A stretch of 64,000 bases of DNA from Verrucomicrobiales bacterium (lineage in GTDB: Bacteria > Verrucomicrobiota > Verrucomicrobiia > Verrucomicrobiales > DEV007): positions 5,378 to 69,377 of the forward strand of contig JAPYUT010000012.1 in the NCBI GenBank assembly GCA_029940475.1, written 5' to 3'. The notes beneath the pieces were generated by a model. It had not been told where the DNA came from. It saw only the letters and a list, made by a program, of their open reading frames with translations, and did no database searches. Positions within the stretch are counted from its first letter, which is position 1. Every line of letters begins with the position of its first letter. The position numbers and the translations under genes are program-made. Of this stretch, positions 1 through 64,000 are shown in pieces.

Positions 1-2650
1 AGGTGAGGGCATTGTCCTCCTTGAGCTTGTCGCCCCTGGCGCTGTCCTTGTCGATCTGCGCGGTGAGCTTTGCAAGTGCTGTCTCGGCGGCCTTGGAGTC
101 GGTGCCGAGTTTCTTGAGGCGAGCATTTGTCTGTGTCTCCTCCCTGGTGCCGGCGGCGATTGCCTTCTTGAGCCCGGTGAGCTGCTTTTTGAGCCCGGTG
201 AGCTGTTTCTTCGCCTCGGTGTCAGCGGTCTTGCCGGCAGCAAGGTCGGCATTGAGTTTTTCGAGCTTCTTGGCGGCGGCGGTGTTGCCTTGCCCGAGCT
301 TATCGGCCGTTGTGCTGTCCTGCTCAATTTGTGCGTTTAGCTCTGCCAGCGCTGTCTCGGCGGCCTTGGAGTCGGTGCCGAGTTTCTTGAGGCGAGCATT
401 TGTCTGTGTCTCCTCCCTGGTGCCGGCGGCGATTGCCTTCTTGAGCCCGGTGAGCTGCTTTTTGAGCCCGGTGAGCTGTTTCTTCGCCTCGGTGTCAGCG
501 GTCTTGCCGGCAGCAAGGTCGGCATTGAGTTTTTCGAGCTTCTTGGCGGCGGCGGTGTTGCCTTGCCCGAGCTTATCGGCCGTTGTGCTGTCCTGCTCAA
601 TTTGTGCGTTTAGCTCTGCAAGCGCTGTCTCGGCGACCGTGGAGTTGGTTCCGAGTTTCTCGAGGCGGGTCTTCGCCTGGGCCTCCTGCCTGTTGCCGGC
701 GGTGATTTCCTTCTTAAGCGCTGCAAGTTGTTCCTTAAGCTTCGCGAGTTCTTTTTTGGCCCCGGTGTTGGCAGCCCTGCTGGTGGCGAGGTCGGCGGTG
801 AGTTTCTCGAGTTTGTTGCCGGCATCGGCAAGCTTCTTGTCAGCGACAGCGTTGTCCTGGTCGAGTTTTTCAGCGATGTCGTTGTCCTGACTGATTTGCT
901 TGTTCAGCCCTGCAAGAGCCTTCTTGGCATCCCTGGATTCACTGGCGAGTTTTTCAAGGCGCGCCTTTGTGAGGCCCTCCTTCCTGATAAGCCGCAAATT
1001 TGTGAGGCTCTCCTTCCTGGTTGCAGCGGCAATTTCTTTCTTAAGCTCTACAAGTTGTGCCGTTGCCTCGCTATTCTGCCTCTTTGTTCCGGTGAGCTCT
1101 TTTTTGGCCTCGATATGGGCAGCCTTACCTGCTGCGATGTCGGCGGTGAGCTTCTCGAGTTTGTTGCCGGTATCCGCAAGCTGCTTTTCTGTGACAGTAT
1201 TTTTCTCACCGAGCTTGTCAGCGGCGGCGTTGCCCTGCTCGATTTGCTTGTTTAACTCTGTGAGCGCTTTCCCTGCCGCTTGCGAGTTCGCGGCGAGTTT
1301 CTCAAGGCGTGCCTTTGCGCAGCCTTCCTTCCTTGTTTCGGCGGCGATTGCCTTCTTGAGCTCCGCCAGTTGTTTTTCCACCTCAGTTTCGGAGGCTTTG
1401 CCGGCGGCAAGGTCGGCATTGACCTTGTCGAGCTGCTTGCCGGTGGCGGTGAGCTTGCCGGTGGCGGCGGAGTTGTCCTCCTTGAGGCGGGCTTGCTCTG
1501 TGTTGAGAAGGCTTACCCGTTTTTCTGCCGCCTTGCACCGTTGCGTGAGCTTGCGGCCTTCTTCTTTCAGCAACTTGGTGGAATCAGTTATTTTCCCACG
1601 TTCGCCTTCAAGGCAAAGATTGCCTTCTTTAAGCCGGGCTTCCGATGCCTGTATCTTACCAATACCATCCTGCAACGCATCCTGTTCTGCCTTCAGGGCG
1701 TTACGAGTTCCGCCTAGTTGCTTAAGTTCATCCTTGAGCTGTTTTCGGGTTTCATTTAATTGCTGCAGGTTCGCTTTAAGATCAGTTTGTTTTTTTATAG
1801 CAACATTGGCCTTGTCTTTTGCAGTAGCCAGTTTCAGCTCGGTTTTTTCAAGTGCATTTTTGCGGCCATCCAACTCTGCAATCCGGGCTTTGCGCTTCTC
1901 AATTTTTACCAATAATCCCGCAACTTCCCCTTTAAGGGATTTATGTTCTTTTTTAAGCTTCCCGAGCCCGGCTTCAGCGTTTGCGCCCTTGCGCTTTGTT
2001 TTTGTTTTGGAGGGCTGCTGTTTTTTGCCGCGCTTCCCTTTTTTAAGGACTCTTACGGTTTTGCTGGCCGGTTTTTTAGACTTGCCGGGAACCGGCATCT
2101 CGATGTGCAGCTTGGTTTTCCCGACGGGTTCACCTTGTTTTGCCTTATTGGATAGCGCACCGGCCCTTTTGATTTTATGAGGAGTAGCAGAAACCTTGCT
2201 GGTGGGTTCTCCATCAGCTGTGGACTGATACCCTGGCGGCAGCGTTTTGACCAGCAACCTGCCCGGTGTCGGCATGGCTGCTCGTGATGCCGTCGCCATT
2301 TTCCGCTTTTTTGGAGGAGCAAGGCGCTTTGGATTGGCGGCTTGACTGGCTGGCTCGATTACGAGTTCAGCGGCTACCTGTCCGAAATGGATGGTATCGC
2401 CGCTTTCAAGGTGGCGGCGCATGATCTTCTTGCCGTTTACCCTTGTGCCGTCCCTGGAATCCAAATCAATGATTTCATATACTTTCCCGGAGGGCTCAAG
2501 GCGAATCTCGGCGTGGAATGATGAAATTGCGGCGTTATCAATGACGATTGAGTTATCCGGGTCCCTGCCCAGCGTGGTAAGTTTGTCGTTCAGCTTGAAC
2601 GGCAGCACCTGCGTTGCGGAAATATTGAATCGTAGCTCAGCCGTGCGCAT
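1..2650 (-). CDS. FHA-domain protein with very long coiled coil (3' end beyond window)
   Basis: The frame is open from ATG at 2650 down to the left edge, giving 883 residues without a stop. Residues about 6-95 look like a forkhead-associated domain, which binds phosphothreonine: LGRDPDNSIVID, then S43 and H46, then DSRDGTRVNG. A basic Lys/Pro/Ala linker follows (about 100-200), and the rest is heptad-like sequence rich in Lys, Glu, Leu, Ala and Gln, as in a long coiled coil. The coiled coil is built from degenerate units of about 91 residues, two of them almost identical (81-626). There is no signal peptide, so it is probably cytoplasmic. An FHA domain on a long rod suggests a scaffold that docks on phosphorylated proteins; that role is inference. 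The C-terminus is not visible. Long plus-strand frames over this gene are shadows of its repetitive sequence. Confidence 0.85.
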   Translation of the reverse strand, partial: MRTAELRFNISATQVLPFKLNDKLTTLGRDPDNSIVIDNAAISSFHAEIRLEPSGKVYEIIDLDSRDGTRVNGKKIMRRHLESGDTIHFGQVAAELVIEPASQAANPKRLAPPKKRKMATASRAAMPTPGRLLVKTLPPGYQSTADGEPTSKVSATPHKIKRAGALSNKAKQGEPVGKTKLHIEMPVPGKSKKPASKTVRVLKKGKRGKKQQPSKTKTKRKGANAEAGLGKLKKEHKSLKGEVAGLLVKIEKRKARIAELDGRKNALEKTELKLATAKDKANVAIKKQTDLKANLQQLNETRKQLKDELKQLGGTRNALKAEQDALQDGIGKIQASEARLKEGNLCLEGERGKITDSTKLLKEEGRKLTQRCKAAEKRVSLLNTEQARLKEDNSAATGKLTATGKQLDKVNADLAAGKASETEVEKQLAELKKAIAAETRKEGCAKARLEKLAANSQAAGKALTELNKQIEQGNAAADKLGEKNTVTEKQLADTGNKLEKLTADIAAGKAAHIEAKKELTGTKRQNSEATAQLVELKKEIAAATRKESLTNLRLIRKEGLTKARLEKLASESRDAKKALAGLNKQISQDNDIAEKLDQDNAVADKKLADAGNKLEKLTADLATSRAANTGAKKELAKLKEQLAALKKEITAGNRQEAQAKTRLEKLGTNSTVAETALAELNAQIEQDSTTADKLGQGNTAAAKKLEKLNADLAAGKTADTEAKKQLTGLKKQLTGLKKAIAAGTREETQTNARLKKLGTDSKAAETALAELNAQIEQDSTTADKLGQGNTAAAKKLEKLNADLAAGKTADTEAKKQLTGLKKQLTGLKKAIAAGTREETQTNARLKKLGTDSKAAETALAKLTAQIDKDSARGDKLKEDNALT
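81..626 (-). repeat. Two near-identical 273-bp tandem units in the coiled-coil gene
   Basis: Bases 81-353 and 354-626 match at 272 of 273 positions; the only difference is C347 versus A620. The unit is 91 codons, so the reading frame is kept. Inside each unit a 21-base subunit (coding for TGLKKQL) is itself doubled. A third, diverged unit begins at 627 and older degenerate copies continue to about 1500. The near-identity points to a very recent duplication or to gene conversion. Confidence 0.93.
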
Positions 2651-3258
2651 CGGTCAGAATGATTTAAAGCTAAATATAATCGGCTGGTATGAATGCAGCA
2701 TGTCCCGGTGGAGAAGCACCGGCGGGACTTTTTACAACGAACTGATGCAGTGTTGTGTTTGAAGCCAGGAAAGTGATGTTCAGTTGCGGCTAACTTGCAG
2801 TGTGTAGAGAAATAAATCGCCTGCGGCAAATCGGCACAGGGTGGGTGGTTTTTGTTTCAGTTGCCCCAAGTTATCCCGCAAGCCACTTATAGAAATTATA
2901 ACATGCAGATGAGAATTCGCAAGGGGTGATTTATCAGCTTTGTGATTGCTTTCAGATATGCGTTTTAATCATAAGATATTTACAATCAATAAACCCATGA
3001 TAAGCAGGGGCCTTATTGTAGAGATCTTTTTGCGTTGAGGATTGAACCTTTTTCCTGTTGATGAATGTGAACGTAAATTCATCTGCATATGCGGGGTGAG
3101 CGGGACGAACTCATCGAGTTCTATTTGGATTATTCATCCAGCCCGCCATTATTCCAACCCCAATAGCTCAGAGCCATTGCCGCCAATGGCCTAGTTCAAT
3201 ATTAAGCAGAAGGCATCGTCATTATTGACCTGCCTGTCGCCAAACTTATTTCCTTGGA
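2651..3258. other. 608-bp intergenic region, no convincing gene
   Basis: No open frame here has believable composition or a start with a ribosome site, and no tRNA-like fold was seen. It lies between the FHA gene start and the end of the kinase-like gene, both on the minus strand, so it should hold the FHA gene promoter. Two hairpins are visible: one at 2702-2728 and one at 3174-3191 (GCCATTG, four-base loop, CAATGGC), the latter just beyond the kinase-like gene stop codon. The AT-rich part 2880-3050 is the likeliest promoter area, but no clear -35/-10 pair was chosen. Confidence 0.6.
2702..2733 (+). terminator. Terminator-like hairpin with T run, plus-strand sense
   Basis: GTCCCGGTG at 2702-2710 pairs with CACC at 2717-2720 and GGGAC at 2724-2728, leaving a three-base bulge, and TTTTT follows. 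It would act on plus-strand transcripts, but no plus-strand gene lies upstream. It may limit antisense transcription, or it may be chance. Confidence 0.3.
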
Positions 3259-4008
3259 TCAGGCAACGGGGCTACTGAGCCAGAACGTGGTGATGTTGTC
3301 AGCACTGTGCACTCCCAGCTTCATAGACATCTGGCTGGCGAGCACGGCTGCCGTGGTAAGTCCAACCCCAAGGTGCTTGCTGTTTTTTGAGCTGTAGAAG
3401 GGTTCCCAGATTTTCTCCATGTTTTCCGTCGCGATTGCTGTGCCGGAGTTTCGTACCAGTATATCAACTCGATTTTCATCGATTGGAGAAAATTCACCAG
3501 GCTTATAGATTTCGAAGCTGGCTTGCCCGCCACCCTCCGCCGCAGCTTCGGCGGCATTGGCCAGAAGCGCGAGAAATATATCCTTCAAGCGGCTTGGATC
3601 CGCAGCGATTGGAGGGATTTCCGCAGGGCACTTGATGTTTATCGGGATGCCCGCCGAAGTGAAGGGTTCCTTCAGGCTGTCCTCAACCATGGGCAGGAAG
3701 TCTGCTATCTGGAGATTTTGGGTAGTGATTTGGCTGCATCCGGCTGCTGGCAGGATGCGCTCTGAAAGTTGGGAGGCACTGATTGAAGCCTCCTTCATGT
3801 GGGAAAGATTCTCGGCGGTTGTTTCGTCGAGTTCTTCATCCATAAGGATCAGGCTCGAGAATCCCTGAATGACGGCAAGCAGGTTGTTCAGTTTATGCGT
3901 CATTCCCCTTAGGAGCAGGGCATAGAAGTTGGCATTTGCAGAATCCTCCAGAATAAATTGATCGGCAAAGAGGAATTGTGGCCTATCGGTGGCTTCCATA
4001 GTTTCCAT
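3259..4008 (-). CDS. Sensor-less histidine-kinase-like protein
   Basis: From ATG 4008 (METMEATDRP) the product has 249 residues. The H-box is LLRGMTHKLNNLL with the candidate phospho-acceptor His38. The C-terminal half shows HATPase features: an N-box-like ALLANAAEA, an F-box-like WEPFYSSK and a G2-like LGVGLTTA. The G1 box, normally D-x-G-x-G, reads RNSGTA, so the usual Asp is Asn and the second Gly is Ala. There is no transmembrane segment, PAS domain or receiver. An upstream start at 4104 would add 32 residues unlike a kinase, so 4008 is preferred, although no strong ribosome site is visible. It lies 105 bases after birA on the same strand, with no response regulator nearby. It could be a soluble kinase, a phosphotransferase or a pseudokinase. 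Confidence 0.7.
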   Translation of the reverse strand: METMEATDRPQFLFADQFILEDSANANFYALLLRGMTHKLNNLLAVIQGFSSLILMDEELDETTAENLSHMKEASISASQLSERILPAAGCSQITTQNLQIADFLPMVEDSLKEPFTSAGIPINIKCPAEIPPIAADPSRLKDIFLALLANAAEAAAEGGGQASFEIYKPGEFSPIDENRVDILVRNSGTAIATENMEKIWEPFYSSKNSKHLGVGLTTAAVLASQMSMKLGVHSADNITTFWLSSPVA

Positions 4009-4113
4009 AATAAACAGGTATTTCTCTAAAATATACCCAATGGTAATTTTAGCTAGCTGAAAATTTAGGAAAACTTGATATAAATAAAGCCACTTTTGTG
4101 GCAAGACCGTCCA

Positions 4114-4947
4114 CTAATTGAGTCGAACATGATCCGCAGAGGCAATGGACAACAGGGGAGCATCAGGGGTCGCGCCATCAACTTGCAGTAACAATTCACC
4201 CTCACTGCCAAAGTCCCTGACCATACCGGTTTGTTTGCTTCCGTCTGGAAGATCCAGTGTTATTCTGTGTCCCAGCAGGGCGCTCGTTGCTTTCAGTTCA
4301 TGAAGGATGGGCGCAAAATCATCCATGCAACGCAAGATCAAGCGATGTAGAGAACTGAGGATGCTAATGGCGACAGGCTCCCTCGGCAGGTCTTCAACAC
4401 ACGGGTTCAAGTTCATCCGTAATGAAGTTGCCGGAGCGGCTAGTGGTGCGGGGAAGTCATCGGATGTGCTGTTGACGTTGAGCCCTATTCCTATGACCGC
4501 GATGCCCGGCAGATCACCGGTGATTGCAGGAGTGATGCTCTCTACCAGGATACCGGCAACCTTGGCGCGGGCGAGATAGATGTCATTTGGCCATTTGATG
4601 GTGACCTGAAACTCAGGGCGAAGAGCCTGGCATACCGCGAGGGCCGCGGCATGGGTAAGGCGTGCCCAGCGATCAGGTGGAATTGGCGGGCAGAAAGCAA
4701 CGGAAAGCAGCAGGTCCCTGGAGGGAGACGAAATCCAGCGTGCGCCGCGCCGGCCGCGCCCGGCATCTTGCCATTCAGAGAATAGGGCAAGGCCGCTTTG
4801 CAAAAGATCGGGATCCCTGCTGACACGAGTGAGGGCCTCCTGATTGGTGGACTGGCACTTGTCCAGGCAGATAACCTGCCAGGGCAATCCTGCCTGAAGG
4901 GCACCTTTTTCTATGACGGCACGATCCAGCGGCGGGTGCTTGTTCAT
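4114..4947 (-). CDS. birA: Biotin--[acetyl-CoA-carboxylase] ligase
   Basis: It activates biotin as biotinyl-5'-AMP and transfers it to the lysine of the biotin carrier protein of acetyl-CoA carboxylase. The diagnostic motifs are present: STNQEA near the N-terminus, GRGRRGARW for biotinyl-AMP binding and KWPNDI. At 277 residues there is no N-terminal helix-turn-helix, so this is the ligase-only form and probably not the repressor of biotin genes. The C-terminal small beta domain is present (GSEGELLLQVDG). Its ATG overlaps the nadC stop as ATGA (4944-4947), implying translational coupling. Confidence 0.93.
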   Translation of the reverse strand: MNKHPPLDRAVIEKGALQAGLPWQVICLDKCQSTNQEALTRVSRDPDLLQSGLALFSEWQDAGRGRRGARWISSPSRDLLLSVAFCPPIPPDRWARLTHAAALAVCQALRPEFQVTIKWPNDIYLARAKVAGILVESITPAITGDLPGIAVIGIGLNVNSTSDDFPAPLAAPATSLRMNLNPCVEDLPREPVAISILSSLHRLILRCMDDFAPILHELKATSALLGHRITLDLPDGSKQTGMVRDFGSEGELLLQVDGATPDAPLLSIASADHVRLN

Positions 4948-5801
4948 TGTCCGTGAAAATCCAATCCAAAGTCGATAGAGCGCGGAGAGTGGGTAAGGGC
5001 ACCAACTGAGATCATGTCGATCCCCGTAGCTGCGACATCCCGCAGGGTTGTAAGGTTGATACCTCCGCTGGCCTCAAGCAGTATGTTTCCGCGTTCCATC
5101 GCGGCGGCCTGCCGCAACTGGCCGGGGTTCATGTTGTCAAGCAGGATGACGTCCACACCACGGAGCTTAAGAAAACGTTCAACCTGTTCCAGATGATCGG
5201 CTTCTATTTCAATGCGGGTATCCGGGTGGCTTGCCTTCAGGGTATCGATTGCCGCTTGTGTGTCCTCAAGGGTGCCGGCGGCAAGCAGGTGATTGTCTTT
5301 GACCATGGCCATGTCATAAAGTCCCATGCGGTGATTGTGCCCACCACCGTTGACCACGGCAGCTTTTTCAAGTTCACGCCAGCCAGGCGTTGTTTTGCGG
5401 GTATCGAGAATTTTTACTCCCGTGCCCTCTGCGGCATCCACGAATTGCCGGGTCATGGTGGCAATCCCCGAGAGCCGTTGCAGAAAGTTTAATGCAGTGC
5501 GCTCGGCAGTAAGAATGGATTGCGCGGGACCTGAGACGGTGATTACGGCATCACCAGGATCTGCCAATGCTCCCGAGGTAAGGACAAGTTCAACAACGAT
5601 AGCCGGATTCACTTTGGTAAATACCCGTGCGCAAATTTCCGAACCGGCAACCACACAATGTTCCCGGCTGATAATGTTACCTCCTGCCACGGTGTCCGCA
5701 TCAATAAAGGCGGTCGAGGTGATATCACCGCGCTCACCGAGATCCTCATCAAGTGCGAGGTCTATCAGGGCCTCCGCGGCTTTTGAAATTCCCGTTGCCA
5801 T
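4944..5801 (-). CDS. nadC: Nicotinate-nucleotide pyrophosphorylase (carboxylating)
   Basis: This is quinolinate phosphoribosyltransferase, which converts quinolinate and PRPP into nicotinate mononucleotide, CO2 and pyrophosphate in de novo NAD synthesis. The 285-residue length is normal. Family landmarks are LDEDLGERGDITS near the start, ERTALNFLQRLSGIAT, DTRKTTPGWRELEKAAV, GGGHNHRMGLYD, the metal/phosphate site IEIEADHLEQ, LLDNM and EASGGI. It overlaps birA by four bases; the 57-residue microprotein ends 55 bases upstream. No nadA or nadB is in the window. Confidence 0.95.
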   Translation of the reverse strand: MATGISKAAEALIDLALDEDLGERGDITSTAFIDADTVAGGNIISREHCVVAGSEICARVFTKVNPAIVVELVLTSGALADPGDAVITVSGPAQSILTAERTALNFLQRLSGIATMTRQFVDAAEGTGVKILDTRKTTPGWRELEKAAVVNGGGHNHRMGLYDMAMVKDNHLLAAGTLEDTQAAIDTLKASHPDTRIEIEADHLEQVERFLKLRGVDVILLDNMNPGQLRQAAAMERGNILLEASGGINLTTLRDVAATGIDMISVGALTHSPRSIDFGLDFHGQ

Positions 5802-5856
5802 CGGGCAACAATAATGAGGACGGCCAGCTGATCAAGCAGCGGTCCCGGGGTCAGGT

Positions 5857-6030
5857 TCAATCGCCGTAGTCCTTGCCTTTGCCCGCCCTAATAATCAGGA
5901 GAACCATGATGGTGGCAGCTATAAAGAAGAGCACGGTCGCGATTTCCCAGCCGTCAGGTTCAAAGAACCGGTTAGGCGCGTCCTGAGCGGCAGCTTTTGC
6001 TTTGGGATCGACTACGGCAATCAGGTTCAT
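5857..6030 (-). CDS. 57-residue single-span membrane microprotein
   Basis: ATG 6030 to TGA 5857 encodes 57 residues. A polar N-terminus (FFEPDGWE at 22-29) is followed by one hydrophobic span at about 30-47 (IATVLFFIAATIMVLLII) and a basic tail (RAGKGKDYGD). Positive charge after the span predicts N-out, C-in by the positive-inside rule. It sits between serS and nadC in the same direction and has ordinary coding composition. It is not recognised as a named family. The clean span and the fit between neighbours make a real gene likely, but function is unknown. Confidence 0.6.
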   Translation of the reverse strand: MNLIAVVDPKAKAAAQDAPNRFFEPDGWEIATVLFFIAATIMVLLIIRAGKGKDYGD

Positions 6031-6135
6031 TGTATCAATTGAATATTTGGATGTGTATTGTGAGCGCCAAGGTTAGTCGATGTTGGGATGTGTTCAAGGG
6101 CTTGTAGAGTGAATTTTGATAAACATCAGGCAACT

Positions 6136-7410
6136 TCACGCAATTTTTTCGCTGCCGAAATAGGGTTGCAGTGCTTTCGGGATGTGAATACTGCCGTCTG
6201 CCTGCTGGTGGGTCTCCAGCAAAGCGACATAAAGGCGAGGCAGGGCTGTTCCCGAGCCGTTGAGCGTGTGGGCAAAACGGTTCTTGCCGGTTTCAGAATC
6301 CTTGAAGCGCAGCTTCATGCGCCGTGCCTGGTAATCCTCGAAGTTTGAGCAACTGGAAACTTCCAGGTATTCACGCTGGCCCGGTGCCCATACCTCGATG
6401 TCATAAGTCTTTGCGGCACTGAAGCCGAGATCGCCGGTACACAACTCGATCCTGCGGTAATGAAGCCCAAGGGACTCAAGGATGGACTCTGCGTTCTCAG
6501 TCAGCGATTCAAGTTCCTCATAAGAGGCATCCGGGTGGACAATTTTGACCAGCTCAACCTTATCAAACTGGTGCATACGGATCAATCCCCGGTTGCCGGT
6601 GCCGGCAGATCCTGCCTCGCGGCGGAAGCAGGGGGTATAGGCGACGTATTTTATTGGCAGTTGAGTTTCTGCGAGGATCTTGTCCCTTTCGAGGTTGGTA
6701 ACCGGAACCTCGGCAGTCGGGGTAAGGAACAACTGGTTATTCTCAATGCCATACATGTCATCCTCGAATTTAGGCAATTGGCCGGTGCCGATCATGCAGT
6801 CGCGCGCCACTACAAAAGGTGGACTGATTTCCGTGTAGCCATGGTCGATGGTCTGCCGGTCAAGCAGGAACTGGATGAGTGCCCGCTGCAACTTGGCTCC
6901 GGCACCCCGGAATACGGCGAAGCCGCTACCGGCGATTTTGGCCGCCGCCTCAAAGTCAACCAGTCCCAGTCGTTCTACAATTTGCACGTGATTCTCGAGC
7001 GTATCCCGGGCTGCGGTCTTTTCGCCCCATTCCCGGATTACCGGGTTGGCTGTCTCGTCTTCCCCGACCGGGCAACCCGGATAGGGCGTATTTGGGACAC
7101 TTAATAGCAGATCGAGCTGGCGGATCTCAGCTGCCTCCACCTCCTCGGCGAGAGCCTTAAGCCTGTTGCCGATATCACGCACCCCGGCTTCAATCTGCGC
7201 GGTATCCTCACCGGCCTTTTTTTTCGCGCCGATTTCTTTTGAAATGGCATTGCGCTCGCCCTGCAGGGCTTGTTTTTCTGTTTCGCCCTGCCGCCGGATT
7301 TCATCACATTCAAGGAGCCTGTCAATCAGCTCACAGGAGTTTCCACCCCGTGCACGGATGCGCTGCTTGATGTCTTCGGGGTCTTCGCGGATGCGCTTTA
7401 TATCGAGCAT
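6136..7410 (-). CDS. serS: Serine--tRNA ligase
   Basis: Class II aminoacyl-tRNA synthetase that charges tRNA-Ser. From ATG 7410 (MLDIKRIRED) it has 424 residues, the usual length. The N-terminal tRNA-binding coiled coil spans about 25-105. The catalytic core shows PFVV, the motif 2 stretch CFRREAGSAG, GLIRMHQFDKVELV and the C-terminal motif 3 sequence NGSGTALPRL. The frame extends 31 codons upstream, but that sequence does not resemble SerRS, and MLDIKRIRE is the canonical start. Confidence 0.96.
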   Translation of the reverse strand: MLDIKRIREDPEDIKQRIRARGGNSCELIDRLLECDEIRRQGETEKQALQGERNAISKEIGAKKKAGEDTAQIEAGVRDIGNRLKALAEEVEAAEIRQLDLLLSVPNTPYPGCPVGEDETANPVIREWGEKTAARDTLENHVQIVERLGLVDFEAAAKIAGSGFAVFRGAGAKLQRALIQFLLDRQTIDHGYTEISPPFVVARDCMIGTGQLPKFEDDMYGIENNQLFLTPTAEVPVTNLERDKILAETQLPIKYVAYTPCFRREAGSAGTGNRGLIRMHQFDKVELVKIVHPDASYEELESLTENAESILESLGLHYRRIELCTGDLGFSAAKTYDIEVWAPGQREYLEVSSCSNFEDYQARRMKLRFKDSETGKNRFAHTLNGSGTALPRLYVALLETHQQADGSIHIPKALQPYFGSEKIA

Positions 7411-7757
7411 AGCGGCAGAAGGTAGCGCAAACGCGGATTTCGACAACCAGTGGTGCTTTTGCCTGAAAATGACAGCGTGCCGCATCCAGAGGGGATGCGA
7501 CACACCGTTTTAGCATGGGAGGAGGATTGGGGTTTTGGGTCTCGGCAGAAATTTTGCGGTCCTTGGCGATGCTTTCAGGATTCTTCTGTGTTCGATAAAA
7601 GCGGGGTTCTGGAAACGGAGAGAGAGTGGGGGTTTCAATATTGACGGGTGAGACTGGTGGATATGCAGGCGGCACATGGCATTTGTTTTTCGGGCTTGAG
7701 CATGGGTAATTGCACTGCTTGGTAAAGAAACGGACAGCGCGTGATGGCCCCGGGCTG
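7411..7757. other. Divergent intergenic region between serS and folA
   Basis: About 350 bases separate the serS start (minus) from the preferred folA start (plus). It should hold promoters for both. No RNA motif, clear hairpin or believable small gene was seen; the open frames here are short and unlike their neighbours in composition. Confidence 0.5.
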
Positions 7758-8261
7758 GTGACTCTTATAGCCGCGATGGATGAAACCCGTCTGATCGGCA
7801 CCGGCGAGGGAGGGCTGCCATGGCGGGGAATGACGCGGGATAAAAAACATTTCAGTGACTATACCGCCGACAAGGCCCTGCTACTCGGGCGCCGTACTTT
7901 TGAGGAAATGCTTGGATGGCTCGATAATGACCACCGGCCGATTGTATTAACGCGCAACCGGGCTTATGACCCAGGCAGGGGCCGGCAGGTGGCGGTGAAC
8001 ATTGAGGAGGCACTTACCTTGGCAGGCAGCCGTGGCGAGAAGGAAGTGGTGGTATGCGGGGGTGCTGCAATTTACAGGCTGGCATTGCCGTTTGCCGACC
8101 GGTTGGTCTTAACCCTGCTGCACGGCCGGTTTGATACGGCTGTTCCCGGCGTATATTTCCCCGGGTGGGAGGATGCGAATTTCAGGGAGGTCAAACGGGA
8201 ACGGTTTACTGCAGATGCTGAGAATCCGTTATCAATGACGTTTCTTTACTTGGCGCGATAA
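7758..8261 (+). CDS. folA: Dihydrofolate reductase
   Basis: It reduces dihydrofolate to tetrahydrofolate with NADPH. The first strand VTLIAAMDETRLIG, the substrate loop LPWRGMTRDKKHF (normally LPW..P.D...F), the NADPH loop LLLGRRTFEEML and the glycine pair VVVCGGAAIYRLAL are all in order. GTG 7758 places the N-terminus where DHFR normally begins; the frame is open back to a TTG at 7710. The product has 167 residues. Its 3' end overlaps the convergent pbpC gene by 30 bases. No thyA is present in the window. Confidence 0.88.
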   Translation: MTLIAAMDETRLIGTGEGGLPWRGMTRDKKHFSDYTADKALLLGRRTFEEMLGWLDNDHRPIVLTRNRAYDPGRGRQVAVNIEEALTLAGSRGEKEVVVCGGAAIYRLALPFADRLVLTLLHGRFDTAVPGVYFPGWEDANFREVKRERFTADAENPLSMTFLYLAR

Positions 8262-10577
8262 GGCGGGGGACTGGATCCGGATTGTGGCTGAACTGGTGTT
8301 GCCATCTGCGGCATGTGCAGTGATTTTCCAGGTACCCGGGCTGAGCGCAAGAAATGGGGAGGACAGCCGGTGGCCGTTTGCCTTCCAGGTAATCTCCTCG
8401 GTGTCACTGCGCAGGGGAATGTGCTGTTGATCGAGGTGCAGATCGTGATCCACGATAAAGGTGGCACCCTCTTGCGGGCTGAGTATACGCGGGCCGGTAC
8501 CCGGGTTCCTGCGGGTTATCGCTGAGAGGTGGTTGAATTTAGAGGAACACCACAGGGCGTAATCCTCGGGCAGGGTAATGCTGCCCGTTGAGTCGTAGAA
8601 CATGCCCGAGGATTTTGTCGGCTTGGTACCGGCCAGGAAAATTTCGGAGATCCGGGACCGGGTTTGTGTTCCGGGCAGCATTCCTGTCAGGGAGTCAACA
8701 GGGATTCTGGGAAGGGTTGATTCCGGCAACGGTCGGGCATCGCGATTTACGGCTAGATATGTCATCATACGACGCCAGGCGGGGGCGGCGGAATCAATCG
8801 TGGTGGATCCGTTCATTGTACGGCCGTTCAGGTTACCGACCCAGACCGCAACAGTGTAATCGTGATCAAATCCCACGGTCCAGGCATCGCGGTGCGAGCT
8901 GCTGGTGCCGGTTTTTACCGCGCTCCGGTGATCGTTGATGTGCAATACTGAATGGTGCCCGAATGAGGCGGAGCGCGCGCGGTCATCGGCAAGGATGTCG
9001 GAAATTATTTCCACTGCCCCGGCGGATGCCATCCGGTGTGGCAGTTCAGGTTCGTCTGCCAGGAAAGTTGGCGGTAAGGCAAGTCCCGAGCGGGCCAGTC
9101 CGGCATAGGCGCAGGCAAGGTCAAGCAAGCGGACTTTGCGGTTTCCGAGAACAAATCCCGCGCCAAGTTCGTCGAGTTCCTCGTGTGTGCGCAGTCCCCA
9201 GCGAGTTAAGGTTTCGAAGGCCGACCGCGGTCCTGCGCGGTGCAGGGTGAGGACTGCAGGGATATTAAGCGAATTTCCCAGCGCTTCGCGAATGCGCACC
9301 GGGCCGGCAAACTTACGGTTATAGTTTTGCGGTTCGTACCCGGGAAATACGCGGCGGACGGCGTCCGGAGTGTCGGGCAGCAGGCTGGCGGCGGTAAGCT
9401 TACGGGCATCGATTGCCATCAGGTAAATGAAAGGCTTGAGAGTTGAGCCCGCATGGCGCGGGACCAGCGCGGCATTAAATGCACCCTCTGTTTGTCCTTT
9501 CCCGGTGGCGATCGAGGCAAGGGCCCGCACAGCTCCGCTTGAGTTTTCAATAACAACCATTCCGGCATTCCTGACATCGTGCCGGTTCACGGCGGCGAGT
9601 TGCTCGGCAAGAAAGTTTTCAGCATGGTGTTGCAGCCCGGAATCGAGCGTAGTGGTGACAAGTTCTCCCTTTACATGATTGCCCCTGCTTTTCATCAACG
9701 CGTCGATAAAGGCCGGTGCTGTGTGTGGCGGCGACTCGTGGCGGACGGACGGGGGGTTGGCGGCAAGACGGTCGAATTGTGCTGCAGTGAGGATATTGAG
9801 CTGCACCAGCCGCTTCAGGGAACGGCTGTATTTTGTCAATGCGTTACCGGGTCGCAACCAGGGGTTATAGCGGGTTGGTGATTGTGGCAGCCCGGCGAGG
9901 TAAATTGCCTCGGCAAGGGTAAGTGTGGCTGCGGCCTTGCCGAAGTATGCCCATGCGGCCGCTTCAGGGCCGATGCGGCGGTTACCGTAATCAAGCCGGT
10001 TGATATAGGCTTCAAGAATGGTGGCCTTATCCCATTGCCGTTCCAGTTTCAGTGCCAGCATGGATTCGCGTATCTTGGAGCTGAGCGCGCGACCCCTGCG
10101 CCTGTCAGCCAGCTTAATGGCTTGCTGACTGACGGTCGAGGCACCGGAGAGATGCCCGGCGGTGGTTGTACTGCGGTAGGCTGCGGCACAGATTGCATAC
10201 ATGTCGATCCCGCGGTGTTGCCTGAAGCGGTGATCTTCGAGGGCGATCGTGGTTTCAGGCAGATGTGCGCCCATGCGGGACAGGGATACAGGGATATGGA
10301 CTCTTGCCTCAGCGGTTGAGAGTTGTGCAATAACACTGCCGTCCCGGTCAAGGAACACCGGGGTGCCGTTGAGGTCATCAAGCATATTGTCCGGCAAGGG
10401 GGTCGAGTGGATTGCCACCTCGATCGCCGCTGATCCCAGCCAGAGCGCGAACGGGAAGATCGCAAAGGTTCCGATTGCCGCGTTGCGCAACGTGGCTACG
10501 GCTGCGATGGCTTGGGCTACGCGGTTTGTACACGCCTTTACGGACGCTAAAATCAAGTTTTTTTGCATACCGGGCAT
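8232..10577 (-). CDS. pbpC: Penicillin-binding protein 1C
   Basis: Bifunctional peptidoglycan synthase of 781 residues. A membrane anchor lies at about 33-52. The GT51 glycosyltransferase shows ALEDHRFRQHRGID and GASTVSQQAIKL. The transpeptidase shows the SxxK motif GSTLKPF, the SxN motif in GNSLNIPAV, and KTGTSS. The last 80 or so residues form the beta-sandwich typical of PBP1C C-termini (SPQEGATFIVD). It starts 12 bases after the stop of the alpha-2-macroglobulin gene; the same gene pair is known in many Gram-negative bacteria (pbpC/yfhM) and is taken to mean repair of the wall while host or rival proteases are trapped. An internal ATG at 10568 is an alternative start. Confidence 0.93.
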   Translation of the reverse strand: MPGMQKNLILASVKACTNRVAQAIAAVATLRNAAIGTFAIFPFALWLGSAAIEVAIHSTPLPDNMLDDLNGTPVFLDRDGSVIAQLSTAEARVHIPVSLSRMGAHLPETTIALEDHRFRQHRGIDMYAICAAAYRSTTTAGHLSGASTVSQQAIKLADRRRGRALSSKIRESMLALKLERQWDKATILEAYINRLDYGNRRIGPEAAAWAYFGKAAATLTLAEAIYLAGLPQSPTRYNPWLRPGNALTKYSRSLKRLVQLNILTAAQFDRLAANPPSVRHESPPHTAPAFIDALMKSRGNHVKGELVTTTLDSGLQHHAENFLAEQLAAVNRHDVRNAGMVVIENSSGAVRALASIATGKGQTEGAFNAALVPRHAGSTLKPFIYLMAIDARKLTAASLLPDTPDAVRRVFPGYEPQNYNRKFAGPVRIREALGNSLNIPAVLTLHRAGPRSAFETLTRWGLRTHEELDELGAGFVLGNRKVRLLDLACAYAGLARSGLALPPTFLADEPELPHRMASAGAVEIISDILADDRARSASFGHHSVLHINDHRSAVKTGTSSSHRDAWTVGFDHDYTVAVWVGNLNGRTMNGSTTIDSAAPAWRRMMTYLAVNRDARPLPESTLPRIPVDSLTGMLPGTQTRSRISEIFLAGTKPTKSSGMFYDSTGSITLPEDYALWCSSKFNHLSAITRRNPGTGPRILSPQEGATFIVDHDLHLDQQHIPLRSDTEEITWKANGHRLSSPFLALSPGTWKITAHAADGNTSSATIRIQSPALSRQVKKRH

Positions 10578-10589
10578 CCGCGCTTTTAC

Positions 10590-13500
10590 CTATTGCTTGC
10601 TGACGAACATCCATCGCGCGCCGCCAAGGGCACCAAAGCGCGGTTCATACATCGGGGTCACGCTGGTCGCGGGCCAGGAAAAGCGTCCCTGGCTGGTGAC
10701 CCGTGCCAGCATGGAGTAGGTGTGGCTGCCTTCGGGCAAGCTGTTGAAGTAGAGGTTGGCGCTGCGATCACGCAGTTCCGAGTGGTCGAGATGAAGGCCG
10801 TTGTCCCCGGCGTCCTTTGGCAGGCTGTAGAACTCAGCCACCTGGGCGAGGTTGAAGTTTACCGTTTCCAGGCCGGCCGGCAGCTCGTCTACCAGTGCGA
10901 TGTAATAGTGGTTCTTGTCGCTTTGCAGCCGGTAGGTGACCAGGATTTCGTCACCCAGCCTGAACGGACTTTCAGCGCTGCCGTCACGTGCGGGCGCGGT
11001 CATGTTTTTTAGCACGCGCTCGACCCGCAAACCGCGGTCTTCACGCCTGGAGTTCTCCATGTCGCGCAATACATTGGCATCGACAAGGTAGTAGACAGGT
11101 TGCGCATCCATTTGTACACCGACTTTTCCGATCTCCGAGAGCGCGCGATGCCTCCAGCCCATCGAGAATCCATTCCCTGACTTGAGATCTGCACCGCTTC
11201 CCTCAAAGGTGAGCTGCTGATAGTCTTCCCCCTCAAGCATGGTGGCCAGTGCCATAAGCAGCCAGAGGTTTTCCTGTGTCGAGAGGTGGAACGAGTCGTC
11301 CATCATGTCGAGCAGGGCATTGCGCATCCTTGGCTCAAGCTCCCGTGACCATTGCGGATCGGCGATCCTGGACTGTGCCATGTAGGCCACGGCTTTGGCC
11401 CGTTTTGAGGAATAAAAGTTTACCGGGTCGAAAGATCCGCGCGGCGGCGCATTGTCGATTTCACGGGCCAGAAGTCGTTGCTCGGCGGGCATGACGCCAT
11501 AATTGTGCATGGCGAGTGCCAGCATGGCGCGGGTCTCATCGCCGAGCTGGTCGCGATGCAGATAAAGGCCTTCAAGGACGTCGACCGGTTTTGCGCCGGC
11601 TTTCGATTTGCTGTGGACAAACAGCGCAAACGCCCGGGTGCCGCGGCTGGATTTCTTGCGGCCCCGGATCACTGCGTCGAGTGCCTTTTGGAGCTGGTCA
11701 TCAAGACCTTGTGGGATCGTATATTCAAGTTGCCTGCATTCCGCCACCACCCAGGCAGCCTGGACGGTTACATAGGGGTTTGCATAATGGCTCCCCGGCC
11801 AATAAGGCAGGAAGCCGTCTGCTAGTATATGCTGCGCAATGTAGCGCAGGCCCTCCTCAATACGTTCCCGGTAGTTTTTATGCCTTTCGCCGAGTTCCGG
11901 AAGATATTCGAGCAGTTCTGCAAGTTGTGTATAGCCCAGCAGTTTACTGGTGCGCTGCTCAAAGCAGCCGTGCGGATATTCGAGCAGTTCCGGCAGGCCC
12001 TGGAGTTTTGGAATGAATGGTGAGCGTGAAAGCGTCAGTCCAAAATTGCCCTCGGCTCCCGGCCAGAACTCGGGCGCGACTTTTGCCAGCACGAACTCGG
12101 TGGCTTGGCCCGGTATTTTTCCGTAGAGACCGGTGCGCTGCATGATGCCGGGCTGGAAAACAGGCAGCGTAATTTCCACCTCATCGGTAATTTCGGACTG
12201 CCCGGCGATGTGCGCGTCAAAGCGGATCTTGATCTCGGAAATTCCCCGTTTGACCCTGACCCGCAGCCCGAAGGTTCCGGGCACGTTGGCAGCCAGCAGG
12301 CCGGTCTTTGCAGAAGCAGCACTTAAAATTTCAAGGCCCTCACCTGCGGTACAGCTGATCAGCACCTCTGCGGCATTTGCCAGTTGATGCCTGGTGATGG
12401 CACGCAGTATGACTTCATCACCGTGACGCACGAAACGCGGTAGTGCGGGCTCAACCATCAGGCGTTTGTTGACCTGGAATTTTGACTGCCCCTGTCCAAA
12501 GCGCAGGTCCTGGGTCTGGGCTATCGCAGTTACACGGAACTCGGTCATGTTGTCAGGAGCTCTGAAGCTGAAGGCTGCCTTACCCTCGGCATCGGTGCGC
12601 AATCCCGTGATCCAGAATGCACGCGGGCGGAAATCCCGGCGCGGTTGTTTTTTGCGCTGCCCGGCGCCGTCACCGCCACCGCCGATCAGGAATCCTTTTT
12701 CGGCAACATCCGCTTCATTGAATTCCGCAATATGGTTTGAAAGCCCGAGGTAAGTTGCGACATTGTGCCAGCGATCGGGATAAAAGAGCCCGAAGATTTC
12801 CTGCGCCTGCCATTGACCGAGTTGCAGCACCGCTTCGTCAACAGCCATCAAGGTGACATCGGCATTTTTCACCGGCTGTCCGCCGGCGAGCACATAGACC
12901 GTGCCAGTGCCTTCCCTGCCGGGTTCAATCTGGGATTGCGCCAGTACCGGGTTCACTTCAAGGCGCAAGTCCTCGCGTTTCACTTGTAACTCGACTCGTC
13001 CAAAGCGCTCGGCGGGAATCCGGTCCGCTCCGCCGGCGCGCACCAGGTGGATGGTGGCGTATACATTGGGGAAGTATTCCGGTTTAATGGGAATATCGAT
13101 CCTGCTGGCGTTGTGTTTAATATCGACAACAAACTGCTCAATAATTCGGTCGGTTTCCATGCTGACCCAGGCCTTGCCGCCATACGGCGCTTCCAGTGCC
13201 AGGGATGCGGTTTCACCGGGGATGTAATGTTCCTTGTCGGCTGTTATTTTAAAGCTGTCGGAAGTGTGTAGCGGATATCTTGCGCGTGCTTCGCCGGCAA
13301 GGGTGATTGGCGCACTGCAGCGCGGGCTGCCGCCGGCAAGACTGGCAACTGCCACGTAGCGACCCGGAATGCCGCCAACATCAACAGAAATTGGCGGGTC
13401 ATCCTCACCCGGGGTTTTTGCCGATAGGGAGTTGATCAGCAGGTATTCATCAAAGTTGCGGTACCTGTACAGGTCATCACCCACCTGTTCCTTAACGGTA

Positions 13501-16043
13501 CGGGTCTCGATGCGGAAAATATCTGCCTGAAAGGGCTGGCCGGCGACTACCCTGTCATCTCCGTCGAGGGATATTAAATTCAGGTTGAGAGCCGGTGCCG
13601 TTTCCCCGTAGTTGGCATCCAGGTCAATGGCGAGGATGTGGGGGAAGGGTTGTATAGCGCCGTAAAAGGCACTGGATATGGTGCGGCCTTCAGGTGAGAT
13701 GACATCGACGTTGAGGCTAAAGTCGTATCGTGGACGGGAGTAAGGAGCCTCCTCCGGGATTTTAACCCTGATCAGGGCGGAGCCGCCGGCATCAAGTTTA
13801 AGTTCGCCCTCCTGCCTCGGCAGGGGTGGCAGGGCCAGCGGGCTTTGCGAATAGCGATCATTGGTGCGTAGGTAGCCCGACTCGATTGACGCGGTTGTCC
13901 AGTCCAGCGACCAGCGCACAACGGCCCCCGCGTTTGGTGCGCCGTGAAAGTAGTTTGACTGCACCCGGACCTGCGTACTTTCCGCGCCCTGAATTTTTTT
14001 GCCTTCCAGTGCGACATCAAAAAGCGGTGTGCGGTATTCCTCGACCTGTAATCTTGCGGAACCGCACGAATCTGCGCGTATATAATAACTTCCGAGCTGG
14101 ATGTCTTTTGAGATCAACCATTCGGCCTCCCATCCGCCGAACTCGTCGGTGGTTGTGCTGCCGCTGGCAATTGTCTTGCCGTTATAGCCTTCGTGGATCT
14201 TCCAATCGATTGTTGCGTCAGGCGCATTACGCAGCATACCATCCCCGCGAAGGCGGAGAAATCCCTTGAATTTTGCGCTTGCCCCCGGCCGGTAAAGGTT
14301 GCGATCCGGGATAATGGTCCCGACCGGCAGTAGAGGAGCACTACGCATCCGGGCGTTGCCGGAGTTGCGGAAAGTCGGTCCACCAACGAATACCGCGGCG
14401 TAGCCGCCCCCGGGGGAGTCAATTAACAGGTGACTGGCGCTGTGTTTCATATCGGCACGGCTGCGATTAAAACGGGCAATGCCATCGGCATCGGTAGTCG
14501 AGGTGGCAAGCAGGAGGTTCTTTGCGCTCACCATGCGGACTCTAACGTTGGCAATGGGTTTGCTGCCCGACATGTCCTGCACCTTCGCCAGCAGTTCCTC
14601 GCCGGTTTTCTTCTTGGTGACAAAAAGGTCGTTAAAGAAAATGATTGAACGATTGGCTGCGAGTTTTCCGGAAGGCAGGGGAGCCGACACTTCAAGCAGG
14701 TAGACGCCGTTGGTTACTGCCTGCCCGTTTGTAACCCGCCAGTTGATGTCGCGGTAGACGGCCTGCACACCGGAAGCTGCCGGGAAGCTGCCTTTGGCAA
14801 TCGGCTTGATGCCGAGTTGATCAATAAGCCGTTCACCGTCCTGGAACAGACGTGCGCGGGCGATACCGATCTTGTGTTCGGGGAGCCGGCCAAGTTGCCA
14901 GGTGATAGCTCCGGTGTTGGCATGCAGGAACTTCATTTTCAGTCCCAGGGCCGGGCGGGTGAAGTATTGTGTTGTCGGGAAGTATATTGCGGGCGTCATG
15001 CCCTCGAATTCCACGTTCTCGGAAACTGCGCCGGAGAGTGCGTAGCCGGTGGTTCCCAGAAGTTCCTTGGCCATTTCGATCCTGTATTTCCCTTCAGGGT
15101 TGAAATTTCCTTCCAGCCTGATCGTTGAGCCGCTGCTGAGCCGCTTCAGGTTTGGCACTGCCGGTTTCACTGAAATGCTTGCTGCATTTACGCTGTCCAT
15201 GGCCACACGCTGGTTAAAATGCAGCACGATTGACGGGTCAGTCAGGGCATCCTGCAATGTATAGGCATGCTCAAACTCAAGGGCAGTGGTTTTACCCAGC
15301 GGGAAACTTTTCAGGTGCGGCATCGGGGTCCCGGTGGCATCATCACGCAGGCCATCGACGACAATGTCTACCGTGCGTCCTGCCGGTAGCGGTGCGGCAG
15401 GCTGCACCAGGAGCATTGAGCCCAGTGCGGGTGCGGGCTTGGCACCCGGGTCAGGACGGGAGTTGAGCGAGGGTAACAGGATCTCGGTGGCGAAACGTTC
15501 CCGACTTTCCCGGTCCTGAAAGTAGATTGCCCGTGTGGCATCAGCGAAGCGGATGTCATAGTTAAACATCAGGGATATCCTCGGTTGCTGTGGCAGGCTT
15601 TGCTTTCCTCTGCGGGACTTTGTGGTCACCGTTAATTCGGGGGATTGAAAGAAGCGGTCAATCCAGCGGGCAGGATTGACGGCGCTACCGTCAAGGTGCT
15701 TGAGGCCCGGGGTGAGCTGTACCGTGTAGCGTTGCCCCGGGATTAGGTTTCCGGTGACCAGGAACTGGCCTTCAGTCTGGCTTTTCCAGAGGAATGCGCC
15801 CGCAACTTCCGGATCAAACAGGAGAGGGGACTCCTGTCCTGCCCTGTCGATTGCATTCGTTGCCACTAGAGCTTCAGTGAAATAGACGGTGATGCGGGAA
15901 CCTTTGCCTATTGTCCCGGATTCCGGCCGGATGCGTATTACGCGGTTTTCCTCCTGGGCTCCGAGAACAGAAGCAGATGCGCCCAGCAACAGTGTACTGA
16001 TAAATAGTGTCGGCAAAAGATTAAGGATAGACTGTCGGTTCAT
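10590..16043 (-). CDS. Bacterial alpha-2-macroglobulin, thioester type
   Basis: ATG 16043 gives 1817 residues, somewhat longer than E. coli YfhM. A Sec-type signal peptide (MNRQSILNLLPTLF...ASVLGAQ) carries no lipobox cysteine, so it should be released into the periplasm rather than lipid-anchored. Macroglobulin-like beta domains fill the N-terminal half. The thioester motif is PHGCFEQ with Cys1360 and Gln1363, followed by the helical complement-like domain and a C-terminal receptor-type domain ending near WMFVSKQ. The segment YRPGASAKFKGFLR fits the MG domain region. The predicted role is a covalent protease trap. Its start overlaps the upstream TPR gene stop by four bases and pbpC follows after 12 bases, so all three are probably one transcript. 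Confidence 0.92.
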   Translation of the reverse strand: MNRQSILNLLPTLFISTLLLGASASVLGAQEENRVIRIRPESGTIGKGSRITVYFTEALVATNAIDRAGQESPLLFDPEVAGAFLWKSQTEGQFLVTGNLIPGQRYTVQLTPGLKHLDGSAVNPARWIDRFFQSPELTVTTKSRRGKQSLPQQPRISLMFNYDIRFADATRAIYFQDRESRERFATEILLPSLNSRPDPGAKPAPALGSMLLVQPAAPLPAGRTVDIVVDGLRDDATGTPMPHLKSFPLGKTTALEFEHAYTLQDALTDPSIVLHFNQRVAMDSVNAASISVKPAVPNLKRLSSGSTIRLEGNFNPEGKYRIEMAKELLGTTGYALSGAVSENVEFEGMTPAIYFPTTQYFTRPALGLKMKFLHANTGAITWQLGRLPEHKIGIARARLFQDGERLIDQLGIKPIAKGSFPAASGVQAVYRDINWRVTNGQAVTNGVYLLEVSAPLPSGKLAANRSIIFFNDLFVTKKKTGEELLAKVQDMSGSKPIANVRVRMVSAKNLLLATSTTDADGIARFNRSRADMKHSASHLLIDSPGGGYAAVFVGGPTFRNSGNARMRSAPLLPVGTIIPDRNLYRPGASAKFKGFLRLRGDGMLRNAPDATIDWKIHEGYNGKTIASGSTTTDEFGGWEAEWLISKDIQLGSYYIRADSCGSARLQVEEYRTPLFDVALEGKKIQGAESTQVRVQSNYFHGAPNAGAVVRWSLDWTTASIESGYLRTNDRYSQSPLALPPLPRQEGELKLDAGGSALIRVKIPEEAPYSRPRYDFSLNVDVISPEGRTISSAFYGAIQPFPHILAIDLDANYGETAPALNLNLISLDGDDRVVAGQPFQADIFRIETRTVKEQVGDDLYRYRNFDEYLLINSLSAKTPGEDDPPISVDVGGIPGRYVAVASLAGGSPRCSAPITLAGEARARYPLHTSDSFKITADKEHYIPGETASLALEAPYGGKAWVSMETDRIIEQFVVDIKHNASRIDIPIKPEYFPNVYATIHLVRAGGADRIPAERFGRVELQVKREDLRLEVNPVLAQSQIEPGREGTGTVYVLAGGQPVKNADVTLMAVDEAVLQLGQWQAQEIFGLFYPDRWHNVATYLGLSNHIAEFNEADVAEKGFLIGGGGDGAGQRKKQPRRDFRPRAFWITGLRTDAEGKAAFSFRAPDNMTEFRVTAIAQTQDLRFGQGQSKFQVNKRLMVEPALPRFVRHGDEVILRAITRHQLANAAEVLISCTAGEGLEILSAASAKTGLLAANVPGTFGLRVRVKRGISEIKIRFDAHIAGQSEITDEVEITLPVFQPGIMQRTGLYGKIPGQATEFVLAKVAPEFWPGAEGNFGLTLSRSPFIPKLQGLPELLEYPHGCFEQRTSKLLGYTQLAELLEYLPELGERHKNYRERIEEGLRYIAQHILADGFLPYWPGSHYANPYVTVQAAWVVAECRQLEYTIPQGLDDQLQKALDAVIRGRKKSSRGTRAFALFVHSKSKAGAKPVDVLEGLYLHRDQLGDETRAMLALAMHNYGVMPAEQRLLAREIDNAPPRGSFDPVNFYSSKRAKAVAYMAQSRIADPQWSRELEPRMRNALLDMMDDSFHLSTQENLWLLMALATMLEGEDYQQLTFEGSGADLKSGNGFSMGWRHRALSEIGKVGVQMDAQPVYYLVDANVLRDMENSRREDRGLRVERVLKNMTAPARDGSAESPFRLGDEILVTYRLQSDKNHYYIALVDELPAGLETVNFNLAQVAEFYSLPKDAGDNGLHLDHSELRDRSANLYFNSLPEGSHTYSMLARVTSQGRFSWPATSVTPMYEPRFGALGGARWMFVSKQ

Positions 16044-17383
16044 GGAGTTGGTGTTTGCAGTGAGGCAAAGCAATGTTCGTAGGCAAATTGCAGATATTTG
16101 TCATGGTGCAGGTCAAGGCGGCGCTTGAGCAAACCTGCCGCGGTTGCATAATCACCGAGCTTCATGTGCAGCTTGCCGAGCTCTCCCAGTGCCGCGAGAT
16201 GGGTTTCATCAAGCTCCAGGATACGGCGGTAGGCGGATTTTGCGGCGAGGGTCTTGTTACGCGATGCAAAGACACGGGCCAGGATGAGGTGTGCGGCAGC
16301 GAAACCCGGATCAATCGCCACGGCGGCAGCGGCATCATCCAGTGCGAGCTCTTCCTGCCTGATTTCAAGAAGCATTTTTGCACGCTCGACGTGGGCGGAA
16401 GCATCCGGCTTGTTGGCCAGGCGACTTTCAATTTCCGTTAACCTGGCAAAGAAATAGGTCGGCGGGTGGAGGTGCTTCTGTGCATATCCCGACACCTCTA
16501 TATTAAATCTGGCTGTGGCATCAGATGCACGGCCGGCATGTGCCAGGATGACCGCCAGCTGGTATTTAACAGTAAATGAGCCGGGGCGCAGTTCGAAAGC
16601 TTTCTCGGCATCACTGAGCGCCAGATCATTGAGTCCGGTTTTATCAAAGAGCCACGCCCGTTCCAGCAGCGTTTCAGCTGATTGTCCCCCGGTCTCGAGC
16701 CGGTTATCGATAATCTTAAGTGCTACCGAATGCTGCATCAGGCGGTCGTATATTGGATTCCACAGCTTGGCGGCTTCCCGGTTGGCAAATTTTTCCTGAA
16801 GTTGCGCGGTGCAGGAGATAATCGTATCCCAATCCCGCAGGCGCACTGCATGCCTGGCAAGCCGGGCCAGTTCATCCGGGTGGCCTCGCAGGGAGGCGAG
16901 TTGTTCAAGGTAGATTGCCTCCTCAGCCGGCCTGGAGACTGAGCGGTAGTAGTCAGCGAGCTTGTTGACCACGCTGATTCGCCCGGGCTGCAGGCCCAGT
17001 GCGGCTTTCCAGTGCCGTGCCGCATCAGCTTTTGATTCCTTGCCCTTGCCGAGACTTGCCAGGTCACCACGCATTTCCAGCAAATCGGCGTCAGGTTCGC
17101 CGAGTGCCGCTCCAAGGCGCGTGAGGGTGGCCTTGCACGGCTCGTTTTCAGCTGCGCTCAGCTGCACTTTTGCCAATATCCGTAGCAGCTTGGTGTCGGA
17201 TGGCCTTTGTTGCAGCATGCGCAGGCAGATCTCCCGCACGGCATCGTGATCTCCGGCAGCCTGCGCCCTGGCCATCCGGGCATTGGCATCGTCCTTTGCT
17301 GCTGACGGCGCGGGCAGGAGCACGAGATTTAAACTGAGCAGGACAGGAATCAGATAGTGGTAACTCATGGTGCGGGCAGGCAT
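16040..17383 (-). CDS. Exported TPR-repeat protein upstream of the macroglobulin gene
   Basis: A 447-residue protein with a signal peptide (LIPVLLSLNLVLLPAPSAA) and then helix-turn-helix repeats of TPR type through most of its length, for example LLERAWLFDKTGLNDLALSDAEKA-like and AAHLILARVFASRNKT-like units. TPR arrays bind other proteins, so it may be a periplasmic partner of the macroglobulin or of PBP1C; that is inference from the shared operon. ATG 17383 and ATG 17368 are both possible starts; the second gives a more typical signal peptide. No TPR gene is part of the textbook pair, which makes this the unusual member. Confidence 0.8.
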   Translation of the reverse strand: MPARTMSYHYLIPVLLSLNLVLLPAPSAAKDDANARMARAQAAGDHDAVREICLRMLQQRPSDTKLLRILAKVQLSAAENEPCKATLTRLGAALGEPDADLLEMRGDLASLGKGKESKADAARHWKAALGLQPGRISVVNKLADYYRSVSRPAEEAIYLEQLASLRGHPDELARLARHAVRLRDWDTIISCTAQLQEKFANREAAKLWNPIYDRLMQHSVALKIIDNRLETGGQSAETLLERAWLFDKTGLNDLALSDAEKAFELRPGSFTVKYQLAVILAHAGRASDATARFNIEVSGYAQKHLHPPTYFFARLTEIESRLANKPDASAHVERAKMLLEIRQEELALDDAAAAVAIDPGFAAAHLILARVFASRNKTLAAKSAYRRILELDETHLAALGELGKLHMKLGDYATAAGLLKRRLDLHHDKYLQFAYEHCFASLQTPTP

Positions 17384-17633
17384 GTGTGGCCTATCTATAC
17401 AATGTGAAGGATGTCATTCTTTCATTATTGGGCAATAAATTTTGCTCGATATCCCGGGCAGACCTTATGCCTGGTGAAGTTCCCGGCATTTCAACAGGGG
17501 ACACACTACTAGTTCCTGTCATGCAGGGATACACGGGTAGCTCAAGGTGTGGGGCAGGTGCTCCTTCTGTGGATGATTATTTTTGTTGCATGATATTGCA
17601 TTAAGCGATCATTCCACCCACCTTGCCTGCAGA

Positions 17634-18047
17634 GTGAAAGCTTTAGGGATTGATTACGGAGAGGTCCGGGTTGGGATTGCCTGCAGTGACGATCTCGGGA
17701 TGCTTGCCCATCCCGTGGAGACGATTGAGGTGCGCAGGACCGAGCCGGTCAGCCGCATTGTGCAGATTGCCCTTGAGCGTGGGGCTGAGCTGGTCGTTAT
17801 CGGGATGCCCTATCGACTGGACGGTTCGCGTGGCACGGCGGCAGGGAAAGTGGAGAAGTTTATTACCAGGGTGGCCAGGGCATTGCCGGATCTTCGTGTA
17901 ATCAGCCACGATGAGCGCCTGACAACAATCAGTGCCCAGGGAAAACTTCATGCCGCCGGGCGCACCGTCAAAAATAGTCGCGCTGTTATCGATCAGGCTG
18001 CAGCAATGGAGATCCTGCAGTCCTATCTGGACGAACAGGGGGGCTGA
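17634..18047 (+). CDS. ruvX: Putative pre-16S rRNA nuclease / Holliday junction resolvase homologue
   Basis: YqgF-family RNase H-like protein of 137 residues, starting at GTG 17634 with VKALGIDYGEVRVGIACSD. This first Asp belongs to the catalytic set. VVIGMPYRLDGSRG and the DERLTT motif near residue 100, plus VIDQAAAMEIL near the end, complete the family pattern. In E. coli the protein matures the 5' end of 16S rRNA; a junction-resolving role has also been proposed. The frame extends upstream to 17583, but those residues are not conserved in character. Confidence 0.9.
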   Translation: MKALGIDYGEVRVGIACSDDLGMLAHPVETIEVRRTEPVSRIVQIALERGAELVVIGMPYRLDGSRGTAAGKVEKFITRVARALPDLRVISHDERLTTISAQGKLHAAGRTVKNSRAVIDQAAAMEILQSYLDEQGG

Positions 18048-18080
18048 GAGTTTCGTAGGAAGAGGTGAGGAGGGCTTTAA

Positions 18081-18102
18081 TTTCTCATTAAATCATGAGA
18101 AA
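18081..18102. repeat. Perfect 8-bp inverted repeat between ruvX and coaC
   Basis: TTTCTCAT at 18081-18088 and ATGAGAAA at 18095-18102 are perfect reverse complements around six bases. There is no T run, so it is not a standard terminator. It lies about 75 bases before the coaC start and could be an operator or a weak RNA hairpin. Confidence 0.4.
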
Positions 18103-18175
18103 CTCGCGAAATAAACCGGGGTTTTGGGTCCTTTGACAATTGTGCCACTGCCACCGATTCTTCACAAACCGATAA

Positions 18176-18715
18176 ATGAAGCGAATATTACTAGGTGTGA
18201 GCGGATCCATTGCCGCCTATAAGGCAGCTGATCTGGCCAGCAGGCTCACTGACAATGGACATTCTGTCACTGTGGCGATGACTGCGGATGCCCGGGAATT
18301 CATCACTCCGCTGACGCTGCAGGTGTTGTCGAAGAACCCCGTTGTTTCAGGAATTTATGATGAGAAGGAGAGCTGGCGACCGGGGCACATTGCTCTGGCT
18401 GATGAGGCGGATCTTCTTCTTGTGGCACCCGCAACCGCCAATATTATCGCCAAGTTCGCCCATGGCATTGCGGACGATGTGTTGAGTGCCATTCATCTGG
18501 CAACCCGAGCGCCGGTTCTCATGGCACCGGCAATGAACGGCAAGATGTGGGAGCATCCCGCGACACGTGAGAATACGGAGAAGTTGCTTGCGCGCGGTGT
18601 CAGGATGATTGGCCCTGAAGAGGGAATGCTGGCTTGTGGCTATGAAGGCATTGGCCGCATGTGGCCGGTTGACGGAATCATTGAGGCGGTCGAGCAATTC
18701 CTGGCAGAGATTTAA
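18176..18715 (+). CDS. coaC: Phosphopantothenoylcysteine decarboxylase
   Basis: FMN-dependent decarboxylation of 4'-phospho-N-pantothenoylcysteine in CoA synthesis. The 179 residues hold only the flavoprotein half of the usual Dfp fusion: LLGVSGSIAAYKAADL at the start, LVAPATANIIAKFAHGIADD, the substrate-binding PAMNGKMWEHPAT and the flexible-loop segment MLACGYEGIGRM with the active-site Cys. The usual catalytic His is in GHIALAD. The gene ends three bases before coaB, on the same strand. Confidence 0.94.
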   Translation: MKRILLGVSGSIAAYKAADLASRLTDNGHSVTVAMTADAREFITPLTLQVLSKNPVVSGIYDEKESWRPGHIALADEADLLLVAPATANIIAKFAHGIADDVLSAIHLATRAPVLMAPAMNGKMWEHPATRENTEKLLARGVRMIGPEEGMLACGYEGIGRMWPVDGIIEAVEQFLAEI

Positions 18716-18718
18716 GGA

Positions 18719-19357
18719 GTGCGAATCCTGATTACAGCGGGACCAACCCGGGAGGCGATCGATCCGGTACGTTATATCTCCAATCGCTCGTCCGGCAGGA
18801 TGGGTTATGCGCTTGCCGCACAGGCACATGCACGTGGCCATGAGGTGTTGCTGGTGAGCGGGCCGGTTGGCATTGTTTCGCCGGAAGGTTGCGAAAAAGT
18901 GGCGGTGGAAAGTGCGCAGGAGATGTTTGATGCGGTTGAGCGGCTCGTTGATGGCTGTGAGGCGGTGGTCATGTCGGCGGCTGTTGCTGATTATGCCCCT
19001 GTTCATCCGCAGCGGCAGAAGATAAAGAAAAGTGCTGATGACCTTGTCCTCGAGCTTGCGAAAACCAGGGATATCCTTGCTGCAATGCGTGGCGAATTTA
19101 AATTTAAGGGTTTATTGGTTGGTTTTGCTGCCGAGACTGAGAACATGCGTGGCAACGCACTTGAGAAAATGAGAGGCAAAGGCTGTGACCTTGTAGTGGC
19201 CAATGACGTGTCGCGCAGTGATATCGGGTTTGATAGTGAATATAATGCGGTGATAATCTTTGGAGCCGATGGTTCAGAGCAGATAGTCAGCAGGCAATTA
19301 AAGCAGGATGTGGCAATCTCAATACTTGCTGCAATGGAATCCGCTGCAGCAAAATGA
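18719..19357 (+). CDS. coaB: Phosphopantothenate--cysteine ligase
   Basis: It joins cysteine to 4'-phosphopantothenate, the step before CoaC. The 212-residue product matches the C-terminal half of Dfp: ITAGPTREAIDPVRYISNRSSGRMG at the nucleotide site (given here by its ends), AAVADYAP, the KIKK lysines, FAAETEN and NDVSRSDIGF. It starts with GTG only three bases after the coaC stop, and the GGAG ribosome site lies across that junction, so the two are translationally coupled. Most bacteria carry these two activities on a single chain; here they are two. Confidence 0.94.
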   Translation: MRILITAGPTREAIDPVRYISNRSSGRMGYALAAQAHARGHEVLLVSGPVGIVSPEGCEKVAVESAQEMFDAVERLVDGCEAVVMSAAVADYAPVHPQRQKIKKSADDLVLELAKTRDILAAMRGEFKFKGLLVGFAAETENMRGNALEKMRGKGCDLVVANDVSRSDIGFDSEYNAVIIFGADGSEQIVSRQLKQDVAISILAAMESAAAK

Positions 19358-19364
19358 TAACCCG

Positions 19365-20126
19365 ATGAATGAATTCCTAGATATAGCCGGAGATGCTGCC
19401 CGGGCTGCAGGCAAGCTTCTGCGTGAGCACTACGGCAAGGATCAGGAGGTGGAAACCTTTGAGGATCATGACATCAAGCTGCACCTTGATGTTCGTTGCC
19501 AGGAATTGATTACCGGGATCATCCTTGGTAAGTTTCCCGATCACACGATTGTGGGAGAGGAGGGAAATGCGGGGCTTGAGAATGGCGAGTTTCAATGGGT
19601 GATTGACCCTATCGACGGCACCGTTAATTATTTTTTCGGGATACCGCATTTCTGTGTGTCAATAGCCTTGCGGCGTGGTGCTGCTGATGACTGGCTACTG
19701 GGAGTGATTTATGACCCGATGATGGACGAGTTCTGGGCGGTAGAGGCCGGAGGCACGCCGACGCTCAACGGCAACCCAATTGCAACGAGTGATCGCCAGG
19801 AGATGGCGCAAGCGGTTGTAACTGTAGGTTTTTCCAAGACAAAGGCCGCAATGGAGGCCGGGTTCGAGCGCTACCGGGAGATTTCCTGCCAGGTGCGCAA
19901 ATCGCGCATGATGGGCAGTGCGGCGCTGGCGCTGGCGTATATTGCCTGCGGCAGGCTTGATGCGTATATTGAGGAGGTCATCAGCCTGTGGGATATTGCG
20001 GCGGGCAGGATGCTGGTGGAGGCGGCAGGCGGGTGTGTTGAACTGATCGCAAGCCCGATTGATCCCGGCAAGCTCTCAATTTGTGCGTGGAACGGGAAGT
20101 TGCCACTGCAGGGAACCCTTGCTTGA
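19365..20126 (+). CDS. Inositol monophosphatase family protein
   Basis: Mg2+-dependent sugar-phosphate phosphatase of 253 residues from ATG 19365. The metal-site motifs are all there: GEEG near residue 66, IDPIDGTVNYFFGIP (the D-x-I-D-G-T-x-N signature) and SLWDIAAG toward the end. Substrates in this family include inositol phosphate, histidinol phosphate and 3'-phosphoadenosine phosphate; the sequence does not decide between them. It begins seven bases after coaB and ends eight before ispF, so it belongs to the same plus-strand operon. Confidence 0.9.
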   Translation: MNEFLDIAGDAARAAGKLLREHYGKDQEVETFEDHDIKLHLDVRCQELITGIILGKFPDHTIVGEEGNAGLENGEFQWVIDPIDGTVNYFFGIPHFCVSIALRRGAADDWLLGVIYDPMMDEFWAVEAGGTPTLNGNPIATSDRQEMAQAVVTVGFSKTKAAMEAGFERYREISCQVRKSRMMGSAALALAYIACGRLDAYIEEVISLWDIAAGRMLVEAAGGCVELIASPIDPGKLSICAWNGKLPLQGTLA

Positions 20127-20134
20127 TTTAAAAA

Positions 20135-20611
20135 ATGGCAACTCGATCTGGCATTGGATATGACGTGCACCGCTTGGTTGCGGGCAGGAAACTCATTCTT
20201 GGTGGTGTTGATATTCCCCACGCGAAAGGGCTTGAGGGGCATTCGGATGCGGATGTGCTCTGCCACGCAATTGCGGACGCCCTTCTCGGGGCACTTGGGG
20301 AACCGGATATCGGCCATTATTTTCCGCCTTCTGATCCTTCAATTAAGGACATCAGCAGTATCGAGATTCTAAAGAAGGTGGCCCGGGTTGTTGCTGACAG
20401 GGAGGCGACGGTGATTAACGTTGATGTGACATTAATAGCGGAGGCTCCCAGGATTCTGCCGCATGCGCTGGCAATGAAGGAGAACATTGCGCATGTCCTG
20501 GGGATAAGTATCGGCCAGGTTGGTGTCAAGGCGACGACCAGCGAGGGCATGGGCTTTGTGGGCCGGGAGGAAGCAATGGCGGCAATGGCAGTGGCAAGCG
20601 TGGAGATCTAG
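20135..20611 (+). CDS. ispF: 2-C-methyl-D-erythritol 2,4-cyclodiphosphate synthase
   Basis: Fifth step of the MEP isoprenoid pathway, forming the cyclic diphosphate with release of CMP. The 158-residue length is standard. Metal ligands appear in GYDVHRL (Asp, His) and the second His in EGHSDADVLCHA; GALGEPDIGHYFP, the hydrophobic cavity region and the C-terminal KATTSEGMGFVGREE are all conserved. It closes the coaC-coaB-IMPase-ispF run and is convergent with the large Bat-like gene. Confidence 0.96.
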   Translation: MATRSGIGYDVHRLVAGRKLILGGVDIPHAKGLEGHSDADVLCHAIADALLGALGEPDIGHYFPPSDPSIKDISSIEILKKVARVVADREATVINVDVTLIAEAPRILPHALAMKENIAHVLGISIGQVGVKATTSEGMGFVGREEAMAAMAVASVEI

Positions 20612-20619
20612 GGAGCAGG

Positions 20620-20646
20620 CAGCCGCTGGATTTTTTTACGCGGCTG
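20620..20646. terminator. Inverted repeat between convergent ispF and Bat-like operon
   Basis: CAGCCGC at 20620-20626 pairs with GCGGCTG at 20640-20646; the T run (seven T) sits inside the loop instead of after the stem. It lies nine bases after the ispF stop codon and could help end transcription from that side, though it is not a standard intrinsic terminator. Confidence 0.35.
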
Positions 20647-20682
20647 GGGCAGGGCTGGCTGTTCGCTGTGCCGGTGGCGTTA

Positions 20683-23600
20683 TTAGGCAGCCAGGGTTAC
20701 CCATTTTTCTGCCAGGATCTTGAGATCCGGCGAGCTTCCTTCGCTACGGCCAAAATAGTGGCGTTCAAGTTTTTCTATTGCGTCTTTGAGTTGTGAATGG
20801 GTATCGGCAGCAAGGGAATTTTCATCACGAATCTTGTGTAGCAGCCCAATCACGGTAAACGGGGTGAGTTCATTCGGGATCGTGTAGCGCGTTGCCTTGT
20901 CGGTCATTGCGGCCCCTGTGGTTTTCTTGCGAAAGACAGCTATAAAAATGATGACAGCCAAAAGCAGGGCTCCGGCAATCGTAATCGGGATCAGCCCGTA
21001 GCTTTTACTGCCATAGGTTCCCTTAAGTGGAGTAATCCGTGAGGTTTCGACAAGGTCAGCATCTTCATAGCGCTGGTAGACAACCTCGCTATCCTTCATT
21101 TGCGGTTCAGGGAAGACAAATTCGCCCGGTTGCTCAGCAGGCGCATCAACCATGAAGGTCAGCATCCAGTTGCGCTCGCTGATTGCTCCTGCGCCTTGCG
21201 CCTCAGAGTCAAGTTGCTGGATGGCGAGTTCCCCCCCGGAGGATTCCGCCAGCTTAAAGCCCTTCGGGTTAAAACTTAAAAGTTGTTGCAGGCCGGGGAC
21301 GAGACCGCTGGCCGTGGCTTTCACCTCGACTTCGATTTGCCCTTTTTCTGCCTGCCGTTCATCAAGGATCTGGATAATTTCCAGGTTTTTGACCTGATAG
21401 GCCTCCCCGGTTTCCGGTTTTGCGTCGATTGGGACAGGAGCGGTTGCAATCGGCAGGATCACGAATCCGCTGGTGTCGAGAAAATCCAAATCAATCTGCA
21501 CTGGTGGAACCTTGTCGACTTCCGGTGAGCGTGCCTTGAGCAGCAGGTAGGCATACGGGGTAATCCTCCAGCCCTGGCGACCGGTTCCGCGTGAACTTAT
21601 CTTGTTGTTGTGGAAGGTGACCGACAGGACCTCAAAATGATCAGAGAGTGCCGCGCGGGAGGTTTCCTCAAATTTTTCACGGTAGTTCTGTGTCGGTCTG
21701 CCATAATTGTAGGCGTAACTCGCGTTGTTCTGGTTGGTGAGGTATTTGGAGAATCCACCTGCCTCGCGTTCGATCTCGGTGGTATGGCGGATATCGACAA
21801 AGACACCAAAGGGTTCGGTATGTCCCACGGTGGAGTGCCCGTCAATCCTGGCAACCAGTTGAATCTCGGCGACAAGGTCACTGTAATAATCGAAAACCTT
21901 ACGTGCCGCCGCCGCTTTTTCGTGCCCGCCCACGATGGTGATTCCATGCTTAAGGTAGCGTTGTTTGAGCTCAGGCTTAACCGAACTTATGCGGGCGGCG
22001 AGGGCATTGGCGAAGCGTGCCAGATGACGCTCAGCAGCGGCACCCGGGAGCTTGGCCAGTGCGTCCTTTATTGATGTAATCTGAGCCGGCGAGGGTTGTT
22101 GAGTTTCGCGCAGTGCCCCGAGGTCACTGGCCCCGAGTGCCGCATACATCCAGTGCTCAAATACCTCAGTACTCTCCTCCTCTTCGTTCTCCGGGAGAGC
22201 ATCGGAGTAAAAACCCGCTGCCCGGGCAAACATCCCGAAGGCGCTTCTGCGCTTGGCGGTGAATTCACTGTTGTTACCGGTTTCCTGTGAGAAATTGTTC
22301 AGGTCAAAAGCAAGGCAGGCCCGGACCAGCCACAGCCTCCAGTCCTTCGGGTGGGTTTCCAGGGAATCGAGGACGATTGAATACGCACTGTCATAACCAC
22401 CGGCAACCTCGGCCATTATTTCGGCATCTTTCCGCTTGGTCTTGGCATCCTGCTGGGTTTTGGGATCGCGCCAGACGGTTGCCAGGTTGGTGCGCATGGT
22501 GGAGGCAATTGCCGCGACAGTATCCGGCTCCATGTCCTCGAAGCTGCCGAATATTTTATTAATGGCGCTGAGTTTATAGACTTCAGCCCGGCTGTGGATT
22601 TTGGTAAAAGCCGCGGTCAGTTTACTCTGGTCAAGTTTTCCGGTTGGCAGTGATTGTAGCTTGGCAGCCCATACGGCGAGCTCGGCCAGGTTGCGTTCCT
22701 GTTTTGACCGGGTGAGGGGTATGGAGTTGGCGCGCTGGTTATAGCCATACATATATCCGTACTTATAACTGCGGTTGCGGCCGGAGTTTGGGTCGTGATT
22801 ATCCGCCCAGACCCGCAGGAATTCCTCCGCAAGTTCCTTGCCGGTTTCCGGATGACTGGAGGATATTTTTTCAATGTAGGGAAAGGCTTTTTCCGGTTCA
22901 TTAACCTTTAGGTAAAGTTGTGCATAGAGTGCGGAAAATCTGGGGCGAAGATCAGCGTCGAGTTGGGAGAGCCATCCGTCACCGGGACTGACCTTGAGTA
23001 ATTCACCCGATGCAATCGGGGCCGGTGTGCTGCTGCTTGTTCCCCTGGAGAGTGTTGTCGGATTTTCGTAATACATGTTGCCAAAACGATCCCAGCGCAT
23101 TTTGGGTCCGAGGGTATTGGACGTGCCATACCGGTAGCTGAATGCTCCTTCACCGAGCCAGTTCAGGGCGAGCAGGTTTAATACCTGTGACCAGGGTTTA
23201 AGCTGGACATCCTTGGTTGCGAGCAGTGCTTCCACCGCGGTCTTCTGCAGGGTAAGCCGGCGCAGTCGTGCGGAGGATGCCAGTTCGGAGCGACCGCGTG
23301 AAGTCAGTGCACCAATGGTTGCCAATACTTCCCGTCCGCGCCGGGCATCTCCGGTGAAGCTGCCTCCCAGCCAGTTTTGGCCGAGTTCCTTCTCGATTTT
23401 CGGCACAAGTTCAACGGCACGCGCAAGGGCGCCCTCCCTTGCGTCCATATTTTTTTCGGGGTGAGCGAGAACTGATTGTGTCGCCTGCCAAGCAGCAGCC
23501 AGATGTCCTTTCCCCGGCTTTTTCGCATGCATCGCCACATGATAACCGGCGATCAACTCGAGAGCTTCCGGGGAGGCGGATTGATCCTGGCGGGGAAGGA

Positions 23601-24450
23601 AAATCCCCGCCTCGGCAGGCAACCCGGCGGCAATGAGGAGCCTGGCGGCAGCGAGGCGCTTGCCGGGGTCGGTGGCACCTCCAAGTTTGGCACTTCCTGC
23701 AGTGAGTATTTTAACCACGACATCGGGAAAGTGCCCGGCTGCCAGTGAAGTTTTCAGGAGGTTGCCGAACTTCGGCAGCAGAGTCTTGGTATCAAGTGTC
23801 CCGGGACAGGCATCCGCCAGGCCGACGATGTCCGCTGGCGAAAGAAAGTTTTTCTCGGTGAATTTCGGGTTTGACGGTGTAATTACGCTGCCGGGCTTGG
23901 ACTTGATCCGGGGCGTACGGGCGAGTGCATCCAGCATCAATGCATAGGCCTTGAGCGCGTTGCCCGGTTTCTGGAATTGTGAATGGAAAAAAATACCGAC
24001 TGCCGGCCAGTCACCGCGCGCGACATCAAGGGTGAGTGCCTGAAGGGCAATGTCAGCGGTATCTTTTTTTGCCGGTGCGGTATCGGTATCCGCTTCTTGA
24101 GGCTCTTGGATTTTTCGTGGGGATTTGGCAGGCAGGTCGGGATTAATCCAGTGTTTGAGAATATTTGAAGGGCGGCGATCAAAAACGACCTTTGCAAATT
24201 TAGCTAATAACAGGGTATCCTTGTCCGGTGGCCTTGCGGGCGATTGCGGTGGCTTCGTGGTTGTGGAATCCCTGTTAAGGTTCTGGTTGCCGCCCGGTAT
24301 TTCCCTGGGGGTTCCCGGTTTCACCATCCTTTCTTTAATTTTGATCGGGGCGACAGGGGGCCCCTTTGGCGCCCGGGTCGGTATTTGCGCATAAAGCACA
24401 GAGACCGAGGAGAGAATAAGCGTAATGCCCGTGAGGTAAGCGGGTGTCAT
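20683..24450 (-). CDS. 1255-residue membrane-anchored protein at the end of the Bat-like operon
   Basis: I do not recognise a named family. A signal peptide (about 1-21) leads into a Pro/Thr-rich segment to about 100, then some 700 residues of helical, TPR-like sequence, including a Tyr/Gly-rich patch (YKYGYMYGYN). From about 850 to 1140 the sequence turns to beta-rich, Ig-like stretches. One transmembrane span lies at about 1152-1173 and an 82-residue cytoplasmic tail ends the protein. Signal, beta domains, one late span and a short tail recall BatD, but this protein is much longer. It is the last gene of the moxR operon. The predicted job is a periplasmic scaffold tied to the von Willebrand proteins; this is inference. 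Confidence 0.75.
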   Translation of the reverse strand: MTPAYLTGITLILSSVSVLYAQIPTRAPKGPPVAPIKIKERMVKPGTPREIPGGNQNLNRDSTTTKPPQSPARPPDKDTLLLAKFAKVVFDRRPSNILKHWINPDLPAKSPRKIQEPQEADTDTAPAKKDTADIALQALTLDVARGDWPAVGIFFHSQFQKPGNALKAYALMLDALARTPRIKSKPGSVITPSNPKFTEKNFLSPADIVGLADACPGTLDTKTLLPKFGNLLKTSLAAGHFPDVVVKILTAGSAKLGGATDPGKRLAAARLLIAAGLPAEAGIFLPRQDQSASPEALELIAGYHVAMHAKKPGKGHLAAAWQATQSVLAHPEKNMDAREGALARAVELVPKIEKELGQNWLGGSFTGDARRGREVLATIGALTSRGRSELASSARLRRLTLQKTAVEALLATKDVQLKPWSQVLNLLALNWLGEGAFSYRYGTSNTLGPKMRWDRFGNMYYENPTTLSRGTSSSTPAPIASGELLKVSPGDGWLSQLDADLRPRFSALYAQLYLKVNEPEKAFPYIEKISSSHPETGKELAEEFLRVWADNHDPNSGRNRSYKYGYMYGYNQRANSIPLTRSKQERNLAELAVWAAKLQSLPTGKLDQSKLTAAFTKIHSRAEVYKLSAINKIFGSFEDMEPDTVAAIASTMRTNLATVWRDPKTQQDAKTKRKDAEIMAEVAGGYDSAYSIVLDSLETHPKDWRLWLVRACLAFDLNNFSQETGNNSEFTAKRRSAFGMFARAAGFYSDALPENEEEESTEVFEHWMYAALGASDLGALRETQQPSPAQITSIKDALAKLPGAAAERHLARFANALAARISSVKPELKQRYLKHGITIVGGHEKAAAARKVFDYYSDLVAEIQLVARIDGHSTVGHTEPFGVFVDIRHTTEIEREAGGFSKYLTNQNNASYAYNYGRPTQNYREKFEETSRAALSDHFEVLSVTFHNNKISSRGTGRQGWRITPYAYLLLKARSPEVDKVPPVQIDLDFLDTSGFVILPIATAPVPIDAKPETGEAYQVKNLEIIQILDERQAEKGQIEVEVKATASGLVPGLQQLLSFNPKGFKLAESSGGELAIQQLDSEAQGAGAISERNWMLTFMVDAPAEQPGEFVFPEPQMKDSEVVYQRYEDADLVETSRITPLKGTYGSKSYGLIPITIAGALLLAVIIFIAVFRKKTTGAAMTDKATRYTIPNELTPFTVIGLLHKIRDENSLAADTHSQLKDAIEKLERHYFGRSEGSSPDLKILAEKWVTLAA

Positions 24451-24506
24451 TATGGTTGGAGCAGTGCTGAATTAGCCGGGACCGGCAGCTTTCTCAGGCT
24501 GTGTAT

Positions 24507-24626
24507 TTACGATCCGATGCCATCGGGTGGCGGTGCTTCACCGGCTCCTCGTGAGTCTTTGGCTTTTTTGCCTGTTTTCGCTTTACTGGCCCGACCGGGC
24601 TTGGTTCCGCTACCGCAGCCTTGTCA
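24507..24626 (-). other. Open frame continuing past the stop of the TPR gene
   Basis: After the TGA at 24626-24624 the same frame stays open for 38 codons to TAA at 24509-24507. The added stretch is rich in Gly, Lys, Ala and Pro (starts QGCGSGTKPG, ends PPPDGIGS), like the low-complexity tails often seen on exported TPR proteins. It may mark a recent nonsense mutation, a readthrough extension, or chance. Confidence 0.4.
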
Positions 24627-25217
24627 TTGGCTTGGCAGCGGCAGGCCCTGCAATTCACTGAGGTCAATGCGGGCGAGCTTGATCGCCGCTTCAAGATTTT
24701 CCCTCGCCTGGTTGGCATTCTCCGGGCTTCCCGACGTGCCGGCAAATTCTGCGGCGGCACGGTAATTTTGGCGGGAAGATTCGATGACCGGCTCCCAGGT
24801 TTCTCTTGCATGACCCTCCAGGCGCAACAGCCATGTCATGTAATATTGAGCACTGGCCAGCGTTGATTTGGTCTCGGCAATAAGCCCGGGAGTCGCCGCT
24901 GCATTTTTTCCAAGGTCATCGAGCAGTGAAACAAGGTCTTTATGTGCGTCAGGCAGGCCCGCGCATTGCATTTGTGCCTTGGCTTTCTCCAGCCGTAATC
25001 TCGGTATTGCCAGAGCGTTATCGGGGGGCATGTCACTGATTGCCTGGTCGAAGGCCGTGACTGCCTCTGCAAACTCTTCAGCTTCCAGGTGTGCTTTGGC
25101 CCGGGCAATATGTCCGGCCACGTCGTCTTCCTGGAGCCTGTCCTGCCCGGGTCCGTAGTGGTATGCGGCAGCTACAAGCGGGATAAGAAGCCACAGTAAA
25201 ATGAAAGACTTGCGCAT
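24624..25217 (-). CDS. Small exported TPR-like protein in the Bat-like operon
   Basis: From ATG 25217 (MRKSFILLWLL) the product has 197 residues: an N-terminal hydrophobic segment that is a signal peptide or anchor, followed by helical TPR-like repeats (AKAHLEAEEFAEAVTAFDQA is one clear unit) to the end. It occupies the position that BatC or BatE, also TPR proteins, hold in Bat operons. It begins 37 bases after the RND transporter stop codon. The upstream in-frame start at 25277 adds residues without signal-peptide character, so 25217 is preferred. The frame after its stop is unusual (see 24507-24626). Confidence 0.78.
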   Translation of the reverse strand: MRKSFILLWLLIPLVAAAYHYGPGQDRLQEDDVAGHIARAKAHLEAEEFAEAVTAFDQAISDMPPDNALAIPRLRLEKAKAQMQCAGLPDAHKDLVSLLDDLGKNAAATPGLIAETKSTLASAQYYMTWLLRLEGHARETWEPVIESSRQNYRAAAEFAGTSGSPENANQARENLEAAIKLARIDLSELQGLPLPSQ

Positions 25218-25254
25218 GATAAGTATTTTAATACTAACTTGTAAGGAATTACGA

Positions 25255-27546
25255 TCAAGGTAATTTCGACTGATCACTGAAAAGTTTAAGCAGGGCCGGG
25301 AGAATAATAAGATCCGCGATCAGTGCGGCGGCCAAGGTGGTGCAGGCCACAGCGGTAAAGGAACGATACATTGGCAGTGAGCTGAAGAGGATGCTGCCCA
25401 GTCCGCAGAGCATGACCGAAGTGGTAATGGCGAGCACCTGCCCGACACGCATGAAGCTGCAACTGAGCGCATCATTGGTATTCAGTCCGTTTATGCGCTC
25501 GGCTTGGTAACGGCTCAGGAAGTGGATGGAATCATCGGCGGCGATGCCGACACAGATGGTGAACGCGCAGACAATCTCCAGGGAGAGTGGAATATTAAAC
25601 AGCGCCAGGCCTGCGGCACAGGCAAGCAGCGGGAACAGGTTTGGCAGCATTGCAATTAACCCGACACGCAGCGAGCGGTAGGCAACGGTGATCATGATGA
25701 GGATGATTACAATCGCCACGGCAAGGCTGCGCGCGAGGTCGTTTACCATGCGGTGGAGGTATCGCCCACGGCCGACGGCTCCGCCGGCAAGGTCGAATTC
25801 GTAATCAGGATATTGCTCATTAAGGGTTTCCAAACGGCTCTCGAGGAGATCATAGACAGGCACATATTTAGCAACCCCGAGATCCTGTACGCGAACAGCG
25901 ATGATGGCACTTTTTAAATCCGGTCGATAGAATGGCCTGACAATCCTGACAAAACCAGGTGTGGCCATGTCAAGCAGGCGACTGCCGGTTGAGGGATTGT
26001 TACCCAGTCCCGGAAGAGCGGCGAGGATGGTGCGAATTGACAGCGGTTTACTGAGCAGCGGGGTGCCTGAATTCAACATTTTGGTTTCCTGGCGCACGTC
26101 CTCGACCAGCTTCTCGATGTCGCCGAGAACCTGGAATTTATTTTCACCGCCCTGTTTCCAGCTCACTGCTATTTTAACGACCTGGATGCCTCCCATCTCG
26201 GCATCAGCATGGGCCAGGGCAGATGAGATATTGCTGTTGTCCGGCAATTGGTTGCGCAGGAAAATGTCGGGTTTAAGGGTGGCTGTTAACCATGCGCAAC
26301 CGATGGTGAGCAGGGTCGTTATCACGACCACTGTGGCTGCCCGGGTGATTATAATGTTGATGAATCTCTGGAAGAAACCAATGAGGTATTGGCCCTTTGG
26401 TTTCACCGGTTTTTTTATCCCTCTGCCGGGCAAGATACGGCGTAATTTTCGCATGAGGCGTTCCTCCAGATTTTCCGTGGCGGCATGCCTGGTAAGGATC
26501 GGCACAATCAGCATGACTGCCATGAAGGTGAGCAGCGTGCCGATTGCACAGTCACGGCCAAAGTCACTTATCATTTTGGCTTCGGCTATCATGAGCGATG
26601 CAAAGCCGGCAGTGGTGGTAAGTGCCGAGAGCAGGCAGGGCAGGCCAAGTTTGCGGAGTGCGGCCGCTGTGGCTGCACGTGGATCCAGTCCGGTTTTACG
26701 TTCGCGATGCAACTGGAAAACAATATGCGCGGCGTTGGTGAAGCCGATCATGGCCAGGATCATAGGCATGATCACCATGGAAAGGCTGTTGAGGTGCTCG
26801 CCGGTGAATCCCAGGAAACCAAGGGTCCACAGCAGGCCGATTGAGGGGGGGGCTGTGACCACGAGTGTGGTTATCAGCCCGCGGAAGAAAAGCAGGGCAA
26901 GGATTGCGGCAAGAGAATAGCCAATGATCTGGAAACGTCGCTGCTCATTCTTCATGGCGTCGTGTCTTGCAATATCAATTGGCAGCAGCCCGATTAATCT
27001 GGCGCGGATGGCGGAATTTTCGGCATTTAACCGGGCGGCCTTTTCAATCTTGCTCACCGTTTCCACTGCTTTCTCCCGGTTCGTTAACCTGATGCTCAGT
27101 GGCACGAGTGCCGTTCGTGCATCAAGCGAGAGCAGGTTTCCGGCGATCACAGGGTGCTTGAGTGCCCGCCTGCGGCAGGCTTCGTGTTCTGCAACAGTGT
27201 CTCCGGCATCGGGGAACATTGGTAGAAGCAACCCGTCGGTGGAAATTTCAATGACTTCCGGCAGAGTCCTGACGCGGTGCAGCAGATTCTTGAAAGCATC
27301 CGCGGCCTCAGGGTCAAAGAGATCACCACCCCCGGGGCAGTCAATGAGCAACAGCACCTCAGAACCATCAGCCCCAAATTTTTCCTTTATCCGCTCATTG
27401 AGTTCTTGATCGGATTTGGGTGCCGGATTTGTTTTGTCCCTGTGTTCACGCTCCCGGGTAGCGCCAAAGATCGCGATAGCGCTGATCAGGGTGATGACGG
27501 AAAGGGCCAACCACGGCCGCCGCACCGGGAGTTCGGACAGGATCAT
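25255..27546 (-). CDS. RND-superfamily (MMPL-type) transporter
   Basis: A 763-residue membrane protein with the RND double layout: a first span at about 10-28, a periplasmic loop, five spans at about 205-360, a second first-type span near 405, a second periplasmic loop and a final five-span bundle at about 620-755. Conserved features are GFTNAAHIVFQ in the first half and GIAADDSIHFLSRY in the second; the paired Asp residues fit proton coupling. Size and layout match the MMPL/HpnN branch that moves lipids or hydrophobic molecules, not drug pumps of AcrB size. Its ATG overlaps the upstream von Willebrand gene stop by four bases (27543-27546), so it is tightly coupled to the Bat-like genes. Confidence 0.88.
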   Translation of the reverse strand: MILSELPVRRPWLALSVITLISAIAIFGATREREHRDKTNPAPKSDQELNERIKEKFGADGSEVLLLIDCPGGGDLFDPEAADAFKNLLHRVRTLPEVIEISTDGLLLPMFPDAGDTVAEHEACRRRALKHPVIAGNLLSLDARTALVPLSIRLTNREKAVETVSKIEKAARLNAENSAIRARLIGLLPIDIARHDAMKNEQRRFQIIGYSLAAILALLFFRGLITTLVVTAPPSIGLLWTLGFLGFTGEHLNSLSMVIMPMILAMIGFTNAAHIVFQLHRERKTGLDPRAATAAALRKLGLPCLLSALTTTAGFASLMIAEAKMISDFGRDCAIGTLLTFMAVMLIVPILTRHAATENLEERLMRKLRRILPGRGIKKPVKPKGQYLIGFFQRFINIIITRAATVVVITTLLTIGCAWLTATLKPDIFLRNQLPDNSNISSALAHADAEMGGIQVVKIAVSWKQGGENKFQVLGDIEKLVEDVRQETKMLNSGTPLLSKPLSIRTILAALPGLGNNPSTGSRLLDMATPGFVRIVRPFYRPDLKSAIIAVRVQDLGVAKYVPVYDLLESRLETLNEQYPDYEFDLAGGAVGRGRYLHRMVNDLARSLAVAIVIILIMITVAYRSLRVGLIAMLPNLFPLLACAAGLALFNIPLSLEIVCAFTICVGIAADDSIHFLSRYQAERINGLNTNDALSCSFMRVGQVLAITTSVMLCGLGSILFSSLPMYRSFTAVACTTLAAALIADLIILPALLKLFSDQSKLP

Positions 27547-28526
27547 TGGGAGTGTTTGCCTGCCGGCTGGGTGCCGGGTTGCCAGCGGGTGCCAAATCGA
27601 ACAAGCAAGACCGGCAGCAGGCCTAAGATGATGGCGGAAAGGGCAACGGCTACCAACGCATATTCCCGGCGGGTGAGTTTTTTCAAGGGGTTCTCGTTCT
27701 CGACTGCGGTTAGATTACCAATGGTTTCACTGGACAGGTGTTTTTCATTACCGTCATGATAGTGTCCACCAAGACGCAGTGCGATCTGGCGCAGGGTGGA
27801 ACTGTCCTGCCTGGAATGTTTACCGTCAAGGAAGGTGCCGGTTGTCGGGTTGCCAATACCCACCACGAGAACGGTTTTCACTGATTTTGGCATTTTCGGC
27901 ATCCCTTTTGCAGGCACGGTATCACCGTCCGAGAGCAGGACAATAGTTGTACTCTCACGCCGCCAATTCTCGGAAAGTTCAGCGGCGAGCTCGAGCCCGT
28001 CAAAGAGATGCGTCTTACCGGATTCAAAGGCGGTGTACATATCGATACCGTCAAGGAAATTACGCACGACATCAGCGTCGCGGGTATCAACAACAACGGG
28101 CTTGGCGCCGTTGTAGACCGCTATCAGGGACAAGCGCATCTGGTCAATTGAAATGCGCTTAAAGAAGGATTCCATTAGCTCAAATGCTCGTTTACGGCGC
28201 GACTGGGAACCGTCCACCCCGGCATCTTCAAGCTTCATGCTGGGTGAAACATCAAGCACGATCACAATATGCTGGATCTCGGATTCCTCGACGGTTTTTG
28301 CCTTGTAAACCTTAGGGTTTATTTCAAGCAGGGTAAGAAGTCCCCAGCCGGCGGCAGCGAGGGAGAGGCATCTTGCAAAGGGTGCGCCCCGTGCCCACAG
28401 CGCGGGCTTTTCCGAGGGGCCGAAAGCGAGCAGGGAAATCCGGGAAATCCGTGTCGCATGCAGCAATTCACTGCCCAGTGCGATAACGAGCACGGCCACG
28501 AAAGCTATTTCGGGCGGGCTTACCAT
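27543..28526 (-). CDS. von Willebrand factor A membrane protein (BatB-like)
   Basis: 327 residues: an N-terminal span at about 5-22, another hydrophobic stretch at 52-66, a VWA domain at about 85-265 and a C-terminal span at about 290-312. The MIDAS metal site is DVSPSMKLED with a later TAFESGKTH and LLSDGD. This is the BatB pattern, a periplasmic VWA domain between membrane anchors. It overlaps the start of the RND gene by four bases and the upstream VWA gene by seven. Confidence 0.88.
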   Translation of the reverse strand: MVSPPEIAFVAVLVIALGSELLHATRISRISLLAFGPSEKPALWARGAPFARCLSLAAAGWGLLTLLEINPKVYKAKTVEESEIQHIVIVLDVSPSMKLEDAGVDGSQSRRKRAFELMESFFKRISIDQMRLSLIAVYNGAKPVVVDTRDADVVRNFLDGIDMYTAFESGKTHLFDGLELAAELSENWRRESTTIVLLSDGDTVPAKGMPKMPKSVKTVLVVGIGNPTTGTFLDGKHSRQDSSTLRQIALRLGGHYHDGNEKHLSSETIGNLTAVENENPLKKLTRREYALVAVALSAIILGLLPVLLVRFGTRWQPGTQPAGKHSQ

Positions 28527-29440
28527 GGTGTGTAACGCAAGCCTGTCAGGCTTAGCAGGAAGAGCCCGAGCACGGCGCTGCCGGCAATGGCGTAGGGTTT
28601 GAAATTGTCCATTGATTCCGCCGCAATTTTCTCGACCCCGGTTTTTTGCATCTCGTCAATGCGCCTGAAGATGGTGGTAAGTGCTTCCGGGTCGCCGGCG
28701 GCGAATACATCACCGCCGGTGCGTCCCGCAATTGTCAGCAACTGTGCCGGTGGAGCACCCGGGGCAACGTGGATGGCGTAGACTGTGATCTCGTTGGCTG
28801 CCAGCTTGGCGGCGATCTCGGTATCGCGACCGCCGCTCAGGTCGGCACTATAGCCGTCGGAGACAAGGATAATTAAACGATCTCCATCTTCACGCTCGAC
28901 AAGCAGCTTGAGGCATTCTTCAAGGGCCATGCCGATCTTTGTGCCGCCGCGGAACCAGATCGGCAGTCGTTTGGGACCGAGAAACTCTGTGGCATATCCA
29001 AAGGCCGAGGGGTCTGAAGTGAGGCGAATCCAGTGGAGGAAATGATCCCCGAAGACAGTCAACCCGAAGGCGTCGCTTTCGCGGTAGTTGATGAATTCAT
29101 TAATGGCTGACATTGCCGCATCATAGCGGTTGCCGTCCCCGAAGGGGGCTGTCATGCTGCCGGAGACATCGAGAGCGAACTGGATATTGGTGAGCTTTTT
29201 CTTGGTCTGCGGCTCAGAGAGCTGCTGGGGGCCGGCGAGCAGGAGGATCGCGATTGCGAGCAGCAAGGCCGGCAGCGAGGATGTGAAATTGAGAACTATT
29301 CCCCAGATTTTCCGACGCGGATGAGAGCCGCCGTCCACCGGTATTGCCACGTGGTGGCCGGCACCACCTCCGCGCCAGATCCAGATTAATAATCCGGCGG
29401 GGATTGCAAGAGCTACAAGCAGCAGAGGGTAGGCAAACAT
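28520..29440 (-). CDS. von Willebrand factor A membrane protein (BatA-like)
   Basis: 306 residues with an N-terminal span (about 4-23), a second at about 52-69, a VWA domain (about 85-265) and a last span at about 282-300. The MIDAS motif DVSGSM is complete, with RGGTKIGMALEE and LVSDGYSAD supplying the other metal-site positions. The N-terminal spans plus VWA plus C-terminal span are the BatA arrangement. It follows the DUF4381-like gene after nine bases and overlaps the BatB-like gene by seven. Confidence 0.9.
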   Translation of the reverse strand: MFAYPLLLVALAIPAGLLIWIWRGGGAGHHVAIPVDGGSHPRRKIWGIVLNFTSSLPALLLAIAILLLAGPQQLSEPQTKKKLTNIQFALDVSGSMTAPFGDGNRYDAAMSAINEFINYRESDAFGLTVFGDHFLHWIRLTSDPSAFGYATEFLGPKRLPIWFRGGTKIGMALEECLKLLVEREDGDRLIILVSDGYSADLSGGRDTEIAAKLAANEITVYAIHVAPGAPPAQLLTIAGRTGGDVFAAGDPEALTTIFRRIDEMQKTGVEKIAAESMDNFKPYAIAGSAVLGLFLLSLTGLRYTPW

Positions 29441-29449
29441 TCTATGTGC

Positions 29450-30256
29450 TCAGTCCTTGTCGTGCGTGTTTTCGATGGCGCTGCGGTAGGGATCGAGCAG
29501 GGTGTTGAGATCAACCGGGGATTGCGGGTTTGGGTGATGGAGCCAGCGTTCAAACTGCTCGAGAAGCATCGCGGCATCCTTGTGTTTGCGGATCTTTGCC
29601 AGTGCCGTGGCGGGAGATTCGCAGTGGAGGTCAAGGCGCTCGCGCCAGAAACCCAGGAGTGAACGTTCCAGTTCGGCCTGCCCGGTTGTGTCGAGTGTGC
29701 CGTCACGGGCAGCTTGAAGGAGGGGATACAGGCGATCTGCAAGGGTCTGCGGCTGCAAGGGACCCGTATTTCCCTGCGGATTTTTTTTTCTATTCAGTAA
29801 CAGTAGCACAAGCGGGCACAGGCCCCAGATGATGCCTGCAGCAATCAACAATGTCCTGTATCCACCGACTTTTGGCAGTTGGCCGGGAGCTGGCTGGTTG
29901 GGTCTCAGGCGATCTACAGGGAGAGTGCCATCAAAGCGCACGGGTAGTGTGGGCAGGCCATCGGTTGTTGTCCCGTCCTTGCGCTGCAGGTAGTTACAGA
30001 GGTTAAAATCACCGGCTTCAAGGCCGCAGTAGCTCAGGTCATATCGGAAGGAGCTGCCGTGAGGACGGGTGGCAGTGATGCGGACAATAATTTCAGTGTC
30101 TTGCTGTATTGGTTTTGGCTCAAGTGCGCTTCCGGGAAGAATGAGATCAAAGATCTGGCTATACAGACCGACGGGACTTGCCCGTGTCTCATTTACGGCT
30201 TGCACCTGTGGTGCAGCTGTAATGATAGCCGCGACAAAGAATAGTGGAATTTTCAT
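29450..30256 (-). CDS. Single-span DUF4381-like protein of the Bat-like operon
   Basis: From ATG 30256 (MKIPLFFVAA) it has 268 residues: signal peptide 1-20, a periplasmic part of about 110 residues with Cys78 and Cys87 that could form a disulphide, a span at about 135-155, and a cytoplasmic tail of about 110 residues that is helical and holds LLGFWRERLDLH. In MoxR/DUF58 operons this place is usually taken by a DUF4381 or BatD-type protein with the same layout; the assignment is by position and architecture. Only one base separates it from the DUF58 stop codon (TGACATG), so translation is likely coupled. Confidence 0.72.
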   Translation of the reverse strand: MKIPLFFVAAIITAAPQVQAVNETRASPVGLYSQIFDLILPGSALEPKPIQQDTEIIVRITATRPHGSSFRYDLSYCGLEAGDFNLCNYLQRKDGTTTDGLPTLPVRFDGTLPVDRLRPNQPAPGQLPKVGGYRTLLIAAGIIWGLCPLVLLLLNRKKNPQGNTGPLQPQTLADRLYPLLQAARDGTLDTTGQAELERSLLGFWRERLDLHCESPATALAKIRKHKDAAMLLEQFERWLHHPNPQSPVDLNTLLDPYRSAIENTHDKD

Positions 30257-30257
30257 G

Positions 30258-31121
30258 TCAACGTGGACCCCGGCCAAACAGTGAACGTGACTTAAAGAAG
30301 TTACGCAATTTGTGGACAATCCGCTCGTTGGTGAACAAGGCCAGGTGGTCAATGCCCCCTCGGTTCAGTTTTTCGGTAATTGATTCAGGACTTGTGCTGC
30401 CGATATTGTTCCTGGCAATGGCATGCACTCCGGTTTCTGCTTCGCGGATACGCATGAAGCCCGTTCCCTTCAGTGTGGTTTCTGCCGGATCGATTAGTTG
30501 CAGGGCAACACAGTCATGTCTTTGTGCGGCCAGCTTGAGTGCTGGCAGGGCGCCGGGATCGTGCAGGTCAGAGAGAGTGATGATTAATGCGCGGCTGGGA
30601 AGGCTCGGGATGAGTCTGGTGAGTTTATTGCCGAGCTGGGTTTGTTCATCCATTCGATAATGACGCAGTCGATGTAACCATTGCAGGATGCGGTCTTGCG
30701 AAAGGCTGGGCTTGATGAACAGGTCCCGATCGCCGATCCCGACCACGCCTACCGGGCTGATGCGGTTGAGAGCGGCAAAAGCAATGCCGCCGGCGATCTG
30801 CAAGGCTTGGGCATATTTACTGAGGTGACCGGAAGTAATTGTCATGGAGGCAGAAGTGTCAATCAAGAGATAGACGGGCATGCGTTTCGGAGTCTCGTAT
30901 TCCTTGACGTGGAACTTTCCGGTCCGCGCAGTAATGCGCCAGTCGATGGACTTGATTGGATCGCCAATCTCGTAGCGGCGCGACTGTACATATTCAATTC
31001 CGGAACCGAGAAAAGGAGAGCGGTCGCTACCGTAGCCCAGGTCATCGGCCAGTTTTTTAACCGCGATCAGGAATTGTCGCGAGTCGAGCGGATCGCAGGT
31101 CTCAAGGCAATATTGTTGCAT
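30258..31121 (-). CDS. DUF58 family protein
   Basis: 287 residues, no transmembrane span, so cytoplasmic or peripheral. The DUF58 signature is YEIGDPIKSIDWRITART near residues 50-67, and it is followed by a VWA-like metal site DTSASM. DUF58 proteins are nearly always next to MoxR ATPases, with which they are thought to act in assembling or activating exported VWA proteins. Here moxR ends 42 bases upstream and the DUF4381-like gene starts one base downstream. Many DUF58 proteins carry two N-terminal spans; this is the short soluble form. Confidence 0.9.
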   Translation of the reverse strand: MQQYCLETCDPLDSRQFLIAVKKLADDLGYGSDRSPFLGSGIEYVQSRRYEIGDPIKSIDWRITARTGKFHVKEYETPKRMPVYLLIDTSASMTITSGHLSKYAQALQIAGGIAFAALNRISPVGVVGIGDRDLFIKPSLSQDRILQWLHRLRHYRMDEQTQLGNKLTRLIPSLPSRALIITLSDLHDPGALPALKLAAQRHDCVALQLIDPAETTLKGTGFMRIREAETGVHAIARNNIGSTSPESITEKLNRGGIDHLALFTNERIVHKLRNFFKSRSLFGRGPR

Positions 31122-31163
31122 AAGCGATGGCGGGTATTGGTTGTGCCCGGTGGCGGGGGTGCG

Positions 31164-32141
31164 CTACCCCATTTCCTTGAGAATCTCATCAAGCACATCG
31201 GCACTGGTTAGCCCTTCGGCAAGTGCTTCGTAGTTTAGGCGGAGACGGTGCAGGAGAACATCTTCGGCCAAAGCGAACAGATCATCCGGGATGGCGTAAT
31301 CACGACCATGGATCAACGCCCGTGCCCGGGCACCCTTAATCAGGGAAATTCCGGCACGTGGACTACCGCCAAGTTCGATGTGTGGATGGACGCGTGTGCG
31401 GCCAACCAACTCAACAACGTGTTTGATAAAGACTTCACTGATGTGAATCCGGTGCACGGCATCAATGATGTCGTTAAGGTCTTCCGCATCGCCGACAGGC
31501 TCCTCAGGCACAATGTCAAACTCGGTATTGGCAACCGCGCCGCGGCCTTCTTTTTGAACACCGAGTTTCAAGTTACGCCTGAGGATTTCCTCTTCTTCAT
31601 CCACTGCCGGGTAGTTCAGGCGATGACACAGCATGAAACGGTCGAGTTGTGCCTCGGGAAGCTCAAAGGTGCCGCTTTGTTCAATCGGGTTCTGGGTGGC
31701 TATGACCAGGAAGGGCACCGGCAGGCGGTAGGTCTCATCACCCAGGGTAACCTTGCGCTCCTGCATCGCTTCAAGCAGCGCACCCTGAACCTTCGGTGCC
31801 GCGCGATTAATTTCGTCGGCAAGTAAAAGATTGGTAAAAACAGGACCCTTGCGGGTAGTGAAGGTTGCCGTTGACTGGTCGAGGATTTCCGAGCCGAGAA
31901 TATCCGATGGCAGCAGGTCAACGGTAAACTGGATACGTGAGAAATCGAGGTGTATTGCCTTGCCCAGTGCGTTGACCAGCAGCGTTTTTGCAAGGCCGGG
32001 CATGCCCTGCAGCAGGATGTGTCCACTGGTGAAAAGTGCTATCAACAGCCTTTCAACGACTTGATCCTGGCCAACGACGACCGTTCCGACACGCGTGCGG
32101 ATTGCCTGAATAAATTCCGTAAATTTTTCCGTTTTATCCAT
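31164..32141 (-). CDS. moxR: MoxR-family AAA+ ATPase
   Basis: 325 residues from ATG 32141 (MDKTEKF). Walker A is GMPGLAKT, Walker B LLADEINRA, the sensor 1 region ATQNPIEQSGTFELPEAQLDRF is the MoxR hallmark (shown by its ends), and the C-terminal lid holds the sensor 2 stretch GGSPRAGISL. These ATPases act as chaperones for VWA-containing partners. It is the first gene of the Bat-like operon and starts 45 bases after gltA. A nine-codon longer start at 32168 exists but lacks family support. Confidence 0.95.
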   Translation of the reverse strand: MDKTEKFTEFIQAIRTRVGTVVVGQDQVVERLLIALFTSGHILLQGMPGLAKTLLVNALGKAIHLDFSRIQFTVDLLPSDILGSEILDQSTATFTTRKGPVFTNLLLADEINRAAPKVQGALLEAMQERKVTLGDETYRLPVPFLVIATQNPIEQSGTFELPEAQLDRFMLCHRLNYPAVDEEEEILRRNLKLGVQKEGRGAVANTEFDIVPEEPVGDAEDLNDIIDAVHRIHISEVFIKHVVELVGRTRVHPHIELGGSPRAGISLIKGARARALIHGRDYAIPDDLFALAEDVLLHRLRLNYEALAEGLTSADVLDEILKEMG

Positions 32142-32185
32142 AGGACAGCCGGTCCTTATTGAGGGCAACAGGGGGATCCGCGCCG

Positions 32186-33313
32186 CTAATCGCGTTCGTT
32201 GATTGGCTGGATTACCGGACGGGAGTCGGGGCCGGTGTAATCGGTAAGCGGACGATAGAGGCGGTTGTCATCGAGTTGTTCCAGAACCTGTGCAGTCCAG
32301 CCTGCAGCACGACTGATAGCGAAGATTGGTGTAAACAGGTCGGTGGGAATGCCCAGGCTGTAATATACGGTTGCCGAGTAAAAATCGACGTTGGCGTTGA
32401 GGCCTTTGCGCTCTTTCATGATCGCAGCGATACGCTCGGACATGTTTATCCATTTTGGATCACCCAGTTCCTCGGTGAGCTTAATTGCCATCTTGCGCAA
32501 ATGAGGTGCCCGGGGGTCGAGCACCTTGTAAACGCGGTGACCGATGCCCATTATTTTTTCCTTACGTTCAAGCTTGCCCTCGACATACGCATCAACCGCC
32601 TCCTCAGAGCCGATTTCCTCGAGCATATGGATAACGCCTTCGTTGGCACCGCCATGCAGCGGTCCCTTCAGGGTGCCGATGGCTGAAGTGATTGCTGAAT
32701 AGATATCGCTGAGCGTTGCAATGGTTACCCGCGAACTGAAGGTTGAAGCATTCATGCCATGGTCAGCGTGCAGGATATATGCAACATCAAGGGTTTTTGC
32801 GGCATCCGCTGAGGGCTCTTCTCCGTTAATGAGATAGAGGAAGTGGGCGGCCTCGCTTAAGTCTGGATGCGGCTCAATAATATCGAGTCCCTGCCGTGCG
32901 CGGTGATAACCGGCGACAATGAGCGGGATTTTGGCGACAATTGCCAGTGAGCGATCCTCATTAAGTTCACGATCCTGATACTTGCCGCGGGTATCATAAA
33001 GTCCGAGCATGGATACCCCGGTACGCACCACGTCCATTGGACCGGCATCTTTGGGTGCTGTCTTTAGAAAATTGATGATGCCCTCGGGCAGGTTGCGGTG
33101 ACTTCGCAGGGTAGCAGTGAGGGCGTCAAGTTCGGTGCGGTTTGGCAGTTTTCCCCGGTGCAGTAAATGCACGACTTCTTCAAAATTGGCAGCCCCGACC
33201 AACTCATCAATCGTATAGCCGAGGTAAGAAAGATTTCCTTCAGAACCCACCACGTTACTGAGTTTGGATTCGTTGGCGATGATACCTTCAAGTCCTTTCG
33301 CTACTACTGCCAT
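32186..33313 (-). CDS. gltA: Citrate synthase
   Basis: Condenses oxaloacetate and acetyl-CoA. 375 residues, the compact type. Active-site residues lie in LHADHGMNAST (first His), LKGPLHGGANE (second His), MGIGHRVYKVLDPRA, and the catalytic Asp within NANVDFYSATVYY. It precedes moxR by 45 bases in the same direction, though they have no evident shared job. With sucD and sucC upstream it forms a small TCA block. Confidence 0.95.
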   Translation of the reverse strand: MAVVAKGLEGIIANESKLSNVVGSEGNLSYLGYTIDELVGAANFEEVVHLLHRGKLPNRTELDALTATLRSHRNLPEGIINFLKTAPKDAGPMDVVRTGVSMLGLYDTRGKYQDRELNEDRSLAIVAKIPLIVAGYHRARQGLDIIEPHPDLSEAAHFLYLINGEEPSADAAKTLDVAYILHADHGMNASTFSSRVTIATLSDIYSAITSAIGTLKGPLHGGANEGVIHMLEEIGSEEAVDAYVEGKLERKEKIMGIGHRVYKVLDPRAPHLRKMAIKLTEELGDPKWINMSERIAAIMKERKGLNANVDFYSATVYYSLGIPTDLFTPIFAISRAAGWTAQVLEQLDDNRLYRPLTDYTGPDSRPVIQPINERD

Positions 33314-33476
33314 ATGTGCTTTTTCATTAACGGATTGATCAGCCGTGGGGTTTCCATTCGAGGGGCGGGGGCGAGAAGTTTAGCGGAAGGAGAGACAGTT
33401 GGCAAAGGGCTTTTCCCCTGGAGCCCGTTCAGGGAACCGTGGGCTTTACGCAGGAAGGGCCATTAATATCCCGAAT

Positions 33477-33515
33477 CAACCGGGGGCAAGGCATTTTTGG
33501 CTGGCAGCCCGGTTG
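33477..33515 (-). repeat. 8-bp stem inverted repeat after sucD
   Basis: CAACCGGG at 33477-33484 and CCCGGTTG at 33508-33515 are perfect reverse complements, 25-64 bases past the sucD stop. The inner region can pair further (GGC with GCC). On the minus strand no T run follows, so it is either a weak terminator, an mRNA 3' stabiliser, or part of the gltA leader. Confidence 0.35.
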
Positions 33516-33540
33516 TGTCGCGCCTTTTTGGTTTCTGCAA

Positions 33541-34431
33541 TTATAAGAGCTTGGCTAGCGTGGCTCCCATTTCCGCAGGTGTCTGCGCAATGGCAATACC
33601 GGCATCGGCCAAAGCTTCTTTTTTTGCCGATGCCGTGCCTTTGCCCCCGGAGATGATGGCGCCGGCGTGCCCCATGCGGCGCCCTGCAGGGGCGGTGGTT
33701 CCGGCAATGAAGGCCGCGATAGGCTTGCTACAGTTGTCCTTTGCCCAGGCTGCCGCCTCTTCTTCAGCAGCGCCGCCGATTTCCCCGATCATGATGATTG
33801 ATTCGGTTTCGGGATCCTCGTTGAAAAGTTTCAGGATATCCAGATGACTGGTGCCGTTAATAGGGTCGCCACCAATGCCGATGCATGTGCTTTGGCCAAG
33901 CCCCAGTTGAGTTGTTTGCCATACGGCCTCGTAAGTAAGAGTGCCGGAACGCGATACAACGCCGACTGATCCCTTCTTGTGGATATAGCCGGGGGCGATG
34001 CCGATCCGGCACCCGCCGCTTGATTGGGGACCTTCGCCGGGAGTGACGATGCCGGGACAGTTGGGACCGATCAGGCGGGTGCTTGAACCCTCCATTGTTG
34101 CCGCGACACGCATCATGTCGGTTACAGGGATGCCCTCGGTGATTGCCACGACAAGTTCGATGCCTGCATCTACGGCTTCAAGTATTGCCTCGCCGGCAAA
34201 TGGCGGAGGGACAAAGACAGCGGACACGGTTGCCCCGGTTTCCTCAACGGCATCCTTAACGGCATTAAACACCGGTACCCTGTCTGCAAATACCTGTCCG
34301 CCTTTACCCGGCGTGACGCCGGCGACAACTTGCGTGCCGTATTCCAGGCTGAGTTTCGTGTGTTGGCCGCCAAAGCCGCCGGTGATACCCTGAATGAGAA
34401 CTTTTGTGTCTGGCTGGACGAGGATGGACAT
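33541..34431 (-). CDS. sucD: Succinate--CoA ligase subunit alpha
   Basis: With SucC it interconverts succinyl-CoA and succinate with nucleotide triphosphate formation. 296 residues. CoA-binding [37 protein letters not shown], the [10 protein letters not shown] loop, and the phospho-histidine in [15 protein letters not shown] are all conserved. It lies downstream of sucC, but unlike the common sucCD arrangement a 543-base QueD-like gene sits between them. Confidence 0.96.
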
Positions 34432-34471
34432 GGATTAAGTGTAGATTATGGGATGAATGTGAACGGGGATT

Positions 34472-35014
34472 TCAACGGTCCAGGTTGTTGATGGAAAGAT
34501 CTGCCCGGTGCCACCAGTTATCTGCTTCTTCGGGCAGGTACCTGTGAATTTTACTGGTCTTAAATTCAACAGTGTTGGTCGGCGTTTCCCGGATTCTTAT
34601 ACAGGTACAAATAAGATCCTCTGCTCCGGCGGTGAGGAATGCGCTCAACTTGGCAAAATAGCAGGCTGCGCGCAATTCAGTGGTTGGATCTCCCGGCGTG
34701 ATAAGCAGTTTGGGAAGAATCGCGGGCTCATGTTCGCGGAAATAGCTTATCAGGGGATCATTATCGCCGATGTGGAAGGTGTGATCGACGCAATGGTCGA
34801 TCCATTCGAACCAACGTCCCTTGGCATGGTCAAATTCGACCAGCATATTGGTTGCGGGGTTAAGTTCACTGCATGAAGCCCTGGTGATATCAGCCGTCAC
34901 TATCTCGTCGTGACCGTGCGGCACACGGCAGTTTGGAGCAGCCCCGCTGGTCAGGCGGTGTGCCATTGAGTAGCGCCGGCTAAAACGCAGGATAATATCG
35001 TGTGCCTCAGACAA
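34472..35014 (-). CDS. 6-pyruvoyl-tetrahydropterin synthase / QueD-like protein
   Basis: 180 residues of the 6-carboxytetrahydropterin synthase fold. Zinc ligands are His19 (YSMAHRL) and the CRVPHGH motif with His33 and His35, plus the active-site Cys29. DHCVDHTFHI holds the catalytic Asp/His pair and ETPTNTVEF carries the pterin-anchoring Glu. The protein is about 60 residues longer than typical QueD, with an insertion between the motifs. The start is TTG at 35014; no ATG lies upstream in frame. In queuosine synthesis this enzyme makes carboxytetrahydropterin from dihydroneopterin triphosphate. No queC, queE or folE is in the window, and its place between sucC and sucD is odd. Confidence 0.8.
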   Translation of the reverse strand: MSEAHDIILRFSRRYSMAHRLTSGAAPNCRVPHGHDEIVTADITRASCSELNPATNMLVEFDHAKGRWFEWIDHCVDHTFHIGDNDPLISYFREHEPAILPKLLITPGDPTTELRAACYFAKLSAFLTAGAEDLICTCIRIRETPTNTVEFKTSKIHRYLPEEADNWWHRADLSINNLDR

Positions 35015-35053
35015 AACGGGTATTGATTATGCGCATGCGTTGTGATGAACGAA

Positions 35054-36235
35054 TCAGGCTGCGATTGCCCTGACAGCTTTCTGTGCCGCATCGGCGAGGT
35101 CATCGGCGGCAATCAGGTTAACGCCCGACTTGGAAAGTGTTTCTTTTCCGGCCTCAACATTATTGCCTTCGAGGCGGACAACCAGGGGGATTCCCAGGTC
35201 GACCTGCTTACAGGCGGCCACTATACCGTGGGCAATCACATCACAATCCATAATCCCCCCGAAAATATTAACCAGAATACCTTTCACATTGGTGTCACCG
35301 AGTATGATCTTGAAAGCATTGGTTACCTGTTCCTCGCTCGCTCCGCCTCCGACATCGAGAAAGTTTGCAGGTTCGCCACCGTAATATTTGATGATATCCA
35401 TGGTTGCCATGGCAAGACCGGCACCATTTACAAGGCAGGCTATATTGCCATCAAGCCCGATGTAATTCAGGTTGTATTCAGAGGCAGCAACTTCGCGAGG
35501 GTCTTCCTCGGAAGTGTCGCGCATTGCCGCAATCTCCGGTTGACGGTAGAGCGCATTGTCATCAAAGCCGAATTTGGCATCAAGGGCGAGCAGTTGACCC
35601 CCAGGAGTGGTGACCAGGGGGTTGATTTCAACCATCGAGCAATCACAGGCAATAAACAGCGCATGAAGCGAATCCAGTAGCGCTGCAAATTGTCCGGCGA
35701 TATCATCCTGGAAACCGAGCCCTTCAGAAACTTCACGGATCTGGTTGTCCCCGAGGCCTGATAGCGGGTGAATGGGAACACGGAGAATTTTTTCCGGGGT
35801 TTTCTCGGCAACTTCCTCAATATTTACCCCGCCTTCCTTTGATGCGACAATGACCGGGCAGCGTCCCTCGCGATCCATCAGGATTGCGAGGTAATATTCT
35901 TTCTCGATGTCAACTGCCTCGGCAACCATCACTTTGTTGACTACCTTTCCGGATTCACCGGTTTGATGGGTGACCAGGGTCTGCCCGATCATTTTATCTG
36001 CAATCTCAGCGATCTCATCGGCGTTTCCGGAAAGATGAACACCTCCCTGAAAACCATTCTTGAAAGTTCCTTTACCGCGGCCACCGGCATGAACCTGCGC
36101 CTTGATGACGACCTGCCCGCCAATTTCGTCAGCAATGGCATGCGCCTCAGCTGCGCTTTCAGCGACCTTGCCCTTTGGCGTGGGGATATCAAATTTCGCG
36201 AAAAGTTCCTTTGCTTGATACTCGTGGATGTTCAT
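35054..36235 (-). CDS. sucC: Succinate--CoA ligase subunit beta
   Basis: ATP-grasp subunit of succinyl-CoA synthetase, 393 residues. [15 protein letters not shown] opens the protein; [15 protein letters not shown] is the nucleotide-binding loop; EINPLV and [13 protein letters not shown] bind metal, and [17 protein letters not shown] and [10 protein letters not shown] are the CoA-side signatures. Its ATG overlaps the stop of the pseudouridine synthase gene by four bases (36232-36235). Confidence 0.96.
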
Positions 36236-37020
36236 TGCTCTTTACTGGGGGGCGGCACCTTAGGGGAAGGGCAATCGGCGGTCAAGAGATGCTCAAATTC
36301 CTCTGGCACTTCTGCTTGCCATTCCCCGAATTCCGGGATCGCCATACGACGGCAGTGCAAAGCCTGACGAGGCATCAGGAGCTTGGCGGCGAGTTGCTCT
36401 GTCCAGCCGCTGAGGATAAACTCAAGGTAACAATTTTCATCAGGTCCATAGATTTTGTCCCCGACGATCGGCAATCCTGCCTGTTTGGCATGCACGCGGA
36501 TTTGATGCATACGTCCGGTTTTCGGAGATGCGCGCATCAGGGTAAAGTCACCAAGGCGTTTCAGGATTTCAAACTGCGTGCAGCAGGGTGAGCCGTCAGG
36601 ATGCGGTATTTGTTTTACCCAAATTTCGGATTTTTCCACTAACCCGGCCCGCAGGATCGGTGCGGATATGGTGAATCGGCGGCGCTTAGGCTTGCCGTGC
36701 ACCAAGGCGACATACTCTTTTTCAACCCTGCGTTTCTGCATGGCGAGGCTGAGATTGCGTGCGGTTTTCTTATTCTTGGCGACAAGGACGACGCCACTGG
36801 TTTCGCGATCGAGTCGATTGATAATGGAAAGTGCTGCCCCGTTGGCTATATCATAGGCCAGCAAGGCCTGCAGGCCGTCGAGGAGTGTCGGCGGATTCCC
36901 CGGCACACTGGGGTGAATCAGCAACGGGGCCGGCTTGTCGACAACGATGTAATCACCGGTTTCAGCAAGGACAGTGAAATCGGGATTGTGGCGAAGGTGA
37001 ATTTCAGTGACCCGCGACAA
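36232..37020 (-). CDS. RluA-family pseudouridine synthase
   Basis: It isomerises uridine to pseudouridine in rRNA or tRNA. 262 residues with the RluA core: [16 protein letters not shown], the catalytic [15 protein letters not shown] (Asp in RLDRETSG), [21 protein letters not shown] and GDKIYG. No N-terminal S4 domain. The start codon is TTG. The substrate position cannot be told from the sequence. Its end overlaps sucC. Confidence 0.9.
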
Positions 37021-37065
37021 GATGCCCCGAACAAAGCACAGGGGATGTCCACTGGCCAGAGCCCG

Positions 37066-37365
37066 CTAATCCTGTGAGTCGTCGTTCCCCAGAAAATCAG
37101 AAACGTTTTGCAGGGCATCAATAAATTCCGCCAACGTTTCAGCGGGAACCATGATGGTATCGCGATGGCCGCGAACGTCTTCGGTAATTTTGAGGAACTT
37201 GCCCCGATTGTTGACCTTCAGATCGATAAAGAATGTTTTCCTGTCGGAAAATATCTTCTCGGTATGGAGTGGCTCGTCGCTATAGCGCTTATTTTCGCCT
37301 TCTTCTTCTTCTTCTTCTTCAAACATACCAGTCTGGAGTTTTTTTCTTTGCCTCACTATGCCCAT
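37066..37365 (-). CDS. PUR-family nucleic-acid-binding protein
   Basis: A small single-stranded nucleic acid binding protein with one PUR repeat: KIFSDRKTFFIDLKVNNRGKFLKIT then DTIMVPAETLAEFIDAL (given as key segments). The family is common in Bacteroidetes and spirochetes and also found in Verrucomicrobiota; Borrelia members bind DNA and RNA. An acidic run of seven Glu lies N-terminal to the domain. Starts are possible at 37401, 37365 and 37326; none has a strong ribosome site and 37365 is a compromise. It lies 45 bases upstream of the RluA-type gene. Confidence 0.78.
   Translation of the reverse strand: MGIVRQRKKLQTGMFEEEEEEEGENKRYSDEPLHTEKIFSDRKTFFIDLKVNNRGKFLKITEDVRGHRDTIMVPAETLAEFIDALQNVSDFLGNDDSQD
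37300..37320 (-). repeat. Seven-copy trinucleotide run coding for poly-Glu
   Basis: TTC is repeated seven times on the plus strand, GAA on the coding strand, giving seven Glu in a row in the PUR-family protein. Slippage would change the Glu count without a frameshift. Confidence 0.9.
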
Positions 37366-37538
37366 TGATAGCACACGCCTAGTTACGGGAGAGGCTACCA
37401 TCTACATGTTAAATCATGCAGTAGAATTCCTAGGGAAGCGGAGGCTAAGGGGATAATTCCACTCAGGCAACCACGTTTTAACGGTTTGTTTGCTTTATTT
37501 AATTCACGCCAAAGATCCAAATACAACTGGATTCCCGG

Positions 37539-38501
37539 TTAATGAATGCCGCATGCCTTGCGCACCCTGCGCATTGTTGCGATGGCGGATTCACGTGCCT
37601 GGGAAGCACCTTTCCTGGTTATTTCATCCACATAGCCGGGGTCGGTGAGGAGTTCATCACGTTGCTTTCGCATCGGTTTAAAGTACTCCCAATAGGCGGA
37701 AAAAAGCCGTTTTTTGAATTCACCATAACCAACCCCGCCATTTTTATGGTCATCCTCCATGGTTGCCACTTCAGCACCGGAGGCAACCAGGCGGTAGAGG
37801 TCGACAATGATTGACTTTGATGGATCCTTTGGAGTTTCTACCGGAGTGGAGTCGGTTATAATCGACATGATTTTTTTCCGGGTCGCCTTTTCATCACCGA
37901 AAATCTCAAGGGTGTTGTCATAGCTCTTGCTCATTTTTTGTCCGTCGAGGCCGGGGACTTTGGCGTTGTCTTCCCGTATTTTCGCTTCGGGTATAACAAG
38001 AACCTCCCCATACCTGTTGTTGAACTTCAATGCGATATCACGTGTGACTTCAATGTGTTGCTTTTGATCTTCGCCGACCGGGACAATATTGCTGTCATAA
38101 ATAAGAATGTCAGCCGCCATCAGCACCGGGTAGGCGAACAGGCCATGAGTTGCTTCATGACCACGGGCAGTTTTGTCTTTGTAGGAGTGGCAGCGTTCAA
38201 GCAGGCCCATCGGCGTGACGGTGCTTAAAAGCCAGGCAAGTTCAGTGACTTCAGGAACATCTGATTGACGGAAGAATGTTGCTTTCGATGGATCAAGCCC
38301 ACAGGCAAGAAAATCAACGGCAACGTTGCGTACGTTGTCACTGAGTTCCTGCGGGGAATAGACCGTGGTAAGTGAATGGTAATCGGCTATGAAATAGAAT
38401 GCATCACCCTCGTCCTGCAGACGAATGGCTGGATCCATCATACCGAAATAATTGCCGACATGTAGACGGCCGCTGGGTTGGATTCCGGAGAGAATACGCA
38501 T
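37539..38501 (-). CDS. trpS: Tryptophan--tRNA ligase
   Basis: Class I synthetase of 320 residues charging tRNA-Trp. The HIGH-type motif is GRLHVGNYFG near residue 11, the tryptophan-recognising region includes MGLLERCHSYKDK, and the KMSKS motif is GQKMSKSYDN near residue 190. ATG 38501 gives a start (MRILSGIQPSG) that is canonical. Confidence 0.97.
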   Translation of the reverse strand: MRILSGIQPSGRLHVGNYFGMMDPAIRLQDEGDAFYFIADYHSLTTVYSPQELSDNVRNVAVDFLACGLDPSKATFFRQSDVPEVTELAWLLSTVTPMGLLERCHSYKDKTARGHEATHGLFAYPVLMAADILIYDSNIVPVGEDQKQHIEVTRDIALKFNNRYGEVLVIPEAKIREDNAKVPGLDGQKMSKSYDNTLEIFGDEKATRKKIMSIITDSTPVETPKDPSKSIIVDLYRLVASGAEVATMEDDHKNGGVGYGEFKKRLFSAYWEYFKPMRKQRDELLTDPGYVDEITRKGASQARESAIATMRRVRKACGIH

Positions 38502-38577
38502 GGCTTAATTAGGCTTTAATCATCCGGTTGGGCTTCCGGGTGTCAAGCAGGTGTGCAGGCAATTAAGAAATTTAACC

Positions 38578-39939
38578 TTACCCTGCCACACAGGGGACAA
38601 GTATGGAATCGCGCATGCCGTGGATGATTTTCTTGTCCGATGGGACCAAGGTGGCAAGTATTCCGGAGAGTCTTGCCTCGAGTTTCGCCGGATTTGTGCC
38701 GGCTAGGAAGTAATAGGGGCGAATCAGTGCCCTTACCGCCATCTCGCGGATTTCGCCTGTGGATTCATCCCAAAAAGGATGATTGAAAACCCGGGCCCGT
38801 TTGAATTCCTGCATGATCCACGGTTGTTGGGGAAAGTCCCCGATTGCTGTTTCAATGGCCGCTTGCCATTGATCACCCGGCATGTCTTCACCGATTTTTA
38901 CGCTACGGCTACCCCAAGCAAGCTCAGAGAAGCCGCTGACTTTAAGCACAAGTGATCTCTCTTTTTGCGAGAATTTACCGAGTTGCCGCCAATCAGTAAT
39001 TCCCAATCGGGGCAGCTCTGCGTGGTGGGGAACGGGGGACGGGTCAATGATCCAGCTGAAAGGGAAGTAGTCGGCGAGCCGTTGCCGTAGATTCTCCCGC
39101 AGTTGGGCTCCCCAGAACTCGCGCAACGGCCGCGACCAGAACAGTGCGCTCCACATCTTTTCCTCAAGGTAGGGCTTACAGGGCGGGGTCAGCTCAATTT
39201 GACCGGATGCCGCTGCCTGGAAAAGTTCATTTGCCGGAGGGATGTTGCCACAATCAAAGAGCTCAAAGAAACGGTAAACTGACCGCTTGCGCAGCGTGTA
39301 ATTTTCAGCATCACATACCTCGAACGAGTCATCCCCGCACATATTGTTGAGTTGCCTGGAAAACCATTCCATTTCCGGCCGATAGTCAGCAGATTCCCTG
39401 CTGATAACAATGTCCGCTCCATCGGGCAGGATGGAGCGGAAGCCCTTGGCCATGCCGTTGCCCCCACCTATTACGGTTGGCTCAAAAGTGGCAAATGTCT
39501 GGTTGAGCCAGGCGGTGAGCCCGATGCCTCCGGGAATACTATCGAGCTCGGTGATCGAAAAGCCGTCTTCGCCCCAGATCAAGTCCGGGCGGATAATTCT
39601 TGGGACCGCTTCCCGCAGGGCCGGATTTCGTCCGTAATTGACCAGGGAGTCCGGTTTACCGGCATCAAGATAATTTGCCAACCATCCGGGAGCCTTACCT
39701 TTTACGCTTTGGCGATACAGGGTATTAGCCGCTGATTGGAAAACGGTTAGTTGGTGCCCGAGCCGTTCCAGTTGTGCCACAACTCTTTGCGGCAGGGCGA
39801 GAGGCTGTGGCGATAACAGCCATTTTTTGTCTGCAAATAGGCCTCCTTCAGGAAGCGCCTCACAAAGGGCGTTGATACGTCCTTTGGCTGAAGTGGGTAT
39901 TATACCTTTGGTATTGTGGCTCATCCGGTGTCGCGGCAT
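38578..39939 (-). CDS. Conserved-looking protein, possibly ATP-grasp-like
   Basis: 453 residues without signal peptide or span. I do not recognise a named family. ITELDSIPGGIGLTAW (about residue 120) recalls the glutathionylspermidine-synthase-type or circularly permuted ATP-grasp segment in which an acidic residue is followed by PGG, and VLKVSGFSELAWGSR with a later PWIMQEF recalls nucleotide-binding strands of ATP-grasp ligases. These are weak resemblances. It begins ten bases after ruvA, in the same direction, and precedes trpS. Two ATG starts, 39939 and 39924, are both possible. Confidence 0.6.
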   Translation of the reverse strand: MPRHRMSHNTKGIIPTSAKGRINALCEALPEGGLFADKKWLLSPQPLALPQRVVAQLERLGHQLTVFQSAANTLYRQSVKGKAPGWLANYLDAGKPDSLVNYGRNPALREAVPRIIRPDLIWGEDGFSITELDSIPGGIGLTAWLNQTFATFEPTVIGGGNGMAKGFRSILPDGADIVISRESADYRPEMEWFSRQLNNMCGDDSFEVCDAENYTLRKRSVYRFFELFDCGNIPPANELFQAAASGQIELTPPCKPYLEEKMWSALFWSRPLREFWGAQLRENLRQRLADYFPFSWIIDPSPVPHHAELPRLGITDWRQLGKFSQKERSLVLKVSGFSELAWGSRSVKIGEDMPGDQWQAAIETAIGDFPQQPWIMQEFKRARVFNHPFWDESTGEIREMAVRALIRPYYFLAGTNPAKLEARLSGILATLVPSDKKIIHGMRDSILVPCVAG

Positions 39940-39949
39940 GCGGGTACCG

Positions 39950-40555
39950 TTATTTTATTCCGCGTAGAGCGGAACGTATGAACTCATCGGCATCCGGGCT
40001 ACCATCGTGCGAAGCAGCGGCCTTTTGTATTGCCTTCGCTGCGTCCGCTTGCTTGTAACCCAGTGAAATGAGCGCGAGCACAGCGTCATTGATGGCCCCG
40101 GCTGCGCTGCCTGCGGTTTCGGTCTGGCTGGCTGCAGCCCAGGCCGCGGCGACACCGATTTTGTCCTTAAGCTCTAAAATGATGCGTTCAGCAGTTTTTT
40201 TCCCGAGTCCGCTGATTGTCGAGAGTGCGGTGATGTCACCGCGAATAACAGCATCTTTAAAGTCGCCGACTGCCATTGCGCTAAGCACGGCAAGACCCAA
40301 CTTGGGCCCGATTCCCGAGACACGATCTATAAGCAAACGAAACAGGTCGCGTTCATCATGGGTTTGAAACCCGTATAGTGTTTGCTCCTGCTCGCGGATG
40401 TGAAGGTGAGTGAGAATACGTATATTTTTCCCAACCGCAGGGGCGAGATCACTTGTCGACAACGGCACCAGGACTTCGTAGCCAATACCCCCGATATTTA
40501 TAACCAGACGTCCGGGCAGGTTTTCTGCGAGTATACCATCAAGGAAAGTGATCAT
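39950..40555 (-). CDS. ruvA: Holliday junction branch migration protein RuvA
   Basis: 201 residues from ATG 40555 (MITFLDGILAEN). Domain I (OB fold) holds GIGYEVLVPLST; domain II holds the two helix-hairpin-helix motifs VSGIGPKLGL and ISGLGKKTAER; domain III ends with DEFIRSALRGIK. With RuvB it drives branch migration. No ruvB or ruvC is in the window. An upstream start at 40612 adds residues that do not belong to RuvA. Confidence 0.95.
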   Translation of the reverse strand: MITFLDGILAENLPGRLVINIGGIGYEVLVPLSTSDLAPAVGKNIRILTHLHIREQEQTLYGFQTHDERDLFRLLIDRVSGIGPKLGLAVLSAMAVGDFKDAVIRGDITALSTISGLGKKTAERIILELKDKIGVAAAWAAASQTETAGSAAGAINDAVLALISLGYKQADAAKAIQKAAASHDGSPDADEFIRSALRGIK

Positions 40556-40658
40556 ATGGGAGAATGGAGAGAGTTGATTTGACTTGGCAAACAGCTTTTG
40601 CAGTTTGTCCAAAAGGCATGCTTGCTACAAGCCCTCCGGAGACTGACAATTCAAGCCT

Positions 40659-41300
40659 ATGATAGGTAATAAGGGTTACTTATATGTCGGTTTTTTTTTA
40701 TTTCCGATCCTAGGCTTAACTGTAGCCACTGCAGAAACTGATGACAGTGCTTTAGGTACCAAAGAATCAGCGAAGTATCTTTTGCTGATTCAACCGCGCA
40801 ATTTATCCACAGGAGTATTTGTTCTCATGCCGGGGGCTCGGGAAACCACTTACACAGCCGCATATCGGGGAACTATCGGTCCACGGAACTATACGCGTGC
40901 TGAATTTAGAAAGGCGTTTCCCGGAGGGTGGAAAGAGTTTTTTGAACGTGGGAAAAAGGTTGCTTCAGATCACCTTAAAACACTGAAACCCAAATATATA
41001 AGGAATTCGAAGAAGGTGATAGAATACGCGATCATACAATCCGATCACCCACTGACGGCGACCACGGTTGTCGTTGATGAATTTCGGGAACTATTTAAGG
41101 AAACTCTTGGGGATCAGCTTCTTATTGTTATTCCGAATCGTTTTACCGTTTATGTTTTTCCCAAGCTGGCCAGCACGATTGGAGATTATCAAAAGCGGTT
41201 GATGGATTTATTTCGCGATGCTGTTTATCCGGCCAGCAGCGAGGTTTTTGAACTGACAAAGGAAGGATTTCGAGGTTTTGCGAGTATTCGGGATCAGTAA
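40659..41300 (+). CDS. Hypothetical exported protein
   Basis: 213 residues with a signal peptide (about 1-26, GFFLFPILGLTVATA). The mature part has mixed alpha/beta features and a central segment rich in Lys/Tyr/Phe; no catalytic motif is recognised. It is divergent from ruvA across 103 bases. Base composition is more AT-rich than neighbouring genes, which may mean it is a recent acquisition. Confidence 0.6.
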   Translation: MIGNKGYLYVGFFLFPILGLTVATAETDDSALGTKESAKYLLLIQPRNLSTGVFVLMPGARETTYTAAYRGTIGPRNYTRAEFRKAFPGGWKEFFERGKKVASDHLKTLKPKYIRNSKKVIEYAIIQSDHPLTATTVVVDEFRELFKETLGDQLLIVIPNRFTVYVFPKLASTIGDYQKRLMDLFRDAVYPASSEVFELTKEGFRGFASIRDQ

Positions 41301-41456
41301 ATATTCAAAAAATATAATTTTTATTGGTAATAATCATCAATTTATGTTATGGTAATTATAGAAAACTGCTCGCACAGCGCCTTTGGTTTGTTTAAATAGT
41401 CATTAGTGGCTGAATTCCGTGGTAATGTGACGCGTCTGTGATACAGTTAATCATCT

Positions 41457-41783
41457 ATGGCTACAACACGCAGAACCCGATTTTCCCGGAGAATTCCCGA
41501 TCACGTAACAGACGAACTGGTCACGGTTCTTCAAGAGACTGAGACGTTTATGTTCAATAGTCTTTTTGAACGTGTCTACGAGAACTTGAAGGAGAAAAAT
41601 GCAGTGAGTGGCGGCGAAGAAATGCTTCGTTTGCGCGCTTATGAAAAACTTCAGAATCTTGTGACTCGTGGACTTGTCGAAAAAAAGGGCAAGACATACA
41701 AAGGTCTTGAGGGGATTGAGCAGGCTTCCAGCGCCTATGCGGCGGCCCAGCAGGCCCAGCAGGCTCAGCAGCCTCAAAAATAA
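41457..41783 (+). CDS. Small basic protein with Gln/Ala-rich tail
   Basis: 108 residues. A basic start (MATTRRTRFSRR) leads to a compact helical region (FERVYENLKEKNAVSGGEEM, AYEKLQNLVTRGLVEKKGKTYKGL, cited as parts) that has the look of a winged-helix domain ending in a wing, followed by an AAAQQAQQAQQ tail. DNA binding is plausible but unproven. A strong terminator lies 53 bases downstream, so it is a single-gene unit, which suggests steady expression. Confidence 0.65.
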   Translation: MATTRRTRFSRRIPDHVTDELVTVLQETETFMFNSLFERVYENLKEKNAVSGGEEMLRLRAYEKLQNLVTRGLVEKKGKTYKGLEGIEQASSAYAAAQQAQQAQQPQK

Positions 41784-41836
41784 GTAGGTTCCGGATGTTC
41801 CGGTAAATCTCTTATCACATAGTTTATATACCTCCG

Positions 41837-41871
41837 ACAGGGTCGCCTTATGGCGACCCTGTTTGTATTTT
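41837..41871 (+). terminator. Intrinsic terminator after the small basic gene
   Basis: An 11-base perfect stem (ACAGGGTCGCC at 41837-41847 with GGCGACCCTGT at 41852-41862) around TTAT, followed by a T-rich tract TTGTATTTT. It ends transcription of the 41457-41783 gene. Confidence 0.88.
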
Positions 41872-41990
41872 GGATTAAAGCTTCTGATACCCCAAGAGCT
41901 TGTGGCTTTAGTTTGACTTGAGGAGTTGCTGAAGTTTTGAGCTTGAAGACAGTTCTAAATCACCGAACTTCTGCGCGGTTCCGTTAACAA

Positions 41991-42368
41991 ATGCTTCAGC
42001 AATATTTCCCTGTTCTCCTGCAATTTATGATCGCGACGGGGTTTGCGGTTACAACTTTGCTGCTTAGCGTTGCGCTCGGCAAGAGTGCCCGCCGCAACAA
42101 AATCAAGGACTCTCCATATGAGTGCGGAATGCTTCCGATCGGCGAGTCGCAACCACGTTTCAGCGTGAAATTTTATCTGGTTGCCATGCTGTTTGTCATT
42201 TTTGACATTGAGGTTGTGTTCATGTACCCGTGGGCATTGACGTTCAGGGACTTTCTGGCCAGGGATCAGGCAGCAATGGTTTTCTGGAGCATGTCGGGAT
42301 TCGTGGGCATCCTCCTTGTTGCATATCTTTATGCTCTCAAGAAGGGGGCACTAAGCTGGGAATCCTGA
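41991..42368 (+). CDS. nuoA: NADH-quinone oxidoreductase subunit A
   Basis: Membrane subunit of complex I, 125 residues with three spans (about 9-29, 64-84, 95-113). The conserved acidic loop is KDSPYECGMLPIG and the second span is FDIEVVFMYPWAL. It is alone: no nuoB follows, and the next gene downstream is the DUF1810 gene. In most bacteria nuoA opens the nuo operon, so its separation is unusual; whether a second nuoA exists elsewhere cannot be seen here. Confidence 0.92.
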   Translation: MLQQYFPVLLQFMIATGFAVTTLLLSVALGKSARRNKIKDSPYECGMLPIGESQPRFSVKFYLVAMLFVIFDIEVVFMYPWALTFRDFLARDQAAMVFWSMSGFVGILLVAYLYALKKGALSWES

Positions 42369-42416
42369 TCCCGGCAACACGACAATTGCCGATCAACACA
42401 AAATCAGGAGTTACGG

Positions 42417-42848
42417 ATGAACAGCGAAGAAGGGCTGGGAAAATTCATCAGTGCGCAGGATGGCATCTATGAATCTGCCCTTGAAGAGCTCAAGGCCGGA
42501 ATGAAATATGGCCACTGGATGTGGTTCGTGTTTCTCCAAATAAAGGAGCTGGGCAACAGTCAAACCGCTCGTCTATACGGCCTCAGTGACTTGCCTGATG
42601 CCAGGCTTTGCCTGGGGCATCCTGTACTGGGCAGTCGGTTGATTGCATGTGCTGAAGCACTACTGGCTATTGAGCATTGTTGCGCGGGTGAGATTCTGGG
42701 TGATACCGATGCTCTGAAATTAAGGTCTTCAATGACCCTCTTTGATAACGCCTCCCAGGAAAAGGACACAGTATTTACGCAGGTGTTGGGAAAATTTTTC
42801 CATGGCAACAGATGCCAATTTACCATGAAGAAAACCGGCCCTTGTTGA
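42417..42848 (+). CDS. DUF1810 family protein
   Basis: 143 residues. The family signature is visible: a start with FISAQDGIYESALEELKAG followed by HWMWFVFLQIKELG and a later ARLYGLSDLPDARLCLGHPVLGSRL (parts quoted). Function of the family is not known. It is in the same direction as nuoA after 48 bases and is convergent with the aminotransferase gene. Confidence 0.85.
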   Translation: MNSEEGLGKFISAQDGIYESALEELKAGMKYGHWMWFVFLQIKELGNSQTARLYGLSDLPDARLCLGHPVLGSRLIACAEALLAIEHCCAGEILGDTDALKLRSSMTLFDNASQEKDTVFTQVLGKFFHGNRCQFTMKKTGPC

Positions 42849-42876
42849 CCGTTAAATTCAGATGGTTTCCTGTGTC

Positions 42877-44043
42877 CTAGTGTGCCTTGCAGAACTCTTC
42901 AAAGCGGTCGAGACCTTCCTTGATGATTGGCAGGCTGGTGGCATAACTGAGGCGGATGCTTTGATCGTGGCCAAAGGCGATGCCGGGCACCGTAGCCACC
43001 TGCATACGGCTGAGTAGCTTTTCTGCAAAATTAACGGATTTAATCCCGGTTTTTTCAATATTCACCAGAAAATAGAAGGCCCCCTTCGGTTCAATTGTTG
43101 AGACATTGCCGATGGCCTGTATACGGTTGAGCATATATTGGCGGCGGATATCGTATTCCGACACCATATCTATAATTTCAGAGTGCTCGCCGGCGAGCGC
43201 GGCAATGGCGCCATACTGGGCAAAAGTTGTCGGATTGGAGGTACTGTGGCTCTGGATGGTGTCAATGGCGTCCGCGATTTCCTGCGGCGCGGCGGTATAG
43301 CCCAAGCGCCACCCTGTCATTGAGTAAGCTTTTGAAAAACCGTTAATTGTGATGGTCAGATTGCGGATTTCATCACTGAGCGACCCGATGCTGTGGTGTT
43401 CAGTATCGTCATAGGTGATCTTCTCGTAGATTTCGTCAGAGAGAATAAGGATATCCTCGGATGCGGCGACTTCACCAATTGCCGTCAGTTCCTCTTTAGT
43501 GTAGACGGCACCAGTGGGATTGTTTGGTGAGTTGACAATGACCATCTTTGTCGACCCGCTCATGGCATTGTCGAATTCCTCAGCGGTCATTTTCCAGTCA
43601 TTTTCCTGTCTGGTTTCGACAAAGACTGGCTCAGCTCCTACTGCGCGCACCATTTCCGGGTAACTAGTCCAGTAGGGTGAGGGAATAATAACTTCATCAC
43701 CGGCATCGCAGCAGGCCAGGATGGCGTTGAAGCAGGAGTGCTTGGCGCCACAGTTGACGACAATTTGTTCAGGCTCGTAGTTAATGTGGTTGTCTTCGCG
43801 CAGTTTTTTAGCAATACCTTTGCGGAGGGCGGCAACACCTGCGACTGCAGTGTATTTGGTTTGGCCATCCTGCAGCGCCTCAATTGCGGCGGCTTTAATA
43901 TGCTGTGGCGTGTCGAAATCGGGTTCACCGGCACCAAAGCTGCACACATCAATGCCTTCCTCGCGCATTGCCTTAGCCTGGCTAGTTATCGAAAGAGTCA
44001 GTGAAGGACTAAGATCGGCGATGGTTTCGGCTACAAATTCCAT
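42877..44043 (-). CDS. aspC: Class I pyridoxal-phosphate aminotransferase (aspartate type)
   Basis: 388 residues with the fold type I layout. The PLP lysine is in INGFSKAYSMTGWRLGY, the NSPNNPTGAVY loop contacts the cofactor, and SDEIYEKITYD carries the Asp that binds the pyridine ring. The substrate-binding start AKAMREEGIDVCSFGAGEPDFDTP (ends quoted) matches the Iγ aspartate aminotransferase branch. It is the last of the purT to aspC pair on this strand, with a strong terminator between them. Exact amino-acid preference is inferred. Confidence 0.88.
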   Translation of the reverse strand: MEFVAETIADLSPSLTLSITSQAKAMREEGIDVCSFGAGEPDFDTPQHIKAAAIEALQDGQTKYTAVAGVAALRKGIAKKLREDNHINYEPEQIVVNCGAKHSCFNAILACCDAGDEVIIPSPYWTSYPEMVRAVGAEPVFVETRQENDWKMTAEEFDNAMSGSTKMVIVNSPNNPTGAVYTKEELTAIGEVAASEDILILSDEIYEKITYDDTEHHSIGSLSDEIRNLTITINGFSKAYSMTGWRLGYTAAPQEIADAIDTIQSHSTSNPTTFAQYGAIAALAGEHSEIIDMVSEYDIRRQYMLNRIQAIGNVSTIEPKGAFYFLVNIEKTGIKSVNFAEKLLSRMQVATVPGIAFGHDQSIRLSYATSLPIIKEGLDRFEEFCKAH

Positions 44044-44081
44044 GATGGTGAGGCAGGTAAAGAGGGTGACGGGTTCAAATC

Positions 44082-44110
44082 AAAAAGGCTTCCGCTCACG
44101 CGGAAGCCTT
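44082..44110 (-). terminator. Intrinsic terminator downstream of purT
   Basis: Read on the minus strand, AAGGCTTCCGC, loop GTGA, GCGGAAGCCTT forms a perfect 11-base stem, and T residues follow at 44086-44082. It sits 98 bases after the purT stop and before the aspC start. Confidence 0.9.
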
Positions 44111-44207
44111 CTGGCTCAAAATAAACTGTCAGACTGCCGCGACGGCGAGTGCGTCCTGCATTAACCCATCGGCGGTTAGATTCAAGAACAAATGCCCAAT
44201 AATGATT

Positions 44208-45389
44208 CTAGAGCGAAATGGTAACCGCCGAACTGGCGGCGCTTGCCTTGTTGCGGGCATCTTCAATGGAAGTGCCACGGGCGACGGCGACCCCCATGCG
44301 GCGTTTCCCGCAAACAGCAGGTTTTCCAAACAGGCGCAATTGCGTATCCGCTTGGCATAGTGCTTTATCAAGATTCCCGAAGACGATATTTTCCGAGTCT
44401 CCCTCGACCAAAATCACACTGGAAGCACTCGGGCCGTGCTGATGTATGTTTGGAACCGGAAGACCAAGAATCGCACGTGCATGAAGGGCAAATTGCGATA
44501 AATCCTGAGAAATCAGGGTGACTAGACCGGTATCGTGCGGACGCGGAGAGACTTCGCTGAAAATAACCTCATCACCCTTGATGAACAGTTCAACGCCAAA
44601 TATTCCGAGGCCACCCAATCCGCCGGTCACTGCTTCGGCTATCCTCCTTGCCTCGGCACGGGCGGCTTCGCTCATTGGCTGAGGTTGCCAGCTCTGGCGG
44701 TAATCACCATCAGTTTGGATATGGCCGATCGGTTCGCAAAACGATGTTCCGTTTACGTGGCGCACAGTAAGCTGGGTAATCTCGTAATCAAAATCAACAA
44801 ATCCCTCGACAATTACTTTACCGGCCCCCGCACGTCCGCCCTCTTGTGCATATTGCCAAGCGTGGGCGATGTCTTGCTCACCCTTTACCGTACTTTGACC
44901 CTTGCCGGAAGAGCTCATGATTGGCTTGATGACACAAGGCATGCCAATCTCGGCAATTGCATCCTTAAATTCTTCTTCGCTGGCGGCAAAGCGGTAGGGC
45001 GAGGTTTTCAGGCCCAAATCTTCTGCGGCCAGACATCTTATACCCTCGCGGTTCATGGTTAGCTTGGCTGCTCTCGCGGTTGGGATCACGGTAAAGCCCT
45101 CTTCCTCTAGCTCGACCAGTGTGTCGGTTGCGATTGCCTCCACTTCAGGAACAATAAGGTCCGGCTTTTCCATCTCGAGAATCCTCCGCAAGGCAGCACC
45201 ATCAAGCATGTCGATCTTGTGTGAGCGGTGAGCGACCTGCATGGCTGGCGCGTTTTCGTAACGATCAATTGCAATTACCTCACAACCGAGGCGCTGAAGT
45301 TCGATCACAACTTCTTTGCCCAATTCACCGGATCCACAGAGTGCGACTTTGGTGGCGGTTTGGGAGAGCGGGGTGCCGATGGATGTCAT
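44208..45389 (-). CDS. purT: Formate-dependent phosphoribosylglycinamide formyltransferase
   Basis: PurT makes N-formyl-GAR from GAR, formate and ATP in purine synthesis without folate. 393 residues of ATP-grasp type: [19 protein letters not shown] at the start, [25 protein letters not shown] in the ATP lid and [14 protein letters not shown] at the metal site. It is followed by an intrinsic terminator. Confidence 0.96.
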
Positions 45390-45577
45390 TGCTGAATATT
45401 CAGGATTTCGGGAATAAGTTTTAGGCCGTTGGGAACCTCAAGACAATGGCATTTTTCAATGCAGTGCCGGAGAGTTGAGGAAAACAGCGGGTATCAACCC
45501 TGCATAGCAGTTCGGGTGGCGGAATATCCTGCGACGGTGGCGATGATAAGTGACAGGAAGGTCCCGTATTGTCATGC

Positions 45578-46207
45578 CTACTTGATGCGTTTTATTTCAA
45601 TTTCACGAAAATGAACCGGAGAGGAATGATTTTGCAGCCCGATGAATCCGTCCCGGCGCTTGAGGCCGGCCACGCCGGGGGATTTCTTTGCCAAATCGAC
45701 CAAATCGCTATTTACCACATGCTTGCCGTTAAGCCATACATTGCATTTTTGCCCAAGACATCGAATACGGATTGTCTGCCATTGCCCCGCCTTTTTTGTG
45801 GCGCGCACTGAGGGAGCCTGCACGGCATAGATGGCCCCGGTAAATTGAGCGGGTTTGAGATTCTTCCATTTGTCCCCGTAATCATCAAGCACTTGGATTT
45901 CGAGTCCCGCTACCCAGGGCGCACCGTCCTTTGGAGCCCTGATAAAAATGCCACTGTTGCCGTCTGTTGGGATGTTGAACTCCAGGCGCAGTTCAAAGTT
46001 TGCGTATTTTTTCTTGGTGGCAATCCAACTGGAGCCGGGTTTTCCGGTACAGGAGAGGATTCCATTTTGCACCTTCCAGTTTGTGGTCGCGCCACCGACT
46101 CCTTCCCAGCCTTCGAGATCCTTACCGTTAAAGATCGGCTGAAAACCCGGTTCTTTACTGCTTAATTGGGTAATCTGGAAAAAAATTCCTAGGAGGAGCA
46201 GTTTCAC
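45578..46207 (-). CDS. DUF1080 (3-keto-disaccharide hydrolase fold) exported protein
   Basis: 209 residues: a signal peptide followed by one concanavalin-like beta-sandwich. Signature pieces are FNGKDLEGWEG, WKVQNGILSC, NFELRLEFNIPTDGNSGIFIRAP and NVWLNGKHVV, and EIEIKRI at the end. This family is very expanded in Planctomycetes and Verrucomicrobiota and includes 3-keto-glycoside hydrolases. The start codon is GTG at 46207. No 3-keto-forming dehydrogenase lies beside it, although an exported Gfo/Idh/MocA gene occurs at 51134. Confidence 0.88.
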   Translation of the reverse strand: MKLLLLGIFFQITQLSSKEPGFQPIFNGKDLEGWEGVGGATTNWKVQNGILSCTGKPGSSWIATKKKYANFELRLEFNIPTDGNSGIFIRAPKDGAPWVAGLEIQVLDDYGDKWKNLKPAQFTGAIYAVQAPSVRATKKAGQWQTIRIRCLGQKCNVWLNGKHVVNSDLVDLAKKSPGVAGLKRRDGFIGLQNHSSPVHFREIEIKRIK

Positions 46208-46394
46208 AGGTGTGATTTTAACCCGGCAACGGTTAAGGGCAATTCAAAACGGGTTAGATGCCATTGCCACGGTGCTTACATTTCTCGATTGTATTTCCAA
46301 AGAAATTAAGTCTTGAGTTGCGCAGGCTGCGCACAAAAGGCCGCCGGCATTAGCGGACTTCTTTGACTGTAAAATGTTTTACCGTGTTTGCACG

Positions 46395-47531
46395 CTACGA
46401 CCCTGAGGACTCATCTTCATCCTCCTCAGGCTTGTCACACATGGCTTTTTTGACCGCGGCTTCTATCCCGGCATAGAGTTTTTCATCCGCCTTGAGGGCA
46501 TCCTTTGCAGCGTCTCTGCCTTGAGCAAGCTGTTCGCCGTTATAACTGAACCAGGAACCCCGCTTGAGCAGGATATCGTGTTCGAGGGCAAGGTCGAGCA
46601 GTGATCCTACAGCGGAAATGCCCTCGTTATACATGATGTCGAATTCTGCCTCAGTGAAAGGTGGAGCGACCTTGTTCTTTACCACTTTCAGCCTGGTGCG
46701 GTTGCCGGTGACGGTGCCATCAGTATGCTTGATGGCGCCGATGCGGCGGATGTCGAGGCGCATTGAGCTGTAGAATTTAAGTGCGCGACCGCCGGGAGTT
46801 GTTTCCGGGCTACCGAACATTACCCCGATTTTTTCACGGATCTGATTGGTGAAGATGCAGGTGGTGCGAGCCTTGGCAATCAGTGAGGTCAGTTTGCGCA
46901 TCGCGGCACTCATCAGGCGGGCCTGGGCGCCAACAGTGGAATCCCCGATTTCCCCGTCAAGTTCCTGCTTGGTAACCAGTGCCGCCACCGAGTCAAGGAC
47001 GATAACGTCGAGGGCATTTGATCGTACCAGGGTCTCGACAATGCGCAGGGCTTCTTCCCCTGAGCTGGGCTGTGAGACGAGCAGGTCTTCCATATTTACG
47101 CCGAGTCGCTTTGCATACTGGGGATCCAGGGCGTGTTCAACATCGACAAATCCCGCCAATCCCCCCTTTTTTTGAGCCTGCGCTATGGCGGTCAGGGTGA
47201 GTGTGGTTTTGCCGGAGGATTCCGGGCCGAAGACCTCGATAATACGTCCGCGCGGGAAGCCACCAACGCCAAGGGCACGGTCAATCAGGAGGTTTCCGGT
47301 CGGGATGACATCGACATCAACCCGGTAGCCATCACCCATGCGGATGATCGAGCCTTCGCCGTAGTCTTTCTGGATCTGCTGAATTGCGAGCTCGAGATTT
47401 TTTCCACGCGCAGCGGCGATTTTCGCGGCAGCAGGATCCTCGGCCGGGGCTTTTGTCTTTACCGTTTTCTTGGCCTCTGCGGCTGGCGGCTTTGAATCGG
47501 CGGGTTTGATGGGCATTGCTATAGCAGGCAT
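46395..47531 (-). CDS. recA: Recombinase RecA
   Basis: 378 residues. Walker A is [11 protein letters not shown], the RecA signature [14 protein letters not shown] is present, plus the DNA-binding loops including [13 protein letters not shown] and [14 protein letters not shown]. The N-terminus carries about 45 extra residues rich in Lys, Ala and Pro before the usual start [14 protein letters not shown], and the C-terminus is acidic (PEEDEDESS). A candidate LexA-like site lies 37-50 bases upstream of ATG 47531. ATG 47516 is a second possible start. Confidence 0.96.
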
Positions 47532-47567
47532 AATCGTAATGTATTGGATAGGTGGACACTTAAACAG

Positions 47568-47581
47568 TGTTCAAAAATACA
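47568..47581 (-). promoter_or_regulatory. Candidate degenerate LexA box upstream of recA
   Basis: Plus-strand TGTTC-AAAA-ATACA at 47568-47581 matches 8 of the 10 fixed positions of TGTTC-N4-GAACA, the palindrome reported (from memory) for Verrucomicrobium LexA. The distance to the recA start is right for a promoter operator. The second half-site is weak, so this is a tentative call. An overlapping ACACT-N5-AGTGT inverted repeat (47557-47571) is another possible site. Confidence 0.35.
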
Positions 47582-47700
47582 GTTACGACAAGTTTTTTTT
47601 TCAGAAATTTAAGAAAGGTCAGTTTTCGGTGTTTACGAGAGCGGGGTCAAGATCACATTAAACCCTGCCCTGCAGGGGCGATTGTTCTCCTTTATGGGGT

Positions 47701-48705
47701 TTAAAGGTTTTTATCCATGAATTGCTCGATGGGTTCGAAATACATGTTCGCCATGTTGAAAATCTGCCAGATGACGAAGATAAGAACGAGGAAATAGATC
47801 AGCCTTGGCAGGCCGGCGGACATCCGGTCGATCGCCCTCTCGGCCTGGTCGGCAAAGGTGATCGACCAGCGTTGAGTTTCCTCGTCAAGACGACCGGATT
47901 CCTCGCCGGTGGAGTAGCCGCGCGCAAAGGCGGGCGGAAAATCGCGCCCGCGGTTGGCAATCAATACCGGGCCGGCAGGATTGCCAGCCTCGACTGCCGG
48001 CAGGATGCGCTGCCGGCAGGCAGCCAGTATGCGGCCGCTTGCCGAGGCCTGTGCAGCGGCACGGATGGCCTTAACCGGTCCGCTTCCGGACAGCAGGTGG
48101 ATGTGCAGGACCTCGCAGAAGCGAGACAGGGCAAAGGCGTGGCGAACCCTGCCGACAAAAGGTATTTTGCGCAGCATGCCATCGATAATTGCCGATCGGG
48201 AAGCCCTTTTACTGAGTGCGCGGAACATGATGTATCCGCTGCCCAGGAGCAGGTAGATACCCAGCAGGGTGGCTGCTACGCAGATCGCCTGCCACTGAAA
48301 ATCGCGACTGATTACCGCTTTCGGCGCGGCGGGAAGGATGACCGCGAGATGGAGCAGCAGGGCAGGGTAAAGCAAGCCCCCCCGTATTTTCCTTGCTGCT
48401 TTTTCGCGTATTTCAAAATAGTGCGCCAGGTGAGCAAACCCTTCGGCTATCTTGCCGCCCTCCTCAGCTGCCTTAAGCACGGAAATTTCAAGCGCGGTGA
48501 GATTGGCGGAGGCTGCCCCGGCAGCCCCGGAAAGGGTTTTACCCGCCTCAACGCCGCGTTGCAGCTCCTCAAGGAAAAGGCGTTGATTGGCAGGTGGCCG
48601 TGAGTCAAGTGCTGCTGCAGTGGCACTGGTAATGGCAAAGCCGGCTTTGGAGAGCTTGGAAAGCTCGTGGTAAAGCAGAGCCTTGTGGCGGTCTTTGAGC
48701 GACAT
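47701..48705 (-). CDS. GspF/PilC-like type II secretion or pilus membrane protein
   Basis: 334 residues from ATG 48705 (MSLKDRHKALLYHELSKL). It shows two T2SSF-type halves: KTLSGAA in the first and a second copy with GSGPVKAIRAAA, and spans at about 125-145, 155-180 and 310-330. GspF and PilC form the inner-membrane platform of type II secretion and type IV pili. Here it stands alone, with no ATPase (GspE/PilB) or pseudopilin near it, so its machine must be encoded elsewhere. Confidence 0.82.
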   Translation of the reverse strand: MSLKDRHKALLYHELSKLSKAGFAITSATAAALDSRPPANQRLFLEELQRGVEAGKTLSGAAGAASANLTALEISVLKAAEEGGKIAEGFAHLAHYFEIREKAARKIRGGLLYPALLLHLAVILPAAPKAVISRDFQWQAICVAATLLGIYLLLGSGYIMFRALSKRASRSAIIDGMLRKIPFVGRVRHAFALSRFCEVLHIHLLSGSGPVKAIRAAAQASASGRILAACRQRILPAVEAGNPAGPVLIANRGRDFPPAFARGYSTGEESGRLDEETQRWSITFADQAERAIDRMSAGLPRLIYFLVLIFVIWQIFNMANMYFEPIEQFMDKNL

Positions 48706-48883
48706 CTGGGCAGAATCAACGGATCGGTTCACTGTTGAGCAATAGGCTTATGCCCGCCAGCGATTACTGGTTTCTTGCGCACGGTATTTTTCAAGTAATG
48801 ATGGCAAGGGGCCGGATGTCATGAATCTGCGGCGATTGCGTGAGTGAAGGATTGCAAATTACCTTTAAGGAGTATGATACCGG

Positions 48884-49921
48884 GTGTCCGTCTCGCAAAA
48901 GGAACTCGATTGTGCCCACATGAGGCTTGCCCTGCGCGAAGCCCGCAAGGCCGTGGGACTGACCAGCCCCAATCCACCGGTTGGTTGCGTGATCGTCAAG
49001 GGAAGCAAGGTTTTGGCGGGAGGCTATCACCGGTGTGCCGGTGGTCCGCATGCGGAGGTTGAAGCGATGGCAGGCCTGAAAGCGCGCGCGTTGAAGGGGG
49101 CCACGGCCTACGTGACGCTTGAGCCCTGTTCGACCCACGGTAAAACGCCGCCCTGTGTCGACGCGCTTGAGGAGGCGGGAATCGCCCGTGTTGTTTACGG
49201 CAGCAAGGACCCGAACCCCGGGCATAATGGCAGGGCTGGCAGGATTTTAAAGCGGCGCGGGATCAAGGTTGAGGGTGGCGTGTTGGGTGAATCTTGTGAT
49301 GCAGTGGTTCGTCCCTGGGCAAAATATATCTCGACCGGGATGCCGTGGGTTATTGCCAAGGCCGCAACCAGTCTCGACGGCCGGCTTACCCGCCCCGGCA
49401 AGGAAGGTCAATGGCTCAGCTCGAAAGCATCCCGTGCTGATGCCGGGAAACTGCGCGGTGAAGTCGATGCCATCCTCATCGGTGCCGCCACCCTTCGCAG
49501 TGATGATCCCGCCCTCACTCTGCGTGATCGTGCTGCCGTGAGGCGCGGCAAGGGGCAACCCCTGCGTGTGGTGTTAAGCAGGAGCGGTCGATTGCCCGGG
49601 AAAGCGCAGATATTTACCGATGCCCATCGTGCGCAGACGCTGGTTTATCGTGGCAGAACCCTGCGTGCAGTGTTGCAGGACCTTGCTCTCAAGCATGATT
49701 GTGTAAGCGTCATGATTGAAGGCGGGGGCAAGCTGTTGGGTGATGCGTTTGCAAAAGGGCTTATTGATGAAGCCTGTCTTTATCTTGTCCCGATATTCTG
49801 TGGCGCAAAAGGGGTGCCGCTGGTCGACGCGGCATTACCGGCCTCCACACAGTTGCTTAACCCGAGCGTGAAGCGCGTTGGTCCAGACCTGCGTGTGCGC
49901 GGTCTGGTGAACAGGGTTTAG
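48884..49921 (+). CDS. ribD: Bifunctional riboflavin biosynthesis deaminase/reductase
   Basis: 345 residues. The N-terminal deaminase has the zinc site PHAEVEAM (His, Glu) and PCSTHGKTPPC (two Cys); NPPVGCV comes before it. The C-terminal reductase holds KAATSLDGRL, GAATLRSDDPALT and MIEGGGKLLGDAF. Start is GTG 48884, with AAGGAG at 48867-48872 eleven bases upstream; ATG 48920 lies further in. No other rib genes are in the window, and no FMN riboswitch was recognised in the 150 bases upstream. Confidence 0.93.
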   Translation: MSVSQKELDCAHMRLALREARKAVGLTSPNPPVGCVIVKGSKVLAGGYHRCAGGPHAEVEAMAGLKARALKGATAYVTLEPCSTHGKTPPCVDALEEAGIARVVYGSKDPNPGHNGRAGRILKRRGIKVEGGVLGESCDAVVRPWAKYISTGMPWVIAKAATSLDGRLTRPGKEGQWLSSKASRADAGKLRGEVDAILIGAATLRSDDPALTLRDRAAVRRGKGQPLRVVLSRSGRLPGKAQIFTDAHRAQTLVYRGRTLRAVLQDLALKHDCVSVMIEGGGKLLGDAFAKGLIDEACLYLVPIFCGAKGVPLVDAALPASTQLLNPSVKRVGPDLRVRGLVNRV

Positions 49922-49978
49922 TGGGGCAGTTTGTTGAGTGGTATGCTGCTGTGTGTATCGCCGGTGGGCAACGAGTCA

Positions 49979-50836
49979 TCAGGTGTTCTGGTAATGCAGG
50001 GTTAGCCATTGGCCCTTGTGCAGGGATTCCGGTCGCGGAAGACCGGTTTTTTCGGCTGCCGCAAGAACCGCCTCCTCGTATTCGAGCAGGATCCCGGAGA
50101 GAATGAGATGACCCCCGGGAGCGAGGGCATGGGATAGTTTCATGAGGTTCTCGGTGAGGACATCGGCAAAGACATTGGCAGTAATCACGTCCCAGAGAGT
50201 TTTCCCGGCGGGCTGCCATTGGTTGAGGTCCGCTTCATAGATGCTGGCGCAGCTCGTTTTATTGCGTTTCAGGTTGCGCCTGGCGACACTGACTGCAGTG
50301 GGATCAAAATCGAAGCCCTCTACCGGCGCGGCACCGAGTTTGGCAGCGGCGATTGCCAGCAGGCCGGTACCGGTACCGGCATCAAGCATCGACCAGTCAC
50401 GACCTGCCCGGCGATGGGATTTTGCAATATCAGCCAGGATTTGCAGGCAGGTCGAGGTGGTTGCATGGTCGCCGGTGCCGAAGGCCAGTTCGGCCGGGAT
50501 TGACAGGATCTGGCGCGCAGGATGCGCATCCTGCAGTTGTTTTATCTGCTGTGGATCGGCTTCCCCTGATATCAGCAGGGTATCACGAATTTTTATCGGC
50601 CTGCGTTTTGCCGGAGCCATGGCCGCCCAGTTTTCATTCTTAACCTTGCGCACCCTGCCACCAAATTGTTCAGCGATTGCGAGGGCTTCCTTCTCGTGGT
50701 TGCAGTAAACATCAACGCGTATACTCTTGCCTCCAGGCAATTCCTGGATCACGGCGTTGGTTTGACCCAGTCCCAGGAAGCGTTCTTCCCAGGCATCGCG
50801 CCACTTGGTCGAGGAAAGTTTGGACCAGACGTGCAT
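49979..50836 (-). CDS. prmA: Ribosomal protein L11 methyltransferase
   Basis: SAM-dependent methyltransferase of 285 residues. The N-terminal substrate-recognition domain runs to about 100. PrmA-specific features are AELAFGTGDHATTSTCL, the SAM motif DAGTGTGLLAIAAAKLGA, GFDFDPTAVSVARRN and the post-motif ITANVFADVL. It is convergent with ribD across about 60 bases. Confidence 0.92.
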   Translation of the reverse strand: MHVWSKLSSTKWRDAWEERFLGLGQTNAVIQELPGGKSIRVDVYCNHEKEALAIAEQFGGRVRKVKNENWAAMAPAKRRPIKIRDTLLISGEADPQQIKQLQDAHPARQILSIPAELAFGTGDHATTSTCLQILADIAKSHRRAGRDWSMLDAGTGTGLLAIAAAKLGAAPVEGFDFDPTAVSVARRNLKRNKTSCASIYEADLNQWQPAGKTLWDVITANVFADVLTENLMKLSHALAPGGHLILSGILLEYEEAVLAAAEKTGLPRPESLHKGQWLTLHYQNT

Positions 50837-50910
50837 CAGCCTATTCTGGTCGGAGTATCGCCTAAATGGGGGAAAAATCCCACCAATTTGCTGACCGGGG
50901 GACTTTTGGC

Positions 50911-50940
50911 AGAAACAAAGGCACGCTGATTAGCGTGCCT
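50911..50940 (-). terminator. Intrinsic terminator between the tRNA-Gly and prmA
   Basis: A perfect nine-base stem (AGGCACGCT 50919-50927 with AGCGTGCCT 50932-50940), loop GATT. On the minus strand TTTGTTTC follows, ending the tRNA transcript; on the plus strand GGGATTTTTTT follows, so it may work in both directions. Confidence 0.78.
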
Positions 50941-50958
50941 GGGATTTTTTTGAGGAAA

Positions 50959-51033
50959 TGGAGCGGGTGATGAGATTCGAACTCACGACTTCAACCTTGG
51001 CAAGGTTGCGCTCTACCCCTGAGCTACACCCGC
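50959..51033 (-). tRNA. tRNA-Gly(GCC)
   Basis: A 75-base tRNA. The acceptor stem is GCGGGTG with CACCCGC, the D arm holds AGCTCAGGGGTAGAGC, the anticodon GCC (51001-50999) sits in CTTGCCAAG, and the T arm has GTTCGAATC. The 3' CCA is encoded (50961-50959). A promoter-like pair and an intrinsic terminator flank it. Confidence 0.97.
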
Positions 51034-51055
51034 TTTTCCTCAGTTGTGGGCGGCG

Positions 51056-51084
51056 AAAATAGGCTTGTGGACGACGAAGTTCAA
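51056..51084 (-). promoter_or_regulatory. Candidate sigma-70-type promoter of the tRNA-Gly gene
   Basis: On the minus strand TTGAAC (51084-51079) and TATTTT (51061-51056) are separated by 17 bases, and the tRNA 5' end is 22 bases past the -10 box. Both boxes match four of six consensus positions. Confidence 0.5.
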
Positions 51085-51133
51085 GTTTTTTTAAAATTTG
51101 CAGGCAATCTGCCCGGGTGAGATGGCGGCGTCT

Positions 51134-52462
51134 TCAGGCAAACTTGCGATGGGCTCTGCGCACGAGCTTGTTAGCGTCCGGGTGGTTGGTCACTGCGACT
51201 TTCTTGGCATCCCATGTCAATTGCCGACCTTGGAACCGGTTGGCTATGTTGCCCAGCAGGGTTGCTTCCGCCAATGGTGCGGCGAACCCGAAATGCGAAG
51301 TGGTCTTGTCCTTGCCGAGGCAGGCATCAACAAATGAGTGGTAATGGCTGCGGCCCTTCAGCTTGGGGCGTTTCAGGCCCTTGTTCCTTGAGTAGGGCAA
51401 CAATTGCGGGCCACCGACATGCGGCAAAAGAAGGTTGCCCCCCTCACCGATGAACAGGCTGCCACCGCCGGGGAGATTACGGTTCTTGTCTGCAAAGCCG
51501 GCGAGTTCACGCGGCGGTTTCTTGCCGCCATCATACCAGCGTACCGGGATGCTACTGCCGGCGGTCCACTTGGTGCCGGGAAAGAGATATTCGTAAATGG
51601 CCCATGCCGGCCAGTTCTCTCTGTTCCAGGCCGGGTTGGCTGCCCAGTCATCCGGCACTGAGGTCGCCTTGATCCTTGTGGGGGCGGTTAATTCAAGGGC
51701 TTTAAAGGGCGTGTCCATAATGTGGCACATGAAATCCCCGATGGGCCCGGTGCCGAAGTCCTGCCATGCCCGCCAGTTGAAGGGGTGGTAAATGCCGTTC
51801 TTGAAAGGTCTTTGCGGTGCGACTCCAAGCCACTTGTCCCAGTCGAGTGTTGCCGGAACCGGGTCGGCCCCTGCCGGCCGCCCCTGCCTGGGGAAGGATG
51901 CCCCGGCCCATGCGTGCACCTCCTTGATTTTACCGATTACCCCCTGCTGGATGAGAATGACTGCGGAGCGGTATTCAATGCTCGACTGGATCTGGTTGCC
52001 CATCTGGGTGACCACGCCGGCCTTCGCGGCGGCCATTGCCATGGCGCGTGCACCCGCGACTTCATGGGCAAGTGGTTTTTCACAATAAACATGCTTACCG
52101 CGCTGCATGGCTGCAATGGCTACCGGAGCATGCATGTGGTCGGGGATCGAGACCTGCACGGCATCGATCCTGTCGCCTTCCTGCTCCAGCATTGCGCGCC
52201 AGTCCTGATACTTGCGTGCATGCGGGAATTTTGCCGCGGCCTTGCCCATGCGTGCCGTGTCGACGTCACAAATGGCGGCAACGTGCAGTTGCGGGTGGGA
52301 GGCAATATTGCCCAGGTCGCTCCAGCCCTGCCCGTCACAACCGACAACGGCGTGGTTGAGTTTGCTGTTTGGTGATGCGCCGGAGAGCAGGCCGGGGATT
52401 ACCAAAGGCGCTACCGGGGCGGTTTTCAGAAAATGACGGCGTGTTGTGTGAATGGCTGGCAT
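51134..52462 (-). CDS. Tat-exported Gfo/Idh/MocA family oxidoreductase
   Basis: 442 residues. The N-terminus TTRRHFLKTAPVAPLVIPGLL is a twin-arginine signal (RRHFLK). The Rossmann part starts at HAVVGCDGQGWSDLG and includes AICDVD and the YCEKPLAHEVAGARAM stretch (EKP with catalytic Lys). The C-terminal domain is alpha/beta with ITMWPRxH-like metal-free geometry not resolved by eye. PVC bacteria hold many such exported NAD(P)-dependent sugar oxidoreductases; the substrate is unknown. It is divergent from trpC. Confidence 0.85.
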   Translation of the reverse strand: MPAIHTTRRHFLKTAPVAPLVIPGLLSGASPNSKLNHAVVGCDGQGWSDLGNIASHPQLHVAAICDVDTARMGKAAAKFPHARKYQDWRAMLEQEGDRIDAVQVSIPDHMHAPVAIAAMQRGKHVYCEKPLAHEVAGARAMAMAAAKAGVVTQMGNQIQSSIEYRSAVILIQQGVIGKIKEVHAWAGASFPRQGRPAGADPVPATLDWDKWLGVAPQRPFKNGIYHPFNWRAWQDFGTGPIGDFMCHIMDTPFKALELTAPTRIKATSVPDDWAANPAWNRENWPAWAIYEYLFPGTKWTAGSSIPVRWYDGGKKPPRELAGFADKNRNLPGGGSLFIGEGGNLLLPHVGGPQLLPYSRNKGLKRPKLKGRSHYHSFVDACLGKDKTTSHFGFAAPLAEATLLGNIANRFQGRQLTWDAKKVAVTNHPDANKLVRRAHRKFA

Positions 52463-52589
52463 ATGATGATCTTGTCAGAAACTCGGTGTCGGGCGAGGGA
52501 AAATAAAAGGCAATCTTGCCATCGAACGGCATAATCGCACCTTCCCCGGGTTGAACATTGCCGCTGGGGGTTTAATCTCAACGTCCATC

Positions 52590-53411
52590 ATGGCTGACAG
52601 ACTTGCCGAAATCATCGACCACAAGCGCCGCGAGATTCAACCGCTCATCCTGCGGGAGGAGAAATTGCGCTATGCGGCCCTGGAGAGGAATGATTTTCGT
52701 TCACTGGCTACGGCCCTTGACGTCGGGGAACAACGCCTTGGGCTGATTGCCGAGGTGAAAAAGGCTTCCCCCTCGGCGGGCACGATATCCGAGGATTTTG
52801 ATCCAATAAAACAGGCCGGCAAATATGCAGCGGCCGGGGTAAGTGCCATTTCGGTATTGACCGACGAGAAATATTTCCAGGGGCGCCTTGAATACCTGTC
52901 CCGGATACGGGAGGAGGTCAACCTGCCGGTGTTACGCAAGGATTTCATTGTTCACAGGGCGCAGATTTATGAAGCTTGTGTTGCCGGCGCTGATGCCATC
53001 CTGCTCATTGTGGCGGCACTCCGGCAGGAGGAATTACTGGATTTGCTGGAATGTGCGACCTCCTGCCAGCTTGAGGTGTTGATGGAGGTACATGACCTTG
53101 CTGAACTTGAGCGTGCGCTGGAGACTGAGGCGAAGATTATTGGCATCAATAACCGCAACCTGAAGACCTTTGAGGTGGACCTGAAGAATACCGAGCTTGT
53201 CAGTGAGGAGGTGCCCGAGGATATCACCCTGGTCAGTGAGAGTGGTATCAGGACTGCCGGGGATGCCGCGTGTGTTTCGGGGTGGGGTGTTGATGCGGTG
53301 CTTGTTGGCGAGGCACTGATGCGTGCTGATGATGTAGCGGCGGCAGCTGAGGCGATCATGGCCGCCGCCGTGAGCGGTCAGGTTCCTGCCGACTCTCCCG
53401 GGATTGAGTGA
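52590..53411 (+). CDS. trpC: Indole-3-glycerol phosphate synthase
   Basis: TIM barrel of 273 residues from ATG 52590 (MADRLAEIIDHKRREI). Active-site segments are AEVKKASPSAG, AISVLTDEKYFQG, VLRKDFIVH, ADAILLIVAAL, LMEVHD, IGINNRNLKTFEVD and SESGI. Fourth step of tryptophan synthesis. No other trp biosynthetic gene is beside it; trpS is far away at 37539. It is convergent with the PBP1A gene, nine bases apart. The longer start at 52551 lacks family support. Confidence 0.95.
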   Translation: MADRLAEIIDHKRREIQPLILREEKLRYAALERNDFRSLATALDVGEQRLGLIAEVKKASPSAGTISEDFDPIKQAGKYAAAGVSAISVLTDEKYFQGRLEYLSRIREEVNLPVLRKDFIVHRAQIYEACVAGADAILLIVAALRQEELLDLLECATSCQLEVLMEVHDLAELERALETEAKIIGINNRNLKTFEVDLKNTELVSEEVPEDITLVSESGIRTAGDAACVSGWGVDAVLVGEALMRADDVAAAAEAIMAAAVSGQVPADSPGIE

Positions 53412-53420
53412 GCGGGCGGG

Positions 53421-55718
53421 TTATCGAGGATCCCGGAGGATTTTCTGCCGCCTCTTGAGGCGCGCAACCGGGGGAGTGTTTACGGTAGATGCGGTTTTAC
53501 CGTCATGATCCCGGCAGCTGTGTTTGGGGGCAAGTTCGCGGGGGAGGCTTGCCTTGTAGGCGGTTCCTGCCCTTTGGCAACCTGACGTAGCAACGCGTCC
53601 GCTGGTGCGGCAAAGTCTGGTGTTGGCCATGGGAATTTTCGGGCGCAGTGTGCTTGCCGGGTATCCGCATTGCTCACAGGCGCGCATGATGTCGGTCCAG
53701 ATCGGCAGTGCGACATTGCTGCCGTAGGCACCGGGCATGATCGTTTTCGGGCGGTCGAGCCCGGCCCATACCCCGCAGGTCACCTTGTCAGTGAAGCCAA
53801 GGAACCACGCATCCTTGAAATCGTTGGTGGTGCCGGTTTTACCTCCTGCGGGTTTGCGGTAGCCGAGTGAACGAGCCTTGGCGCCGGTGCCACCCGGCGC
53901 CAGGACACCCTGCAGGATTTCAGCAGTCAGGGCACAGGCGGCGGCAGGGGCGGCTGGATAACTCTGGGCGGCTGCCCGGTAAAATGTTTCCCCGCGGGCA
54001 TTGGCGATACTCTGTATTGTAAATGCGGGAACGCGTGCACCGGTGTTGGGGAATATCGTGTAGGCACTGGTCAGGGATTTCAGGTCACAGTCAAGATTGC
54101 CGAGGAAGAGCTGCGCATTCTCCGTATTTTCCGGGATGGTAATTCCGGCGCGATTTGCCAGTTTGCAGACGTGCCGGATTCCAGCACGGTTGCCAACGCG
54201 CACAGCCATGGTATTGCGCGATTTAATCAGGCCGAAATCAGCGCCCTGCAGGCCGAGTGACTTGCCATCCGCGTTGTTTGGTTTCCAGTGGGCCGGGGCA
54301 CCTGCAATTTCCCCGGTGCGCAATGGCCCGTCATCAATCAGGGTGCCGGGCATCATGCCGTTTTCGAAGGCGGCTACGTAGACGAAGGGCTTGAAGGCCG
54401 AACCCACCTGGCGTCGCGCCGCAGTGGCACGGTTGAATTGTGAATGGCGGATGTCCCGTCCACCGACGATTGCCAGCGTTCCACCTGTTGAGTTGTCCAG
54501 TAACACGATTGCCCCCTGAAGGTATCCAGGATCACCCTTTGCCCCCTTGGCCTGAAAGTCTGAGCGTGTGGAGTGAGGGTAAGCAGCCTGCCTTTCAATT
54601 GCGGCGAGACCGCGCTCAAGGGCGGCCTCGGCAGAACGTTGCAGGCGCAGGTCGATGCTGGTGTGGATTTTCAATCCACCGTCTTCGGCATCCGATTCGG
54701 ACAGCGCATTTTGCAGGTCATGCCGTATGGCATCAAGCGCGTAGCTGTTTTCCCGTTTTTGACGCGCCGGTTGCTGGGTAAGCACAATGACAGTCTCCGC
54801 CTTCGCCAAGTCGTGCTGCTGCCGGCTTATTATTGCGCGGGAAAGCAGGCTCTTGAGCACCATATCGCGTTGCGCGACAGCAGCCTTGTAATGCCGGAAG
54901 GGAGAAAAGCGGTTCGGGCCGCGGATGATGCCCGCGAGCATTGCGGATTCGGAGAGCGACATGTTTTCTGCCGGTTTGCCAAAGTAGGACTGGCTGGCCA
55001 ACTCGATGCCGTAGATACCGGAACCGAAGAAAATCCGGTTGACGTAGAACTCAAGGATCTCCTCCTTGGTATAGGCTTCCTCGATGCGCCGGGCCAGCAT
55101 TACCTCCACCAGCTTGCGGTGCAGCGTTTTCTGGGACATCAACTCATTAAAGCTGTTGCGCGCGAGTTGCATGGTGATGGTGCTTGCCCCTTCGGTTTTA
55201 CGCTTGATGACAGTGCGGTATACGGCGCGCAACACGCCGATTGGGTCGACGCCCCCGTGGCCGTAAAAGCGGGCATCCTCGCGGGCAAGCAGGGCATCAA
55301 TAAAGCTTTGCGGGATATCATCGAGAGGGACAGCAATACGGTTTGAGCCGTGCAGCAACCCGATTTGCTCACCGTTGCGATCGTAAACGATTGAGCGCGC
55401 CGGCATGCGCCCGAGCTCTGCCAGCTCATAATTTTTGGCAAGGCTGGAGTATACCAGCAGCACCAGTGCCAGACCAATGGCTGCGACCAGTGCCGCAGCG
55501 GCCCCGAGCTTGAACACCGCAAGTCCCCAGCGGCGGCGCTTTTTCGCAGGGCGTAGCGCTTTGCGTGGTTTGGCGGCGGTTCGCTTGGCGGCGACCCGCT
55601 TGGCGGCGACCCGCTTGGCGGTGGTTCGCTTGGCGGCAGCCCGCTTGGTGGCATGTTTTGCGGCGATCCGCTTAGTGGCGGTGCGCTTGGCGGTGCTTTT
55701 ACGACGGATTTTTGCCAT
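53421..55718 (-). CDS. Penicillin-binding protein 1A with histone-like N-terminal tail
   Basis: Class A peptidoglycan synthase, 765 residues. Residues 1-63 are almost wholly Lys, Arg, Ala and Thr in repeats such as AAKR and TAKR, ending KKRRRW. One span follows (about 64-93). GT51 shows ALLAREDARFYGHGGVD and GASTITMQLARN; the transpeptidase shows SxxK in GSAFKPF, SRN in IKSRNTMAV and KTGTTNDF. A C-terminal tail of about 80 residues contains several Cys. With the N-terminus in the cytoplasm, the basic tail would face DNA, RNA or negatively charged lipid. The start at ATG 55718 is the only one that gives the tail; later in-frame ATGs are within the enzyme. Confidence 0.93.
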   Translation of the reverse strand: MAKIRRKSTAKRTATKRIAAKHATKRAAAKRTTAKRVAAKRVAAKRTAAKPRKALRPAKKRRRWGLAVFKLGAAAALVAAIGLALVLLVYSSLAKNYELAELGRMPARSIVYDRNGEQIGLLHGSNRIAVPLDDIPQSFIDALLAREDARFYGHGGVDPIGVLRAVYRTVIKRKTEGASTITMQLARNSFNELMSQKTLHRKLVEVMLARRIEEAYTKEEILEFYVNRIFFGSGIYGIELASQSYFGKPAENMSLSESAMLAGIIRGPNRFSPFRHYKAAVAQRDMVLKSLLSRAIISRQQHDLAKAETVIVLTQQPARQKRENSYALDAIRHDLQNALSESDAEDGGLKIHTSIDLRLQRSAEAALERGLAAIERQAAYPHSTRSDFQAKGAKGDPGYLQGAIVLLDNSTGGTLAIVGGRDIRHSQFNRATAARRQVGSAFKPFVYVAAFENGMMPGTLIDDGPLRTGEIAGAPAHWKPNNADGKSLGLQGADFGLIKSRNTMAVRVGNRAGIRHVCKLANRAGITIPENTENAQLFLGNLDCDLKSLTSAYTIFPNTGARVPAFTIQSIANARGETFYRAAAQSYPAAPAAACALTAEILQGVLAPGGTGAKARSLGYRKPAGGKTGTTNDFKDAWFLGFTDKVTCGVWAGLDRPKTIMPGAYGSNVALPIWTDIMRACEQCGYPASTLRPKIPMANTRLCRTSGRVATSGCQRAGTAYKASLPRELAPKHSCRDHDGKTASTVNTPPVARLKRRQKILRDPR
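55563..55703 (-). repeat. Minisatellite of about 15 bp in the PBP1A gene
   Basis: Imperfect 15-base units, such as CGCTTGGCGGCGACC on the plus strand, run through the tail-coding region. Units keep the frame and code for KR-x-A-A motifs, so slippage changes tail length without breaking the enzyme. Two adjoining units are identical. Confidence 0.75.
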
Positions 55719-55939
55719 ACCGAATCCAGAGATCTACGGCTCAACAGGTCATTCGGAATTACTAAAAATTCAAGTAATACAAAGTAAATATGGTAATTAA
55801 AGAAATATACTTTCCTGATTCCCATCGCTGTGGGTGATGGCAATTGCCATAAGGGGGCAAGTTTTTATGGCAAAAGCCGTGGTGAGCGTTCCCCTAAGGG
55901 TTCTTGAAGATTGTCCCCAGCTGATGTCATAATGGGTTG

Positions 55940-56455
55940 ATGAGATATGTTGTCCTCGCCGTCGTGTTGTTTTTGCCCTTTCCGCTGGCAGCGGCTGCCG
56001 GCCTGCAACTTGATTTCAGCGTCGCGAAAAACCGTATTGATCGCAATAAGAAGGGCAACACCACGAAGGAGGGATGGATCTATAAGGTTGATGTCGGTAA
56101 CCGCAGCTTCAAGGACTTGTCCGACGTAGAATTCAAATACAAAGTCTGGATTACCTCGGAGAATCGGGTCGGCAACAGGCGCAAGGAGAGTTCGCGCTTT
56201 GTCACGGGAAGCAAACGCATTGCTGATTTTGCCAACGCCACCAGGATTTCCTTTAATACTGATCGCATTGCCCTGCAGCAGGTGGAAAAGGTCGAGCGCA
56301 AAAAAACGGGAGGCAAGAACAAGGGGGGCAGCAACAAAAAAAGCACCAGGATAATTGTCACCAGGGACACCCAGAAACTCGACGGCCTTGTCATTGATGT
56401 TTTTCACAAGGGGGAAAAGATTGCGCAATTGCGCTATGGTCCGCAAGCCGGATAA
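55940..56455 (+). CDS. Hypothetical exported protein
   Basis: 171 residues from ATG 55940. Signal peptide about 1-19 (YVVLAVVLFLPFPLAAAA). The mature part is Lys/Arg-rich and reads as a small beta-sandwich (YKVDVGNRSFKDLSDVEFKYKVWI and later VIDVFHKGEKIAQLRYG), with a Lys/Gly/Asn-rich loop (KKTGGKNKGGSNKK). No catalytic motif seen; not recognised. It is 32 bases ahead of the esterase-like gene and probably in the same operon. Confidence 0.65.
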   Translation: MRYVVLAVVLFLPFPLAAAAGLQLDFSVAKNRIDRNKKGNTTKEGWIYKVDVGNRSFKDLSDVEFKYKVWITSENRVGNRRKESSRFVTGSKRIADFANATRISFNTDRIALQQVEKVERKKTGGKNKGGSNKKSTRIIVTRDTQKLDGLVIDVFHKGEKIAQLRYGPQAG

Positions 56456-56487
56456 GCCTCCAGGATAACAGTTACCAGAACAGAGCG

Positions 56488-58536
56488 ATGCAATTGGCTA
56501 CTATTATTTTAACGCTATCTTTTTTACTGACAACTGCCCGGGCAGTGCCCCGGGCATTGCCCGAAGGCAAGCTGCCCGCTGACAAGCGGCTTGCGCCACT
56601 CAAGGACCTCAACGGCTACTTTCCCTTCAGGCCGCCGGCATCAGGCAAAGACTGGGCGGCACGCTCCAGGCAGATCCGTCATCATTTGAAAGTTGCAGCC
56701 GGCCTCTACCCGGAACCGGATCGCACGCCACTCAATGCTGTCATCCACGGCAGGATTGCAGGCGATGGGTTCAGCGTCGAGAAGGTCTATCTCGAGAGCT
56801 TCCCGGGATTTTACCTTACCGGTAATCTCTACCGCCCGTCAGGCGGAGGGGTCACAAAACGACCTGGTATCCTGTGTCCGCACGGACACTGGAAGGACGG
56901 ACGTTTCCATGATGCGGGGGAGGCAAATATAAAAAAGCAGATTGAGCAGGGCGCCGAGGAACATCTTGAGACCGGTCGCAACCCGATCCAGGCACGCTGT
57001 GTCGGCCTTGCCCGGCTTGGCTGCACCGTCTTCCAGTATGACATGATCGGTTACTGCGACAACGACCAGATTTCCTATCACCTCGGGCACCGGTTTGCCG
57101 AGCAGCGACCCGGGATGATTTCCCCGGAGGGCTGGGGGCTCTACAGCCCGCAGGCCGAGTCACAACTGCAGAGCATCATGATGCTGCAGACCTGGAACTC
57201 AATCCGTGCGATCGACTTCATGCAGGCCCTGCCCGATGTTGACCCGGAGCGCATTGCGGTCACCGGCGCAAGCGGCGGAGGCACGCAGACCTTCGTGGTT
57301 TCCGCACTGGATCCCAGGGTCAGGGTGTCGGTTCCGGCGGTAATGGTTTCCACCGCGATGCAGGGCGGCTGCACCTGCGAGAACGCCAGCCTGATGCGCG
57401 TTGAGGAGGGTAATGTTGCCTTCGCTGCCCTGTTTGCCCCGAAGCCGCTGTGTGTCACTGCCGCTGATGACTGGACAAAGGAGATGAAAAGCAAGGGCTT
57501 CCCGGAACTCAGGAAACTTTACGCGGCCCTGGGTGTGCCGGACAACCTGATGCTGCACAACCGCACTGAGTTTGGGCATAATTACAACCTGCCATCGAGG
57601 CAGGCGATGTATCGTTGGTTCAATAAACACCTGGGTATTGGTGTCAAGAATCCTGAGCAGGAGCGGCCTCATAAGCGGTTGCAAAAAGAGCAGCTGAGCG
57701 TCTGGAACGCCAAGCACCCAAAGCCTGCTGGCGGCGAGCAGTTTGAACGCAGCTTACTGGCTGCCCTGAACGCTGATTCAGCAAAAAAGGTGGCGGCCAA
57801 CCCTGAGATTGCACGACGCGGATGGGAAGTTGTCCTGGATGCCAGCCTTGAACATGCCGGCGAGGTGGAGTGGGACCTGGTGACAAAGGACGAGCATGAC
57901 GCTTACCTGGTCATGGCCGGACTACTGAACAACACCACGTACGGCGAGCAGTCACCGGCGGTTTTTCTCTACCCGAAAGAGGGCTGGAATAAGCGCGCGG
58001 TCATTTGGCTGCATGAGGACGGCAAATCCGGCTTGTTTGATGGCGAAGAGCCACGTGCGGAGGTGAAGAAACTGCTTGCCGCCGGAAGTGCGGTGTGTGG
58101 AGTCGACCTCTTTATGCAGGGTGAGTTCCTTGCTGATGGCAAGATTTTAAGCCAAACACGCCGGGTGAAGAACACGCGCCAGTCAGCAGCCTACACCTTT
58201 GGCTACAACCGGTCACTTTTTGTGCACCGGGTGCATGATATACTGAGCCTGATAAATCTTGTCCGCACGGACAAGCATGGCGCTGCAAAGATTGACCTGA
58301 TCGGGTTGAAGGGAGCCGGCCACTGGGCTGCTGCCGCCCATTATGCTGCCCCGGGGGTTCTGGACCGCGTTGTCATTGAAACCGCGGGGTTCAAGTTTAT
58401 CAAGGTGATGGATATCCGGCATCCGGATTTTTTGCCGGGAGGGGCGAAGTATGGTGATATTGATGCATTGCTTGGGTTGGCAGAACGACCCTGCTGGCTG
58501 GTTGATGACAAGGGCTTGCCGCCCTGGTTGCAGTGA
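56488..58536 (+). CDS. Exported serine-hydrolase-like protein (acetylxylan-esterase-like)
   Basis: 682 residues with a signal peptide (about 1-19). The first half has an alpha/beta-hydrolase look: RPGILCPHGHWKDG, a nucleophile elbow VTGASGGGTQTF with Ser262, FAPKPLCVTAADDW for the acid and FGHNYN for a likely His. The second half, from about 400, repeats an alpha/beta-hydrolase-like core (RAVIWLHEDGK, LIGLKGAGHWAAAAHYA) without a clear serine. PVC genomes hold many such proteins, often labelled acetylxylan esterase; the true substrate is unknown. It precedes the 1611-residue fusion by 38 bases. Confidence 0.78.
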   Translation: MQLATIILTLSFLLTTARAVPRALPEGKLPADKRLAPLKDLNGYFPFRPPASGKDWAARSRQIRHHLKVAAGLYPEPDRTPLNAVIHGRIAGDGFSVEKVYLESFPGFYLTGNLYRPSGGGVTKRPGILCPHGHWKDGRFHDAGEANIKKQIEQGAEEHLETGRNPIQARCVGLARLGCTVFQYDMIGYCDNDQISYHLGHRFAEQRPGMISPEGWGLYSPQAESQLQSIMMLQTWNSIRAIDFMQALPDVDPERIAVTGASGGGTQTFVVSALDPRVRVSVPAVMVSTAMQGGCTCENASLMRVEEGNVAFAALFAPKPLCVTAADDWTKEMKSKGFPELRKLYAALGVPDNLMLHNRTEFGHNYNLPSRQAMYRWFNKHLGIGVKNPEQERPHKRLQKEQLSVWNAKHPKPAGGEQFERSLLAALNADSAKKVAANPEIARRGWEVVLDASLEHAGEVEWDLVTKDEHDAYLVMAGLLNNTTYGEQSPAVFLYPKEGWNKRAVIWLHEDGKSGLFDGEEPRAEVKKLLAAGSAVCGVDLFMQGEFLADGKILSQTRRVKNTRQSAAYTFGYNRSLFVHRVHDILSLINLVRTDKHGAAKIDLIGLKGAGHWAAAAHYAAPGVLDRVVIETAGFKFIKVMDIRHPDFLPGGAKYGDIDALLGLAERPCWLVDDKGLPPWLQ

Positions 58537-58574
58537 ACCCTGCTTGTCCCCGGCCTTGAAACTTTCCTTTGAAT

Positions 58575-61500
58575 ATGCGTTTAATTCCTCTGCTTTTACT
58601 GGCACTCGCAGCGGGTGCCAATGCCCAGGGCAACCGGCTTGCCTACCTTGATGCACCTTCCCCGGATCCGTATTATGTCGGGCCCGGGTTTGCCAAGTTA
58701 ACCACTCCCCGGTGGGTCGGGGAGGAAGGGGTCGAGGCGGTTGTGATCCTGTCAATTGATGACATGCGTGACAGCGCGCGTTATGAGGCTTTTCTGCGGC
58801 CGGTGCTGGACCGGCTTAAGGCAATCGATGGCCGCGCGCCGGTGAGTATTTTTACCTGCCAGGTTGATCCGCAGGACATGCGCCTGCAGAAATGGCTGGC
58901 CGAGGGGCTGAGCATCGAGGTGCATACCATTGCCCACCCGTGTCCGTTGCTCGGGGCGGGCGGATCGATTGCCGAGGCCCGGGCAACAGTGCACAACTGT
59001 ATTGACCTGCTTGCCGGTATTCCCAATACCGTTCCCAATATCTTTCGCATGCCGTGCTGTGATTCGCAGAATTCACTCAGCCCGCGGTTTTTTACCGAGA
59101 TCTTTAGCAAGCCCACGCCGGTGGGCAATTTTCTCAAGGGTGATTCCTCGGTATTTACCCTGCTGAGTACGCCGGGCAACCGTCTTGAGAAATATGTCCC
59201 CAAGCTGCGCGGCTTCGTCAATTACATAAAGGATTATCCATACCCGTATGTCATCGGCGGCAATTGCTGGGAGTTTCCATCAGTCATTCCCTCAGACTGG
59301 GAAGCGCAGGATCGCCATGGGTCAAAGAACCCTGAGACCATTAAGGATCTTAAGGCAGCCCTTGATCGCGTGGTGGAAATGCAGGGCCTTTTCACCTTTG
59401 TTTTCCATCCCCACGGCTGGATCGGCAACGATCAGGTGGTAGACCTTATCGATCATGCGGTAAAGAACCACGGCAAGAAGATCAAGTTCATGACTTTCCC
59501 GGAAGTCATAGCGCGCCTGGAGAAGAATGTCCTGGGTGGCAGGTCGCTGCGCGATGGCGTACGCCTTTTTGATGCTGACGGGGATGGCGTGCTTGAGGTG
59601 CATGACCGGGAGGAGAGTGTTGCCGGTGCGGTTTTTGGAAGCGCCCCGCCGATCTCCGGGCGCTTGCTTGATATTGACGGTGATGGGCAACCCGAATCGG
59701 TAACGGCAACCTCGATTTTCGGGTTCAATGACGGCAAATGGTCGCGCTGGCCTGTGAAGGTTCCCGATGCTGTTCGTCCCCGGGAGACGGCAACGCGCTT
59801 TGCCGACCTTGATGGTGATGGTGACCTGGACATCATTGTTGCCACCCATGACCAGCAGTTTATTTTCCGCTTTGAATCCAGGAAGGCCGGCTGGGTGAAG
59901 CATTTTGGCGGGCAGCGCAAATCCTTTGGTGAAGCGCTGCAGATTCCGCCCTTTGTCCGCAAGGACGGCAGCAACAACGGCGCATGGATTGCGCAGGGGC
60001 GGGTTTTCTGGCAGAACGAGGATGTCGGCCGCGGGCAATCACAGATTATCAGGCGCTCGTTCAGCGAACTGATGAAAATGACCGGGACAGGGGCCGGGAA
60101 TCCGATGAAAGCGCAAGACTCGCTGCGGGTAATGCAGCCGCGGAAGGGATTCCGTGTTGAACTTGTGGCAGCTGAACCCCTGGTGATGGACCCGGTGGAT
60201 ATTGCATGGGGGCCGGATGGGCGCATGTGGGTGGCGGAAATGGCCGATTATCCCATGGGCATTGACAACAAGGGCAAGGCCGGCTCCCGCATCGCGGTGT
60301 TGAGCGATACCGACGGCGATGGTCATTATGATGAGCGTTGCCTCTTCGCGACGGGACTGGAAACTGCCAACACGGTATTGCCATGGCGTGACGGGGTGCT
60401 GGTAGTTGCTCCTCCCGACATTCTTTTCATGCGCGATACCGATCAAGACGGCCGTGCGGACGAGAAAAGGATACTCTATGAGGGTTTCGGCCGGGGCAAT
60501 GAACAGCATCGGGGAAATGGCCTGGCATGGGGGCTTGATGGGTGGCTCTATGTTGCCAACGGGGACAGTGGTGGCACCATTCGTTCGACCAGTACCGGCA
60601 AGACCCTGGATTTGGGGGGCTTCGATTTGCGCATCCGGCCTGACACGGGTGAACTTGAACCGGCTACCGGCATTACCCAGCACGGGCGCAATCGTGACGA
60701 CTGGGGGAACTGGGTCGCCGGAAACAATTCAGGAGCCTGGCACATTGCCCTGCAGGATCATTACATCCGTCGCAACCCGCAGGTCAAGCAACCCCCCGCC
60801 AGGCATTCTCTCTTTGGGGTAATGGACCTTTACCCGGCGAGTCATGTCATCAGCCATTGGAGCGGTTATAAACGGCCGCCGGCGGGGTCCGCCGGGAAAC
60901 TCACCTCCGGATGCGCTTATACCTTCTATCGTGACAACCTGTTCAATGAACTCGTCGAGCCCTCAGTGTATTTCTCCTGCCCGGTCCACAATTGCATTCA
61001 TCGTGAAGTGATCGGCTGGAACGGAGTCCTCATGCAGACCTCACGTGCTGCGGATGAGGCGCGCAGCGAATTCCTGCGCAGTGCGGACTCGTGGTTTCGT
61101 CCCACCGCTATCCGCACCGGACCCGATGGCGGGATGTATGTCGCCGACATGTACCGGCTTGTCATCGAGCACCCGAAATGGATCGATGACACCCTGGAGC
61201 GCGAGATGATTGCAGAGCACCGTCTTCGTGCCGGGCATGACCTCGGGCGCATCTACAGGATCCTCCCGGGCAATGTCCCTGCCCAAAGGCCGATAAATCT
61301 TGCTTCATTGTCGCCGGCGGCATTGGCCAGGGCTCTTGACAGCCCCAATGGATGGCTGCGTGATACCGTGCACATGATGCTCACCTGGCTGGCAGATGAC
61401 GCCAGGAAAGTGGCGGTAAAGCCTCTCCGGGATATCCTGCTTCGCAGCGCTCATGCTGCCGCCCGCGCCCAGGCCTTGAGTGTTCTTGGCAGCCTGGATG

Positions 61501-63410
61501 CGCTTTCCGCCGCTGATGTCCGGGCAGGTCTCGATGACCGCCACAGCGGGGTGAGGCGCAATGCACTGCGCGTGGCGGCTTCCCTGTTGGCTGCCGACAG
61601 CACGCTGGGGCAAAGAACCATTGCCCTGCTTAAGGATGAAGACGCCCATGTGCAAAGAGAAGCTGCCTATACCCTCGGCCTCTGGAAAAGCCCGCAGGCG
61701 GGCCGGGCCCTGGGAGAATTTCTGCTGCAGCACGCTGCGCAGCCATACCTGCGCGCTGCGGCGCTTAGCTCTGCCGTCCATGTTGCTGATGAAGTTCTCC
61801 TGTCCGTAATGGCGGCAGAACGCACTCCCGGCAGTGCAGCGCTCAGCGGGGAATTGATAAGCATGCTGGGTGAGGATGGCCGGGAATTGCTACCGTTGAT
61901 CCTGGCAAAGATCACCGTGAAGGCTCAAGCAGGTAAAGAATATGAAACCTGGAAACTGAGCACCGCCGCCCGTCTCCTTGCCGCCTTCCACAACGACAAG
62001 AGCCTGTATCATCAATTGACTCCCATGCTGGATGCCGCACGCGCAATTATCAGCAACAACAGTGAATTGCCGGGCAGGCGCCTTGCGGCAATTGAGCTCC
62101 TGGCACAGGCCACGGAGAACCCTGAGGCTGACATGCCTCGGTATATGTCCCTGCTGCAGGTCTCCTCACCGATTGAGCTGCAGGTTGCCGCGCTGCAGCC
62201 TGTCTTGAAACGGGGCAACCCTGCGATCATCCTGCAACTGCTTGAGGGTTGGCCTGGTTACAGCCCTGTCCTGCGCTCAGGCATTATTGATGCCATGCTC
62301 TCGCGCAGCGAATTGACCCGGCACCTGCTCTCCAATTTTCCCGGCAATCCCGAGTTATTGGCTTCACTTGATGTTTCCCGCCGACAACTTCTCCTTCAGC
62401 ATGACGACGCAAAAATACGAAAGCTGGCGATCAAATATCTCGGCGAAGCCAGTCACCCGGATCGCGTTGCCCTCATCAAGAAATATAAACCTTCTCTTTC
62501 CGGCCAGGGCGACCGGGAAAAGGGACGCATCCTGTTTACCGGTCGTTGCGCTGCCTGTCACCGCCTTGACGGAGTGGGCAGGGAAGTGGGTCCCGATCTT
62601 GCCGCCCTGACCAACCGCAGTGACCTGGCTTACCTTACCGGCATCCTGGACCCCAATCGGGCCATTCAGCAGAATTGGATGATGTTCATTGCCAAGACAC
62701 GGGAAGGGCGCAGCTATGCGGGATCTCTGGGAGAGGAGACCAGTTCCGCGATTATCCTGATCGGGGTTGATGGCTCCCGCACCAGGATTCCCCGCTCCGG
62801 GTTGATATCGCTGAAGTCCACCGGCCGCTCACTGATGCCCGAGGGTCTGGAAGCAGCCATCAGCATCGCGGATATGGGACATTTGCTGGCTTATCTGCGC
62901 ACTACGGGGACAGAGCATAAGAACTTTGCCAACAATGAACCCAGGCCCATCAGGCAGTCCGGGGATGGCAGCCTTATTCTTCCCGCCACTGCCGCCGCGC
63001 TCTACGGGCCAAACATTGTTTTCGAGCAGAAATACCGCAATATTGGCTACTGGGGGCACGAGCAGGATCGTGCCGAGTGGGTCTTTCACCTTGATCGCGC
63101 CGGGGAATATGATCTCTGGGCAGACTGGGCTTTGAATACTGAGCGTGTTGGCGGTCGCATTCGCTTCACGGCAGCAGATCAAAGCATTGCGGCAGCGGTT
63201 CCCGGAACACGCAGCTGGGATATTTACCGCTGGGGCAGGGTTGGCCGCATGAAGTTGCCGACCGGACGACAAACGCTGGTGGCTCGCAGTGATGGGCCGG
63301 TCAAGGTGGGGGCTCTCATTGATCTTCGTCACCTGCGCTTGCTTCCCGCCGGCAGTAAAGGACCTGGAGAAGGATCCGACTGGCCTGCATTCCGGAAGGT
63401 TGAACAATGA
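58575..63410 (+). CDS. 1611-residue exported fusion: deacetylase-like, beta-propeller, HEAT-like, cytochrome c, carbohydrate-binding-like
   Basis: ATG 58575 gives a signal peptide and then, in order: a NodB/polysaccharide-deacetylase-like domain to about 310 (SIDDMRD, HTIAHPCPLL); calcium-binding-type VCBS repeats at about 330-430 (DADGDG, DIDGDG, DLDGDG); a PVC-type membrane-bound dehydrogenase beta-propeller from about 520 (ELVAAEPL, DIAWGPDGRMWVAEM, NGLAWGLDGWLYVANGD); HEAT-like helices about 910-1290; a cytochrome c site CAACH at Cys1325, Cys1328, His1329; and a beta-sandwich of carbohydrate-binding type at about 1450-1600. The last three core parts are a known PVC architecture. A deacetylase-like head on it is unusual. 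No metal-coordination test was made, so activity of the deacetylase part is unproven. Confidence 0.85.
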   Translation: MRLIPLLLLALAAGANAQGNRLAYLDAPSPDPYYVGPGFAKLTTPRWVGEEGVEAVVILSIDDMRDSARYEAFLRPVLDRLKAIDGRAPVSIFTCQVDPQDMRLQKWLAEGLSIEVHTIAHPCPLLGAGGSIAEARATVHNCIDLLAGIPNTVPNIFRMPCCDSQNSLSPRFFTEIFSKPTPVGNFLKGDSSVFTLLSTPGNRLEKYVPKLRGFVNYIKDYPYPYVIGGNCWEFPSVIPSDWEAQDRHGSKNPETIKDLKAALDRVVEMQGLFTFVFHPHGWIGNDQVVDLIDHAVKNHGKKIKFMTFPEVIARLEKNVLGGRSLRDGVRLFDADGDGVLEVHDREESVAGAVFGSAPPISGRLLDIDGDGQPESVTATSIFGFNDGKWSRWPVKVPDAVRPRETATRFADLDGDGDLDIIVATHDQQFIFRFESRKAGWVKHFGGQRKSFGEALQIPPFVRKDGSNNGAWIAQGRVFWQNEDVGRGQSQIIRRSFSELMKMTGTGAGNPMKAQDSLRVMQPRKGFRVELVAAEPLVMDPVDIAWGPDGRMWVAEMADYPMGIDNKGKAGSRIAVLSDTDGDGHYDERCLFATGLETANTVLPWRDGVLVVAPPDILFMRDTDQDGRADEKRILYEGFGRGNEQHRGNGLAWGLDGWLYVANGDSGGTIRSTSTGKTLDLGGFDLRIRPDTGELEPATGITQHGRNRDDWGNWVAGNNSGAWHIALQDHYIRRNPQVKQPPARHSLFGVMDLYPASHVISHWSGYKRPPAGSAGKLTSGCAYTFYRDNLFNELVEPSVYFSCPVHNCIHREVIGWNGVLMQTSRAADEARSEFLRSADSWFRPTAIRTGPDGGMYVADMYRLVIEHPKWIDDTLEREMIAEHRLRAGHDLGRIYRILPGNVPAQRPINLASLSPAALARALDSPNGWLRDTVHMMLTWLADDARKVAVKPLRDILLRSAHAAARAQALSVLGSLDALSAADVRAGLDDRHSGVRRNALRVAASLLAADSTLGQRTIALLKDEDAHVQREAAYTLGLWKSPQAGRALGEFLLQHAAQPYLRAAALSSAVHVADEVLLSVMAAERTPGSAALSGELISMLGEDGRELLPLILAKITVKAQAGKEYETWKLSTAARLLAAFHNDKSLYHQLTPMLDAARAIISNNSELPGRRLAAIELLAQATENPEADMPRYMSLLQVSSPIELQVAALQPVLKRGNPAIILQLLEGWPGYSPVLRSGIIDAMLSRSELTRHLLSNFPGNPELLASLDVSRRQLLLQHDDAKIRKLAIKYLGEASHPDRVALIKKYKPSLSGQGDREKGRILFTGRCAACHRLDGVGREVGPDLAALTNRSDLAYLTGILDPNRAIQQNWMMFIAKTREGRSYAGSLGEETSSAIILIGVDGSRTRIPRSGLISLKSTGRSLMPEGLEAAISIADMGHLLAYLRTTGTEHKNFANNEPRPIRQSGDGSLILPATAAALYGPNIVFEQKYRNIGYWGHEQDRAEWVFHLDRAGEYDLWADWALNTERVGGRIRFTAADQSIAAAVPGTRSWDIYRWGRVGRMKLPTGRQTLVARSDGPVKVGALIDLRHLRLLPAGSKGPGEGSDWPAFRKVEQ

Positions 63411-64000
63411 GTGATCCGGGGTCTACCGATTCAGAAAGCTTGCGGGTGCGTACTGCCGGCAAGTTTTTCCGTGCCGGCGAGGAAAAGTTTTACATCAAGG
63501 GGATTACTTATGGACCCTTTGCCCCCGGCAGGGAGGGATTTGGGCTGAAACATGGCGCAGAGCTGGATGCTGACCTGGCGAGTATTGTTGCGATGGGTGC
63601 AAATACCATTCGGCTCTACGAGTCGCCCCCTGAGGGGTTCCTTGATGTTTGTGCCGGGCATGGTCTCAGGGTGCTGGCGGGCGTTGCATGGCCGGATCAT
63701 GTGGATTTTGTCAATCAGGAGGGCCTTTGGGATTCATGCGTGGAAAAACTGCGCAAGGCCGTGACCTGCCACAGGAGGCATCCTGCCCTGCTGGGCTATT
63801 TTGTCGGCAACGAGATAAGCGCCACGATTGTTCGCTGGCTTGGACCGCGCAGGGTGAAGGTTCTGCTCGAGGAGTTGATTGACGCCGGTAGACTCGAGGA
63901 CCCGCAGGCTTTGTTTGCCTATGCCAATTATCCGTCCACGGAATACCTGAATCCTGAAAACGCCGACTTTATTTCCTATAATATTTACCTGGAAAATGAA
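63407..64000 (+). CDS. Glycoside-hydrolase-type TIM barrel protein (3' end beyond window)
   Basis: ATG 63407 overlaps the fusion gene stop (ATGA), so the two are coupled. 198 residues are visible. FYIKGITYGPFAP, ANTIRLYESP and a GYFVGNEISATIVRW segment fit a GH2/GH5-like TIM barrel, with the Glu of GNE in the acid/base position. There is no signal peptide, although the neighbours are exported. Such barrels in Verrucomicrobiota are often fused to a glycosyltransferase further on; this cannot be seen here. Confidence 0.75.
   Translation, partial: MSDPGSTDSESLRVRTAGKFFRAGEEKFYIKGITYGPFAPGREGFGLKHGAELDADLASIVAMGANTIRLYESPPEGFLDVCAGHGLRVLAGVAWPDHVDFVNQEGLWDSCVEKLRKAVTCHRRHPALLGYFVGNEISATIVRWLGPRRVKVLLEELIDAGRLEDPQALFAYANYPSTEYLNPENADFISYNIYLENE

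Follow-up and report, generated by a model that had tools for sequence, protein, structure and literature searches.

The gene under study lies at positions 58575-63410 of the window (the whole stretch of 64,000 nucleotides that was analysed), on the forward strand, as do all features described below. It encodes a chain of 1611 aa, starting with an ATG at 58575 (an in-frame TTG at 58569 is a possible alternative start) and ending with a stop codon at 63408-63410, and the frame is intact, with a signal peptide at its start. The signal peptide (residues 1-17, MRLIPLLLLALAAGANA; 58575-58625) was read from the sequence and has a putative cleavage site. It is followed along the chain by a NodB/CE4-like deacetylase domain (residues 20-342; 58632-59600), assigned from a family profile, a fold match and conserved residues; an FG-GAP/VCBS-like region (residues 343-500; 59601-60074), assigned from FG-GAP_3, the alignment and weak fold matches to repeat propellers, and longer by about 90 residues in most relatives; a DUF7133/TIGR02604 beta-propeller-like domain (residues 513-898; 60111-61268), assigned from Pfam, NCBIfam and the model; a HEAT-repeat solenoid (residues 906-1300; 61290-62474), assigned from Pfam and the model; a monoheme cytochrome c domain with one CxxCH (residues 1312-1443; 62508-62903), assigned from TIGR02603, conservation and a match to Kustd1711; and a CBM35/CBM6-like C-terminal domain (residues 1446-1600; 62910-63374), assigned by Foldseek.

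Pfam matches were obtained to DUF7133 (residues 513-898, E 3.9e-131), HEAT_2 (984-1066), FG-GAP_3 (366-422), Cytochrom_C (1315-1366) and, below threshold, Polysacc_deac_1 (54-162). The NCBIfam matches were TIGR02604 at residues 525-899 (265.7 bits, cut-off 122.2) and TIGR02603 at residues 1312-1443 (103.5 bits, cut-off 68.15). With both curated cut-offs passed, residues 513-1443 are, by profile assignment, a PVC heme-binding TIGR02604/TIGR02603 protein. The original prediction had listed a PVC dehydrogenase-HEAT-CxxCH architecture with an additional N-terminal NodB-like domain and VCBS repeats, and this domain list was right, with Polysacc_deac_1 just sub-threshold. The mean pLDDT of the models was 65 and 72, which is moderate confidence.

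The upstream neighbour (56488-58536, gap 38 nt) encodes an exported alpha/beta hydrolase (glucuronyl esterase/AXE1-like). The downstream neighbour (63407-64000) encodes a fusion of a glycosidase-like TIM barrel and a GT2 glycosyltransferase of 840 aa, which extends past the window and continues in L023:1785-4307; the TIM barrel is GH72/GH2-like. The start of the downstream gene and the stop codon of this gene overlap in ATGA, which suggests an operon. Both neighbours are syntenic in L001 and L002, the relatives that match over the full length (identity 75-79%); in other lineages the neighbours differ. Sulfatase-family genes cluster near 8 of the 45 neighbourhoods compared, and PVC cytochromes, CBMs and sulfatases had been linked in an earlier proposal (PMC5615132). 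No partner gene is conserved across the family, the only recurrent neighbours being sulfatase, Gfo/Idh/MocA, DUF1501 and PSD1. Nothing of relevance came out of scanning the locus for Rfam families and promoters.

In the heme domain, the CxxCH at residues 1325-1329 (C1325, C1328, H1329) and M1421 are kept in at least 36 of 37 rows. Judged by this conservation, M1421 is the probable axial heme ligand, and the domain is consistent with a His/Met monoheme cytochrome; among sequences with a solved structure, the diheme protein Kustd1711 of Kuenenia comes closest. In the model, residues 1446-1600 resemble CBM35 and CBM6 chains (Foldseek, target TM 0.74-0.79), in agreement with the carbohydrate-binding-like C-terminus that had been proposed. 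The type of the C-terminal domain differs among relatives.

Regarding the head, Polysacc_deac_1 scored 20.9 bits on the window protein, below the curated cut-off of 23.1, and matched 11 of 12 family members (best E 3.7e-7). The best match of the head profile in the PDB was PdaC (E 4e-4). Foldseek with the AlphaFold model of residues 20-505 placed 3rxz at the top (E 8e-6), followed by PdaC, a chitin deacetylase from an insect and further structures. Ten PDB matches had E <= 0.001, and nine of these (E 8e-6 to 7e-4) were a deacetylase or an acetyl xylan esterase, with a moderate-confidence model. The head was aligned with 12 relatives first and then in 43 rows. Motif MT1 (D62-D63, catalytic base and metal ligand; 58758-58763) reads D/D in 42 of the 43 rows, with a gap in the remaining one. 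Motif MT2 (H117-T-x-x-H121, metal ligands; 58923-58937) is kept in all 43, as are D241 of MT4 (59295-59297) and H278 of MT5 (59406-59408); in MT3 (R158-x-P160; 59046-59054) the Arg is invariant (43/43) and the Pro (40/43) is replaced by Gly in three rows. The roles of the MT1-MT5 residues are given in a NodB review, according to which Gly can stand in place of the MT3 proline in the NodB1.2 subclass and 3RXZ is one of two NodB1.2 structures listed with all five active residues kept (PMC10967932). The NodB metal triad is thus intact, and the full set of catalytic and metal residues (D62, D63, H117, H121, R158, D241 and H278) is kept in 42-43 of the 43 rows. The model groups with polysaccharide deacetylases. 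Neither a loss of the metal ligands nor another fold was found, and the deacetylase fold originally predicted for residues 20-310 stands.

Further motifs strongly conserved in the head are HTxxHPCP, FRxPCxD and YPYP, and on account of these extra motifs the head is regarded as a subgroup of its own. Three nearly invariant cysteines occur at residues 123, 142 and 161 (HPCP, CxD, PC; window 58941-59056) and possibly form a disulfide or provide an additional ligand close to the metal site. Deacetylation by the NodB head is likely, as judged from the sequence and the model. The head might instead remove acyl groups from something other than a carbohydrate, or be a NodB-fold domain with a purely structural role, given that common CE4 substrates were not turned over by some NodB1.2 proteins, that the head is distant from CE4 by sequence (20.9 against 23.1 bits), that the top fold match 3rxz is itself a putative deacetylase and that the conserved HPCP and PCxDxxN motifs are unusual. 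This is unlikely, however, as the catalytic and metal residues, dispensable in a domain with a structural role alone, are all kept across two phyla, and as the CBM-like tail and the glycan-related neighbours argue against a non-carbohydrate substrate.

A total of 42 NodB-headed ORFs were found in the fetched loci of Verrucomicrobiota and Planctomycetota, with DUF7133 in the same frame in 40 of them and the cytochrome domain in 36 of these 40; the remaining four are cut short, three of them by the end of a contig. The same domain order is therefore found in other genomes, in two phyla, and with 40 ORFs of the same layout elsewhere, chance or an assembly artefact as the source of the fusion was ruled out. 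The two unfused exceptions are a free-standing NodB-VCBS protein (L081:5933-7879, 649 aa), in a planctomycete that has the fused form too (L074), and a short ORF (L082). In one version of 2232 aa (L077:3495-10190), the NodB head and DUF7133 are separated by several hundred additional residues. According to genome searches with the head profile, nearly all carriers have one copy of the head. The profile matched in 14 of 75 genomes of the window's family (one fragment included), in 6 of 223 genomes in the order of carrier L007, in 22 of 343 genomes in the phylum to which the planctomycete carrier L009 belongs (one weak match included) and, among 338 genomes sampled across the window's phylum, in the window's own genome only.

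When non-NodB paralogues are included in a DUF7133 tree, 2 changes account for the NodB labels, compared with 14 in shuffles. The relatives L014-L016 lack a NodB head. Between the window's branch and its sister clade, the identity is 44-47% for the NodB head (window 58632-59600) and 72-78% for the propeller (window 60090-61289), and the window's head is 49-63% identical to those of all other, more distant relatives. This mismatch in sequence identity suggests either that one lineage exchanged its head or that the head evolved fast in the sister clade. A head replacement in the window's branch is not claimed, as the AU test left common descent unrejected (p 0.10).

The window's own genome contains 51 stretches matching TIGR02604. 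Four long DUF7133-heme paralogues (L024, L025, L026 and L027) have other heads, and the additions on them are laminin-G; ThuA and an isochorismatase-like domain; DMFA2_C; and a GDSL-like lipase with a rhamnosidase-type Ig domain. From these sequences, the shared propeller-HEAT-heme chassis carries several kinds of head, of which NodB is one, and head-swapping is a habit of the family. The range of heads makes the NodB fusion less surprising, yet useful. TIGR02604-type heme proteins are strongly expanded here and their function is poorly understood; the intact, recognisable active site of the head points to a concrete candidate substrate class (acetylated glycans), and the differing heads on paralogues of the same genome are a means of sorting the family by substrate.

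The propeller profile had no match among PDB sequences, even at E 10, and the Pfam GSDH matches to DUF7133 were weak; hhalign of the DUF7133 profile with the GSDH proteins of carrier genomes gave P 1.8e-5 and a probability of 78%. H645 (60507-60509), invariant in 41 of 41 rows, corresponds in the alignment to the His that is catalytic in the glucose/sorbosone dehydrogenase family and, by profile alignment, is in register with His144 of soluble glucose dehydrogenase (sGDH); the catalytic His of CcPDH is His363 (PMC6881789). The PQQ-binding Arg-Asn is absent at positions 719-720, and position 719, opposite the Arg in the alignment, holds S, P or A in each of the 41 rows. PqqC was found in none of ten carrier genomes (some of them incomplete drafts), an absence that is informative because the same search finds PqqC above the cut-off in 6 of 388 genomes of the phylum, all six being other genomes. 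Since the Arg-Asn is replaced and PqqC was not found in the ten carriers, the propeller is not classed as a PQQ enzyme, and no redox cofactor is assigned to it. As to a six-bladed propeller fold, its model is strand-rich, with part of it below pLDDT 50, and among the structure matches listed there is no PQQ propeller; the structure search of the C-terminal half was dominated by HEAT solenoids and is therefore no guide to the propeller fold. The DUF7133 domain is GSDH-like by sequence comparison, 'dehydrogenase' being a family nickname, and glycan oxidation by it is possible.

If the DUF7133 propeller hydrolysed the sugar, the protein would combine a deacetylase with a glycoside hydrolase, and the heme would serve for docking or for electron supply to an outside enzyme. 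This arrangement would fit the missing PQQ ligands and PqqC, and the Chthoniobacter-like Lac161_ORF7, a TIGR02604-HEAT_2-cytochrome c protein, is reported to hydrolyse lactose with a Km of 1.8 mM (excerpt of PMC5342196); it is a rival to be taken seriously, though an unlikely one, as this is a single report, in the excerpt without active-site mutants, and the sole weak relatives of the propeller are GSDH/NHL-type folds. Least probable is a genuine PQQ dehydrogenase on scavenged PQQ, comparable to the fungal AA12-heme-CBM pyranose dehydrogenases: the catalytic His is in register and CcPDH follows the same three-part idea of sugar oxidation, heme and CBM (excerpts of PMC6881789 and PMC4332668), but the PQQ Arg is at the aligned position in 0 of 41 rows and pqqC was not found in carriers.

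The preferred reading, with a probability of about 0.5, is an exported, modular, carbohydrate-active PVC heme-binding protein with a functional, metal-dependent CE4-like head, in which deacetylation would be followed by the action of the GSDH-like propeller. The CBM-like and FG-GAP parts would hold the glycan, and the NodB head, with its observed active-site residues, would take off acetyl groups. The GSDH-like propeller on its HEAT scaffold would act next on the sugar freed of acetyl groups, most likely oxidising it and so feeding the attached monoheme cytochrome c, with a cofactor that is probably not self-made PQQ. The head would fix the substrate class for one branch of an interchangeable-head family. 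Counted in favour are the NodB motifs, the CE4 fold, the fusion counts, the tree, H645, CxxCH/M1421 and the CBM-like tail, together with the esterase-like and glycosidase-like neighbours in the window and the sulfatase-family genes near some of the neighbourhoods. Counted against are the missing PQQ Arg-Asn, the failure to find PqqC in carriers, the relative reported to hydrolyse lactose, the lack of a family-wide partner gene and the moderate model confidence. From this evidence we infer the glycan substrate, the deacetylase activity, the order of action and the oxidation.

The original prediction went further, to a glycan being deacetylated and oxidised and its electrons passed to heme in one chain. 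Of this sequence of steps, the deacetylase head with its intact metal site was borne out, whereas the oxidation was weakened by the absent Arg-Asn and by the lack of pqqC in carriers; the 'dehydrogenase' part survives as a GSDH-like domain with the catalytic His H645 and loses the PQQ-binding pair. In the proposed oxidative breakdown of an acetylated polysaccharide, the substrate is conjectural and the oxidation is the weaker half. That a widespread PVC enzyme family removes acetyl groups from a glycan and goes on to oxidise it within a single polypeptide, with electrons passing to its own heme via a non-PQQ cofactor, is rather unlikely; if true, acetylated polysaccharides would have a new route of oxidative breakdown, and the interchangeable heads would define the substrate classes. 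The occurrence of the layout in two phyla hints at acetylated sugars as the target of a poorly understood heme-protein family.

The literature found on TIGR02604, DUF7133 or NodB in PVC cytochromes consisted of PMC5342196 and background only. Lac161_ORF7 (AGW45552), a reported beta-galactosidase that was compared by description, shares TIGR02604, HEAT_2 and cytochrome c with the window protein, but no NodB head is described for it in the excerpt (PMC5342196). The PSCyt planctomycete-specific cytochrome proteins with CBMs are likewise PVC cytochromes proposed to act on carbohydrates, often near sulfatases, but have other cytochrome domains (PSCyt1-3/PSD), with no deacetylase mentioned (PMC5615132). 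The fungal CcPDH (AA12, heme b, CBM) also has a sugar-oxidising propeller, a heme and a CBM in a single exported chain (excerpts of PMC6881789 and PMC4332668), but is without a deacetylase and has a different heme type, and its PQQ ligands are not conserved in the window family. The CE4 NodB1.2 type (3RXZ) and PdaC share with the head the five MT motifs, the fold and the Pro/Gly at the MT3 proline (PMC10967932), whereas the low sequence similarity, the extra conserved cysteines and the fusion to a heme protein set the window protein apart. The PVC TIGR02604/TIGR02603 proteins have the DUF7133-HEAT-cytochrome c part in common with residues 513-1443, with strong scores, and to this the window protein adds the N-terminal NodB domain, the FG-GAP region and the CBM-like C-terminus; the NodB-headed, CBM-tailed form is a new, widespread variant of this known architecture.
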